A program made the position numbers and the translations under genes. A stretch of DNA of 50,128 bases from Candidatus Woesearchaeota archaeon (GTDB lineage Archaea; Nanobdellota; Nanobdellia; Woesearchaeales; WJKL01), in assembly GCA_014729675.1 (NCBI GenBank), contig WJJM01000013.1, forward strand, positions 1-50,128, written 5' to 3'. The notes beneath the pieces are model-generated. The model did no database searches. It was not told the DNA's origin and saw only the letters and a program-made list of their open reading frames with translations. Below, piece by piece: positions 1-50,128 of this stretch (its first letter is position 1; every line of letters starts with the position of its first letter).

Positions 1-114
1 AATATGGCTCTAAACTAAGAGCCAGAAAATATAAAACCCAGAAAATAGAACTATTGTTTAAAATATTATCATACAATATCGAAAGATCAATAAGAATTGT
101 TATTACTTTGGTGA

Positions 115-444
115 TTCACCATCTGTATTTCTACAGAGCCCGAAGCATGCATCAGCAAAACTGCATATAAACATGATATTGAAATACACTTTATAAATGT
201 TATGCCTGAGCATGTACATTTGATGGTCACATTGCCGAAAGGCATGCTTGATGAAAAGGCTTTTCAGCTTCTCAAAGGTGTTTCATCTTACTACTTTTTC
301 AAAAAGCACCCCAAAGCTCGCTTAAGATATCCCCAAGGACATCTTTGGAGCAGAGGCGGCTGCGCAGTGATTGTTGGATACAATCAATTCAGTGAAACTG
401 AGTAGTATATCTTGCGACAGGCAGAGCATCACGCTGCTGCCTGA
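115..444 (+). pseudogene. IS200/IS605 TnpA (Y1 transposase) remnant
   Basis: A decayed single-strand transposase of the IS200/IS605 family. The open frame starts after a TGA at 112-114 and reads HFINVMPEHVHLMVTLPKG, which holds the HUH metal/nick site (His codons at 211-213 and 217-219), then HLWSRGG. A TAG at 403-405 interrupts the frame. Beyond it the same frame continues YILRQAEHHAAA to a TGA at 442-444, matching the family helix that carries the catalytic Tyr. The amber codon therefore sits immediately before the nucleophile, and the N-terminal third is missing or scrambled. An inactive copy is the simplest reading. It belongs to a different subgroup from the intact tnpA at 1329 but shares its right-end signature. 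Confidence 0.8.
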
Positions 445-481
445 TTAGGCTTGAGGTCAATGACGCTGTCCAAGCTGGATA

Positions 482-510
482 CTGTGGGATTTAGCCCACA
501 GAGGATGTCA
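482..510 (+). repeat. Right-end hairpin of decayed IS200/IS605 copy
   Basis: A perfect 7-bp stem, CTGTGGG (482-488) and CCCACAG (495-501), has a 6-nt ATTTAG loop and is followed at once by GAGGATGTCA (501-510). The second element has a hairpin with TTTA in its loop followed by the same ten bases at 1789-1798. IS200/IS605 ends are recognised by TnpA as subterminal hairpins next to a cleavage tetranucleotide, so this is read as the right end of the remnant at 115-444. Confidence 0.65.
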
Positions 511-521
511 TTTTGACAATA

Positions 522-529
522 TTTATATA
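522..529 (+). promoter_or_regulatory. TATA box for DUF4013 gene
   Basis: TTTATATA about 50 nt before the ATG at 577. A Shine-Dalgarno-like GAGGTGA lies at 564-570, seven bases from the start. Unlike most genes here, this one would have a short leader with a ribosome binding site. Confidence 0.5.
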
Positions 530-576
530 GTAGTTAGCTATCGTTAATACTAATAAACATATCGAGGTGAATATAA

Positions 577-1143
577 ATGGTTGAATTTGTAGAAGGGTTA
601 AAATATCCATGGGGCAATCCCAAAAAATTATGGAACATATTGTGGGTTCTTGTGCCTATATTGGGTATTTTTGCATTGATCGGTTATGTGCAGAAGATAA
701 TGAGGAGTATCGTAGGAGGAGATGTTTCAGGGCTGCCTGAATTTGGGAATTTTATGGAAAACCTAAAGAATGGATTTGTACTTTTCCTGAAGATGATACC
801 AATAATGGTCGTGGTAGTCATAGTAAACATGATACCTTTTATAGGATGGTTTGCATATCTATTGATTACAGTATTTTTCCTTCCTTGGTTGATGATAAAC
901 CTGTTTGTGAAAGATACGTTGAAAGCAACTTTTGAGTTTGAGAAAGCAGCAAAAGCAGTATTCGGCAATTTTGTAGAGTATATCATAGCATATGTAAAGA
1001 CTATTGTCTATGCCATAATCTATGGATTGCTTAGTCTGGTTTTAGTAGGAATTCCATGCCTTCAGTTTGGACAGAACATCTATCTGGCGGATTTCTATGC
1101 TAAGACAAGTACAGAGGCTGCAGAAGTTCCAAAGAAAAAATAA
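577..1143 (+). CDS. DUF4013-like multi-pass membrane protein
   Basis: A 188-residue integral membrane protein resembling the DUF4013 family of archaea and bacteria, whose function is unknown. The N-terminus starts with the family-like FVEGLKYPWGNPKKLW stretch. Hydrophobic segments lie near residues 22-38, 62-100 (two back-to-back helices around a Pro-Phe-Ile-Gly-Trp turn) and 130-158, and the tail is short and Lys-rich (PKKK). GAGGTGA before the ATG supports the start. The gene stands alone between two transposon copies, so its neighbours say nothing about its role. A T-rich tract follows the stop. Confidence 0.75.
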   Translation: MVEFVEGLKYPWGNPKKLWNILWVLVPILGIFALIGYVQKIMRSIVGGDVSGLPEFGNFMENLKNGFVLFLKMIPIMVVVVIVNMIPFIGWFAYLLITVFFLPWLMINLFVKDTLKATFEFEKAAKAVFGNFVEYIIAYVKTIVYAIIYGLLSLVLVGIPCLQFGQNIYLADFYAKTSTEAAEVPKKK

Positions 1144-1167
1144 GCTTTTTCTTTTTTTCTTTTTTAC
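1144..1167 (+). terminator. T-rich transcription terminator
   Basis: Directly after the DUF4013 stop the + strand runs CTTTTTCTTTTTTTCTTTTTT. Archaeal RNA polymerase commonly terminates on oligo-T tracts without a hairpin, and the position fits. Confidence 0.5.
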
Positions 1168-1204
1168 AAATCATTTTAATATTCTAAGGAGTTATAACAA
1201 TTTA

Positions 1205-1800
1205 AATTCGCCTGAGCAAGAAATCTGCATCCTTTAGGATGTAGATGAATTGCGAAATCTTTTTCTATCTTTTATATCTAATCTTGTCTGTGGTAGAATG
1301 ATGAGCCTCACAAAAGAGGTGAGGCCCAATGAAATACACAGACAACCGAAATAACCATAGTGTCGGATGGTCCATGCATCACATACAGTGGGTAACTAAG
1401 TATCGTTATAATATTTTCGCAGATTCTTGCCTAAAGAATCTGTGCAATATACTGATTAACGAAGCATGCCTGCGTTACCATATTACACTTGAAGAGCTAG
1501 AGATCCAGCCAAACCATATACATCTCTTGGTAAGGCTTAAGCACAATATGGATTCTTCAAAAGCAGTGATGCTGATAAAAGGATACACAAGCAGAATGTT
1601 GTGGCTCCTTGAACCTGAAAGGTTGAGAGTATTCTATTGGAATACTGGAAAAAAGCATCTTTGGTCAAAAGGAAAGTTTATGGGTTCAGTAGGACACATA
1701 ACCTTAGAGAAAGCAAAAGAGTATCTAGAGAACCAAGAGGATCATCATGCCAAAACTGTATTGCTGGAATCTCCACCCTTTAGGGTGGGAGGATGTCAAA
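1205..1800 (+). mobile_element. IS200/IS605-group insertion sequence, tnpA only
   Basis: About 600 bp carrying a single tnpA and no tnpB. The left end has a hairpin at 1225-1244 (CTGCATCC, TTTA loop, GGATGTAG, one G.T pair) inside a weaker 5-bp outer stem (TTCGC 1207-1211 with GCGAA 1252-1256). The right end has the CCACCC-TTTA-GGGTGG hairpin at 1773-1788 and then GAGGATGTCA. Both hairpins share the TTTA loop. Exact ends cannot be fixed without an empty-site comparison. Insertion has cut off the 5' end of the next gene (1801-2124). Confidence 0.75.
1305..1325 (+). promoter_or_regulatory. Hairpin sequestering the tnpA ribosome binding site
   Basis: GCCTCAC (1305-1311) pairs perfectly with GTGAGGC (1319-1325) around a 7-nt loop. 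The Shine-Dalgarno-like GAGGTGAGG (1316-1324) lies in the loop and 3' arm, four bases before the ATG at 1329. The RNA fold would hide the ribosome binding site. Translational repression by a 5'-leader hairpin is known for IS200 tnpA. Confidence 0.6.
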
Positions 1801-1805
1801 TTTGA
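1329..1805 (+). CDS. tnpA: IS200/IS605 TnpA, Y1 HUH transposase
   Basis: A 158-residue single-strand DNA transposase that would excise and insert the element as a ssDNA circle. The HUH motif is PNHIHLLV (His63, His65). The presumed nucleophile is Tyr132 in KEYLENQEDHH. LIKGYTSRML and KHLWSKG are further family blocks. Length matches intact family members, so it is probably functional. The reading frame runs through the right-end hairpin and terminates at TGA 1803-1805, at or just past the transposon boundary, so the last residues (SPPFRVGGCQI) are encoded by the end itself. The start is preceded by the RBS hairpin. Confidence 0.9.
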   Translation: MKYTDNRNNHSVGWSMHHIQWVTKYRYNIFADSCLKNLCNILINEACLRYHITLEELEIQPNHIHLLVRLKHNMDSSKAVMLIKGYTSRMLWLLEPERLRVFYWNTGKKHLWSKGKFMGSVGHITLEKAKEYLENQEDHHAKTVLLESPPFRVGGCQI

Positions 1806-2124
1806 GAGATCTGCTGCTAGAGTTTATGATGTTTTATCTTTATTAAAAAAAGCAAATAAGATAATCAATTACAGAGTAAATAGCAAAGATTATTGGATAA
1901 GAAAAGACCAAAACATTATTATAGTATCTAAACTAAAATATGAATATCTTAAGCTTTTGAGAGATTCCAATAAAAATACAAAGTATTTTTCGAAACATTT
2001 TAATGTTTGCTGGAAATATTCATTTAGACGGCTTAAAGAGCTAGAAAAATTAAGACTAGTGAAAAGAGACAAAGACAAATTTTGGAGGTTATTAGAAGTG
2101 GACAAGAAGGTGATTGTAAAATGA
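1801..2124 (+). pseudogene. 5'-truncated gene, possible winged-helix protein, cut by the IS
   Basis: The frame from 1801 encodes about 107 residues (FERSAARVYDVLSLLKKANK...) rich in Lys, Arg and Tyr. The helical segment KYFSKHFNVCWKYSFRRLKE followed by LEKLRLVKRDKDKFWRLL resembles a winged-helix recognition helix and wing. I do not recognise the family. The first in-frame ATG upstream is at 1747, inside the IS and in another frame of tnpA, so the native 5' end is missing. The stop TGA (2122-2124) overlaps the rnhB ATG as ATGA, indicating former or present translational coupling with rnhB. Confidence 0.55.
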
Positions 2125-2815
2125 CTAAAATTTGTGGGATTGAAGAGGCCGGTAGAGAATTTTAGCGGAATAATTTTGCTGAAATTTGCCGTTAGGTCCA
2201 GTAATCGGTCCTATGGTCATGGCAGGAGTCATGATAGAAGAGGGAGAAGAGGATAAGCTCGCAAAGATGGGAGTTAAGGACAGCAAGATGCTTTCTCCAA
2301 AGGCAAGAGAAATCATGTTTGACCTTGTGAAAAGCAATTGTTCTAACTATAAGACACTGATCGTTGATGTAAATATGGTGGATGCTGCTTTAGCTACAGA
2401 CGATATGAACTTAAATAAGCTGGAAGCCCAGAAGATGGCTGAAGTAATCAATGCGTTAGAGCCTGACAGGGCTATAATAGACTGTCCGAGCAATAATATT
2501 CCTGCTTTTGTAAGTTATCTCAGGAAACACATCAAAAATAAGAATATAGAGATAATAGCTGAGCATAAAGCTGATGAGAATCATCTTGTTGTCGGAGCTG
2601 CCTCTATATTGGCTAAGGTCACAAGGGACAGAGAGATTGAGAAGATAAAAAATAAGATAGGCGTGGATTTCGGTTCTGGATACCCTTCTGATCCAAGGAC
2701 TGTAGCATTTGTAGAGAAGAACTGGAACAAACATCCATCTATCTTCAGGAAAAGCTGGAGCTCTTACAGGAAGTATGTTGAGAAGTTTAAGAACAAAAGT
2801 TTAGGTGATTTTTAG
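2121..2815 (+). CDS. rnhB: RNase HII, interrupted by a 38-nt BHB intron
   Basis: Ribonuclease HII cuts the RNA strand of RNA-DNA hybrids and removes single ribonucleotides from DNA. Exon 1 (2121-2155) encodes MTKICGIEEAGR; exon 2 resumes at 2194 with GPVIGPMVMAGV. Joining 2155 to 2194 restores the invariant family block and a 218-residue protein of normal archaeal length. Unspliced, the frame hits TAG at 2163-2165. Later blocks are intact: KDSKML, AIIDCPSNN (third acidic residue), EHKADENHLVVGAASILAKV (fourth), and SGYPSDPRT. The first catalytic Asp of the usual DEAG is Glu here (EEAG). The ATG overlaps the previous stop. Without splicing it would be a pseudogene, or an N-truncated protein from TTG 2186 lacking the first two carboxylates. 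Confidence 0.85.
2156..2193 (+). other. Candidate archaeal BHB intron in rnhB mRNA
   Basis: Exon bases CGGT (2150-2153) pair with intron bases GCCG (2188-2191) as a 4-bp central helix. The 5' bulge is AGA (2154-2156) and the 3' bulge TTA (2192-2194), three bases each. The inner helix GAATTTTAGC (2157-2166) with GCTGAAATTT (2178-2187) is ten continuous pairs including two G.T, closing an 11-nt loop. The splicing endonuclease cuts between the second and third bulge bases, that is after 2155 and after 2193. That junction rebuilds the Arg codon (AG|A) and GRGPVIGP. The outer exon-exon helix is weak (at most 3 bp), so this is a relaxed BHB. The insert is 38 nt (not a multiple of 3) with an in-frame stop. 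Confidence 0.8.
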
Positions 2816-2850
2816 CCTTTTTAGAGGATATTACTTTTTTATTTCTTTAT
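2816..2850 (+). terminator. T-rich terminator after rnhB
   Basis: Two T clusters (CTTTTTAG, then ACTTTTTTATTTC) follow the rnhB stop and precede the smc promoter. No strong hairpin is seen. Confidence 0.4.
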
Positions 2851-2891
2851 GCAAAACATATTGAACAGCTATATACACAAAATGATAAAAA

Positions 2892-2899
2892 TTTATAAA
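2892..2899 (+). promoter_or_regulatory. TATA box of smc, leaderless
   Basis: TTTATAAA is centred about 29 nt before the smc ATG at 2925, which places transcription initiation at or within a few bases of the start codon. No well-spaced Shine-Dalgarno is needed. Confidence 0.6.
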
Positions 2900-2924
2900 G
2901 GATGAGGATAATTTTATCATAGGA

Positions 2925-5900
2925 ATGACCAAAATCAATAAAATAGTGATGCATGGGTTCAAGAGCTTTGCAAAAAGGACTGAGTTGTTGTTTGAAAATG
3001 GCTTTAACTGCGTTCTTGGGCCTAATGGTTCTGGAAAGAGCAATATACTGGATGCTTTGTGCTTTGTGCTTGGAAGGCTGAGCAGCAAGTCTATGAGGGC
3101 TGAGAAGGCTGCTAACCTCGTATATAACGGAGGGAAAGTAAAAAAGCCTATGAAGCAGGGAGAGGTAAGCATACATTTTGACAACAAAGAAAATACATTT
3201 CCGACTGATGCAGAAGAAGTAAAAGTTACGAGGATAATAAAGCAGAGCGGGCAAAGCATATATAAGATAAATGACGAGAAAAGGACAAGACAGGAGATAC
3301 TTGACCTTTTAGGGGTAGCGAGGATAGACCCTGACGGTTTTAATATAGTTCTACAGGGAGATATAGTAAGATTTACTGAGATGCGGACTGAAGACAGGAG
3401 ACTCCTTATAGAGGAGATAAGCGGCATAAGCGTATATGAAGAGAAAAAACAGAAGGCTTTGAACGAGCTTTCAAAGGTTGATGACAAGCTTAAGCAGGCT
3501 GAGATAGTACTTTCTGAGAGAAAAGGATACTTAAAAGAACTTGAGAAGGAGAAGAACCAGGCAACAAAATTCAAAGAGCTTGAAAGCAAAATAAAGGTCA
3601 ATAAGGCATCATATCTTTACAGGCAGATAGAGAAAAAACAAAAAGAGAAAGATGAGCTGACAGGAAAGATCAATGTCAGGAAAGAAAAGCTTGACAATCT
3701 TCAGGCCAAGATGGACGGAATCAAAAAACAGATAGATGAAAAAAAGAAGCGGATAGAAGAGATAAACCATGAGGTTGAAGATAAAGGAGAGAAAGAGCAG
3801 GTCAAGCTGCATAATGCTGTCGAGCAGCTGAAAGTAAAGCTGGCTACAGACAAGACAAGGATAGACAACTGCCAGGGAGAGATAGACAAGATAAGCATAA
3901 GGAGGAAAGAGCTTAAGAATAATCTTGAGGATATAGAGAAAGACCTTGGAGAACTGAACAGGAAAAAGGAAGAGCTTGAAGCCAAGAAAAAAGCTAAGAC
4001 AGGGGAAAGGGAAAAGATAACAAAAGAGATAGAAAACTTCAAGGAGAACAATGAGATAGACAATGCATCTAAGATAGAAGAACAGATAGAAGAGATAGAC
4101 AAAAGAGCAGAACAAGGACAGGAAGAGATAGACGATCTTAGGAAAAGCCAGCAGGAGCTTGTCAGGAAAAAGGACAGCCTGGAGTTTCAGATAAATAATA
4201 TAGATGAGAAGATAGAAAAAGTAAAGGGTATCGAGGAAGAGCATAAAGAACAGATAGCAGAGCTTAAAGATAAGAAAGAAAGGTTCAAAAAAAGCGTTGA
4301 AGAGCTGAATGAGGGCCTTGAAGCAGACAGCAGCCTTTCAAAACAATTGGCTGAGAAGAACCAGAAACTTGTTAGTTATGAGCAAAAACTTTCACAGCTA
4401 AAGGCAAAGGACATAGCTGTAAAAGAGGGAGCAGGAAGCTTTACTGTAAAGAAGATATTAGCTAAAAAAGATTCAATAAAAGGTATACATGGGACTATAG
4501 GTCAGCTTGGAAATGTAAGCAAAGAATACAGCCTTGCCCTGGAGGTGGCTGCAGGCCCGAGGATAAACAGCATAGTTGTCGAGGATGACAAAACTGCTGC
4601 AGAGTGCATAAGATACCTCAAGGACAATAAACTAGGGATAGCTACATTCCTGCCTCTCAACAAGATAAAGGAAAGGAAGATAAATGAGGACGTTAAAAGG
4701 CTTAAAGATGAAGGAGGTGCCCATGGGTTTGCCATAGATCTTGTCTCTTTTGATGACAGGTTTGAGAAGGTCTTTTCTTATGTGTTCGGAGATACACTTA
4801 TTGTGGACAATATATCTTCTGCCAGAAACATAGGCATAGGAAGATGCAGGATGGCCACTCTTGACGGAGATGTTGCAGAAGCAAGCGGAGCTATGCAGGG
4901 CGGATTCAGGCAGAAGAAGAACAGGGCAGGATTCAATGAAAAAGAGCTTTCAAAGGATATAAAGGAATACAGCAGTGCTGTGTCCGGGCTTAAGCAAGAA
5001 GTAGCTTTGATGAGCAAACAGAAAAAAGATACTGAAGCAAGGATAGAGAATCTGAGAAAAGAGAAATCCGAGCTTGAAGGGGAGATAATCAAATCAGAAA
5101 AAAGCCTGCATATAGAAGAAGGGGACCTTGAAGCTGACAGGAACAGGAAGAAAGAGCTTATGCAGCAGATGGAGGATGTTGAGAAAGAGCTTAACTCTAA
5201 AGGTGAGAAGCTTTCAGAGCTTAACAATAATATAGTGCAGGACAAGGCAAAAAAGCAGGAGATGAAAAACAAAGTAAGTGAGCTGAGAAATCCAAGCCTG
5301 CTTGCTGAGCTTAATGCTTTTGAGGAACAGAAGACAAGCCTAAAAGAGGAGATAGTGCAGCTGGATGCAGATATCAAGAACATAAACACAAAGATAAATG
5401 ACATGATAATGCCTGAAAAAGAGAAGATACAGAACATAAGAAAGCAGCTTGATAAAGAGAGGGAATCTTTTGAAGAAGAGATAAAGAAGCTCAATGACAA
5501 GATAAGCCAGGAGAAAGAAGAGTTAAAGTCAAGCGAGGAAAAAAGCCAGCAGTTCTATGCCAAATACAAGCAGTTGTTTTCTGAAAGAGGAAAGATCAGC
5601 GATACTATACAGGAAGACGAGTCAAAGATAGACAAGCTAAGGGAGGACAGCAAGGAGATAGAGATAAAGATGAATAACCTCTCCATAGAGAACGCTAAGA
5701 TAAGCGGAGAACTGGCAGGGCTGAACCATGACTTCTCGCAGTATGAGGGAGTGAAGATAAACAAAGAGAAGAAGGAAGAAGAGCTGAAAAGAGAGATATC
5801 TAAGTTTGAGAGGATGGCAAGCGACATAGGCAGCGTGAATATGAAGTCTCTGGAGATATACGAGGATGTTGAGAAAGAGTACAACAAATTATTGTCCAAG

Positions 5901-6422
5901 AAAGACAGGCTTGTAGGAGAGAAAGAAGATGTGCTTAACATGATGAACGAGATAGAAGGGAAGAAAAAAGAGCTTTTCATGAAAACATATGATTCTGTAA
6001 ATTCAAACTTCCAGAGGATATTCTCTGCACTTTCAACCAAAGGCGAGGGAAGCCTGGACCTAGAGGATCCTGAAAATCCTTTGGAAGGCGGCCTGACAAT
6101 CAAGGTAAGGATTACAGGAACAAAATTTTTGGATATAAGAAGCCTTTCAGGAGGGGAGAAGACGATGACTGCCTTGGCTTTCATCTTTGCCATACAGGAA
6201 TACTCTCCTCATTCTTTCTATGTCCTTGATGAGGTTGATGCTGCACTTGATAAGCATAATTCTGAGAAGCTTGCAGCTCTTGTAAAAGAATATGTAGGAA
6301 AGACAAAAAGCCAGTATGTTGTAATATCACATAATGATTCTGTCATAAATGAAGCTGACGTCTTGTATGGCATCAGCATGGATGAGCACGGAGTAAGCAA
6401 GGCTGTTAGTCTGAAGATATAG
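2925..6422 (+). CDS. smc: Chromosome segregation protein SMC
   Basis: A full-length 1165-residue condensin ATPase that dimerises and extrudes or tethers DNA loops for chromosome compaction and segregation. Walker A is GPNGSGKSN (32-40). Two long charged coiled coils (about 165-500 and 650-1000) flank the hinge (about 515-645, with GPRINSIVVEDD). The ABC signature LSGGEK lies near 1074 and Walker B FYVLDEVDAALD near 1098. The start at 2925 is set by the TATA spacing and by the conserved N-terminus directly before Walker A. No scpA or scpB is adjacent. Codon content is typical of the window, so this is core genome next to accessory regions. Long antisense open frames inside it are coding shadows. 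Confidence 0.97.
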   Translation: MTKINKIVMHGFKSFAKRTELLFENGFNCVLGPNGSGKSNILDALCFVLGRLSSKSMRAEKAANLVYNGGKVKKPMKQGEVSIHFDNKENTFPTDAEEVKVTRIIKQSGQSIYKINDEKRTRQEILDLLGVARIDPDGFNIVLQGDIVRFTEMRTEDRRLLIEEISGISVYEEKKQKALNELSKVDDKLKQAEIVLSERKGYLKELEKEKNQATKFKELESKIKVNKASYLYRQIEKKQKEKDELTGKINVRKEKLDNLQAKMDGIKKQIDEKKKRIEEINHEVEDKGEKEQVKLHNAVEQLKVKLATDKTRIDNCQGEIDKISIRRKELKNNLEDIEKDLGELNRKKEELEAKKKAKTGEREKITKEIENFKENNEIDNASKIEEQIEEIDKRAEQGQEEIDDLRKSQQELVRKKDSLEFQINNIDEKIEKVKGIEEEHKEQIAELKDKKERFKKSVEELNEGLEADSSLSKQLAEKNQKLVSYEQKLSQLKAKDIAVKEGAGSFTVKKILAKKDSIKGIHGTIGQLGNVSKEYSLALEVAAGPRINSIVVEDDKTAAECIRYLKDNKLGIATFLPLNKIKERKINEDVKRLKDEGGAHGFAIDLVSFDDRFEKVFSYVFGDTLIVDNISSARNIGIGRCRMATLDGDVAEASGAMQGGFRQKKNRAGFNEKELSKDIKEYSSAVSGLKQEVALMSKQKKDTEARIENLRKEKSELEGEIIKSEKSLHIEEGDLEADRNRKKELMQQMEDVEKELNSKGEKLSELNNNIVQDKAKKQEMKNKVSELRNPSLLAELNAFEEQKTSLKEEIVQLDADIKNINTKINDMIMPEKEKIQNIRKQLDKERESFEEEIKKLNDKISQEKEELKSSEEKSQQFYAKYKQLFSERGKISDTIQEDESKIDKLREDSKEIEIKMNNLSIENAKISGELAGLNHDFSQYEGVKINKEKKEEELKREISKFERMASDIGSVNMKSLEIYEDVEKEYNKLLSKKDRLVGEKEDVLNMMNEIEGKKKELFMKTYDSVNSNFQRIFSALSTKGEGSLDLEDPENPLEGGLTIKVRITGTKFLDIRSLSGGEKTMTALAFIFAIQEYSPHSFYVLDEVDAALDKHNSEKLAALVKEYVGKTKSQYVVISHNDSVINEADVLYGISMDEHGVSKAVSLKI

Positions 6423-6466
6423 TTTAGAATCTTTAAGTTATGATTTGTTATTTATATCTAATCTTG

Positions 6467-6569
6467 AAATTTAATCATTATCTATAGGAATTATGGATCT
6501 GCCTGTAATATTTACAATAAGGCTAAGTGAGCAAACGTAAAGAATCCTTGCGGATAGAATAACATTAAG
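6467..6569 (+). repeat. Dispersed hairpin repeat, copy A
   Basis: First of three related noncoding units (others at 21485-21576 and 22866-22956). Shared blocks are AAATTTAATCATTATC (shared with copy B), TTTACAA, TAAGTGAGCAAAC (6524-6536), a hairpin ATCC-TTGC-GGAT (6544-6555) and ATTAAG (6564-6569). The upstream partner of the GTTTGCTCA/TGAGCAAAC stem is degenerate in this copy. It lies in the convergent gap between smc and the next glycosyltransferase. The rest of 6570-6643 shows nothing further. Confidence 0.6.
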
Positions 6570-6643
6570 CAGACAAACATGCTTCAATCTTTGGTCGGTA
6601 GGTCAGCATACACAATCAAGCCTTACAGTTATGTGATGGTCAA

Positions 6644-7789
6644 CTAGAATCTTTCAAGTGTTTTCTTCAGGCTTTGACGTGTTTTTTCCCATGAGAACCT
6701 TTTAATGATAGTGTTTCTTGCAAGCTTTCCTATCTCCTGCCTCTGGAGGTTGTTCTTTATCAAAACTTCAAGCTTTTTTCTCAATGCAAATGAATTTCTT
6801 TTTGGGAAGAAGAAACCGTTTACCCTGTCTTGTATATAGTCAGGAATATATCCTACCTTGGTAGCGACAACAGTAAGGCTGCAGGACATGGCCTCTAATG
6901 TAGCCAGTGAAGTTGTCTCTGTCAGTGAAGGCATGACAAAGATATCCATCGCCTGATAATAGGGGACAACATCTTTCCTAAATCCAGTAATCTTCATATG
7001 AGGGATATCCTTAAATATGCTCTTTTCTGCTTCTGTTCCAGAACCTACTATAAGAAGGAATATCTTCTTATATGTTTTTTTCATCTCTTTGTATGCTTCT
7101 GTCAATGTCTCAAGATTTTTTTCATTGCTCAGCCTTCCGCAATAGCCTATCACCTTATAATCAGGAGGGATATTGATATTCTCTTTTGCCTTTTCCTTGT
7201 TTTCAGGAGGAATAAACCTTTCTGTATCAACTCCCAGATGTAGAACTTTCATAGGAGAATAAACACCTTTTGCTACAAGTTCTGATGCAAGTTTTTTATA
7301 TGGAAGAAGCAGCAAGGAGCATTTATTATAAAGATGAAGTACAATTTTTCTTATGAACTTTGAGAGTATATTCTTGATAGAGTTTGGAATGGAGAATACA
7401 TCTACTGCCTGTTCCCATGTTATCTGATGCACGTAAGTTATGACCGGCTTTTTGTATTTCTTCCCGTAATAGATAGACAATGCACCTATAGCTGCAAGAT
7501 CCTGGGTGAAGATTATATCTGAGCCTTTTACAAGCATCTTTATCTTCTTTAAATTTTTTAGGGAAGGCCTTATGCTACTATAGCCCGCCATCTTCAGCTT
7601 TTCTGAAGTCTTAAGGCAGACAAGTCTTGCTTTTCCAATCGGTTCCTGTTCTTCCCTGAATCCTGGAGCGATGATTGTTGTTTCATATTCTTCTGTTAAT
7701 GAAGGGATGGTCTTCTTGAGAAACCTTGTGACTCCATCTATCTTAGGAGGGTACGTGTCTGTCGCAACGAGTAGCTTTTTTTTGTACAT
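6644..7789 (-). CDS. GT4-type glycosyltransferase
   Basis: A 381-residue GT-B retaining glycosyltransferase that would move a sugar from an NDP donor onto a cell-envelope lipid or glycan on the cytoplasmic face. The N-terminal domain begins VATDTYPPKIDGVTRFL, the usual Gly-containing acceptor loop. The C-terminal domain has VIGYCGRLSNEKNLETL and the donor-site EX7E motif as ETTSLATLE near residue 290, followed by EAMSCSLTVVATKVGYIPDY. Length is normal. It starts one base after the PIG-L deacetylase stop, so the two form an operon. An N-acetylglucosaminyl transferase plus de-N-acetylase pair is plausible, but donor and acceptor cannot be read from sequence. Confidence 0.85.
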   Translation of the reverse strand: MYKKKLLVATDTYPPKIDGVTRFLKKTIPSLTEEYETTIIAPGFREEQEPIGKARLVCLKTSEKLKMAGYSSIRPSLKNLKKIKMLVKGSDIIFTQDLAAIGALSIYYGKKYKKPVITYVHQITWEQAVDVFSIPNSIKNILSKFIRKIVLHLYNKCSLLLLPYKKLASELVAKGVYSPMKVLHLGVDTERFIPPENKEKAKENINIPPDYKVIGYCGRLSNEKNLETLTEAYKEMKKTYKKIFLLIVGSGTEAEKSIFKDIPHMKITGFRKDVVPYYQAMDIFVMPSLTETTSLATLEAMSCSLTVVATKVGYIPDYIQDRVNGFFFPKRNSFALRKKLEVLIKNNLQRQEIGKLARNTIIKRFSWEKTRQSLKKTLERF

Positions 7790-7790
7790 C

Positions 7791-8444
7791 TTATCTTATC
7801 TTAAAAAATCTCTCAGCGTATCTTTTTTGTATGTGGAGACCGTGTGCAATCGCTCTCACATAGACGCTCCAGAATAAAGCCAAAAGGCTTGAAAACTGAG
7901 AAGGGAAGCATTTCAATGCCTTTATCTTTTTCTGGAATGTATCTGAAACATCAACATATAGTTTTGGAAGATGAGACCTCTTAAAGGTAAAAGGGTTCCA
8001 TATGTCAAAAGCATATATCTCACAGCTGTAACCTGTGTCTTCTAATATTTTCATCATTATCTTGTAGGAAGCTCTGTGGTCAGGATGAGGGTCTTCAGGA
8101 TTATGTGTGAAGATCTTAGCAGGCTTTATCTTGTTTATCATATGCTTTATCTTTTCATCTATCTCCTTAAATTCTGCCTGCTTAAGGAACTTTCCTTCTT
8201 TAAGTCCCAGGAACAATATTCCCCTGCCCCCTATGATCTTGTCTGCTTTTTCAGATTCTTTTACCCTTGTCTTTATCGCTTCCTCTTTCTTAAGCCAGGG
8301 CAGTCCTGCCTCTCCGTATGACAATATTATAGTGTATATCTCCTTTCCCTGTTCTGCATATTTTGCTAATGTGGCTCCTGGACCGAATATCTGGTCATCT
8401 GAATGAGCGCAGAATACAAGTATGGATTCTTTTTTCTTTTTCAT
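7791..8444 (-). CDS. PIG-L/LmbE-family zinc deacetylase
   Basis: A 217-residue PIG-L family enzyme; characterised members remove N-acetyl groups from GlcNAc-containing lipids or thiols. AHSDDQ near residue 13 and HPDH near 120 supply the zinc ligands and general base, and FTHNPEDPHPDH is the canonical context. The protein is the first gene of a two-gene minus-strand operon with the GT4 glycosyltransferase downstream. A GlcNAc-lipid that is made and then deacetylated is the natural inference, although the substrate is not fixed by the motifs. Start at 8444 (MKKKKESILVFCAHSDD) fits the family, which begins just before the DD motif. Confidence 0.85.
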   Translation of the reverse strand: MKKKKESILVFCAHSDDQIFGPGATLAKYAEQGKEIYTIILSYGEAGLPWLKKEEAIKTRVKESEKADKIIGGRGILFLGLKEGKFLKQAEFKEIDEKIKHMINKIKPAKIFTHNPEDPHPDHRASYKIMMKILEDTGYSCEIYAFDIWNPFTFKRSHLPKLYVDVSDTFQKKIKALKCFPSQFSSLLALFWSVYVRAIAHGLHIQKRYAERFFKIR

Positions 8445-8488
8445 AAGACAATATTAGAATGTATTGTTTATTAAGTTTTTGTTTAAGA

Positions 8489-8582
8489 TGCGCCGAGCGG
8501 GATTTGAACCCACATTAACGGCTGTCTTCCCGGCAACTGCCGGCGATGGAAGGCCGTTGTCATGCCATTAGACCATCGGCGC
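8489..8582 (-). tRNA. tRNA-Gly(TCC) with 23-nt intron
   Basis: Acceptor GCGCCGA/TCGGCGC, D stem GTCT/TGAC, anticodon stem ACGGC/GCCGT, T arm GTGGG-TTCAAAT-CCCGC, discriminator A, no encoded CCA. Removing 8524-8546 gives the loop CTTCCAA with anticodon TCC. The intron follows position 37, the canonical archaeal site. Loop bases CTTC pair with intron GAAG, the 5' bulge is CA|T and the 3' bulge AC|A. An intron hairpin CCGGC-AGTT-GCCGG follows after two extra unpaired bases. The organism must therefore have a BHB-cleaving splicing endonuclease and an RNA ligase. Confidence 0.93.
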
Positions 8583-8619
8583 GCAGAGATAGAGAAAAAT
8601 ATATCCTTTATAAATCTTA

Positions 8620-9648
8620 TCATAAATTCTTTTTAAAGATATCTAAAAACCTCTCAAAATCCTGTTTTTTAACATTTGCTCCGCATGCATGCTCATGCCC
8701 TCCACCATACCCTTCTGTCTCTTTCAGGGCTTTTTCAAGTATGGGCGGGATGATGATATTTTTTGACCTTATAGACATCTTCATCTCACCGTCTTTTTCT
8801 CTTGCTATTATAGTCAGTTTGTCAGGATTGCGGTGCAGAAGCTCGTTTGCAATGTCTTTTGTAAAGCTCATCTTTCCGCTTTGATATTCAAACAAAAGTA
8901 TCTTTCCTCTTGGCTTGACCTTGAGTGCTTTTTTGAGCATATTTTGATATTCTTTGTCTATCTTTTCAAAATTCTTGTATATGTATTTTCCCTTGGGTGT
9001 TTCCTGATCCAGGATCTCATAAGGGGTCTTTATCCGGGTAAATATCTTTGCATATTTCAATGCATCCTGTGTTGTACCTTTCAATGAGAATGATATTATG
9101 TCTATGAGCTTTCCCAGCTTTGTCTCGAATAAGGCATCTTCTGGGTTGTCTATGCTTTCAGGAAGCAGATCTGGATATTCTTTTCTGAACTCTTCTATAA
9201 AATAAGGCCAGTGCCAGTCTGCTATGGCTCCTGCAGCAGCTATCCACATATCCTGCTGGACAACCTGGTAGCAAAGGCTTGATACAGGGGTGTTGTCTTC
9301 TTTGTCGTGCTTTCTTGGATTGAAGTAAAGAACATTTTCCCTTTTTAGAGGCTTGTGGTGATCTATCCAGATAATCTTAGGCTTTATTTTGTCTATGAAC
9401 TCCTGCTGAACGATGGCCAGATCAACGATAAATATCTTGTCAGGCTGGTATTCCTCTACTTTTTTTATGAACTTTTCATCTACATCAGGTGTTGTCTTGA
9501 CTATTATGCCTTTTCCTTCTTTTATGTATCTATATAACAGCAAGAATGAGCACAATCCGTCTGCATCATCATGGAAGAATATCAAGGGCTTCTTGCATGT
9601 CTGAAGCTCTTCCCTTATCTGATTTATCTCTTTATCTGTTAATGCCAT
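8620..9648 (-). CDS. DHH/DHHA1 phosphoesterase, archaeal RecJ-like
   Basis: A 342-residue DHH-superfamily phosphoesterase. The motifs are FFHDDADGLCS (residues about 24-34), IVDLA, the namesake WIDHHK near 100, and the C-terminal DHHA1 signature GGGHEHACGA (about 318-327). Archaeal relatives include the RecJ-like GAN nuclease that associates with GINS, and oligonucleotide or cyclic-dinucleotide phosphodiesterases. I cannot tell which applies. The start at 9648 (MALTDKEIN) was chosen over an upstream in-frame ATG at 9678 because the latter adds a low-complexity extension (MFFSSSIKIK) unlike the family. It lies between the tRNA gene and a probable terminator, so it is likely its own transcript. 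Confidence 0.85.
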   Translation of the reverse strand: MALTDKEINQIREELQTCKKPLIFFHDDADGLCSFLLLYRYIKEGKGIIVKTTPDVDEKFIKKVEEYQPDKIFIVDLAIVQQEFIDKIKPKIIWIDHHKPLKRENVLYFNPRKHDKEDNTPVSSLCYQVVQQDMWIAAAGAIADWHWPYFIEEFRKEYPDLLPESIDNPEDALFETKLGKLIDIISFSLKGTTQDALKYAKIFTRIKTPYEILDQETPKGKYIYKNFEKIDKEYQNMLKKALKVKPRGKILLFEYQSGKMSFTKDIANELLHRNPDKLTIIAREKDGEMKMSIRSKNIIIPPILEKALKETEGYGGGHEHACGANVKKQDFERFLDIFKKNL

Positions 9649-9668
9649 TTTTATCTTAATACTAGATG

Positions 9669-9707
9669 AAAAAAACAAAAAAATTCAATATCTGGATATT
9701 GTCCAGA
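9669..9707 (-). terminator. Intrinsic terminator on the minus strand
   Basis: TCTGGA (9691-9696) and TCCAGA (9702-9707) form a 6-bp stem with a 5-nt loop. Reading on the minus strand, a T-rich run (GAATTTTTTTGTTTTTTTC) follows the hairpin. It would end the transcript of the methyltransferase gene at 9728-10354. A minus-strand TATA-like TTTATATA at 9714-9721 may alternatively start a leadered DHH transcript. Confidence 0.5.
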
Positions 9708-9727
9708 ATAATAGTATATAAAGTTTG

Positions 9728-10354
9728 CTAATTTGATCTTATCAAGTATATTATCCTATTATCATATCTTTTTATCCTTGGATTGAACTCTCTGAATGTT
9801 TTTTCATCGCATCCATAGAGATGAGATATTCCCAGATCCATGTAAGGGCAGTCTAAGATTAAATTATCTGAACTTTTTAGGCATTTTTTTATTATCTTTT
9901 TAGGATGTTTAAAATGTTCTATAACTGAGATCAATACAATATAATCATATCTTTTTGAAAGATTATCTTTGATAATATCTAAGTTAGAAAATGTTATGTT
10001 TTTTGAGTTTGTTCTTGCTTTTTTTATGGCTTCTTTGCTGAAATCGCAGCCATGTATATCTGCTTTTGGAAAATTGTCTTTTATCAGCCTGCATCCCTGG
10101 CCAAGTCCGCAGCCTATGTCCAACAATGAGAAATTTTTATCTTTTGGAAGATGTTTGAGGATCTCTTTATAGTTTTCATTGCCTATACTTCTGCAGCCTT
10201 TTTTGAACTTGCTGTTCCAGAATCTTTTTGTATTGATGTTAAGATTGAATGCCTTTACTGTCTTTTCATATATGTTTTGGAAATGTTTACTATATCTCCA
10301 GGGCAATCTTTTTTCAAGAAATAATGCTTTCAGAAGATTTGTTGGTCTATTCAT
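9728..10354 (-). CDS. SAM methyltransferase with shared N-terminal motif
   Basis: A 208-residue class I SAM-dependent methyltransferase. Motif I is LLDIGCGLGQGC, motif II GCDFSKEAI, and IVLISVIEHFKHP is the post-motif block of small-molecule methyltransferases. It probably methylates a glycan or lipid-linked intermediate given the surrounding sugar genes. The ATG at 10354 overlaps the previous stop (ATGAATAG). Before the fold comes an extension, LLKALFLEKRLPWRYSKHF, nearly the same as the N-termini of the glycosyltransferases at 13079-14218 and 45001-45816. This supports the start and hints at a common targeting or docking element. Confidence 0.82.
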   Translation of the reverse strand: MNRPTNLLKALFLEKRLPWRYSKHFQNIYEKTVKAFNLNINTKRFWNSKFKKGCRSIGNENYKEILKHLPKDKNFSLLDIGCGLGQGCRLIKDNFPKADIHGCDFSKEAIKKARTNSKNITFSNLDIIKDNLSKRYDYIVLISVIEHFKHPKKIIKKCLKSSDNLILDCPYMDLGISHLYGCDEKTFREFNPRIKRYDNRIIYLIRSN

Positions 10355-11300
10355 CTTTGTAATACTCTTTGTACCATTCAACAAACTTTTTCACTCCCTG
10401 TTCTATGTTTGTTTTTGGAGCATACTGAAGGAGTTTTTCTGCTTTTGATGTGTCTGCATATGTCAGGGGGACATCTCCCATCTGCATAGGCATCATGTTC
10501 TTCATAGCTGTTTTTCCTGTATTGTTTTCTATACACTTTATGAAATACATCAGGTCCTGAGGCTGGCCACGGCCAAGATTAAAGATTTCATAAGGCAGAG
10601 GGTTGTCTATTGATGCTGCTATTCCCTGGACTATATCAGCTACATATGTGAAGTCCCTTTTCATATCTCCGTTGTTGTATACATCTATTGGCTTATCTTC
10701 AAGTATATTTTTGGTGAACTTGAAAAGCGCCATGTCAGGCCTTCCGTATGGGCCATATACTGTAAAGAATCTTAGTCCTGTGCAGTTAAGACCATAAAGC
10801 TTGTGATAAGTGTAAGCCATCTGCTCATTTGCTTTTTTTGTTGCAGCGTATAAAGAGATAGGCTTGTCTAATTGCTCAGTTTCTTTGAATGGGATATTTT
10901 TACATTCACCATATACTGAAGAAGAGGAAGCGTAAACAATATTTTTTATCTTGAAATCTTTTGCCAGTTCTAAGATGTTAAGGAAGCCCATCTCATTTGA
11001 TGTTATGTATACAAATGGATTTTCCAATGAATATCTGACTCCTGCTTGTGCTGCTAAATTGACTATTGTGTCTATGTCTTTTTCAAATACCTGTTTTAAT
11101 TCTTCTCTGTTTGATATATCGATCTTATGGAAGATGTAATTTTTATGCTGTTTTAAGATATCGTTTCTTGATTCTTTAAGTTTTGGATCATAGTATTGGT
11201 TGAGGTTGTCTATCCCGATTATCTGATCTCCTCTTTCTAATAATGCTTTGGCTAAGTGAAATCCTATGAATCCTGCTGTTCCTGTTATCAGTATTTTCAT
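10347..11300 (-). CDS. UDP-glucuronate 4-epimerase
   Basis: A 317-residue extended SDR making UDP-galacturonate from UDP-glucuronate. TGTAGFIGFHLAKALLERGD is the NAD-binding turn; IDNLNQYYDPKLKESR, LAAQAGVRYSLENPF and ASSSSVYGE are hallmarks of the UDP-GlcA epimerase branch. The catalytic pair is Tyr and Lys in LYAATKKANEQM, and LRFFTVYGPYGRPDMALF is the substrate-side signature. Together with the UDP-xylose synthase at 14184 it implies a UDP-GlcA pool, although no UDP-glucose dehydrogenase lies in the window. The last eight bases overlap the next gene. Confidence 0.88.
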   Translation of the reverse strand: MKILITGTAGFIGFHLAKALLERGDQIIGIDNLNQYYDPKLKESRNDILKQHKNYIFHKIDISNREELKQVFEKDIDTIVNLAAQAGVRYSLENPFVYITSNEMGFLNILELAKDFKIKNIVYASSSSVYGECKNIPFKETEQLDKPISLYAATKKANEQMAYTYHKLYGLNCTGLRFFTVYGPYGRPDMALFKFTKNILEDKPIDVYNNGDMKRDFTYVADIVQGIAASIDNPLPYEIFNLGRGQPQDLMYFIKCIENNTGKTAMKNMMPMQMGDVPLTYADTSKAEKLLQYAPKTNIEQGVKKFVEWYKEYYKDE

Positions 11301-11408
11301 TTTCTGTTGTTTTTTTTAATAAAAAAATCCTATCTATGGCAGAAATTTTTTAAAATTTCTGCAACTTTTTCTGGACAGCTTATGCTTACTTTTAAACCCT
11401 GTTGAAAT

Positions 11409-12359
11409 CTAAGATTTCCTGTGGCTTGAAAAGCTTTGCTTTTCAAACCATTCAAATGTTTCTTTCAATCCTTCTTCAAATGAATGTTTTGGCTCCCAGC
11501 CGAGTTCTTCTTTTGCTAATGTTGTGTCTAATACTATGTCTTTTACTTCTCCTTTTATAGCATCTACATGTTCTGCATTTCCTTTAAATCCTGAAAGATT
11601 CTTCAATATACTGAATATTTCATTTACACTTATCTGTTTTCCGTTTGCAAGATGGAAAAGCTTATGTTTTGGATTTTTGTCTATAGAATTGACTATAAAT
11701 CCTGCTAAGTCTTTGACATAGAGGAAGTCTCTTGTCTGTTCTCCGTCTCCAAATATCTTAGGAGTCTCATTATTTAACATAAGGTGAGAAAAGATTGCAG
11801 TCACTCTTTTTGTTTTTGGGTCATCTCTTGGGCCGTATACATTTCCAAAACAGAATATAAGATAATCTAAATCATATAGATAATTGTAAAGCCAAACATA
11901 GTGTTCTGCTGTATGCTTTGAGATGCCGTATGGGGAAGTTGGCTTTATGGGATGTTTTTCATCTACAGGGAGATATTCTGGTTCTCCTACACGGGCTCCG
12001 CCTGTTGAAGTGTATATTATCTTTTTTACTTTATTGTTTTTGCATGCTTCTAATACACTTATAGTTCCAATGATGTTTATGCTTGCGTCTTCTGCTGGTT
12101 GTTCTAAAGATTTTCTGAGCATTACCTGTGCAGCTGCATGTATGACTACTTCTGGCTGCTCTTTTTTGAAGATATTGTCTATCTCTTCTGTATTTCTTAT
12201 GTCTTCTTTGTATAACTTTGCTTTTGGATTAAGGTATTCTTGTTTTCCTGTAGAAAGATTGTCGATTATTATGACTTCATTGCCTTTTTCTATGAGCATA
12301 TCTACTATATTGCTTGCTATAAATCCACATCCTCCTGTAACTAATATCTTTTTTGGCAT
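11409..12359 (-). CDS. UDP-glucose 4-epimerase-like SDR
   Basis: A 316-residue extended SDR epimerase, nearest by motif to GalE-type UDP-hexose or UDP-HexNAc 4-epimerases. It has TGGCGFIASNIVDMLIEKG (NAD site), IIDNLSTGKQEYL (adenosine-binding Asp), YTSTGGARVGEP in place of SSSAVYG, and catalytic Tyr/Lys in SPYGISKHTAEHY. GNVYGPRDDP and FGDGEQTRDFLYV are substrate-loop signatures of the group. The exact hexose is not decided by sequence. The TATA box at 12381-12388 puts the start at a leaderless position. The 108-bp gap downstream (11301-11408) holds no gene or strong signal that I can see. Confidence 0.8.
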   Translation of the reverse strand: MPKKILVTGGCGFIASNIVDMLIEKGNEVIIIDNLSTGKQEYLNPKAKLYKEDIRNTEEIDNIFKKEQPEVVIHAAAQVMLRKSLEQPAEDASINIIGTISVLEACKNNKVKKIIYTSTGGARVGEPEYLPVDEKHPIKPTSPYGISKHTAEHYVWLYNYLYDLDYLIFCFGNVYGPRDDPKTKRVTAIFSHLMLNNETPKIFGDGEQTRDFLYVKDLAGFIVNSIDKNPKHKLFHLANGKQISVNEIFSILKNLSGFKGNAEHVDAIKGEVKDIVLDTTLAKEELGWEPKHSFEEGLKETFEWFEKQSFSSHRKS

Positions 12360-12380
12360 AAGATTAGAATTAGATGTTTA

Positions 12381-12388
12381 TTTATAAA
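12381..12388 (-). promoter_or_regulatory. TATA box of the GalE-like gene, leaderless
   Basis: TTTATAAA on the minus strand, 22-29 nt before the start codon at 12359. It is one half of a divergent promoter pair with the + strand box at 12426. Confidence 0.55.
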
Positions 12389-12425
12389 TCTTACTGGATT
12401 TTCGGTTATACTTTAAACAAAAACA

Positions 12426-12435
12426 TTTTTATATG
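12426..12435 (+). promoter_or_regulatory. TATA box of the frameshifted methyltransferase gene
   Basis: TTTTTATATG centred about 25 nt before the ATG at 12456, again a leaderless arrangement. Confidence 0.5.
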
Positions 12436-12455
12436 ATATTTCATCTGGAAGTTTT

Positions 12456-13084
12456 ATGGAGGGTAAAGAACTTAAAAAAGAGCTTTCTAAATTTGATAAG
12501 CTCAATGTCTGGGACAGAGGGTACAGAAGCAAAGATTGGCTGAATATTACATTGGATTCAGATGTTCCTAAAGGCAGGGTTGTAGAACAAGATGGTTTTG
12601 CTTTGCTAAGAAAAGAGATAAGAGAAGAGTTTCTGCCTTTTGAAAAATGCTCTTTGAGATATATATATATGCCAGCCATGTGATTACACACATGGATCTT
12701 AATCAAGCGATAAATTTTCTTAAAAGCTGTTATGATGCTATGCAGAAAGGGGGAAAGATAAGGCTGCCATTTCCTGATCTTGAACTATGGGCAAGAAAAT
12801 ATCTTGAAAATGACAGAGACTTTTTAGATACATATCATAAGACTTATCTTAGCAACAAGGACCTAAAGACAAGGGGGGAGATATTCATGTCCCATGTTCA
12901 TGGTTTTGGGCATAAGTTTGCATGGGATCTTGAATCTGTAAAAGATATTCTTGAAAGGGCAGGATTTTCAAATATTACTGTTAAGAATAATAGGGAGAGT
13001 GATCTTCCAAATATAGATGAGATAGAATCAGACAGGCCTGGAAGAATATTAGAGACAAAATATGTTGAAGCTGAAAAATTATAG
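12456..13084 (+). pseudogene. Methyltransferase-like gene frameshifted at an (AT)6 tract
   Basis: Frame one (12456-12683) and a second frame (to 13084) are the two halves of one Methyltransf_11-like protein. The first ends ...LPFEKCSLRYIYMPAM-stop. The second carries IYASHVITHMDLNQAINFLK, KGGKIRLPFPDLE and a C-terminal part ending [17 protein letters not shown]. The family reads through as YIYASHV. The shift falls in (AT)6 at 12659-12670, and losing one AT unit restores about 208 residues. Motif I is also degraded (LNVWDRGYRSKDWLNITLD where LNVGCG...WVNIDLD is expected), so even the restored protein might be inactive. It could be a slippage-switched gene, a pseudogene or an assembly error. 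It converges on the next gene with a 6-bp overlap. Confidence 0.65.
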
Positions 13085-14218
13085 TCTAAGTTCTTTGAAA
13101 ACATAATCAACCCATGATTTGGGCTCAAGGTAGCTGTCATAGTAATCGATAACATCCTTCTTTATCTTTTCTATCTGGTTTTGGTCCATGTTTAACACTT
13201 TGTTTATCTTTTCTATCATATTTTTTTTATCGAACACTATGCAGTTTTTCATGTCTTCTAATGCTGGAGAATAATATTCAGGATGGTCTGTTATGGGGAT
13301 TGTTCCTACTGCCATCGATTCGATAAGGTTATGGCATAAGGGAGATTCTCCAGAAGGGCAAAGGAAAAAATCCATCTTTGAAAGTGTCTGAAGCCATCTT
13401 TTTTCATCTACCCTAAAATCTTCATTGTTCAGGATAAACCTGTTTTTTTCTTCAAGCTGTTTTTCTGAATCCATTATCTTTAGATTTTTAATATTCTTTT
13501 TTATTGATTCAATTATCTCTACTCTTGACTGCAGTTTTTTTGTAGGCCTCTTATGATACACGCTTGCATCAGTCTTTCCGATAAATCCAGCTCTGATCTG
13601 CCGTTTATTGTTCCTAAGATCTTTTATTTCATTGTATCCTTCGGAAAGATACCTTGTTGGATACATGAATATATTCATCATCATAGAGTCTTCTTTCTTG
13701 CTGGGAAATGCCTGCATATGTTTTTTTATCTTTGGATTGGAATATTTCTCTTTTTCAAAATTAAATCCTATTATATCTTTCCAACCTTTATCAAGAAATT
13801 CTGGGTTTTTCTCAGAAGTCAGATATAAATAATCTTCTGGGCTTTTTGGAGGCTTGTATAGGATATTTACAGGTTCTTTAAAGATATTTTTATCTATGGG
13901 CCCAAGGTCATAGAAGCATCTTAGTTTTTTTGGAAATGGATGGATGATAGAAAGTTTGCAGTTCAGCAATACTGAAACATCATATCCTGCAAGCCTGAAC
14001 ACCCTTGAACAGGCAAATATATATCTTCCATAGTTTTTCAATGAATAGTCTAAAAGAACTTTTGGCTTGTTTTTTTGCTCTTGGTTCTGATGGTCTCTGT
14101 TTGCCTTTCTGCAGGCCTTGTACATATTGGGAAGCTGTTTTATGTTTCTTATAGTCTGCTTATATTTTGTTGGAAGCCTGTGCTCAAGAATCAACGCTTT
14201 CCATAGTGGAGTTGCCAT
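13079..14218 (-). CDS. Exostosin/GT-B-like glycosyltransferase
   Basis: A 379-residue putative glycosyltransferase. The C-terminal half has the donor-site layout seen in exostosin-like and other GT-B enzymes: [20 protein letters not shown], then [19 protein letters not shown]. The middle contains [20 protein letters not shown], a typical inter-domain strand. The catalytic family is not certain. The N-terminus [20 protein letters not shown] matches the tags of the methyltransferase at 9728 and the GT2 at 45001. That match supports the start at 14218 even though it overlaps the UDP-xylose synthase gene by 35 bp. Being coupled to UDP-xylose synthase suggests a pentose or uronic-acid donor; this is inference. 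Confidence 0.7.
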
Positions 14219-15140
14219 TTTTGAAGTATTCTATAGTTTCTTTTAATCCTTGTTCTAGTTTTATTTTTGGCTGCCAGTCAAGTTTCTCTTTTGCTAAAGT
14301 TATATCCGGCTTTCTCTGCAGAGGGTCGTCTTCAGGCAAAGGCTTGTAGGTTATCTTTGAAGATGAGTTTGTCTTTTCAATGACTTTTTCTGCAAGTTCC
14401 AGGATAGTAAATTCATCAGGGTTCCCAAGATTGACAGGACCTGTGAAGTTTTCCTTGTTCATAAGACTGTACAATCCTTTTATGAGATCGGTTATATACT
14501 GGAATGATCTTGTTTGAGAGCCATCCCCATATACTGTTATTGGATAATTGTTCAGGGCCTGGATTATGAAATTTGAGACAACTCTTCCGTCTTCTTTTGC
14601 CATGTTCGGTCCGTAGGTGTTGAAGATCCTTGCTATCCTTATATCAACATTGTTCTCTCTTTTATAGTCCATCATGAATGTTTCTGCACATCTCTTGCCT
14701 TCATCGTAGCATGATCTTGGGCCCAGGCAATTTACATTTCCCCTGTATGTCTCTTTTTGAGGGTGTTCTTTTGGATCTCCGTAGACCTCTGATGTGGATG
14801 CCTGTAGGATTCTTGCTTTGCATCTTTTTGCTATGCCCAGCATGTTATAGATGCCTACAGTAGATGTCAGGGTTGTCTTTATAGGATCCCATTGATAATG
14901 CGGTGGAGAGGCGGGACAAGCCAGATTATAAATCTGGTCTACTTCAAGATAGATGGGCTGGATTATGTCGTGCCTTAAAAGATCAAAATTAGGATATTTC
15001 ATCAAAGGCTGTATGTTTTTCTTGCTTCCTGTGAAGAAATTATCCATGCAGATGACTTCATCTCCTTTTTCTAAAAGAAACTTACACAGATGAGAGCCTA
15101 TAAATCCTGCTCCTCCTGTAACTAGTATTTTTTTAGACAT
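14184..15140 (-). CDS. UDP-glucuronate decarboxylase (UDP-xylose synthase)
   Basis: A 318-residue SDR that oxidises and decarboxylates UDP-glucuronate to UDP-xylose. The UXS signatures are complete: [53 protein letters not shown], and catalytic [14 protein letters not shown], followed by [10 protein letters not shown] and [13 protein letters not shown]. Length equals that of soluble bacterial UXS. The family call is firm. It is first in its operon, with a TATA box at 15162-15169, and its 3' end overlaps the downstream glycosyltransferase, which argues for coordinated xylose production and transfer. Confidence 0.93.
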
Positions 15141-15161
15141 ATCATTGGAATTAGGAGTTGG

Positions 15162-15169
15162 TTTATAAA
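15162..15169 (-). promoter_or_regulatory. TATA box of the UDP-xylose synthase operon
   Basis: TTTATAAA on the minus strand, 22-29 nt before the start at 15140. Confidence 0.55.
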
Positions 15170-15182
15170 TTTTATTGAAAAA

Positions 15183-15440
15183 TTGGGTTGTTTATTTGAT
15201 ATGTTTTTAATTCTTTAATAGCTTATGAATATAATATCTTTTTTAAACTTTTTATTAAAAAATTCAACCCATATTTCTAGGTCAACAATTTGCCCTGCAA
15301 TTATTATTTAAAAATAATAATTTATAAGCAAAAATACTTCGTATTTTCGCACTATAGCACTGAAACAGAGACGATGAGTTCTAATCTTTTTGGCCTAGTT
15401 TTTGGGAGTTGAGCATCAACTATCTCAAATAAAAATAAAG
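15183..15440. other. AT-rich divergent intergenic region with hairpins
   Basis: No gene is seen in this 250-bp stretch. It holds TGGGTTG near 15188 with its inverse CAACCCA near 15265, a perfect 10-bp palindrome AATTATTATT/AATAATAATT around TAAA (15299-15322), and a 7-bp hairpin AAAATAC-TTC-GTATTTT (15331-15347). These may be terminators, operators or remnants of a small mobile unit. None can be assigned. Confidence 0.4.
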
Positions 15441-15448
15441 TTTTTAAA
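15441..15448 (+). promoter_or_regulatory. TATA box of the sulfate-activation operon
   Basis: TTTTTAAA 24-31 nt before the ATG at 15472. The spacing decides that ATG over the upstream GTG at 15457. Confidence 0.5.
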
Positions 15449-15471
15449 GGGGAAGTGTGTTTTTTTCTAAA

Positions 15472-16353
15472 ATGGACAGATTAGATGCATTAGAAGCTCA
15501 GTCAGTATATATCTTTAGGGAAGCTTTTGCTAATTTTAAGAATCTTGTTATGCTTTGGAGTATAGGCAAGGATTCAACTGTGCTGTTGTGGCTGGCCAGA
15601 AAGGCATTTTTCGGGCATGTTCCGTTTCCATTGGTGCATGTTGATACAGGATTTAAGATTCCTGAGATGATAAGATACAGGGATGAGATGGCTTTGAAAT
15701 GGGGACTTAATATGGTTGTAGGCCAGAATAAAGAAGCACTTGGAGAGAAGAAGACCTTTCCGGATGGGAAAATCAACAGGATAGAATGCTGCAAACTGCT
15801 GAAAACACAGGCTTTGAGGAATACATTGTCTGGAGAATGGACAAGATACAGGATGGACCATAATAAAAGAAAATATGTTGAAGATTCAAACAAAGAGCCT
15901 TATACAGGAGTTATAGTGGGAGTCAGGAGTGATGAAGAAGGCTCTCGTTCAAAAGAGAGGTATTTTTCTCCAAGAGATAAAGAGAATGAATGGGATATAG
16001 CTGGCCAGCCTCCTGAACTTTGGAACCAGTTTAATACTGACTTTAAGCCGGGAACGCATATAAGGATACACCCCTTATTAGATTGGACTGAATTGGATAT
16101 ATGGAGATATATAGAAAGAGAAAATATCCCTACTGTTTCATTGTATTATGATCAGGGAGAAGGGAAAAGGTATAGGAGCCTTGGTTGTTATCCATGCACA
16201 TCTCCGGTGGAATCAACTGCAAAAAATGTCAGAGAAATCATTGTTGAATTAGAGTCAGGAAAGTTTAAGAATATTGCTGAAAGAAGCGGAAGAGAGCAGG
16301 ATAAGGAAGATGGCGGCGGATTAGAGATATTAAGAAGAGATGGATATATGTGA
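15472..16353 (+). CDS. cysD: Sulfate adenylyltransferase small subunit CysD
   Basis: A 293-residue PP-loop ATP sulfurylase subunit which, with the GTPase CysN, makes APS from ATP and sulfate. The start [19 protein letters not shown] matches bacterial CysD, so ATG 15472 was chosen. The PP-loop is [61 protein letters not shown] and [14 protein letters not shown] are all family blocks, and the protein is of near-normal length. This bacterial-type CysDN system probably reached the lineage by transfer. The GTG start of the next gene overlaps its stop. Confidence 0.95.
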
Positions 16354-17123
16354 CAGAAGCAATCAACAAATTGGGAATAAGAATTATCGGACTTCAAAGG
16401 ACGGGCAATCATCCTATAATAAATTGGATAATAAAATCTTCTAAAAAAAAATATCTTTTTGTAAACAGCATAGGGCCAAGTGTGATGCCATATGGTTTTA
16501 GTTTATTGCATGCAGAAGGAGACTATGAGTTTAATGGATCTATGTATGATGTAATCAAAAAAAATATAATCAAAGAATTATCAAAAGAAAAAAAAGAATT
16601 AGTCATTTATTCTCATGAAGATGAAACATTAGATACTATCAAAAAATGTGATAGATCTACTGAAACTTATTTTGGAGGTTTTGAGAAACATTTTAATGTA
16701 TTAATACTAAGAGACCCTTTTAATCTGTTTGCAAGCCAGATGAAAAGCAGATGGATTAGTTATAGTGATATTAAATATAATGTCCAGATTTGGAAAGAAT
16801 ATGCAAGAGAGTTTTTGGAAGGTTCAATGTTGGATAATTTTGTTGGAATCAATTACAATAGATGGGTTGTTGATAAAGAATATAGGAAAGAGACAGCGTC
16901 TAAATTTGGGTTTGAAAGTGATGAATCTGTTATAAGGGTGGTTTCTAGTTATGGGTCTGGAAGCTCATTTGGAGATAAGGAAATTAGTAAAGAGAAATTA
17001 ATGTCAAGATGGGAATCATTTAAGGACAATGAAGATTATAGGTTTCTTTTTGATAAAGAAGTTTTTGAATTATCTGAAAAAATATTTGGAGATATTTCTG
17101 GAACTTCGGAGTTATTGGTATAA
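16350..17123 (+). CDS. P-loop sulfotransferase in the sulfate operon
   Basis: A 257-residue protein with sulfotransferase hallmarks, which would transfer sulfate from PAPS to a hydroxyl or amine. The 5'-phosphosulfate loop is [13 protein letters not shown] (residues 14-26). The 3'-phosphate site is [13 protein letters not shown] near 119-131. The GTG start overlaps the cysD stop and the gene ends one base before cysN, so it is embedded in the PAPS operon. This placement is strong evidence that PAPS here serves sulfation. The acceptor is unknown; glycan sulfation is inferred from the neighbouring clusters. It is only distantly like the Sulfotransfer_2 type at 35167. Confidence 0.78.
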
Positions 17124-17124
17124 A

Positions 17125-18903
17125 ATGGAAAAAGAACAGATGAACATCGTGATTGTAGGCCATGTTGATCATGGCAAGAGCACTGTGATAGGCAGGCTGC
17201 TTGCTGATACAAATGCATTGCCTTCAGGAAAACTTGAATCTGTAAAGGAAAGATGCAAAAGAGAAAGCAAGGAGTTTGAGTATGCTTTTCTGCTTGATGC
17301 TCTTCATGATGAGCAGGACCAGGGCATAACCATAGATTCTGCTAGATGTTTTTTTAAGTCTGCTAAAAGAGATTATATAATAATAGATGCCCCAGGGCAT
17401 ATAGAGTTTCTGAAGAACATGATATCAGGAGCTGCAAGGGCTGAGGCCGCTCTTCTTGTTATCGACGCTAAAGAAGGGATACAGGAGAACTCTAAAAGGC
17501 ATGCTTATATGCTCTCTATGCTCGGCATAGATCAGGTTGCAGTTGTTGTCAATAAGATGGATCTTGTTGATTATTCCAAAGAAGTGTTTGAAAAGATCAA
17601 ATCTGATTATACTGATTTCTTGAAAGACATAGGCATAGAAGCAAGGACATTTATCCCTGTCAGTGCCTTGAAAGGAGATAATATTGTTTCTGAAAGAGGT
17701 GAGCTGGGATGGTTTTCAGGAGGGAATGTTCTTGAAGTGTTGGATTCTTTCTCAAAAGAGAAAGAAGATGAGGAAAAGCCTTTTAGGATGCCTGTGCAGG
17801 GAGTCTATAAGTTTACTTCAAAAGGAGATTCAAGAAGGATCATAGCCGGAAGGGTTGAATCCGGAAAGGTTAAGGTCGGAGATAAGGTTATTTTTTTACC
17901 TTCACACAAAAAAAGCGAGATAAGTTCTATAGAATCTTTTAATACTGGAGAGAAAAAAGAAGCTTTTGCAGGCGAGTGTACTGGAGTTACATTGAAAGAG
18001 CAGGTATATGTGAACAGAGGGGATGTGATGTGTGTAGAAGATGAAAAGCTTCCTTTTGTGAGTACTTTATTGAAAGCCAATATCTTTTGGATGGGAAAGG
18101 CTCCTATGTCTATGGAAAAGAAGTATAAGCTTAAATTAGGGACAAAAGACATTCCTGTCAAACTTAAAGAGATAAATAGTGTTTTGGATGCTTCAAACCT
18201 TGAAAGCTCTAAAAGGGAAACTATAGAAAGGCATGAGGTTGCTGAGTGTTTATTGGAATGCCAGAATGAGATAGCTTATGATCTTTCTAAAGATATAGAG
18301 AGTACTGGAAGATTTGTTATAGTTGATGATTATAATATTGCTGGAGGGGGAATCGTCTCTGATACTATAGAGGATGAGCAGGCCAAAGTCAGAGAGCAGG
18401 TATTTTTGAGAGATGAAAGATGGTATGAATCTGGAGTAGATTTCAGGGAAAGAGCTTTGAGATATGGACAGAGGCCAAAGACAATATTGATTACAGGGCC
18501 TTCTGGAGTTGATAAGAAGAAGATAGCAAGAAGTTTAGAAAGATTGTTGTTTGAAAGAGGAAGGAAAGTTTATTATCTTGTTATAGGGAATCTGCTTAGA
18601 GGTTTGGATGCTGATATCGGCAAAGAGAACAGAGAAGAGCATATAAGAAGGATGGGAGAGGTTGCGCATATACTGATGGAAGCTGGACTGATGGTTGTTC
18701 AGACTGCAAGTGACTTAAGTGCAGAAGAGCTTAGATCATTGCAGACAATAGTGGATAAGAGAGACATATTTGTTGTTGATGTTGGCGGAAATCTTAATGA
18801 TGGGATTGTAGATCTTTCAATATCTGGCGAGGATAGTGTCGAAGTTAATGTTATGAAGATAATGGATATGCTTAAGTTCAAGAATGTGATGTTTGATTAT
18901 TGA
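17125..18903 (+). CDS. cysN: ATP sulfurylase GTPase CysN with decayed APS-kinase tail
   Basis: A 592-residue regulatory GTPase of ATP sulfurylase. G motifs: [27 protein letters not shown]-Tu-like domains 2 and 3 follow to about residue 440. From about 452 there is an APS-kinase-like domain, as in CysNC/NodQ fusions: [52 protein letters not shown]. Its Walker A lacks the Gly-Lys-Ser/Thr (DKK instead of GKS), and the LDGDNIRHGLN block reads [10 protein letters not shown], so it is probably catalytically dead. An intact CysC follows. ATG 17125 was chosen because the motif-bearing N-terminus begins there; an upstream ATG at 17029 lies inside the sulfotransferase gene. Confidence 0.92.
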
Positions 18904-18932
18904 AAATTGATCATATGGGATTTTTTGTTAAA

Positions 18933-19511
18933 ATGGATAAAAATATTGTTTGGCATGAGGTCAATACTGAAAAAAGAGAAGAGCTTATGGGGCATAAGGC
19001 AGCCTTATTATGGTTTACTGGATTATCTGGCTGCGGGAAAAGTACAATTGCAGCTGCACTGCAGGAGAGATTAAGTGCTGAAGGAAAGAAATGCTATGTT
19101 TTAGATGGAGACAATATAAGGCATGGTCTGAATTCTGATCTTGGATTTTCTGCTTCTGACAGGGTTGAGAATATTCGGCGTATTGGTGAAGTTGGGAAAT
19201 TGTTTGTTGATGCTGGAATTATTGCTATAACATCTTTTATATCACCCTATACAAAAGATAGAGATACTGTTCGTGCTAAATTGGATGGTAAGTTTGTTGA
19301 GATATTTGTGAAGTGTCCTGTTGAGGAATGTGAAGCCAGAGATCCTAAGGGTTTGTATAAGAAAGCTAGAAACGGAGAGATATCTGATTTTACTGGTGTT
19401 AGTGCTCCTTATGAAGAGCCGTTAAATCCTGAAGTTATTGTTGATAGTTCTAAGATGAGTGTTGCTGAATGTGTTGATAAGATATATGATTCTATAAAAG
19501 AAAAGATTTAA
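18933..19511 (+). CDS. cysC: Adenylylsulfate kinase CysC
   Basis: A 192-residue APS kinase that phosphorylates APS to PAPS. Walker A is GLSGCGKST, followed by YVLDGDNIRHGLNSDLGF, DRVENIRRIGEVGKL and ITSFISPYTKDRD. FVKCPVEECEARDPKGLYKKA is the lid region. The start MDKNIVWHEVNTEKRE is the typical family N-terminus; in-frame TTG 18900 and ATG 18915 are possible but unlike the family. All catalytic elements are intact, in contrast to the dead copy fused to CysN just upstream. The kinase therefore seems to have been duplicated or replaced, with activity retained here. Confidence 0.95.
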   Translation: MDKNIVWHEVNTEKREELMGHKAALLWFTGLSGCGKSTIAAALQERLSAEGKKCYVLDGDNIRHGLNSDLGFSASDRVENIRRIGEVGKLFVDAGIIAITSFISPYTKDRDTVRAKLDGKFVEIFVKCPVEECEARDPKGLYKKARNGEISDFTGVSAPYEEPLNPEVIVDSSKMSVAECVDKIYDSIKEKI

Positions 19512-19521
19512 ATAGTAATAC

Positions 19522-19548
19522 TTATTTATGTTATTATAACATAAATAA
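19522..19548. promoter_or_regulatory. 27-bp palindrome upstream of MNT/HepT pair
   Basis: TTATTTATGTTAT (19522-19534) and ATAACATAAATAA (19536-19548) are perfect inverse arms around one base, 11 bp before the antitoxin ATG. Autoregulatory operators in this position are common for toxin-antitoxin operons. It could instead serve as a terminator for cysC, but no T-run follows on the + strand. Confidence 0.55.
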
Positions 19549-19559
19549 AGGTTATATTT

Positions 19560-20144
19560 ATGATTGAAAAGATATTAAAAGAAAAAAAAGCAAGAAAGAT
19601 ATTTGGCAAGAGAGAGATAGAGATAATCCTAAATCAGATCAAAGGAGGTAAGCTTAGCCAGTCTGAGAAAAATGTTCTAAGCAGGGATATCAGGCCAAAA
19701 CTTAAGTTTATAAAAGAGTTAAGCAGATGCAGTGATGAATTTGAGCTAAAACATAATCAACAAAATAAAAAAATCATTGACAAGGCAGTTGAAGAGATAT
19801 TAGAAAATCCTCTTAAAGAAAAAGTAAAAGCCATATTGCTTTTTGGTTCTTTTGCAGATAATAGTTTTATCTGGAGATCAGATATTGATATATGTGTTTT
19901 GTTTGATGAAATCAGCAGTAAAGAAGCATTTGATTTTAGGGCTAAAGTTATGGGGGGATTGCCTGACAAGCTGGATATTCAGGTGTTTAATGAGCTTCCT
20001 CAAAAGATCAAGAAAAGTATTGCAAAAAATCATCGAGTTTTGTTTAAAAGGACTGATTTTGATAATCTTGATTTCAGTTTGAGATATATAAAAGATGATG
20101 ATTATTTCATAAGGATGGAAAATATATTTGGTGAATCAGCATGA
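19560..20144 (+). CDS. MNT-domain nucleotidyltransferase, antitoxin of MNT/HepT pair
   Basis: A 194-residue minimal nucleotidyltransferase with an extra helical N-terminal region (1-80). The catalytic motif is LFGSFADNSFIWRSDIDICV near residues 93-112, with Gly-Ser and the two Asp in the expected spacing. In characterised type VII systems MNT neutralises HepT by adding AMP units to a Tyr of the toxin. The stop overlaps the hepT start by four bases. The pair interrupts the sulfate operon between cysC and cysQ and has its own palindrome upstream, so it looks like a later insertion. Confidence 0.83.
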   Translation: MIEKILKEKKARKIFGKREIEIILNQIKGGKLSQSEKNVLSRDIRPKLKFIKELSRCSDEFELKHNQQNKKIIDKAVEEILENPLKEKVKAILLFGSFADNSFIWRSDIDICVLFDEISSKEAFDFRAKVMGGLPDKLDIQVFNELPQKIKKSIAKNHRVLFKRTDFDNLDFSLRYIKDDDYFIRMENIFGESA

Positions 20145-20548
20145 AAAGAATAAAAGACAAGATTGATGAGATAAATAGATTTCTTGATGAGTTAAAAGAG
20201 ATATTTCCTGAGAATTATGAAATGTATGATAGTGATCTAAAGACTAAGGCTGCCTGTGAAAGATATTTTGAGAAAATAATAGAATCTGCAGTTGATCTGG
20301 CATTTATATTTATAAAGATCAAGAAATTACCTGTTCCTCAAGATGATGCAGATTCATTTAAGATATTAGAGAAAAATAAGATTATAGATAAAGAGCTTTC
20401 TGAAAATCTGATAAAAGCCAAAGGGATGAGGAATATTATAATCCATCAATATGGGAAGATAGACGATGAATTGGTGTTTGATGCTATAGAGAATAAATTA
20501 GAAAAAGATATATCTGAATTTGTTAAAAAGATTGAAAATGATAAATGA
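20141..20548 (+). CDS. HepT-like HEPN toxin
   Basis: A 135-residue DUF86/HepT-family HEPN protein. The ribonuclease motif RX4HXY is present as GMRNIIIHQYGKID near residue 97, including the Tyr that MNT modifies. SDLKTKAACERYFEKIIESA is the conserved first helix of the family. Characterised homologues are RNases (tRNA or mRNA) and act as growth-arrest toxins. The gene overlaps MNT upstream (ATGA) and cysQ downstream by 11 bp, so all three would be translated from one mRNA. Confidence 0.85.
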   Translation: MKRIKDKIDEINRFLDELKEIFPENYEMYDSDLKTKAACERYFEKIIESAVDLAFIFIKIKKLPVPQDDADSFKILEKNKIIDKELSENLIKAKGMRNIIIHQYGKIDDELVFDAIENKLEKDISEFVKKIENDK

Positions 20549-21290
20549 TCTAATAGATATTGCAAAAGAAGCTGGGAAAGTAATAATGGAAGTTTATTCT
20601 AAAGATTTTGATTTTGAAGATAAAAAAAGTTCCAGTTTTTCAGAAGGTGTTAGCCCTTTGACTGAAGCTGATACTGCTGCTGATAAAGTTATTAAAAGAA
20701 GATTAAGGGAGTTGTATCCTTCTATTCCTGTTTTGTCTGAGGAAGGGAAGGATATCTCTTATTCTTTGCGTAAGAAATGGAATAAGTTTTTTTTAGTAGA
20801 TCCTTTGGACGGGACTAAAGAATTTATTAAAAGAAATGGAGAGTTTACTGTGAATATTGCTTTGATTTTTGAAGGTAAGCCTATCTTAGGGGTTGTCTAT
20901 GTTCCTGTGAAAGATATTCTTTATTATGGTTTTGAAGGGGGGAGTTTTAAGGTTGATTCTAATGATGCTGTTAAATTGGAGCCTTCTTTGCATGATGGAA
21001 AATTAAGGGTTGTTGCGTCTAAATCTCATTTTAATGATGAGACTAAAGAATATATTGAAAAGCTTGGAGAGGAGTATGAGCTTGTTAATGCTGGTTCATC
21101 TTTGAAATTATGTTTGGTTGCTTCAAATGAGGCTGATATCTATCCAAGATTAGGGCCAACCATGGAGTGGGATACTGCTGCAGCTCATGCTGTTGTTAAG
21201 TTTGCTGGGAAGAAAGTTCTTAAGCTGGATGGTAAAGAATTAGAATACAATAAAGAGAATTTGCTTAATCCTTATTTTGTTGTTAAATAG
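20538..21290 (+). CDS. cysQ: 3'(2'),5'-bisphosphate nucleotidase CysQ
   Basis: A 250-residue member of the inositol-monophosphatase-like family that turns PAP, the by-product of every sulfotransfer, into AMP and phosphate. Metal site: VLSEEGKD, then DPLDGTKEFIKRNGEFTVN near 89. C-terminal block: RLGPTMEWDTAAAHAV with the third metal Asp. Removing PAP relieves product inhibition of sulfotransferases, which fits the operon. ATG 20538 gives the usual MINDLIDIAKEAGKVIM start. The last 126 bp are duplicated downstream (21350-21479). Confidence 0.93.
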   Translation: MINDLIDIAKEAGKVIMEVYSKDFDFEDKKSSSFSEGVSPLTEADTAADKVIKRRLRELYPSIPVLSEEGKDISYSLRKKWNKFFLVDPLDGTKEFIKRNGEFTVNIALIFEGKPILGVVYVPVKDILYYGFEGGSFKVDSNDAVKLEPSLHDGKLRVVASKSHFNDETKEYIEKLGEEYELVNAGSSLKLCLVASNEADIYPRLGPTMEWDTAAAHAVVKFAGKKVLKLDGKELEYNKENLLNPYFVVK

Positions 21291-21349
21291 TTTGTGGGAC
21301 TTTTGCGAAGCAAAATGTCGCACTTCGGGAGCTACATACGAAAACGTAG
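21291..21349 (+). other. Hairpin-rich spacer between cysQ and its duplicated 3' end
   Basis: Contains TTTTGC-GAA-GCAAAA (21301-21315), a long-range pair TCGCA (21318-21322) with TGCGA (21351-21355), and a small TACG-AAAA-CGTA hairpin near 21337-21348. Its origin is unknown. It could be a terminator, a scar of a mobile unit or a recombination site. Confidence 0.4.
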
Positions 21350-21479
21350 ATGCGAGTGGGATACTGCTGCAGCTCATGCTGTTGTTAAGTTTGCTGGGAA
21401 GAAAGTTCTTAAGCTGGATGGCAGGGAGTTAGAGTATAATAAAGAGAATTTGCTTAATCCTTATTTTGTTGTTAAATGA
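21350..21479 (+). pseudogene. Duplicated 3' end of cysQ
   Basis: From the EWDTAAAHAV codons to the stop this segment repeats cysQ 21166-21290 almost base for base. The only differences I see are six substitutions inside one 18-bp stretch (GGTAAAGAATTAGAATAC versus GGCAGGGAGTTAGAGTAT) and the stop codon (TAG versus TGA). Only Lys to Arg changes the protein. It cannot make a functional enzyme. Clustering of differences suggests gene conversion, or acquisition of an allele from a relative, rather than random decay. Confidence 0.85.
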
Positions 21480-21484
21480 GTATA

Positions 21485-21576
21485 AAATTTAATCATTATC
21501 AATTATTGGTTTGCTCATGACTTTCACAAGAACAGTAAGTGAGCAAACATAATCCAATCGGTTGGACAATATTAAG
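21485..21576 (+). repeat. Dispersed hairpin repeat, copy B
   Basis: The best-preserved copy of the three. AAATTTAATCATTATC, then GTTTGCTCA (21509-21517) and its perfect inverse TGAGCAAAC (21540-21548), a hairpin TCCAA-TCGG-TTGGA (21553-21566) and ATTAAG (21571-21576). It lies directly behind the cysQ fragment, in a convergent gap. Confidence 0.65.
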
Positions 21577-21591
21577 AAGGCAAATGAATCA

Positions 21592-22179
21592 TTATCTTAT
21601 GATGTCTCTGACTTTATCTTTAATCTTTTTATTATATGGCTTAAGGTATCTCTTTAATCTTTTACTGTCTATCTTTTTTTTAAAAGTTCTGGTCAGTTCT
21701 TTATCCATATATTTCTTATAAAAGATAAGATCAATAAATGTTTTTTCTATATCACTGACAGGGATCTTTAGATCATAATAATCAATATAATTATAGCCAA
21801 AGAAATATTCTCCAGGGATATTATGAATTACTGCATTTGTCCCTAAAACTTTTCTTATATTTTGTCTTACCTTTCTTGGGGTGATAAGGACAACATTTGT
21901 TTCCTGCTCCCATAATCCATGCAGAGAAAGCGCATTTTCTAATCCTATATATGAGGGTTTTATGCAGTAAGCTATCAGCATAGGGTCATCATATCTTGAA
22001 TAATATCCTTTGGTTATCCTGTTGAGCTTTCCTTTTTTAACAAGATTATGAAGCAGAAGATATGCATAATCTGTGTTTGCATTTTTTGATGCAAGCAGCA
22101 TTTTTATATCTTTAACAGAGAATATCTTATTCTTGTCTATGAATTCTTCTATCTCTCTTGTATATTTTATTTTGCCCAT
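21592..22179 (-). CDS. AbiEi-like antitoxin / transcriptional regulator
   Basis: A 195-residue protein of the AbiEi group. The N-terminal winged helix reads KIFSVKDIKMLLASKNANTD, VKKGKLNRITKGYYSRYDDP, and the C-terminal part IGLENALSLHGL...PVSDIEKTFIDLIFYKKYMD is the family's antitoxin domain. In characterised AbiE systems AbiEi binds inverted repeats upstream of the operon and represses it. Here it is the second gene, overlapping the toxin by 13 bp; the usual order is antitoxin first. A perfect inverted repeat at 22814-22841 is the probable operator. Confidence 0.82.
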   Translation of the reverse strand: MGKIKYTREIEEFIDKNKIFSVKDIKMLLASKNANTDYAYLLLHNLVKKGKLNRITKGYYSRYDDPMLIAYCIKPSYIGLENALSLHGLWEQETNVVLITPRKVRQNIRKVLGTNAVIHNIPGEYFFGYNYIDYYDLKIPVSDIEKTFIDLIFYKKYMDKELTRTFKKKIDSKRLKRYLKPYNKKIKDKVRDIIR

Positions 22180-22817
22180 CTTTTTATCTTTATCAGCATC
22201 TGTTCTGTTTTTGGAACTGCTCCTACGAATACCAATGTTTCCAATATATTTTCATCTTTTGGTTTTTTATATCTGGATAATAGCCTTTTTAGATAAGGTT
22301 TTATCTTATTCTTGTCTTCAACATAATTCAAAAGATGATGTATGTCATAGAGGTCTCTTACTAATAATCTTGAAAGATATGTCTTTACTTTTTCTATTAT
22401 AAGATCTTCTGCAGAAAAGGTAAGTATATTTAGATAATTTCCTTCTATTGTTTCGTACTGTTTGATTATAGCTTTTCCTTTTGTTTTTAGAAAAGACGCT
22501 TCAAACCTGACTTCAGTGCTGTTAAGAGAGAGTTTTGAAAAAACAACATTGCCTGTTGACTTGAATTCCTTGATGGCAGTCCTTCTTTGTTTAAGCTTTT
22601 CTTTGAATATGCCTAGTTTTTTTTGATCATTTTTGATATAAACATCAATGTCATCTGAGAATCTTGTTCCATCGTAGCATCTCCATATTGCAGTCCCTCC
22701 ATGAAATATAGCTTCTGGAAAAACCTCGTAGACTATGTCTATGAGCATATCCTGAAGCAGGGCTATGTCTTTATGGCTTTTCTTTTTCAGTTTGTCAATT
22801 ATTTTTAGTTTTACCAT
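22167..22817 (-). CDS. AbiEii-like nucleotidyltransferase toxin
   Basis: A 216-residue nucleotidyltransferase of the AbiEii/DUF1814 type. Motif I FHGGTAIWRCYDGTRFSDDI continues with the two catalytic Asp (DDIDVY); the later blocks LTFSAEDLIIEKVKTYLSR and RDLYDIHHLL are typical of the family. Related toxins (AbiEii, MenT) transfer nucleotides, for MenT onto tRNA, and cause growth arrest that stops phage. It is the promoter-proximal gene. TATA 22845-22852 and the start are separated by the operator-like palindrome. Confidence 0.85.
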   Translation of the reverse strand: MVKLKIIDKLKKKSHKDIALLQDMLIDIVYEVFPEAIFHGGTAIWRCYDGTRFSDDIDVYIKNDQKKLGIFKEKLKQRRTAIKEFKSTGNVVFSKLSLNSTEVRFEASFLKTKGKAIIKQYETIEGNYLNILTFSAEDLIIEKVKTYLSRLLVRDLYDIHHLLNYVEDKNKIKPYLKRLLSRYKKPKDENILETLVFVGAVPKTEQMLIKIKRWAK

Positions 22818-22841
22818 TCTTATATATATGTATAAGAATGG
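22814..22841. promoter_or_regulatory. Inverted-repeat operator over the abiE promoter start
   Basis: CCATTCTTATA (22814-22824) and TATAAGAATGG (22831-22841) are perfect 11-bp inverse arms around six bases. The repeat covers the abiEii start codon and the predicted transcription start, just downstream of a minus-strand TATA box (TTTATAAA, 22845-22852). Bound AbiEi would block initiation. Confidence 0.65.
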
Positions 22842-22865
22842 TTATTTATAAAACTTTTGGTTTAG

Positions 22866-22956
22866 ATCTAATTCTTATTGGAAAATAGATTTGCTTATGA
22901 CTTTTACAAAAAACCATAAGTGAGCAAACATGATCCAACCTTTTGGTTGGCATTAA
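22866..22956 (+). repeat. Dispersed hairpin repeat, copy C
   Basis: TTGCTTA (22891-22897) pairs with TGAGCAA (22921-22927) through one G.T. CTTTTACAA and TAAGTGAGCAAACATGATCC are shared with the other copies. The distal hairpin is CCAACC-TTTT-GGTTGG (22935-22950), followed by ATTAAG, which overlaps the stop codon of the minus-strand giant gene. Confidence 0.65.
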
Positions 22957-25900
22957 GATTTTTTCTTTTTTATGTACTTATCTAACTTTTTTGAGAATTC
23001 TTTTCTTCTTGTTCTCATGTCTTCTATCTCTTTTTTTATCTTTTTGTCATCTGTCTTTTTCTTGGATTTTATTGTCTTTTTTTTGACAGTTTTTTTCTTT
23101 GTTTCTTTTTTTAGGCCTTTTTTAGGCTTTTTCTTTGCAGGCCTTGCTTTGTATTTTTTAATCTTTTTTAGTATCGGCTTCTTTTCTATATCTAATATTA
23201 TTAGTATTACTAATACTATTATTAACAACACCCACCAATACCAACATAAGCTGTACCATTTTCCATAGTTTAGGTTGAAGAGTATGCATTCAGGGATTAT
23301 CTTTGCTGGAGCTTCTTCTTTAGGAGGCAGTTCTTCTTTTTCAGGGATGTATTCGCATGATCTTTTTTCTTTTGGCTTTTTGATAGCTGTTCCACAATCA
23401 TTTAAGTCTGTGCAGTCTCTTGATTGAATATTGTTTTGATTACATTCATTCCATGATTCACATTGCCATCTTTCTACACAGTCATGATTTTCATCGTCAT
23501 CATATATTCCAAAGCAGCCTGGGTCTTCTGGATAATCTATGTAGCCGTCTCCGTCATTATCTATACTGTCGCCGCATTGATATACTTTGGATGAAGAGTC
23601 TCTATCTCCTCCGCCTCCTGTTGTTGGAGTTGCTGCTGCAGGGGCTTTTATACCTTTTATTCCTGAGTAGGTTAGATTTTCTACTTTTATCCAGTTTCCT
23701 AGATCTGTGCAGGTTATGCTTCCGTTTGTATAACCTGTTGAGTTTCCTAAGCATGCTGTGAAGTCTGTCTCATTATTTCCGGTGCAGGTGTTTGTTATCT
23801 GCGCTACTTGTGTTATTTCAGAATCTTTTACACACAAGCTTATGAAATCGTTGTCTTGGATATATAGTGTCTTTGTTTCTCCTGGAAGAAGCTGTGATGA
23901 GAGGTTGACAGCTATTCCCTGATTGTCTCCTGTATCTATAATCTCTATGCTGACTTTGCTTAGATAGATCTTTGAAGTGTTTGAAAAATTATGCGTGAAG
24001 TTCATGATCATATTTTGATTGTTGTAAAACTCTAAAGTATTTGTTCCAAGCCATGAGCTACCGTCTATGTTTGTATTGTTGTTTACCTTTATGTCTAAGT
24101 TTATTCCTGACTGGGAGACGTCATCTTCATTGAAGATGAGATAATCATCGTCATCTTCTTTGTTGTCCTGATCTATGTCTTCAAATACATAGAATGCTGC
24201 TTTTTCTGTATCGTTTATGTTGTTTGATGAATCTTTTGCTATTATTGTTATGTTATAATAATTAACTTCTTCTGTATTTGAGAATGTTCCTGTGTAAAGA
24301 TCGTTGTTCTTGGTTAGAGTTATTGTCTGGAATGATGTGTTCCATGTTATGTTTGCCTTTACTTCAGTTATGCTGTCATAATAAGGATCTATAACTGTTG
24401 CGTTTATGCTTATTGTTGAGTTTTGCGAGAAGTTTTTATTGTTTGGCTGGACATCTGTTACAAGTGGTATGGAAATATCCAAGATATTGAAGCTTCCGCT
24501 TGTTGTGTTGCTGTTTCCTGCATTGTCTGTTGCATTTATAACTATGTTATAAGTTCCAGGGAGGAGTGTTTCACTAAAGTTTTCTTTATAATGCCATTCA
24601 GTTCCGTTGAAATTCAATGTTATAGTTACTTTTGTTGAATTTGGATAAGTTATTATCGCTGTTACTGTTGAATTTTCATTTGTCTGGATGCTGAATGGAA
24701 CTGTATCATTTTGATTATAGTTTCCTGAAGGTTCATCTATTGTTATTGATGGAGGTGTTGTGTCCTGATAGAATAGAGCATATATAATGCTTCCATCTGA
24801 AGAGCCTGTATAGTTTTGACTGCCTTGATAAGTGCAGTTTATGGTGTAATTTCCCTGTGTTGAATATGTCTGTATCTTTTCCAGAGGTGATGCTCCGTAT
24901 GAGATCTGGGATCCGTCTTGTGTCATGTTAACATTTCCTGTTATGTTTAATGTACAGGTTAAGTTTGCGTCAAAAGTTATATTCTGGGTGAAATCTGCCT
25001 GGCTTCCGTTTATAAGAAGTGTTGTTGAAGTGGAAGCTTTTGAGATATTTATGTTATCATCATCAGTGTCTGATGTATAGTTTTGAGAGCTGCTAGTGTT
25101 GCATACATAATACCAGTATCCAGCAGGAAGAGTGGTAAAGGTCCCATTTTCAGAAGAAGTTACATCTATATTGTTCCTGTAAAGCTTTGCTACAGGGCTG
25201 TCACAGCTGCAATTTACTTGTGTAGGAGTTCCATATACTGTTTGTGAATCAGACACATCGATGGTGCAGGTTGTTGGATATTTGTTTATTGTGTAAGGAG
25301 AGCTGTTGGATGCTGAAGTATAGTTTTGCGTGGCAGTTGTGTTGCATGTGTATAGATAATCTCCTGCTGCTAAGGCGGTGAATTTATTATTTTCACTTAA
25401 TGTTACATCTGAGCCGTTTCTGTATAAGTTTGGAGTTGTTTCAGTATTTGTGCAGGAGCAGGAAGCATTTACCTGATTTGGATATGCTGCAGGAGATATA
25501 GGATCAAATATAAGGCTGCATTGTGATGTTGTTTTTGTTGTTATGGATAAATTATTGCTTTCTGAAGCTGAGGTATGGTTTTGATTTTCTGTTGTATTGC
25601 AAGTATATAGATATGAGCCTACTGCCAGTGTTTGGGTGTCTGATACTGTTCCCCCTACAGAGCTTCCTATGAATAAATCATTCCTGTATAATGATATGTT
25701 AACAGAAGGATTATCAGCTGAGCAATTTATTGTTGTAGTTGTTCCGTTAACTTCTGACCAGGAAGGGGATGATATCAAGGATAATACAGTCGCGGACTTG
25801 TTTATCTCTAATGTTCTTGTTATTGATTGTGCTGTATAGTTCTGGGATTCTGGATATATGTATGTATAATTATAAGAGCCTGCTGGAAGTGTTATTATCT

Positions 25901-28900
25901 CTGCTGCAGGGGAGCCTGAATCTTTTGTTGTTGAATTTCTCTTTAATTCTGCTGCTGCAGTATTCTGGGTTATCTCTAAGTATCCTGTTGTATTTGTTGA
26001 AGCAGGATATATATATGATCTGTCTGATTCTGTATTGTTTATTGCCAATTGCAGTGTATGGTTGGCTTTTGCTATCTTTAATGTGTTTGAGTCTGAAGCA
26101 GGGCCGTAATTTGTTCCGTTGGTCATATTGCAGACAACTGAATGGCCTGCTGTGTTTGCTGGGAAGACTATTGGTGTATTGTTGTAGCTATCTTTTTGGA
26201 CTTGGTTGAAATAAAGATGTGCTGTGCCGTCTCCTATGCATGAACAAGTTAAGGTTGTTGAATTTCCATAAGCATAGTTGAATCCTATTGAAGAAGTTAA
26301 TGTGCAGGTGTTTGAATTATTTTGGAGTATAGTTAGTGTTTTTGAATCTATGGAAGAGTTTGCAGTATAGTTCTGGAAAGGCCCTGATGTCGTGTTCAGC
26401 TTGTATATGTATGTTCCTGGAGGCAATGTTTGTGTGTCTGAAGGAGTTACATCTGCATTGCCCCTGTAAAGCTTGTATATTACATCTTCGTCTCCTATGT
26501 TTGCTTCTGAATATGAGAAGTTTGTTTCAGTAGGGTAAGTGACTGTCAATGGAGTTGAGTTTGCTATTAAGCCTGTCAATGATGTTTTTGCTATGTTAAG
26601 TGTTGTTGAATTTTCAGCTGAAGTATAGTTTTGCGTGGCAGTTGTGTTGCATGTGTAATTATAAGAGCCTGCTGCTAATGTTGTGAATTGGTTGTTTTCT
26701 GAAGTTACATCTGAGCCGTTCCTGTAGAGTTTTTCTGCTGCTTCTGGATTTGTGCAGATGCAGGAGGCATTTATCTGATTAGGATATTGAGTGGATGAAG
26801 GTGTTATTGATAAGAAGCATTGAGGTGATGCTTTTTGTATGCTGAAGGTGAATGTATCTGAACTGTTCCAGTTTGAAGCGTCTCTTGCATATGATCTCCA
26901 ATAAAATGTTCCTGCAGGGATTATTGCTGAATAGTTGTATGTTCCGTTTTGAGCGGTTCCTGAGATAAGATTCATGCTGTAATTCTGAATTCCTGAATGG
27001 TTTGACTCAAGATAGACAAGAGTTACATTTATGTTGTCCTGCCAGGTTATGTTAAATATGCTTGGGGTTGTTGGAGAGTATATCTGAGGGATATCTGACT
27101 GGTTGTTTGACCATTTTGGAGGTTCTGAGTCTCCTGCAGCAGCAACATTGAAGCAGCTTGTTTCAGGCATTGTATTGTTTATGTTTCCTGCTGTGTCGTT
27201 TGCATACTGGTTCCAGCAGATTGTCTCTCCTGCATCCCCTATAGTGTTTAAAGTCTTGTTGCAATATGCCTGGCTTGTTGATAGTGAGCATGTTGAGATA
27301 GTTGTCCATGATCCTGACTCATTTGTCCTGAATATTGCAGTGTCAAGGATATTATTGTCCTGCCATAATGCTGATATATTGACAATGGTTCCTTCTATGA
27401 CATTCCCTCCTGAATCATCCTGAACATTTGAATATTTAGGGGGGATGATATCCATATTTAATGTTCTTGTCTCTGTTTCTGCTGAATTTCCTGCTGTATC
27501 ATTACAGTGTCCTGTATATGTATATTGGCCTTCAAGGCCTGAGAAAGTCCACCAGTATGATGTTCCGCTGCTGCCTGTTTCTGTGAAATCCTCTGTTCCG
27601 TTAAAATCTATCCATACTTCATCTATGAATGTCTCATTGCATGTGAAGTTGAATGTTTGTGTCTGCGTATCTGTGTAGGTGTTGTTTTGAGGAGTTGGAT
27701 CAACCCATGCTGCCTGCTGAGGGTCTGTCTTGTCTATATAGAACCATGTTGATTTTGTCCTGTTGTTATGCTGTTCTATAAGCTCTGAACCGTTGTATAC
27801 TTCTGTGGAGTCTTCTGCATATACTGTTACTGTATAGTTTCCTTCTGCTAATGAGTTTACATCTACTGCATCCTCCCATGTGAATTCTGACTGGCCAAGG
27901 CCTGTCTCATTTGATTGGACTATTGTTGTGTTTGTGATGGTGTAGTTTGAGTAATTTAAAAGATGGTTTGCAAGGAATATGTCCAGGTTGAAGTTTGAAT
28001 TTATAAAAGAGCCGTCTTGAGACGGGATTATGAACTGTATGCTTGGCTTTGAATTGTCTAATGTCCAGTTTATCAAAGATATTGTCTGATTATCAAAAGT
28101 GTCATTTGCATAGACAGCTAAAGTCATGTTTGCTGTGTATGCTAAAGAAGTGTTATAAGGCCATGTATCATTTGTGTAGAACGTTGCATTAAATATGCCT
28201 CCTCCTATAGGGAACATTGCATCTATCTCTATAACCTGGTTAGGGTCTGTGTTGTTCCATATCTCGTATATGACAGATTTAAGGTTGTTGTCTGTTATGC
28301 TTGCCCTTAATATGACTGTCCAGCCAAGGATATCATCCTGTACAGGAGTTATCATGCTTATTGTTGGAGCTGTGGAGTCCTGGACTGTTACCTTGAATAT
28401 TGTTGAGTTTATATTGTTAGATGTGTCATTTACAGAAACATTTATGAGATATGTTCCTAATTGCAATAATGTGTTGTTCTTCAGGGTCCCGTTTGAAGGA
28501 TTTATGGTGAAGTTTACATCATCATCTATGAAATACTGGCTTATAGCTATATCATCATCTGCATCAAAATCAACATTTAAAGAGTTTGCATATTCTATAG
28601 TCTGATTATTAGGGATGGAAATCCATTTTGGAGGTTCATCTGCATTTGACAATGTTGTGAAGTTGAAAGGTCCTTCTGTCTTGCAGTTGTTAGATGCGTC
28701 ACATGAAGTTACATTGTAATAGTATAATGTGTTGTTTGTTAATGGTGTTAATTGTATTTTATGTGATGTTGTTGAATCGTCTAATGATTCAATAGTTCCT
28801 AAGCTTGTTGATAATCCATAATTTACACTTGAATTTGCATTTTCATCTGTATCCCATGTTATGTTTGCTGATTGGTTTGTTGGAGTTGCATTTACATTAG

Positions 28901-30128
28901 TTATTATTGGAGGGGTTATGTCTGTATAGTCAATTGTTACATTGTATAGTTTTGGAGTGAAGCTTAGATTATTTGTCTGGAATTCTGCATTGTATTGGAA
29001 ATATCTTGAATTTAAGTTTAAGTTTTGAGGAGATTCATCTTGGATATCTTGCCATGTTCCGTCACTGCAGTCTGATTGTGTACAGTTTCTTACTGTTAAG
29101 TTTAATTTAACTGCTCCTCTTTCATATAGGTTGTATACTTCTGAAGGTGATAATGAACGGTTGAAGATTGCTACTTCGTCTATTGAACCGTTGAAACCAC
29201 CATAAAAACCATTCCTTAAATTTAAAGCACCTATCCAAATAGGATACCCTGTAAAGTCAATTGTTCCATCACTATTTCCTGTTATTGGTTCTGAATTTGT
29301 TAAAACCCCATCTTCATAAAGATATAATGTAGAAGTTGATTGATTTATAGTAGCTACGACATGATGCCATGTGTTATCATTATAAGCAGAAGTTCCACAA
29401 ACTATATCTGGGTCCGGATTATCTGTATCTCTTAATTGAAAACTAAGATGATTATTTGTACATTCATCACCATCATTTAATTCAATTATAACTAATTCGT
29501 CAAAATCTGGTGAATCCGCGATAGCTCCCATAATTGTATCTCTACCAGTTGGAGATACCTTATGTTTAAACCATGCACTAAAAGAAAAATCTTTACTGGT
29601 CATAACAGGGTCATAGTTGGAATTTATATATTCATCAACTCCGTTAAACTCATAAGCACCAAAGCATTTTCCTGTATTGAAGTATGTTGCACCATTATTG
29701 GTGCCGTCATTATCATTTCCTGAAAAGTCTTCTATAGATCCTGTATTTTGATTCAGATTATAGTAAAGTACCATTCCAGAGGTATTGATTCTTGAGTCTG
29801 ATTCACCTTCTGAAACTTTAGGAAGTTCTTCACAAGTACATTGTGTCCAGCTGATATTGTTCCATGTTACATTAGTTTGAGCATCAAATATGTAGGATGT
29901 ATAATTTCCAGAAGAATATCCCTGGCTGATGTTTAATTGTATGAAACTAGAATTATAAAATGTTTTATCATATGAACCATTAAAATCATTTATATCATTA
30001 TCTTGGAATATTGCAAGGCCTGTTATGTTGAAATCTATATTTGACAGGATTCCACCAATTATGATTGTTGCTGCAGTTGCTATTATCAATAATGATGCAA
30101 GCTCTGCTTTTTTGTTAAGGCCTTTCAT
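22953..30128 (-). CDS. Giant 2391-residue surface protein with LamG and tandem repeats
   Basis: A very large single-anchor or double-anchor surface protein. It has an N-terminal hydrophobic segment (about 12-35), a LamG/concanavalin-like domain (about 118-335), a fibronectin-like domain (about 403-493) and several Ig-like domains. Then come eight tandem units of about 86 residues (roughly 1100-1790) with the recurring pattern LYRNGSDVT...LAAGSYNYTCNTTATQNYTS, like MBG-type repeats. Near 2170-2260 lie a DNDGDGYIDYPEDPGC calcium-type segment and a Cys-rich WQCESWNEC stretch. A membrane helix (about 2291-2314) and a Lys-rich tail end the protein. N-X-S/T sequons are extremely frequent. It is translated from an ATG overlapping the RHH gene stop. 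It could be an adhesin or an S-layer-like glycoprotein; its function is unproven. Confidence 0.9.
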   Translation of the reverse strand: MKGLNKKAELASLLIIATAATIIIGGILSNIDFNITGLAIFQDNDINDFNGSYDKTFYNSSFIQLNISQGYSSGNYTSYIFDAQTNVTWNNISWTQCTCEELPKVSEGESDSRINTSGMVLYYNLNQNTGSIEDFSGNDNDGTNNGATYFNTGKCFGAYEFNGVDEYINSNYDPVMTSKDFSFSAWFKHKVSPTGRDTIMGAIADSPDFDELVIIELNDGDECTNNHLSFQLRDTDNPDPDIVCGTSAYNDNTWHHVVATINQSTSTLYLYEDGVLTNSEPITGNSDGTIDFTGYPIWIGALNLRNGFYGGFNGSIDEVAIFNRSLSPSEVYNLYERGAVKLNLTVRNCTQSDCSDGTWQDIQDESPQNLNLNSRYFQYNAEFQTNNLSFTPKLYNVTIDYTDITPPIITNVNATPTNQSANITWDTDENANSSVNYGLSTSLGTIESLDDSTTSHKIQLTPLTNNTLYYYNVTSCDASNNCKTEGPFNFTTLSNADEPPKWISIPNNQTIEYANSLNVDFDADDDIAISQYFIDDDVNFTINPSNGTLKNNTLLQLGTYLINVSVNDTSNNINSTIFKVTVQDSTAPTISMITPVQDDILGWTVILRASITDNNLKSVIYEIWNNTDPNQVIEIDAMFPIGGGIFNATFYTNDTWPYNTSLAYTANMTLAVYANDTFDNQTISLINWTLDNSKPSIQFIIPSQDGSFINSNFNLDIFLANHLLNYSNYTITNTTIVQSNETGLGQSEFTWEDAVDVNSLAEGNYTVTVYAEDSTEVYNGSELIEQHNNRTKSTWFYIDKTDPQQAAWVDPTPQNNTYTDTQTQTFNFTCNETFIDEVWIDFNGTEDFTETGSSGTSYWWTFSGLEGQYTYTGHCNDTAGNSAETETRTLNMDIIPPKYSNVQDDSGGNVIEGTIVNISALWQDNNILDTAIFRTNESGSWTTISTCSLSTSQAYCNKTLNTIGDAGETICWNQYANDTAGNINNTMPETSCFNVAAAGDSEPPKWSNNQSDIPQIYSPTTPSIFNITWQDNINVTLVYLESNHSGIQNYSMNLISGTAQNGTYNYSAIIPAGTFYWRSYARDASNWNSSDTFTFSIQKASPQCFLSITPSSTQYPNQINASCICTNPEAAEKLYRNGSDVTSENNQFTTLAAGSYNYTCNTTATQNYTSAENSTTLNIAKTSLTGLIANSTPLTVTYPTETNFSYSEANIGDEDVIYKLYRGNADVTPSDTQTLPPGTYIYKLNTTSGPFQNYTANSSIDSKTLTILQNNSNTCTLTSSIGFNYAYGNSTTLTCSCIGDGTAHLYFNQVQKDSYNNTPIVFPANTAGHSVVCNMTNGTNYGPASDSNTLKIAKANHTLQLAINNTESDRSYIYPASTNTTGYLEITQNTAAAELKRNSTTKDSGSPAAEIITLPAGSYNYTYIYPESQNYTAQSITRTLEINKSATVLSLISSPSWSEVNGTTTTINCSADNPSVNISLYRNDLFIGSSVGGTVSDTQTLAVGSYLYTCNTTENQNHTSASESNNLSITTKTTSQCSLIFDPISPAAYPNQVNASCSCTNTETTPNLYRNGSDVTLSENNKFTALAAGDYLYTCNTTATQNYTSASNSSPYTINKYPTTCTIDVSDSQTVYGTPTQVNCSCDSPVAKLYRNNIDVTSSENGTFTTLPAGYWYYVCNTSSSQNYTSDTDDDNINISKASTSTTLLINGSQADFTQNITFDANLTCTLNITGNVNMTQDGSQISYGASPLEKIQTYSTQGNYTINCTYQGSQNYTGSSDGSIIYALFYQDTTPPSITIDEPSGNYNQNDTVPFSIQTNENSTVTAIITYPNSTKVTITLNFNGTEWHYKENFSETLLPGTYNIVINATDNAGNSNTTSGSFNILDISIPLVTDVQPNNKNFSQNSTISINATVIDPYYDSITEVKANITWNTSFQTITLTKNNDLYTGTFSNTEEVNYYNITIIAKDSSNNINDTEKAAFYVFEDIDQDNKEDDDDYLIFNEDDVSQSGINLDIKVNNNTNIDGSSWLGTNTLEFYNNQNMIMNFTHNFSNTSKIYLSKVSIEIIDTGDNQGIAVNLSSQLLPGETKTLYIQDNDFISLCVKDSEITQVAQITNTCTGNNETDFTACLGNSTGYTNGSITCTDLGNWIKVENLTYSGIKGIKAPAAATPTTGGGGDRDSSSKVYQCGDSIDNDGDGYIDYPEDPGCFGIYDDDENHDCVERWQCESWNECNQNNIQSRDCTDLNDCGTAIKKPKEKRSCEYIPEKEELPPKEEAPAKIIPECILFNLNYGKWYSLCWYWWVLLIIVLVILIILDIEKKPILKKIKKYKARPAKKKPKKGLKKETKKKTVKKKTIKSKKKTDDKKIKKEIEDMRTRRKEFSKKLDKYIKKKKS

Positions 30129-30286
30129 TGTTTCTTTTTCACCTCTTCAAGGCCTTTTTTTATGAGGTGTTCAACAAACGGAGAAATCTTCATGAAACGT
30201 TCTTCGCAGATATTATTTAGTTCTTCGGCGAGATCTTTATCTATAGTTAAGCTTATTCTTGTTTTAGTTCCAGACCCCTTTTTCAT
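30125..30286 (-). CDS. Small ribbon-helix-helix regulator, 53 aa
   Basis: ATG at 30284-30286 to TGA at 30125-30127, MKKGSGTKTRISLTIDKDL and onward to LIKKGLEEVKKKQ. The pattern is a DNA-contact strand TRISLTID followed by two helices (KDLAEELNNICEERF and SPFVEHLIKKGLEEV), the CopG/RHH_1 fold. It is too short for usual ORF cut-offs. Its stop overlaps the start of the giant surface protein (ATGA), so the two are translationally coupled. A regulator at the head of the operon most likely controls the shared divergent promoter region; inverted ATTAGTA/TACTAAT sites lie just upstream. The fold call is by pattern only. Confidence 0.8.
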   Translation of the reverse strand: MKKGSGTKTRISLTIDKDLAEELNNICEERFMKISPFVEHLIKKGLEEVKKKQ

Positions 30287-30292
30287 TGTATG

Positions 30293-30316
30293 ATTAGTAA
30301 TATTTTTACTACTAAT
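30293..30316. promoter_or_regulatory. Inverted ATTAGTA sites, candidate RHH operator
   Basis: ATTAGTA (30293-30299) and its inverse TACTAAT (30310-30316) lie 7-30 bp before the RHH start. A further ATTAGTA occurs near 30386, and a minus-strand TATA-like TTTAAATA lies near 30340. RHH proteins bind short inverted or direct repeats as dimers, so autoregulation is a reasonable inference. Confidence 0.4.
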
Positions 30317-30464
30317 ATTTATTATATTATTAATGCTATATTTAAATGTTTTGGTTTCAATTAATCATACTTATATTACTTTAATTATTAGTATTATTTA
30401 ATCTTTTCTGTTTGTATTACCAACAATATTAATTTGTCATTGTTAAGTGGTGCAAATAGAAAGC

Positions 30465-30474
30465 TTTATAAATA
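30465..30474 (+). promoter_or_regulatory. TATA box of the secreted LamG protein, leaderless
   Basis: TTTATAAATA about 25 nt before the ATG at 30494. It forms the + side of the divergent surface-protein promoter region (30287-30493). Confidence 0.6.
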
Positions 30475-30493
30475 GGTAATACTTAATATATCT

Positions 30494-32443
30494 ATGTTAT
30501 CCAGACTATCTGATATAATAAAAAATAGCAGAGTTGGAAAAGGATTAGCTATAGCTGGAGTTAGCTTTGCATTAAATACTTCTTTATTTGCAGACAAGGC
30601 AGAAGATACTTTTAAGGCAATATATTCTAAACAGGAAAAGGAAGTAAATGAAAGCAAAGATGCAAAAAAGCATCTTGAGTTTGGAAAAAAGTTATTTGAA
30701 GAGAGCAAGAATAATGAGATCTTAGAAGAAGTTCTTGAAGAGCATGCTATTATGCATCTGAAGAAGCATAAAGATGGATATGCTAGCATATTTGAGATAC
30801 ATAAAGATGATATGAAAGATTTTTCTTCTGAAAAGGATAAATATCTTAAGCTTATAATAGATGATGCTGAAGAGCTTTCAAAGAAATTAAAATATAATGA
30901 TCCTAACAAGAAGGAGATACATAAATTTATCGCTGATAATTATTGCCTTTTAGGAGATATTCTTGAAGAGAACAGAGAATATTCTTCTGCAGCTCATGCT
31001 TTTAAGGATGCTTATAATAAGTTTAGAAGCTTGAATGACTTTAAAAAACTTAAAGAATTAAGGAAAAAAAGAGGGGAAAATGAAAGATTTGCCAAAGAAT
31101 TTTCTGATCTGAAAGGAGAGAAGTTAGGCATAGAACTTCTTAAAAAAGGAGAATATTCAAAAGCTGCAGAGCATCTTAATGAAGATTATTCATCTGTTAT
31201 AGAATTCTTGACTTCAGATTCTGATGAGAAAATAACATCAAAAGGATTGACTGAAAGTTATATGAAAAAGACATTAGAAAAGATAAAAGACAGAGATAAG
31301 AAAGGATTATCTGAGTTGATAAAGCCTTATTGTTTAGTTAAAGATCTAAGAGATGAAGTTGTTGTTTCGCTTTCCATGCTTGATAAAGAAACAGATTGGA
31401 ATTATATAGATAATTTTGGAGAGAAGATAAAGAAATATTTTGAAGATAATGCAAAAACTCCTGGATTTGATGTTGAGAAAGGCATTGGAACTGCCAGGTT
31501 ATTTGATTCATGGGCTTCTTCTGAAGAAAGAAGATTTGTCAAAAGGGATCTCATGCTTAAGACCCTTGAACTTTATACAGAGATAGGGAAAAATCTAAAT
31601 GACAAGGAAGGGAATACTAAAGCAGAAGAGTTGGCTTTAATAGAAGCTTCAAAGAAAGTAGATTCTTTGGGAAAAGAACTGGAGAAATACAAAGGCGTTG
31701 AGATTGGAGATCTGGAGATGAACCTTGCTGGAGATGTTAAGATTCCTAAAGGCTGTGTGTTGTATATGAGCTTTGATAAGGATACTGTATTTAAGAAAGA
31801 TGGAAAATGGTATGTTAAGGATTTGAGTGGGAAAGGGAATCATGGAGAAATAAAAGGGAAGTTTGCTGGATTGAAAGTTTATGATTCTTCTGAAAAAGTT
31901 CCTGCAGAATATGATCTTGCTTTGGTGAAAGGGCATTCTAGAAAATTTGGAGATTCTGCAATGTATTTTGCTGGGAAGAAAGGGTATGTTGAGGTTAAGG
32001 ATGATGATAGTTTGGATTTTGGTAAAGATATTGATTTTACTTTGAGTGGATATTTTAATTTAAAAAATAGTAGAGTTAATCATTGTGCAATATTAGATAA
32101 TAGATCAAACAAATTACCATATCAAGGATTTATTATAAGTATCGATCGAGAAAGACTTGCAGGGGGGATTAGAGATTTTAAAATGGAAACTATTAAAACT
32201 TGTGGTAAGGTATCTTTGACTAATAATATATGGTCTAAGTTTAGGGTAGTATATGAAAGAAATAAAGATTTAATCTTATATATCAATTCAGTCAAATGTG
32301 GTTCAAAATCTATATCTCATATTGATAATATAAATGTAGAGGGAAAAATGGTCATAGGTGCACCTTCAAAAGAATCTACTTTAAATTATTTTAATGGATT
32401 CCTGGATAAACTAACCATATCTAATTTGATCCCTAAGAAATAG
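30494..32443 (+). CDS. Secreted TPR-like/LamG protein, 649 aa
   Basis: Residues 14-33 (VGKGLAIAGVSFALNTSLFA) look like a signal peptide with an Ala-X-Ala-like end. Residues 35-400 are highly charged and helical, with TPR-like turns (YCLLGDILEENREYSSAAHAF, LLKKGEYSKAAEHL). Residues about 420-645 form a LamG/concanavalin-like fold: VLYMSFDKDTVFKK, VKDLSGKGNHGEIKG, AMYFAGKKGYVEV, and NYFNGFLDKLTIS at the end. LamG domains often bind glycans. The gene is divergent from the giant LamG protein and shares its regulatory region. No membrane anchor is seen at the C-terminus, so it may be released or bind surface sugars. Confidence 0.75.
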   Translation: MLSRLSDIIKNSRVGKGLAIAGVSFALNTSLFADKAEDTFKAIYSKQEKEVNESKDAKKHLEFGKKLFEESKNNEILEEVLEEHAIMHLKKHKDGYASIFEIHKDDMKDFSSEKDKYLKLIIDDAEELSKKLKYNDPNKKEIHKFIADNYCLLGDILEENREYSSAAHAFKDAYNKFRSLNDFKKLKELRKKRGENERFAKEFSDLKGEKLGIELLKKGEYSKAAEHLNEDYSSVIEFLTSDSDEKITSKGLTESYMKKTLEKIKDRDKKGLSELIKPYCLVKDLRDEVVVSLSMLDKETDWNYIDNFGEKIKKYFEDNAKTPGFDVEKGIGTARLFDSWASSEERRFVKRDLMLKTLELYTEIGKNLNDKEGNTKAEELALIEASKKVDSLGKELEKYKGVEIGDLEMNLAGDVKIPKGCVLYMSFDKDTVFKKDGKWYVKDLSGKGNHGEIKGKFAGLKVYDSSEKVPAEYDLALVKGHSRKFGDSAMYFAGKKGYVEVKDDDSLDFGKDIDFTLSGYFNLKNSRVNHCAILDNRSNKLPYQGFIISIDRERLAGGIRDFKMETIKTCGKVSLTNNIWSKFRVVYERNKDLILYINSVKCGSKSISHIDNINVEGKMVIGAPSKESTLNYFNGFLDKLTISNLIPKK

Positions 32444-32459
32444 GGATGGAGAATATAAT

Positions 32460-33404
32460 TTAAACAACCCTACTATTAAACTCTTTTTTATTCATATAGT
32501 TTAAAACCTCTTCAACAGATCCTACTTCCATGTCAAATCTGCTCTTGAGGCTGCAGCTTCCTAAATGAGGGGTGAGATAAGCATTATCCAATTCTATTAA
32601 CTTGCCTTTGTAAGGCTCTTTTTGGAAAGTATCTACTGCTGCTTTGGCTTTTGGGTTCTTTACAAGCCACTCATAAAGATCTTCTTCATTAATAATTCCT
32701 CCTCTAGAAGTATTTATCAAGATAGCATCATCTTTCATAAGCTCCAGTTCATCTTTAGTTATGAAGTTCTTGTTATTTTTATTTAAAGGGATGTGTATAG
32801 TGATAATATCACATTCTGTAAGTATTTGCATTTTAGTCTCATACTCACTTCTTGGAAGATCTTTTGCTCTTTCTTGGATTATATCATTTACAAATATCCT
32901 TCTTGGCTTAAGTCCCTGTAACTTTCCGACCATCAGTTTTCCTATCCTGCCGCATCCAAATATGCCTACATTGCAGCTTCTTAGTTCCTTTCCAATATAT
33001 CTGTCCCATTTCCCGTCTCTTATAACTTTATCTGAGTTCTGTATGTTTCTAAGCATATTTATCATTTGGCATACAGTCATTTCAGCAACTGCGTTTGAAG
33101 GAGCTTCAGGAGTATTTGTTACGATTATTCCTCTTTTCTTGCATTCTTCTAAGTCAACAGCATCAACACCTATGCCTACTCTTGAAATCAGCTTAAGATT
33201 AGTACAATTATCAAGAACTTCAGCATCATATTTTTCAGTTCCAGCAATTATTATTTCTGGATTGTGTTTTTTGACTAATTCTAATGTTTCTTCTTTCTCA
33301 TATTCCCTTCCTAATGTGTTGTATTCTATGTCAAAATCTTTCAATAATTCTTTTGGTTTAGAGTTAGGATCTCCAAAGGGGTATGTAGTTACAAGTATTT
33401 TCAT
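32460..33404 (-). CDS. D-2-hydroxyacid dehydrogenase (SerA-like)
   Basis: A 314-residue NAD-dependent D-2-hydroxyacid dehydrogenase. The catalytic Arg is in ISRVGIGVDAVD, the Rossmann motif is VGIFGCGRIGKLM, and the Glu/His relay appears as TFQKEP and YLTPHLGSCS. It lacks the ACT domain of serine-pathway PGDH. It is the last gene of the long minus-strand glycan cluster and overlaps the aldolase gene by four bases. It more likely reduces a 2-keto acid made there, or makes a D-hydroxyacyl decoration, than 3-phosphoglycerate. That role is inference. Confidence 0.83.
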   Translation of the reverse strand: MKILVTTYPFGDPNSKPKELLKDFDIEYNTLGREYEKEETLELVKKHNPEIIIAGTEKYDAEVLDNCTNLKLISRVGIGVDAVDLEECKKRGIIVTNTPEAPSNAVAEMTVCQMINMLRNIQNSDKVIRDGKWDRYIGKELRSCNVGIFGCGRIGKLMVGKLQGLKPRRIFVNDIIQERAKDLPRSEYETKMQILTECDIITIHIPLNKNNKNFITKDELELMKDDAILINTSRGGIINEEDLYEWLVKNPKAKAAVDTFQKEPYKGKLIELDNAYLTPHLGSCSLKSRFDMEVGSVEEVLNYMNKKEFNSRVV

Positions 33405-34090
33405 AATATCTTCTCCAATTCTTTAACATTTTCCATCAACATCAATGTATCCATTGACATCGCTATAAAACCGCAGCCAGATAATTCTTTAAACTGCTCT
33501 TCAACATCTTTTACAATATGATATCCCATCTTTTCTTCTCCTACAGACTGCTTTAATCTATGCAGCAATTCTTTAAATTCAGGATTGTTAAAATTACCTG
33601 CATCCCCTATGCTTGCAGACATATCATAAGGTCCGACCATATAATAATCAAAATCTATCTTGGATATATCTTCTATGTTTTCAACTCCCGTTTTAGTCTC
33701 TATCTGGGCAATGATCATTGGATTTTTCTTTTCTATCTCATATTCTCCCCACATGTTTTCCCTAACCAATCCAACTCCTCTTTTACCATTGAATTTTGGA
33801 TATCTGCATTGGTCAAATATTCCTTTTGCATAATCTATATCTTCAACTGTTGAAAAGATCAATCCGTCTGCACCAGCATCTAAGCAGTACCTTATTCTAG
33901 TCTTATTTAGTTCAGTTAATCTTACTAAACATTTCTTACCTTTTGATGTTATAAGCTGAATGCAGTTGAATATTGTTTCATCTGAGAATACTCCATGCTC
34001 TGTATCCAAAACAACTCCATCAAACTTTTCATTATGACAAAGTATCTCTGATACTGTTGTTGATGGTATTTGCTGCCATAGTAGTTTCAT
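33401..34090 (-). CDS. HpcH/HpaI-family class II aldolase
   Basis: A 229-residue metal-dependent aldolase of the HpcH/HpaI superfamily, which joins pyruvate-type enolates to aldehydes or cleaves the products. Characteristic parts: FDGVVLDTEHGVFSDE (catalytic His), LVRLTEL, CLDAGADGLIFSTVED, IIAQIETKTGVENIEDI (metal Glu), and YMVGPYDMSASIGDAG (metal Asp). Its place beside a CMP-sugar synthetase, a NanQ-like anomerase and a sialyltransferase-like protein suggests that it builds a 2-keto-3-deoxy sugar acid. No NeuB/KdsA-type synthase is present in the window. The specific substrate is inference. Confidence 0.82.
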   Translation of the reverse strand: MKLLWQQIPSTTVSEILCHNEKFDGVVLDTEHGVFSDETIFNCIQLITSKGKKCLVRLTELNKTRIRYCLDAGADGLIFSTVEDIDYAKGIFDQCRYPKFNGKRGVGLVRENMWGEYEIEKKNPMIIAQIETKTGVENIEDISKIDFDYYMVGPYDMSASIGDAGNFNNPEFKELLHRLKQSVGEEKMGYHIVKDVEEQFKELSGCGFIAMSMDTLMLMENVKELEKIL

Positions 34091-34106
34091 TTTATATCAC
34101 CATTTA

Positions 34107-34685
34107 TCATTTTTTGATGCACCTTTCTAATATTATACAATTAGGTTCATATATCTTAATGTTAAATCCATTATTCAACAAATAAGGTATTGCTAATTTT
34201 CCTTTACCTTCCCATTCTGGTTCTTTGCTTAACACATCATCAAAACAAATATAAGTTCCTTCTTTCATCAATTTAACCAGTTCAACTGCACAATTGTAAT
34301 GCATCTTCCAACAATTTTCATTTGTAATTTCAGTTCCTCTTTTTTTATATGCATCAATACGTTCTTGAGAATGATTATCATGCCAAAAATCGAATGCATC
34401 TAGATATATTAAACCAATTTCCCCTTTAAAGTTTTTTAAAAAGATTTCGCCATATTCAGTTATTGTTTTGAAAGCAGAATTTATTTTATTTAATGGTTTA
34501 ATTACATTCTTTGTTTGTTCTTCATCAACATCAACAGTAATAAAATCCATCCCTATTTCTTCTGCCATCTCTGCTAATAAAATAGTGGATCCACATCCTC
34601 TTTCAGTACCTATTTCAAGCAAACTTTTTCCTTTTAGATTTTTAAACAATTCCTTGTTTTTTATTATTAATTCATGTCCATGCAT
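34107..34685 (-). CDS. Class I SAM methyltransferase-like protein
   Basis: A 192-residue Rossmann-fold protein. SLLEIGTERGCGSTILLAEM is motif I with the Gly-rich loop, and DFITVDVDEEQ is the acidic residue after strand 2. LIYLDAFDFWHDNHS lies where the substrate-facing acidic residues of macrocin-O-methyltransferase-like families sit. It likely O-methylates a sugar or sugar acid. It sits between the aldolase and the anomerase-like gene with spacings of only 2 and 16 bp, so it belongs to the same transcript. Confidence 0.65.
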   Translation of the reverse strand: MHGHELIIKNKELFKNLKGKSLLEIGTERGCGSTILLAEMAEEIGMDFITVDVDEEQTKNVIKPLNKINSAFKTITEYGEIFLKNFKGEIGLIYLDAFDFWHDNHSQERIDAYKKRGTEITNENCWKMHYNCAVELVKLMKEGTYICFDDVLSKEPEWEGKGKLAIPYLLNNGFNIKIYEPNCIILERCIKK

Positions 34686-34687
34686 TT

Positions 34688-35140
34688 TTAATTTACAGTT
34701 ATCTTTACAACTGCTTTTTTTACTTTATTCTTTTCTTTTACATTACATCCAGGCCTGTGGATATCTTCTGGGAAAAATACTGTGAATTTTCCTTTGTTAA
34801 GTGTGAAATATTTTTCATCTTCTACATCTTTGTAGAAGGTTACATCTTTTTCAGGATCATATCCTGATGAATGGTATCCTTTGAAACTTACACCGATAGA
34901 TTCTTCTCCTTCTATAATGTATTGTACATCGATATATTTCTTGTGGGATTCTGGATTCTTTTCTTCTTTAGAAGATGTTAAATATTCATCTGTAAATATG
35001 AAAATTCCATCTTCAATAGGATATTTTTTCTTTAATTCTAATGCAGAAAGATCTGTTTCTTTTAGATAGTCAATTGCTTTCTTTATTTTAGCTAAATTCT
35101 CTATCTCTTTGTGATCTGTATCTAGTTTTCCGTATATCAT
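34688..35140 (-). CDS. YhcH/NanQ-like (DUF386) sugar anomerase
   Basis: A 150-residue cupin-like protein of the YhcH/YjgK/YiaL family. Typical parts: SHKKYIDVQYIIEGEESIGV, FTVFFPEDIHRPGC with the metal His residues, and VKKAVVKITVN at the end. E. coli YhcH (NanQ) is reported as an N-acetylneuraminate anomerase, which fits the adjacent CMP-sugar synthetase. A strong Shine-Dalgarno, GGAGGG, lies at 35148-35153 on the minus strand. This is unusual in the window and suggests re-initiation at an internal site after the 26-bp gap. Confidence 0.82.
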   Translation of the reverse strand: MIYGKLDTDHKEIENLAKIKKAIDYLKETDLSALELKKKYPIEDGIFIFTDEYLTSSKEEKNPESHKKYIDVQYIIEGEESIGVSFKGYHSSGYDPEKDVTFYKDVEDEKYFTLNKGKFTVFFPEDIHRPGCNVKEKNKVKKAVVKITVN

Positions 35141-35166
35141 AGTTATTCCCTCCTTTAATATCTATT

Positions 35167-35994
35167 TTAATCATATCCAAAATTTTGATAATCTTCTTTA
35201 TATTTATTTTTAATTTTTTGCTTAAGTTCTTCTGAAAAAAAATTAGCCATCGAAAGACTCCTATGAAGATTATTTTTTTGTAACTCTCTAGAATGATGTT
35301 TAGCAAAGAACCCTTTTTTAGGTTTTAAAGTTAATGATTTATTAAGGCATTTTATCGTTCTGTCTTCTTTTCTAATATTTAACTTATTATAAAGAAAATC
35401 AATATCATCATCAGAATTTTCAAATTTACCAATAAAATTAAAGTTATTTACATCTAATATCTCTGATTGCGCCATCCAATGACTTTCTATCCGTCCTTTC
35501 GGAATATAATCTTTATCAGTTACATAATCGATAAATTCTATAAAACTAATTCCTTTTTCTAAATCATGATTATTTCTTATTTGTTTTATCATAGAAATAA
35601 GTCTATCTCCTTCCGGCCTATTTCTAATATCTCCTTTTTCCATATATTCTTTTATATGTTTTATTGATGGAAATCGTTGAGTAAATATATGAAGAAAAGC
35701 AGAAATCAGCCTATCATAAGGGTCTCTAACAAAAGTAAATATATAATCATTCTCTTCAGGAAAATATTCACGGAAAAAACTTATCTTATGTTTCTTCCTA
35801 AATCCTGGATCAGACCAAATAATATTCTCTGCTTTCAGATGAGGAAAATCTATATTAATAGCCCATATATAAAAAGATGTAGACATGACTTTAGTATTTT
35901 TAGCATATACAAATCCATATTTATTGCAACGCAATGCTTCTGCCCTGAAGAGCATCTTATCCTTATTGCTCGACCTCTTTCCATCTAGTCCCAT
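35167..35994 (-). CDS. Sulfotransfer_2-type glycan sulfotransferase
   Basis: A 275-residue PAPS-dependent sulfotransferase resembling carbohydrate (CHST/HNK-1-like) enzymes. The 5'-phosphosulfate motif is AKNTKVMSTSFY, the 3'-phosphate motif IFTFVRDPYDRLISAFLH, and NNFNFIGKFENSDDDIDFLY is the typical C-terminal block. No signal peptide or membrane helix is visible, so it probably works in the cytoplasm on a lipid-linked intermediate. It overlaps no gene but starts two bases before the end of the CMP-sugar synthetase gene, tying sulfation to the ulosonic-acid branch. PAPS would come from the 15472-21290 operon. Confidence 0.83.
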   Translation of the reverse strand: MGLDGKRSSNKDKMLFRAEALRCNKYGFVYAKNTKVMSTSFYIWAINIDFPHLKAENIIWSDPGFRKKHKISFFREYFPEENDYIFTFVRDPYDRLISAFLHIFTQRFPSIKHIKEYMEKGDIRNRPEGDRLISMIKQIRNNHDLEKGISFIEFIDYVTDKDYIPKGRIESHWMAQSEILDVNNFNFIGKFENSDDDIDFLYNKLNIRKEDRTIKCLNKSLTLKPKKGFFAKHHSRELQKNNLHRSLSMANFFSEELKQKIKNKYKEDYQNFGYD

Positions 35995-35995
35995 A

Positions 35996-36643
35996 TTAGA
36001 TCAAACTCTCCACTAATTTTAATTCATCTTCTTCATCAATATCTACTGACTCAGTTAATCTTGTTTCAACTAATAAAGGTTTTTCTCCAATCCGATTCTT
36101 TGTCTTCATGAAAGAATCTCTTGAAAATATATAAAAGCATGAATTTTCTTCATACCAAGGTTCAAGGTCTTGAGTAGTTGGAGCTGCTTTTGGGTCATGA
36201 TTTATAGGTTTTCCATCAATGCTCCAGAATCTTTTTTGCATCTTGGTTACAGAAAAAACACTGTCATTTGAATTTAAATTATCAAAATACTTCTTGATTC
36301 CTTTTTCTATTGATTCTAAAGAAAGCAAAGGATTTGTTGCATGCACTTGCATAAAATAATCTCCTTCTATCTTGTTTATTGTATCTTCAATCACTGAATT
36401 CATATTGCAGTTTCCTTTCAAATGTTCTTCTCTTTCTATAACAATTATTTTAGGGTTATCTTTATATTTGTCAATAACTTGTTGAATATCTGTGTTTATT
36501 ATGATCTTGTCAACAAGTTCAGAAGAGAATAAAGTGTTTAAAATATACTCATAAAGGGGTTTTCCTTTAATTATTCTTATATTTTTGTCAATAACTCTTT
36601 GGCTTCCTGCCCGCATTGGTAATATTACGTTTATTTTTTTCAT
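35996..36643 (-). CDS. neuA: CMP-sialate-type cytidylyltransferase (NeuA-like)
   Basis: A 215-residue acylneuraminate cytidylyltransferase that activates a nonulosonic or related sugar acid with CTP. The nucleotide loop is LPMRAGSQRVIDKNIR. IVIEREEHLKGN, FMQVHATNPLLSLESIEKG, VFSVTKMQKRFW and ESVDIDEEDELKLVE are family blocks. Sugar specificity (sialic, legionaminic, pseudaminic, Kdo) cannot be read off. Immediate neighbours are a Maf-like transferase upstream and a sulfotransferase downstream. Confidence 0.85.
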   Translation of the reverse strand: MKKINVILPMRAGSQRVIDKNIRIIKGKPLYEYILNTLFSSELVDKIIINTDIQQVIDKYKDNPKIIVIEREEHLKGNCNMNSVIEDTINKIEGDYFMQVHATNPLLSLESIEKGIKKYFDNLNSNDSVFSVTKMQKRFWSIDGKPINHDPKAAPTTQDLEPWYEENSCFYIFSRDSFMKTKNRIGEKPLLVETRLTESVDIDEEDELKLVESLI

Positions 36644-36669
36644 TTTGATTTGAAATAAATCTCTCTGAT

Positions 36670-37740
36670 TTAAATATTTTTCCTACATCTTTTTTGAAGA
36701 GCAGGAGTCCAGCTTTTATGCATCATCTCAAATTTCCATGCCTTTGCTTCAGCATTTGAAAGAGCATTTTCTAAAGTATCTCCTAAAGTTTCTCTTGTAT
36801 ACTTTTTGGTATCACTCTTTGGTGCATTTTTTTCAAAAAACATTGGATGGTCTTTCATCAATTGAGGTATAAGCTCTGGATAAGCATGTTTATTAGAATA
36901 GTTCCAGAAAGGAAGATCATCTTTAGGAGCTCTTCCATCAAATCCCCATAAATAAACATTCTTTGATAAGTTGCATCCAAGAGGTAACATAGATAATTGT
37001 AAAGCATTTCCTAAAGCAGGTAATGAAAAATTTTCAAACAGATTGTTTTCAACATTTTTATGTTTACCTAGCTTAATAGCTATCATTCTATCTTTAAATT
37101 CCTTAAATTCTCGTATAAAGATTTCATGAAATCCTGGATAATCAGGATATACCAGATAGGTTTGTGTTTCTTTAAGCCTATCCTTTAGATCTCTACGGAA
37201 AATTTTAGGCAATTCTGAAAAACCAAAATGATAAATAGCATCTCCTGCAATAATAAAATGAGGATTTAAGTGCTTCCATAGTTTAGCATCCCTGACTATA
37301 GTATTGCAAACAACCCTATATCCATCTGACCAATCTATTTTTTCTGCTTTTTCTAATGAAGGGCCAGTGCCAAATAAATAGGATCTGTTTAATTTTTCTC
37401 CTTTAATTTTTTCAATAGCAAGATTAAATTTTTTTATCATTTCTTCTTCATTGACATTATTTTTTCCAGTAAATCCTGCTAACCTAGTTAATTCCCATCC
37501 ATCCATATGATTAGTTCTAAAATCAATATTGAATAGATTTTTTTTATTATCTCTAGATTTAAGAATTTGAATACTCTTATATCCAAAAAAAAGATAAGGT
37601 ATAGAGAGATCTTCACTATTTCTATAATTTTCGGAATAAATTAGTTCTAATTCATAACTTGAAATGTAAAAATCTAGTCTTTTTTTAATATTATCTAAAT
37701 ATAATGTGTCTTTTTTATCAATTATTAATACTATTTTCAT
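36670..37740 (-). CDS. Maf/DUF115-like, possible GT42-like sialyltransferase
   Basis: A 356-residue protein. YLFGTGPSLEKAEKIDWSDG near residue 120 is the nucleotide-binding turn shared by Maf glycosyltransferases, DUF115 and GT42 sialyltransferases. RVVCNTIVRDAKLWKHLNPH and FIIAGDAIYHFG continue that fold. LSKNVYLWGFDGRAPKD matches the late Gly-Asp-Gly segment. Adjacent to NeuA, it most likely transfers the CMP-activated sugar acid to the surface glycan or protein. The overall family is remote, so this rests on one motif plus context. Confidence 0.65.
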   Translation of the reverse strand: MKIVLIIDKKDTLYLDNIKKRLDFYISSYELELIYSENYRNSEDLSIPYLFFGYKSIQILKSRDNKKNLFNIDFRTNHMDGWELTRLAGFTGKNNVNEEEMIKKFNLAIEKIKGEKLNRSYLFGTGPSLEKAEKIDWSDGYRVVCNTIVRDAKLWKHLNPHFIIAGDAIYHFGFSELPKIFRRDLKDRLKETQTYLVYPDYPGFHEIFIREFKEFKDRMIAIKLGKHKNVENNLFENFSLPALGNALQLSMLPLGCNLSKNVYLWGFDGRAPKDDLPFWNYSNKHAYPELIPQLMKDHPMFFEKNAPKSDTKKYTRETLGDTLENALSNAEAKAWKFEMMHKSWTPALQKRCRKNI

Positions 37741-38662
37741 TATATTTTCCTCAACAAATCCATAATCTTTTCTCTATCTCTTAACCAATTATCATATCCT
37801 TCTTTAATATATAAATGAGCATTCTTTCCTATTTCATCAACATTATTTAAATTTATCTCTTTTGGATTATTTGCATTGAAAAGAATTCCATTTTTTCCTG
37901 ATTCAATATATTCGTTTGCAGTTGCATCATCATGTGCAACAACGCAAAGGCCGTTTGCCATAGCTTCTAGATAAGCCATACCAATCCCTTCTCTGGTTCG
38001 AGGTGCAATGAAAACATTGCATTCTCTGAGTTTTTTAAGATAATCTTCTGTTGATAACCAACCTTCAAAAAGTTGAATATTGTATTTTTTAATATCTTCT
38101 TCATCTGGAATTATCAATTTATTGTTGGGGTCAATATTTTTTTTAAAATATACTTTTTTAATTCTATTTGAGCCAATTAATTTTTTAACTGTATTCCAAT
38201 TTATGCTATTTATTCTTTGCCAAAAGAAGATACTTGTTCCTTTATGATCATCTATTTTTTCTTCAGAAGGCTTAAGAAAATATTGAATATAGTATGATTC
38301 TAATCCTGCTTGTTTAACTCTATCATATAATTTTTTTGCAAAACAAATGACTTTTGGATTAAAAGAACTAAAAGATCTCCAATAATCTACTCCTTTTCCT
38401 GCATCATTATCATACATGGGTATAAAAATAATGTTTTTGCATTTCAAATCTTTTAAAAATTCTAGATTAGGAATTTGTTGCAAGAATATAACTTGTGATG
38501 GATCAAGCTTGTTGATCTTCTTAAAATCAATATATGGTTTTCCTTGCCAGGATTCATCAAAAAATACAATAAGTTCAAATTCTTTTTCTAGAATCTTCTT
38601 AAAAAAATCAACACTTTTAGTCTTTTTATGATACGAGTGTGTAATAAAAACAATTCTTTTTT

Positions 38663-38666
<4 letters not shown>
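37740..38666 (-). CDS. GT-B glycosyltransferase (GT4-like)
   Basis: A 308-residue glycosyltransferase with the C-terminal donor domain well preserved: LSTEDYLKKLRECNVFIAPR, then EGIGMAYLEAMANGLCVVAH as the EX7E-type segment, and GKNGILFNANNPKEI. The N-terminal domain is short. Donor and acceptor are unknown. It overlaps the next gene by one base and the reductase gene upstream by four, consistent with tight coupling. Confidence 0.78.
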
Positions 38667-41557
<2,891 letters not shown>

Positions 41558-41561
<4 letters not shown>

Positions 41562-42418
41562 ATTTTCTCGTAAAAATGCTTTATTTTAAATAATTTTTGG
41601 AATTTAAAAAGAAATCTTTTTTTAATCAGCAAATTGTCATCTTTATCATTTTTAAAAGGTAGCCAATTATAATGATAAAATAATTTCCATCTCAAGATCA
41701 TTTTCTTATAAAAAGGCAATTTCTTTCTGTATTTATTCAACAATTTATTTAACCTGATCTTACTTTGTCCTGATTTTATATCATCGACAGTTTTTGTATT
41801 TTTAATATGCCTATAATTTCCAAAAGTTATGTTTACATATTTAGTATTTGCATTCTGAACAGCTTTGAACAAAAAGTCTACGTCCATCGTGTAATGTTGA
41901 TCAATATCATAAGGACCAATCTTGTCATGAAGTGATTTATGGTAGAAATAACATGTAGGATTAGCAGGAAAATAGACAATACCAGTTCCCAATAAGAGAT
42001 CAGTTATATCTAGTTTATTATATTTATCTTTACGAAGCAGCGATCCGTCATCTTTCCAGATATTTAGATTGCCTACTAAAAGCGTAGGCTTTGGAAGATT
42101 TTTGAATTTTTCTAATATTATATTTAATGCATTTTGTTCATAAAAATCATCTACATTTAGGAATGAGATTATATTTCCCTTGGCTATCTTTATCCCTTTG
42201 TTCATAGAATCAGATTGGCCTTTATCTGGTTCTGAAATATATCTGATATGCTTGTATTCTCTTGCATATCTCTTTATTATATCAACTGTTTTGTCTGTTG
42301 AATTGCCATCTACAATAATATGCTCTGCTTCTTTACAATCCTGTTCAATTACATTTTTTATGCAGGATTCTATGAATCTTTCTCCATTAAGTACAGGAGT
42401 TATTATGGATAATTTCAT
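41558..42418 (-). CDS. GT2 glycosyltransferase
   Basis: A 286-residue GT-A inverting glycosyltransferase. [20 protein letters not shown] at the N-terminus, [19 protein letters not shown] (donor site) and [20 protein letters not shown] with the metal-binding DxD-type segment [16 protein letters not shown] holds the probable catalytic Asp. The C-terminal 60 residues are Lys- and Phe-rich and may touch the membrane. Its position before gmd/fcl is compatible with, but does not prove, use of a fucose or rhamnose donor. Confidence 0.82.
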
Positions 42419-42447
42419 TATACATTTATAGTAACTTTAATCATTGT

Positions 42448-43080
42448 TTATTTTAAGGTGGGCCTTTTACCAATATCTTTTTCGAGTCTACGGTATTCTC
42501 CTAAAGTTTTATTTAAAAAATTACCTTTACTTATTTTACTTATACTTGATATTAAATAAAAATCAGAAGTATCATGATTCTCTTTTCCTGGCTGGAATTT
42601 TTTTCCCGGCCATCCTCCAACTTTATCTATTAAATCTTTTCTGATCATGTAATTTAGAGTGTCTACCTTACATTTAATAAAAGGTAATTTTGGAGCTAAT
42701 ATAATCCTATTATCATACTTAATATTGCATATAACATATCCAATATCATCTGCATCAAATTTCATTATCATTTCTTTTAGATAATTTTCATAAATCAGAT
42801 TATCATCATCAAAAAATAATATAAATTTGCCTTTTGCATTTTTTAAGCCAACATTTCTCTGAAAATTTCCTACAAAATTTGTGCTTTCAGTAGATAGATA
42901 TCTTATCCTATCATCATTCAATCCTTTTATGAATTCTTCTACTTTTGGATCATGGCCATCTGCTATGATCAGATGCTCCCAATTATCATAAGTTTGATTA
43001 AGCACACAGTTTACAGATTCTTTTAAGCTAGAGAGTCTTTTGTATGTGGGAGTAATTATTGTTATTCTTTCTTTATTCAT
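42448..43080 (-). CDS. GT2 glycosyltransferase, small
   Basis: A 210-residue GT-A domain: ITIITPTYKRLSSLKESVNC, LIIADGHDPKVEEF, GKFILFFDDDNLIYENYL with the DDD metal motif. MIRKDLIDKVGGWP is the usual acceptor-side helix. It lacks the C-terminal extension of larger GT2 proteins. Its ATG overlaps the stop of a duplicated fragment (43077-43283), the same arrangement that the intact GT2 at 45001 has with its downstream neighbour. Confidence 0.78.
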   Translation of the reverse strand: MNKERITIITPTYKRLSSLKESVNCVLNQTYDNWEHLIIADGHDPKVEEFIKGLNDDRIRYLSTESTNFVGNFQRNVGLKNAKGKFILFFDDDNLIYENYLKEMIMKFDADDIGYVICNIKYDNRIILAPKLPFIKCKVDTLNYMIRKDLIDKVGGWPGKKFQPGKENHDTSDFYLISSISKISKGNFLNKTLGEYRRLEKDIGKRPTLK

Positions 43081-43283
43081 CTTTTCACACCAATTAACTT
43101 ATCAATAAACTTGTATTTAACATTCTCTTTTAAAAGTTTTTCTATGAAAAACCAGTCAGCTGCAAAACTATTGTCCCATGAATCAACATATTTTTTAGCT
43201 AGATCCATCTTTACCATATAGTTCATGCAATCAATATTTTTCGGTTTTATTATCCCATCATCATCTTTTATTTTTATATCCAT
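43077..43283 (-). pseudogene. Duplicated 3' end of the GT2 gene at 45001
   Basis: 68 codons. From NIDCM to the stop the protein matches the C-terminus of the GT2 at 45001 almost exactly, e.g. LAKKYVDSWDNSFAADWFFI and VKYKFIDKLIGVKR. At DNA level long identical runs cover 43083-43190 versus 45007-45114. The catalytic N-terminal domain is absent, so it cannot act alone. The beginning (MDIKIKDDDGIIKP) is unrelated or diverged sequence. Confidence 0.8.
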
Positions 43284-43307
43284 TTTTTTATATTTAAAAA
43301 TGTTTTA

Positions 43308-44285
43308 TTATAAGGTATTCTTAATTTCATGAAAGCTTTTCAACGTAAACTCTTTTCTTTTTTTGATCCAGCTATTATTTTTTGCTACTAAGATATTGTA
43401 ATCTATTTCTTCTTTTAGATTATAAAACTTGTTTAATAATGATTTGTTGTTTTCTATAAGTATTTTTTGTAATGTTTTAGCATTATATAAAGTTTTTTTG
43501 TCTGTATGACTTTTAAATTCTCTTATAGCTTTTTTCATTTCAATAATTACATCTTTCATAAATTTTCCTGCTCTATTATCTCCGTGTGTTCTATAACCAC
43601 TTAATAATTTATCTACATGCCATAGATCATCATATAAAAAAAATCTACACCATAGTTCACCATCAACCATTAATTTATAATTTTCATTAATTCTAGCTCC
43701 TGCTTTTTCCCATAATGATTTTCTCCAAAATACAGATTCTTGCTGAATCCATTTAAAATATCCTAAAAGATAATTATATTTATTTTTATATACTTCTTTT
43801 GTATTTGTCTGATTATCTTCTTTATCCCACCATGAGTTTTTTCCAGTAATCCAGTTGATATCATTATGTTGTGAAAATATATTAGCTACTTTCAAAAATG
43901 CATTTTTATGATACATATCATCACTATTTATCCAAGCCATTATTTCTCCAGTTGATTTAGAAAAACCTTTATTTAAAGCATGTCCATGACCATTATCTTT
44001 TTCACTTATCCAAAACGTAACAAATTTAGAGTATTTTCTTATAATCTCAACAGAATTGTCAGTACTTCCACCATCTATAATAATGTATTCTAAATTAGGA
44101 TAATTCTGAAGTAATACTGATCTGATTGTTGCTTCAAGATATTTTTCTTGATTAAAAGAAGGTGTGACTATGGTTATTTTAGGCCAAGGATCACCATTAG
44201 GCATTTTTTTAGCAAAAGATGCGCTTTCTTCAGTCCAGGGCCAACCTTTTTTATTTTTTGGCGGATAAGGTAATTTTTCTATCAT
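43308..44285 (-). CDS. GT2 glycosyltransferase, PWPKITIVTP type
   Basis: A 325-residue GT-A enzyme of the group starting WPKITIVTPSFNQEKYLEAT. LEYIIIDGGSTDNSVEII is the nucleotide site, GEIMAWINSDDMYHKNAF the metal-binding segment, and VFWRKSLWEKAGARINENYK the acceptor-side block. LMVDGELWCRFFL holds the likely catalytic acid. The C-terminal 70 residues are helical and basic. It lies with the truncated GT4 between two copies of the GT2 3'-end repeat. Confidence 0.83.
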   Translation of the reverse strand: MIEKLPYPPKNKKGWPWTEESASFAKKMPNGDPWPKITIVTPSFNQEKYLEATIRSVLLQNYPNLEYIIIDGGSTDNSVEIIRKYSKFVTFWISEKDNGHGHALNKGFSKSTGEIMAWINSDDMYHKNAFLKVANIFSQHNDINWITGKNSWWDKEDNQTNTKEVYKNKYNYLLGYFKWIQQESVFWRKSLWEKAGARINENYKLMVDGELWCRFFLYDDLWHVDKLLSGYRTHGDNRAGKFMKDVIIEMKKAIREFKSHTDKKTLYNAKTLQKILIENNKSLLNKFYNLKEEIDYNILVAKNNSWIKKRKEFTLKSFHEIKNTL

Positions 44286-44296
44286 TTTTTATAAAT

Positions 44297-45004
44297 TTAA
44301 ACTACATGTTTTTTTATATCTTTAATATCTTTTTTAGATCTGTCTATTTTATGTTTAAAAGGATCGATATGATTTACATTATCCCCTATCCATGCAGTTT
44401 TAAGAATATTCCCTTTACTTTTAAGAATATTGATGCTATCTATAAAAATATCTGTTCCTTTCCTCATGCAGCATGTTCCTATTGTGATAAAATCAAACTT
44501 TTCTTGATAATCTATAATGTCTGCTTTTCTTATAACTTCTGAAACATCTATGAATTCCCCTATCAGTTTAATTTTTAGACATCCTAATTTAATCAAGTAA
44601 TCATAAACTTTTTGAGATACTGCAATGTATGAATTTGCAATCTTATTGAAGTTTTTTATTTTGTCTTCTTTTAATATTCTTTCAAATGAATCCTTAAGTT
44701 CGTGCACATGGATTATTGCAGGGATGTTTAATTCTTTTGCAGCTTTAACATAATCATAAGCAAGAATTGTATTCCCATATACTAAGTCTGGATTTAATGT
44801 TATTATTGTATCTTTAATATTTTCCGAAGGATTATAAATAATATTATCAAATTCTTTATCAAAGTCATGATGCATACTCCCTTTCTTTAATGAGATTATC
44901 GTAACATCAAATTTAGTCTTAAGCTCTTTTGCAATCTGAAATAGTATTTTTGGAGCTCCAGTTTTTGTCTCTTCATGATTGATAAACAATATTTTTTTTC
45001 TCAT
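44297..45004 (-). CDS. Truncated GT4-like glycosyltransferase, N-terminal domain only
   Basis: 235 residues. ILFINHEETKTGAPKILFQI and VIHVHELKDSFERILKE are the acceptor-domain hallmarks of GT4 enzymes, and FITIGTCCMRKGTDIFIDSI is the start of the donor domain. The protein ends shortly after (AWIGDNVNHIDPFKHK), before the EX7E donor motif that makes such enzymes 350-400 residues long. It is probably a 3'-truncated pseudogene, unless the donor site is supplied by a partner. It overlaps the intact GT2 upstream by four bases. Confidence 0.65.
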   Translation of the reverse strand: MRKKILFINHEETKTGAPKILFQIAKELKTKFDVTIISLKKGSMHHDFDKEFDNIIYNPSENIKDTIITLNPDLVYGNTILAYDYVKAAKELNIPAIIHVHELKDSFERILKEDKIKNFNKIANSYIAVSQKVYDYLIKLGCLKIKLIGEFIDVSEVIRKADIIDYQEKFDFITIGTCCMRKGTDIFIDSINILKSKGNILKTAWIGDNVNHIDPFKHKIDRSKKDIKDIKKHVV

Positions 45005-45816
45005 CTCTTCACACCAATTAACTTATCAATAAACTTGTATTTAACACCCTCGTTTAATAGTTTTTCTATGAAAAACCAGTCAGCTGCAAAACTATTGTCC
45101 CATGAATCAACATATTTTTTTGCTAAATTTATTTTGACAAGATAACACATGCAATCTATATTGGTCCTCAATATCTTTCCACTTTTGTCTCTTGGAATGG
45201 TAAATGTGCACATATTATTTGGAATTCCTCTACTTTTTTTACCAATAAAATTATTTCCATGTGCTTTTAATGCTGTTTCTTTATAAACTACTCTTCCATA
45301 TACGACTCCAATATCTTCTCTAAAACCTTCAACTAACTCAGCCAAATAATTCTTATAAGGAATATTATCATCATTCATCCTTACAAAATAATCTCCTTTA
45401 GCTAATTCAATCCCTTTTCTTGTTAATGGATGGCCCCAGAAACCTAATGTTTTTTCAGAAATAAACAATCTTATTCTTCGATCTTTTAAAGATTTAACCA
45501 TATTTTCCACTTTTGGATTTGATCCATCGCAAAGAACTATAGCTTCGTAATTATGATAAGTTTGATTTGGAAGATATTTAATTAATAATTTTTTTAATTT
45601 AAAGAAATGATCTGCCTGATTTCCTTTGCTTAGTGTAGGAATTATTATAGAAACTTTTTTATCAGTATTTTTCGGCTTTGTTTTTTTTGAAAAAAATTGA
45701 TTTAATTCGTATATCTTTGTGTTTATCGATTTGATAGAATAATCTATTGTTTTTTTATATCTCCAAGGCAATTTATATTCCAACACTAAATCATTCCATA
45801 ATGGCGTTCTTTTCAT
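45001..45816 (-). CDS. GT2 glycosyltransferase with shared N-terminal motif
   Basis: A 271-residue GT-A glycosyltransferase. The N-terminal extension TPLWNDLVLEYKLPWRYKKT matches the tags of the proteins at 9728-10354 and 13079-14218. The catalytic domain follows from KVSIIIPTLSKGNQ, with AIVLCDGSNPKVENM, GDYFVRMNDDNIPYKNYL (metal motif NDD) and LAKKYVDSWDNSFAADW. The 3' end is the parent of the fragment at 43077-43283. It is first in a run of three overlapping or closely spaced genes; upstream lies the rmlA fragment. Confidence 0.82.
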   Translation of the reverse strand: MKRTPLWNDLVLEYKLPWRYKKTIDYSIKSINTKIYELNQFFSKKTKPKNTDKKVSIIIPTLSKGNQADHFFKLKKLLIKYLPNQTYHNYEAIVLCDGSNPKVENMVKSLKDRRIRLFISEKTLGFWGHPLTRKGIELAKGDYFVRMNDDNIPYKNYLAELVEGFREDIGVVYGRVVYKETALKAHGNNFIGKKSRGIPNNMCTFTIPRDKSGKILRTNIDCMCYLVKINLAKKYVDSWDNSFAADWFFIEKLLNEGVKYKFIDKLIGVKR

Positions 45817-45847
45817 AATAAAAAGAAAAAATATCTATATTAAATAT

Positions 45848-45981
45848 TTATTGGTTTTTGACTAAAGAAGATGATCTATATAAACTTTCAAATGTTCCTG
45901 CATCAGACCAAAATCCTTCAAGCTTCTTCGCGTCCATAATGCCTTTGTTTATGTAGGGGTTATCAACATCTGTTATCTCGA
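45848..45981 (-). pseudogene. Duplicated 3' end of rmlA
   Basis: The minus strand reads ELEITDVDNPYINKGIMDAK and then KLEGFWSDAGTFESLYRSSS to LVKNQ-stop, the C-terminus of RmlA (ITDVNNHYVKEEKMDAKKLK in the intact gene at 47576). DNA is near-identical over GCATCAGACCAAAATCC and neighbouring stretches. No start or catalytic part exists. It is fused to the tail of the sulfotransferase fragment, whose stop lies inside it. Confidence 0.85.
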
Positions 45982-46374
45982 GTTCTTTATTTCTTTAAAA
46001 TCTTCAACCTTTTTTAATAATAATGAAATGGACTTCTCAAAATTCTCCAAAATACCAATAAAATTAAAGTTATCAATATTTTGGTCAATAAAAAAGCTTT
46101 GGCGGTTTCTTGATTCAGGCATCTCTATAAATTCTTTTAATGAAAGTCTATTTCTTATCATTTTTATGCAATGATTATTTTTTATATCAAGATTCTTTTT
46201 CCAATGATAGTAATGTGAGATAATCCTTTCAATAGGATCCCTAACCCAGCTTAATAATTGTGCATTAGGATATATATCAGAAAACGTTGTTGAGGAAAAA
46301 TGTCCGTGGATACATGATGTTTTAGAAGGAATAATATTAGCAAGTTTAATTTTAACAATAGATACCATATGCAT
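45973..46374 (-). pseudogene. Sulfotransferase fragment, truncated at both ends
   Basis: 133 codons of a Sulfotransfer_2-like protein. The 3'-phosphate motif is AQLLSWVRDPIERIISHYYH, and NIDNFNFIGILENFEKSISL matches the C-terminal block also seen in the enzyme at 35167. The N-terminal 5'-phosphosulfate loop (K-X-X-S/G-T-S/T) that should precede it is missing. The C-terminus runs out into the rmlA fragment. It is likely a dead third sulfotransferase, inserted downstream of rmlA together with the GT2 at 46424. Confidence 0.7.
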
Positions 46375-46423
46375 CTATTAAATGGTTATTGGATTTCTAT
46401 TAAAGAAGATGTATGTATAAATC

Positions 46424-47548
46424 TCATCTATTATCCTTTAAGTTTATCTTTTCTGAAATGTATTCATAATTGAAATAATCTTTGGAAAAATCAACATCCT
46501 TTAATATATCTTTAAATTCTTTATGCAGGATTTTATAAAATAAACCAAGATAAAATCCTAATTCAGCTTTAGCTTTTTTTGCTTTATCTTTTTCATTATT
46601 TTCCAGTAATTCTTTATAGGATTCATAGCATCTTATAAATTGATCAATCCTCCAAGTAGGCAGTTTAAACGGATATTTGTCTTTTATTCCAGCAGGATAG
46701 GGCTGGATAAGCAACCCAGATAAAAACTTATTTAATTGGATATTTTTTTCTGAATCAGGCTTTAAAAAATCTCTTGTAGTTTTGATCTTACTTTTGCTAT
46801 GATAGTGGTACACAAAAGAATTTAAAGCTATATATGGGGAAAAACCTTTTTTTTTACATCTGTGGATAAATTCGATCTCATTTTCATAATTTATGAAGGA
46901 GGGATCAAAATAATTGATATAATCTTCTTTTTTATCAAAGAAAACAGAATTCAATAATTTTTTTGATAATGCCATACAGAATCCAGAGATCTCTTCAACT
47001 TTAATCTGCTTATCTTTTGTTTTTGCTTTTAATATTTTAAATGAATCTTCATCAAGGTCTTGTCCAGGGAAATAATAGGATACCTTCTGATAGTCTCTAT
47101 GAGCACCCATATCATTTGTTAAGGGTCCAATGATATCAATTTTTCCGTGCTTTAAAAAATCTAACATATTCTTGGCCCAATAGGGGGTAGTAAAAGTATC
47201 ATTATTCAATAATATTATGTAATCAGCACCATCTTTTCTAAAGGAATGGTTTATTCCATCATTCCAGCTTTGCGTAAGTTGGTGATTTTTTTTATATTTA
47301 AAATATTTGCACTTTATATTTAGATTATCTATATTATCTCTGAAAAATAGTTCTGTTTCATCTTCTGAAGAATTATCATCAAAAATATAAAGGATATAAT
47401 TATAACTATCATCCTTATTTTTGATTATTGATTCGATACATCTTAGCGTATAATCAAACTGGTTATAACATGAGACAATTATTACAGCAGTCTCTTTAGT
47501 TTTATCTATTCTAACCGAATTATTTAATTGAATACTTAATGGTTTCAT
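46424..47548 (-). CDS. GT2 glycosyltransferase, large
   Basis: A 374-residue GT-A enzyme. AVIIVSCYNQFDYTLRCIES and YILYIFDDNSSEDETELFF form the nucleotide site, and GADYIILLNNDTFTTPYWAK carries the metal motif NND, the rhamnosyltransferase-like variant. EEISGFCMALSKKLLNSVFF and YENEIEFIHRCKKKGFSP form the acceptor side, and SFVYHYHSKSK the usual C-terminal His block. A charged helical tail (about 290-374) follows. It lies between rmlA and the rmlA 3'-end fragment, so it may use dTDP-rhamnose. Confidence 0.83.
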   Translation of the reverse strand: MKPLSIQLNNSVRIDKTKETAVIIVSCYNQFDYTLRCIESIIKNKDDSYNYILYIFDDNSSEDETELFFRDNIDNLNIKCKYFKYKKNHQLTQSWNDGINHSFRKDGADYIILLNNDTFTTPYWAKNMLDFLKHGKIDIIGPLTNDMGAHRDYQKVSYYFPGQDLDEDSFKILKAKTKDKQIKVEEISGFCMALSKKLLNSVFFDKKEDYINYFDPSFINYENEIEFIHRCKKKGFSPYIALNSFVYHYHSKSKIKTTRDFLKPDSEKNIQLNKFLSGLLIQPYPAGIKDKYPFKLPTWRIDQFIRCYESYKELLENNEKDKAKKAKAELGFYLGLFYKILHKEFKDILKDVDFSKDYFNYEYISEKINLKDNR

Positions 47549-47575
47549 CTTATAGTAAAAAGTAAACTAAATGCT

Positions 47576-48274
47576 TTACTGATTTTTTTTTACTAGACTT
47601 GAAGACCTATACAAACTTTCAAATGTTCCTGCATCAGACCAAAATCCTTTAAGTTTTTTGGCATCCATCTTTTCTTCTTTAACATAATGGTTATTAACAT
47701 CTGTTATCTCCAGTTCTCCTCTTGAAGAAGGCTTTAATGTTTTTATTACGTTAAAAACAGAATTGTCATAGACATAAAGGCCAGTTACAGCAAGATTGGA
47801 TTTTGGATTTTCAGGCTTTTCTTCTATGCCAATAACTTTTTCTTCTTTAATTTCAGCAACCCCAAAACGTTTTGGATCTTCAACTGGCTTTAAGAAAATT
47901 CTTGCTCCTTCTTTGAAGTCATCTACTTCAATCTTGTCCTGGAAGATATTGTCTCCTAAGATAACACATATATCTTCTTCATCTGCAAAATCTTCAGCTA
48001 ATCCTAAAGCCTGGGCTATGCCTCCAGCTTCATCCTGGATCTCATAGCTTAATCTGATTCCAAATTCTTTTCCTGATCCAAGCAAGTTAACAAAATCACC
48101 TGCATGTCCTGGACCTGAGATTATCAATATCTCTTTTATGCCTGCTTCTATCAATGTCTGCAACGGATAATAGATCATCGGCTTGTTGTAGATTGGCAAG
48201 AGGTGTTTATTGGTTACTTTAGTTAATGGTGCTAGTCTGCTTCCTGTTCCACCTGCTAATATTATTCCTTTCAT
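47576..48274 (-). CDS. rmlA: Glucose-1-phosphate thymidylyltransferase, short form
   Basis: A 232-residue nucleotidyltransferase making dTDP-glucose from dTTP and glucose-1-phosphate, the first step towards dTDP-rhamnose. KGIILAGGTGSRLAPLTKVT (nucleotide loop), HLLPIYNKPMIYYPLQTLIE, ILIISGPGHAGDF, LGDNIFQD (metal Asp) and VIGIEEKPENPKSN. It is shorter than bacterial RmlA (about 290), lacking the C-terminal allosteric part, as in other short RmlA-like enzymes. ATG 48274 was preferred over TTG 48283, since the family begins MKGIILAGG. Its 3' end is duplicated at 45848-45981. Confidence 0.9.
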   Translation of the reverse strand: MKGIILAGGTGSRLAPLTKVTNKHLLPIYNKPMIYYPLQTLIEAGIKEILIISGPGHAGDFVNLLGSGKEFGIRLSYEIQDEAGGIAQALGLAEDFADEEDICVILGDNIFQDKIEVDDFKEGARIFLKPVEDPKRFGVAEIKEEKVIGIEEKPENPKSNLAVTGLYVYDNSVFNVIKTLKPSSRGELEITDVNNHYVKEEKMDAKKLKGFWSDAGTFESLYRSSSLVKKNQ

Positions 48275-48325
48275 GATTATCAACCCCTAAATATAATATT
48301 ATCTTAGAATATCAATCAATATTAT

Positions 48326-49138
48326 TTAAATCTTTAGATATTCTTGCAATGAATCTTTCCAATCTTGAAGATTTTCTATCTTATTGTTATTTAGTATACT
48401 AAACTTAGGTCTTTTTGCTGGTCTTGGGAATTCTTTTGTTTTGCATGGGTGGATTATACAATTAGAAGTTGTCAATCTTTTGATCTCTTCAGCGAATTCA
48501 AACCAGGAGCATTTTCCCGAATTAGTTATATGATATATGCCATAATCTTTTTCTATCAGATTAATTATCGCTTTTGCGAGATCTTTTGTATAAGTTGGGC
48601 AGCCAACTTGATCATCAACAACTTTTATCTCTTCTTTTTCTTTGAACAGTTTAAGCATAGTTTCAACAAAGTTTTTTCCATTTTTTCCGAAAAGCCATGC
48701 AGTCCTGATAATGTAATATTTTTTTAAATTATCAATGATTAAATCTTCTCCTTCTGCTTTTGTCTGGCCATAGGAGTTTATAGGGTTTTTTTTGTTATCT
48801 TCATCATAACCTTCTTTCTCTCCATTGAAAACATAATCTGTGCTTATCTGAATTAATGGTATGTTAAGTTTTTTGCATATATCGACTAGATTCTTAACTC
48901 CAGTTACATTTATAGAACAACATCTTTCTCTTTCTTCTTCAGCTTTATCTACATCTGTGTATGCTGCGCAGTTTATTATAATAGAAGGAGATTCTTTTTC
49001 AATCTTAGACATGTCTTCTTCTTTAGTTATGTCAATATCAGAAATATCCCATCCAATAACTTCGTTTTCTGTCTTTGAGATTTCTGAAACAATATCAGTT
49101 CCAAGCATCCCTTTTGAGCCGATTATTAATATTTTCAT
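48326..49138 (-). CDS. rmlD: dTDP-4-dehydrorhamnose reductase
   Basis: A 270-residue SDR catalysing the last step to dTDP-L-rhamnose. ILIIGSKGMLGTDIV (NADPH loop), INCAAYTDVDKAEEERE, IQISTDYVFNGEKEGYDE, and catalytic Tyr/Lys in INSYGQTKAEGEDLI. VVDDQVGCPTYTKDLA and RPKFSILNN are family signatures. rmlB and rmlC are not in this window; they could be elsewhere. Its start overlaps the HEPN gene stop by four bases. Confidence 0.93.
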   Translation of the reverse strand: MKILIIGSKGMLGTDIVSEISKTENEVIGWDISDIDITKEEDMSKIEKESPSIIINCAAYTDVDKAEEERERCCSINVTGVKNLVDICKKLNIPLIQISTDYVFNGEKEGYDEDNKKNPINSYGQTKAEGEDLIIDNLKKYYIIRTAWLFGKNGKNFVETMLKLFKEKEEIKVVDDQVGCPTYTKDLAKAIINLIEKDYGIYHITNSGKCSWFEFAEEIKRLTTSNCIIHPCKTKEFPRPAKRPKFSILNNNKIENLQDWKDSLQEYLKI

Positions 49139-49539
49139 TCTAATTTATTCCTAATTGTATTTTTTAATATAGTGATTATCTCTTCAAATATCTTTCTATT
49201 TCTTTTTATGTAGAAACTGTCTGTGAAGATTCCATAATAAACTATTTTATTTCTTTTTTTTCTGAGCATATCTAATGATTCTATGTGATGTTCTGAAAAT
49301 TTAGAAGTATAATTATTCTTGAGATACTCTATAAGATCCTTATGGCTTAATGTTTTATAGCCGTCAACAAAAAGCAATCCAGTTATCAATTCCTTGCATA
49401 TCTCATAATAGCTTTCAGCTATCAATGAGCTTTCTTTTTCAATATTGAATTGAGAGATCTTATCGTACCTTAACATTGAAAGCTTAAATAAGCTCCTTGC
49501 TCTTTCTTTATCCTGCTTGATCTTTATAAGATCCATCAA
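49135..49539 (-). CDS. HEPN-domain protein lacking the catalytic His
   Basis: A 134-residue four-helix protein. SSLIAESYYEICKELITGLL and LDMLRKKRNKIVYYGIFTDS fit the HEPN fold. The RNase motif (Arg then His after 4-6 residues) is RNKIVYY, with Tyr at the usual His position, so nuclease activity is doubtful. It follows the nucleotidyltransferase at 49536 with a four-base overlap, the typical HEPN/MNT arrangement. It could be a divergent toxin or an RNA-binding accessory. Confidence 0.72.
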   Translation of the reverse strand: MMDLIKIKQDKERARSLFKLSMLRYDKISQFNIEKESSLIAESYYEICKELITGLLFVDGYKTLSHKDLIEYLKNNYTSKFSEHHIESLDMLRKKRNKIVYYGIFTDSFYIKRNRKIFEEIITILKNTIRNKLE

Positions 49540-50057
49540 AACACCTTTAGATATCCGTCAAGTTTAATTCCGTTTATTATGTTGTTTCTTAGTTCTTTGG
49601 GAAGTTTATTTAGATCTTCTGAGAAGAATAATTGAATTTTTCTGCCTAAGCTCTTTTCAAATTTTTTCAAATCTAATTTCTTTTCTTCTGCCTGGCAATA
49701 TAGATCCAGATCACTCCCATAGATATCTTCTCCTTTTGCACATGAACCAAAAAGAATGATTGTATTAGGAGATAATATATCATTCAGATATTCCAATATT
49801 TCTGAGTCTTCAATCTTTAACAATGTGTCTATCTTTTTATAGAATCTAAATTTTGGATTGTCAAAATTAGCAATATAATATTTGAAGATATCTTTCTTTT
49901 CTACTATAAGGCCTGCTTTGATCAATTTATTGATGTGAAGTTTTACAGATGTAGTGGATAATTTTATATCTTTACTTATTCCTCTTATCTGATGTTTTTT
50001 TTGTGGATCCTTCAAGAACTCACTTAAAACTTTCCATGTGCTACATTTTTGTATCAT
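49536..50057 (-). CDS. Winged-helix plus nucleotidyltransferase protein (MNT type)
   Basis: 173 residues. Residues 1-75 form a winged helix: QIRGISKDIKLSTTSVKLHI is helix-turn-helix and KAGLIVEKKDIFKYYIAN the wing. Residues 85-173 are a minimal nucleotidyltransferase with ILFGSCAKGEDIYGSDLDLY, both Asp present. A fused DNA-binding domain suggests that the antitoxin represses its own operon. A 12-bp palindrome TATCAATTGATA beside the TATA box is a candidate site. Confidence 0.82.
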   Translation of the reverse strand: MIQKCSTWKVLSEFLKDPQKKHQIRGISKDIKLSTTSVKLHINKLIKAGLIVEKKDIFKYYIANFDNPKFRFYKKIDTLLKIEDSEILEYLNDILSPNTIILFGSCAKGEDIYGSDLDLYCQAEEKKLDLKKFEKSLGRKIQLFFSEDLNKLPKELRNNIINGIKLDGYLKVF

Positions 50058-50071
50058 TTGTAATATAAAAG

Positions 50072-50089
50072 TATCAATTGATATATAAA
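50072..50089 (-). promoter_or_regulatory. TATA box and palindromic operator of the HEPN/MNT operon
   Basis: The perfect palindrome TATCAATTGATA (50072-50083) overlaps the minus-strand TATA box TTTATATA (50082-50089), 25-32 nt before the ATG at 50057. A regulator bound to the palindrome would mask the promoter. Confidence 0.5.
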
Positions 50090-50128
50090 TGTTTCTAATT
50101 ATTGTTTTTTTGTGACTTCTTTGATAAC

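Follow-up and report, generated by a model that had tools for sequence, protein, structure and literature searches.

A putative bulge-helix-bulge intron in the RNase HII gene of a Woesearchaeota archaeon, with same-site introns in related genomes

The current study concerns a 50,128-nt stretch of DNA (hereafter, the window), which is one entire contig (C71) of a 1.44-Mb draft genome of Candidatus Woesearchaeota archaeon (1,441,499 bases in 72 contigs, labeled G000). The window carries rnhB, the gene encoding RNase HII, in an interrupted form. From its ATG at 2121 the gene reads MTKICGIEEAGR and runs on into GAA TTT TAG, a stop after 14 codons of the unspliced frame, and the family block GPVIGPMV picks up from 2195 in a different frame. 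The interruption consists of 38 nt inside the GRG motif (Table 1), and the original prediction was right on re-reading with regard to both sequence and coordinates (the ATG at 2121, the TAG and the change of frame). With 2156-2193 removed, the joined gene encodes 218 residues, which match Pfam RNase_HII over positions 1-197 of 199 in a profile search (163.7 bits), while the downstream frame alone matches over 9-197 (145.4 bits); only with exon 1 joined does the match begin at profile position 1. The joined protein also aligns with solved archaeal RNases HII starting from residue 3. It is the one rnhB match in the whole genome, and its nearest relative found among named records, at 61% identity, is from a Candidatus Woesearchaeota genome.

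Table 1. Coordinates of the features in the window and loci of the rtcB introns in related genomes
Feature	Position or locus	Strand	Details
rnhB exon 1	2121-2155	+	Codons MTKICGIEEAG plus AG, the first two bases of an Arg codon
Putative BHB intron, 38 nt	2156-2193	+	In-frame TAG at 2163-2165; frame shift (38 = 2 mod 3)
rnhB exon 2	2194-2815	+	Third base of the Arg codon, then GPVIGPMV..., up to the stop
Outer helix, exon 1 side	2147-2149	+	Partner 2196-2198
Central helix, 5' strand CGGU	2150-2153	+	In exon 1; partner 2188-2191
5' bulge, AG/A	2154-2156	+	Probable cut after 2155, from Arg codon conservation
Inner hairpin	2157-2187	+	14 bp including G-U (2157-2170/2174-2187); loop 2171-2173
Central helix, 3' strand GCCG	2188-2191	+	In intron; partner 2150-2153
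3' bulge, UU/A	2192-2194	+	Probable cut after 2193; third base A in 39/39 genomes
Outer helix, exon 2 side	2196-2198	+	Partner 2147-2149
tRNA with 23-nt anticodon-loop intron	8489-8582	-	Read as Gly-UCC; isotype and borders by sequence reading
rtcB introns in relatives	L155, L152, L158-L166, L168-L172, L176, L178, L180, L185

Just upstream of rnhB lies an IS200-like transposase ORF (PF01797; 1329-1805), and a short ORF at 202-405 resembles a transposase fragment. The end of the transposase ORF is overlapped by another ORF (1747-2124), whose start may have been lost through the transposase insertion. At loci L032, L089, L090, L091, L092 and L093, too, the rnhB start is overlapped or abutted by a small ORF, whose end resembles that of 1747-2124 (...KELEKL..., judged by eye); possibly, this small ORF and rnhB form a conserved pair, which is seen in several of the intron carriers. 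Within rnhB itself, GIEEAGRG (2136-2156) has Glu where the usual DEAGRG motif begins with Asp. EEAGRG is also found in the intron-free genes of relatives such as G001, G003, G043 and G050, and the Glu variant is thus not tied to the intron.

The 38-nt insert and its borders are predicted to form a canonical 3-4-3 bulge-helix-bulge (BHB), in which two 3-nt bulges flank a 4-bp central helix consisting of the pairs C2150-G2191, G2151-C2190, G2152-C2189 and U2153-G2188. The central helix and the bulges AGA and TTA had been proposed at exactly these positions and were borne out. Two other elements of the original prediction require revision: the inner helix, given as 10 bp, extends to 14 bp once G-U pairs are counted, and the outer helix, described as weak, is present in the minimum-energy fold, where 2147-2150 pairs with 2195-2198 (including C2150-G2195) at the cost of one central pair. 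Across the family alignment, 82% of the cells of the outer 3-bp helix are paired, a value that lends it weak support, since this helix is made up of nearly invariant codons and lies outside the reach of covariation. When the window copy is folded as a single sequence, the number of shuffles out of 200 that fold equally well is 3 over 2121-2230 (z -2.57) and 2 over 2136-2211 (z -2.76), which suggests a better fold than that of shuffled sequence, with a modest effect. Among ten copies folded in this way, between 0 and 6 of 200 shuffles were as good, with the exception of G285 (42/200). The insert has no room for a group I or group II ribozyme core at 38 nt, and Rfam at gathering thresholds finds only tRNA in the window. 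Given the modest strength of the lone fold, it is the comparative evidence that settles the reading of the insert as a BHB intron.

Among the first 60 genomes searched, which include G000, an rnhB match was obtained in 53, and one of these (G002, same family, other genus) has a 29-nt insert at the same rnhB site; the loci of G001 (same family) and G003 were read and have no such insert. When the joined protein was used as query against 352 genomes from the order, 303 gave an rnhB match. From the matches listed, we picked eight further genomes solely for a broken rnhB frame, i.e. a late match start or a stop inside the match, with no use of structure, and each of the eight proved to contain an insert at this same position. 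The window, G002 and these eight relatives constitute a set of ten sequences found independently of structure. Within this set, the central helix is 97.5% paired and the inner helix 98.3%, two-sided changes occur at seven pairs, and a further exonic helix is 88% paired. At the first central pair alone, A-U occurs in four sequences, C-G in three, G-C and U-A in one each, and one is unpaired.

For a broader survey, a covariance model (R2) was applied, which matches in 94 of the 352 genomes of the order and in 100 of the 371 genomes of a phylum sample that overlaps the order; hits of 38 bp correspond to intron-free genes. In total, 39 genomes of 20 families carry the rnhB intron, 26 of the 352 within the order (G000 included) and 13 outside of it, and this is a lower bound, as the filters of the R2 scan are strict. 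The genomes compared are for the most part draft assemblies. The model contains the structure and hence favors inserts that pair, such that only the first ten sequences are free of this bias. Among 25 named records examined with R2, one (L032) has the intron, 20 have intron-free lengths and four have no hit. A 50-bp hit in G347 had raised the suspicion of a 12-nt intron, and the locus reads as an uninterrupted gene.

Within the 39 carriers, all four central pairs, counted from the exon borders, are formed in 35, whereas 2,000 shuffles gave a mean of 8.9 and a maximum of 18; in the remaining four, one central pair is missing. Limiting the comparison to one genome per family leaves 18 of 20 with four pairs (shuffles: mean 5.3, maximum 12), and two of the 39 (G292 and G295) have identical motif sequences. 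The identity of the pairs is highly variable. The first central pair is A-U in 14 carriers, C-G in 11, U-A in 6, G-C in 2, G-U in 2 and not paired in 4, and the last is C-G in 12, U-G in 10, G-C in 7, A-U in 5 and U-A in 5. The exon bases that vary at these two pairs are a third codon position and the third base of a Gly codon, respectively. In an alignment of the 39 carriers plus one intron-free row (G013), covariation reached 0.659 as compared to 0.171 for shuffled alignments, and none of 500 shuffles attained 0.659. The inner helix likewise preserves its pairing despite many double changes in the relatives. The original prediction had called for an alignment of rnhB from relatives for presence, absence and compensatory changes, and the comparison of relatives supplied all three: 39 carriers, a covarying central helix and intron-free relatives.

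The inserts range from 19 to 45 nt, and division of their lengths by three leaves a remainder of 1 in 16, 0 in 13 and 2 in 10. All 39 break the frame, 26 of them by a shift and the 13 in-phase inserts by an in-frame stop. An intein in rnhB was considered and rejected on these same grounds, namely that every insert either shifts the frame or contains a stop. The register of the putative cut is indicated by the junction codon. EndA, the archaeal splicing endonuclease, cleaves BHB motifs between bulge bases 2 and 3. A cut at this position leaves an Arg codon at the junction in all 39 carriers, whereas a cut one base later would leave Arg in 28 and Ser in 11; moreover, the first intron base varies (A, T or C) while the Arg is kept. 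The register implied by this conservation agrees with the originally proposed joining of 2155 to 2194. One might alternatively suppose that the ribosome bypasses the insert, halting near the hairpin, releasing the peptidyl-tRNA from its codon and landing downstream, as is known for phage T4 gene 60. The strong hairpin, the early stop codon in most inserts and the constant site would all suit such a process, but it requires take-off and landing triplets for the same tRNA, whereas the triplet preceding GGN is TAA or TGA in 15 of the 39, AGA in only 3 and AAA, ATA or TTA in the other 21. If the ribosome landed on the Gly codon instead, the conserved Arg would be lost, and bypass leaves unexplained the covarying 4-bp helix, the 3-nt bulges and the combination of a variable first intron base with a constant Arg. 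We consider translational bypass very improbable.

Equally, it could be argued that rnhB is a decaying pseudogene or that the 38 nt are an assembly artifact, as the gene is frameshifted as it stands and the contig stems from a 72-contig draft. Both had been named as possible refutations in the original prediction. Neither accounts for a common site and structure with differing lengths in 39 genomes of 20 families, and the occurrence of differently sized inserts at this position in independent genomes makes an assembly error very unlikely. Exon 2 contradicts decay, being intact and, judging from substitution patterns, under purifying selection in the carriers: dN/dS is about 0.03-0.21 in seven computable pairs, one of which has a saturated dS (the window/G002 pair falls outside this set, its dS being not computable). 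The gene is also the sole rnhB match in G000. As a rough control for artifacts, 193 genomes of the order were searched for cbf5, and none of the listed matches contains an internal stop, with the weak, split match of G040 standing outside this statement. Taken together, we regard decay or artifact as negligibly probable. The same-site introns in 39 genomes, the covariation and the conserved Arg codon instead argue that the rnhB pre-mRNA very probably contains an archaeal BHB intron at 2156-2193, presumably spliced by EndA and an RtcB-type ligase, as the original prediction of a protein-coding BHB intron had held.

Cleavage, ligation and the identities of the enzymes are steps that we infer as follows. 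In the folded rnhB transcript, a 4-bp helix would connect the final codons of exon 1 with the 3'-terminal part of the intron, with a 3-nt bulge on either side. Cleavage by EndA would then fall between bases 2 and 3 of both bulges, behind 2155 and behind 2193, and 2155 would be joined to 2194 by a ligase of the tRNA-splicing type, most likely RtcB. The GRG motif would thereby regain its Arg codon (AG+A), and full-length RNase HII would presumably be produced from the spliced mRNA only.

The enzymes expected for such a process appear to be at hand. G000 has one EndA match (PF01974, 191 aa), which shows the Tyr/His/Lys context of the family. Its nearest solved structure is the catalytic subunit of the Nanoarchaeum equitans enzyme (3iey_A), which is hetero-oligomeric, followed by 5x89 and 1a79, the latter the M. 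jannaschii homotetramer; a divergent partner subunit could escape detection. EndA was found in 36 of the 39 carriers, as a single match in 35 of these, and there was no match in G108 (98% estimated completeness), G146 or G228, where the sequence may be missing or the endonuclease divergent. Two RtcB-family matches are found in G000, and within the order RtcB is present in 314 of 352 genomes and in 23 of 26 carriers. An independent sign that introns of the BHB type are probably spliced in G000 comes from a tRNA with a 23-nt anticodon-loop intron (Table 1), which ARAGORN had left untyped. In three genomes, a similar protein of ~380 aa with a charged middle is encoded directly downstream of endA (L001, 247-1386 on the minus strand; L148; L144), and it is possible that this neighbor is a splicing partner. 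The original prediction further held that a relaxed-BHB endonuclease would be needed. According to the available excerpt of one study, only the (alpha-beta)2 and epsilon2 forms of EndA efficiently remove relaxed-BHB introns (PMC6379350). The rnhB introns are canonical 3-4-3 and do not require such a form; this part of the prediction is not supported, given the canonical layout, the exon-exon outer helix and the single EndA in 35 of 36 carriers.

In order to be counted in a strict BHB-plus-frame scan, an intron had to be no longer than 100 nt, with a 4-pair central helix (two or more G-C and three or more Watson-Crick pairs), both 3-nt bulges, an inner helix of at least 6 bp and a loop of at most 14; a minimum of 10 and 50 open codons was required of the spliced frame, the unspliced frame had to close soon after, and sites covered by a long unspliced ORF did not count. 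Applied to both strands of 318,524 of the 1,441,499 bases of G000 (22%, window included), the scan gave rnhB as its single hit. In G285 and G296, the same scan returned the rnhB and rtcB introns of G285 plus four apparent chance hits, which fall at three places; it missed the rnhB intron of G296, whose inner helix carries a mismatch. A loose version of the scan gave very many chance hits in 232,767 bases of these two genomes.

The occurrence of introns in rtcB extends the phenomenon to a further gene. We read 20 rtcB genes with internal stops or split matches, 19 from the order and one (G389) from elsewhere in the class, and all 20 have at least one insert of 29-33 nt, for a total of 23 inserts (Table 1); since the genes were selected for a broken frame, 20 of 20 is no measure of frequency. 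Two further loci yielded no intron out of the 22 run (G002, where the contig ends, and G311, whose frame is unbroken). Removal of the inserts at the canonical BHB cut restores the RtcB motif, and the central helix has four of four pairs in 18 inserts and three of four in five. The junction placed by homology alone coincides with the BHB cut in 18 of the 23 (ties included) and is 1-2 bases off in five. There are five intron places, two in His-x-Gly-Tyr-Gly and three in Gly-x-Gly-Tyr/Phe-Asp-x-Asn-Cys-Gly, and G158, G173 and G293 have two inserts each. The weakest case is the first insert of G173, which has a 3/4 helix and restores HSGYG as opposed to the HWGYG of others at that site. In G000, rtcB is intact at both motifs.

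Inteins of RtcB are a known system and need to be distinguished from these introns. Forty genomes were selected for split or weaker rtcB matches, out of a larger number of such genomes, and they comprise 12 intron candidates and 20 with open frames of ~1,000 aa, which are taken for inteins; the other eight were left uncounted (G016, G025, G163, G177, G280, G284, G296 and G311), although the matches of G296 and G284 are split in a way that resembles introns. The large insertions in these 20 of 40 relatives lie near the same conserved RtcB motif, but inteins depend upon protein splicing and an open frame of hundreds of codons, as opposed to a 30-nt RNA hairpin with stops. In a genome that has an rtcB intron (G040), cbf5 gives a weak match split into two (best E 2.4e-9), and this gene could be interrupted as well.

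One could also envision the rnhB element as a regulatory cleavage site rather than a true intron, i.e. EndA cuts the BHB, the halves remain unjoined or are joined at times, and RNase HII is thereby switched off. Such a role would fit with the presence of these introns in rtcB itself among the relatives and with the fact that all 39 introns break the frame, from which it follows that rnhB expression would depend entirely upon splicing. However, conservation extends from exon 1 (GIDEAGR) over the junction to the exact Arg codon and requires a joined mRNA at least part of the time, and we find such a regulatory cleavage improbable.

Regarding the history of the rnhB intron, the existence of close relatives without it implies that it has been gained or lost. 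Carriers occur beside non-carriers within one genus (G350/G349) and within one family (G146/G167). A tree built from 91 rnhB proteins, 38 of which come from genes with the intron, needs at least 17 changes of intron state versus 23-35 in 200 shuffles; one short carrier sequence and the intron-free G347 were dropped, about half of the forks are open (44/87), and the intron-free rows are the loci at hand, all from the order, making this a nonrandom sample. Intron state therefore tracks the rnhB tree better than chance, and much of it seems to be inherited. The data fit with an old intron that was often lost, with repeated gain at one site, or with both. A proposal concerning origin only, and one compatible with the intron reading, is that the intron is the remnant of a site-specific homing element still spreading among rnhB genes. 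Its fixed site within a highly conserved motif, its patchy occurrence (at least 17 changes on the tree) and the large intein-like insertions near the same RtcB motif as some of the rtcB introns are features one might expect of a mobile element, but at 19-45 nt the introns are too short to encode an enzyme, and we view this origin as unlikely.

For the cbf5 pre-mRNA intron of Crenarchaeota, Watanabe 2002 is cited. The available part of a 2009 study indicates that splicing had been confirmed in no other archaeal coding gene than cbf5, with only predictions elsewhere (Yokobori 2009, PMC2738675), and a 2020 paper, as far as its accessible text goes, still gives cbf5 as the one coding gene of archaea in which a BHB intron has been reported (PMC7714728). 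Much like the rnhB intron, the cbf5 intron is described in the 2009 excerpt as short, located in a protein gene, equipped with BHB-like borders, lost in some lineages and cut by EndA (PMC2738675). The two differ in gene, site and superphylum, and, on the same partial source, the cbf5 intron is tied to a hetero-oligomeric EndA of broad specificity (PMC2738675), whereas in the present case one small EndA gene goes with a BHB of canonical form. Archaeal pre-tRNA introns at 37/38 share with the rnhB intron the 3-4-3 layout and an exon as the 5' side of the central helix, but the rnhB exons are codons rather than parts of a tRNA fold and the outer helix derives from coding sequence. An mRNA BHB intron with EndA-dependent removal is also described for Haloferax volcanii HVO_1309 in the accessible text of its report (PMC7714728); that intron lies in the 5' UTR, whereas the putative rnhB intron lies inside the coding frame. 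No BHB intron in rnhB or rtcB was found in the open-licence literature, preprints excluded, nor in the portions available of PMC6125680, PMC2738675, PMC13149111, PMC12397907, PMC6379350 and PMC7714728. The kind of intron is thus known, while its gene, lineage and breadth as well as the link to rtcB are new as far as the open-licence literature searched can show.

Several implications arise from these findings. Firstly, rnhB would be the second archaeal coding gene with strong comparative evidence for a BHB intron, from a different superphylum (DPANN) than cbf5, and rtcB would be the third, with five distinct intron places; archaeal mRNA splicing thereby becomes testable in many genomes. The findings also suggest the use of a canonical BHB within coding sequence, together with an apparently single-subunit EndA. 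Secondly, gene finders would truncate both RNase HII and RtcB in putative carriers, with the loss of catalytic motifs. Thirdly, introns that come and go at the same site offer a route to study intron gain and loss. More tentatively, BHB introns of coding genes may be general and old in this phylum and situated in its most conserved catalytic motifs. As rtcB, which encodes the ligase needed for joining, is itself interrupted by such introns, a loop could exist in which the output of both the ligase and RNase HII depends upon the splicing capacity already present, with the mRNA introns reading out pre-tRNA load and splicing state.
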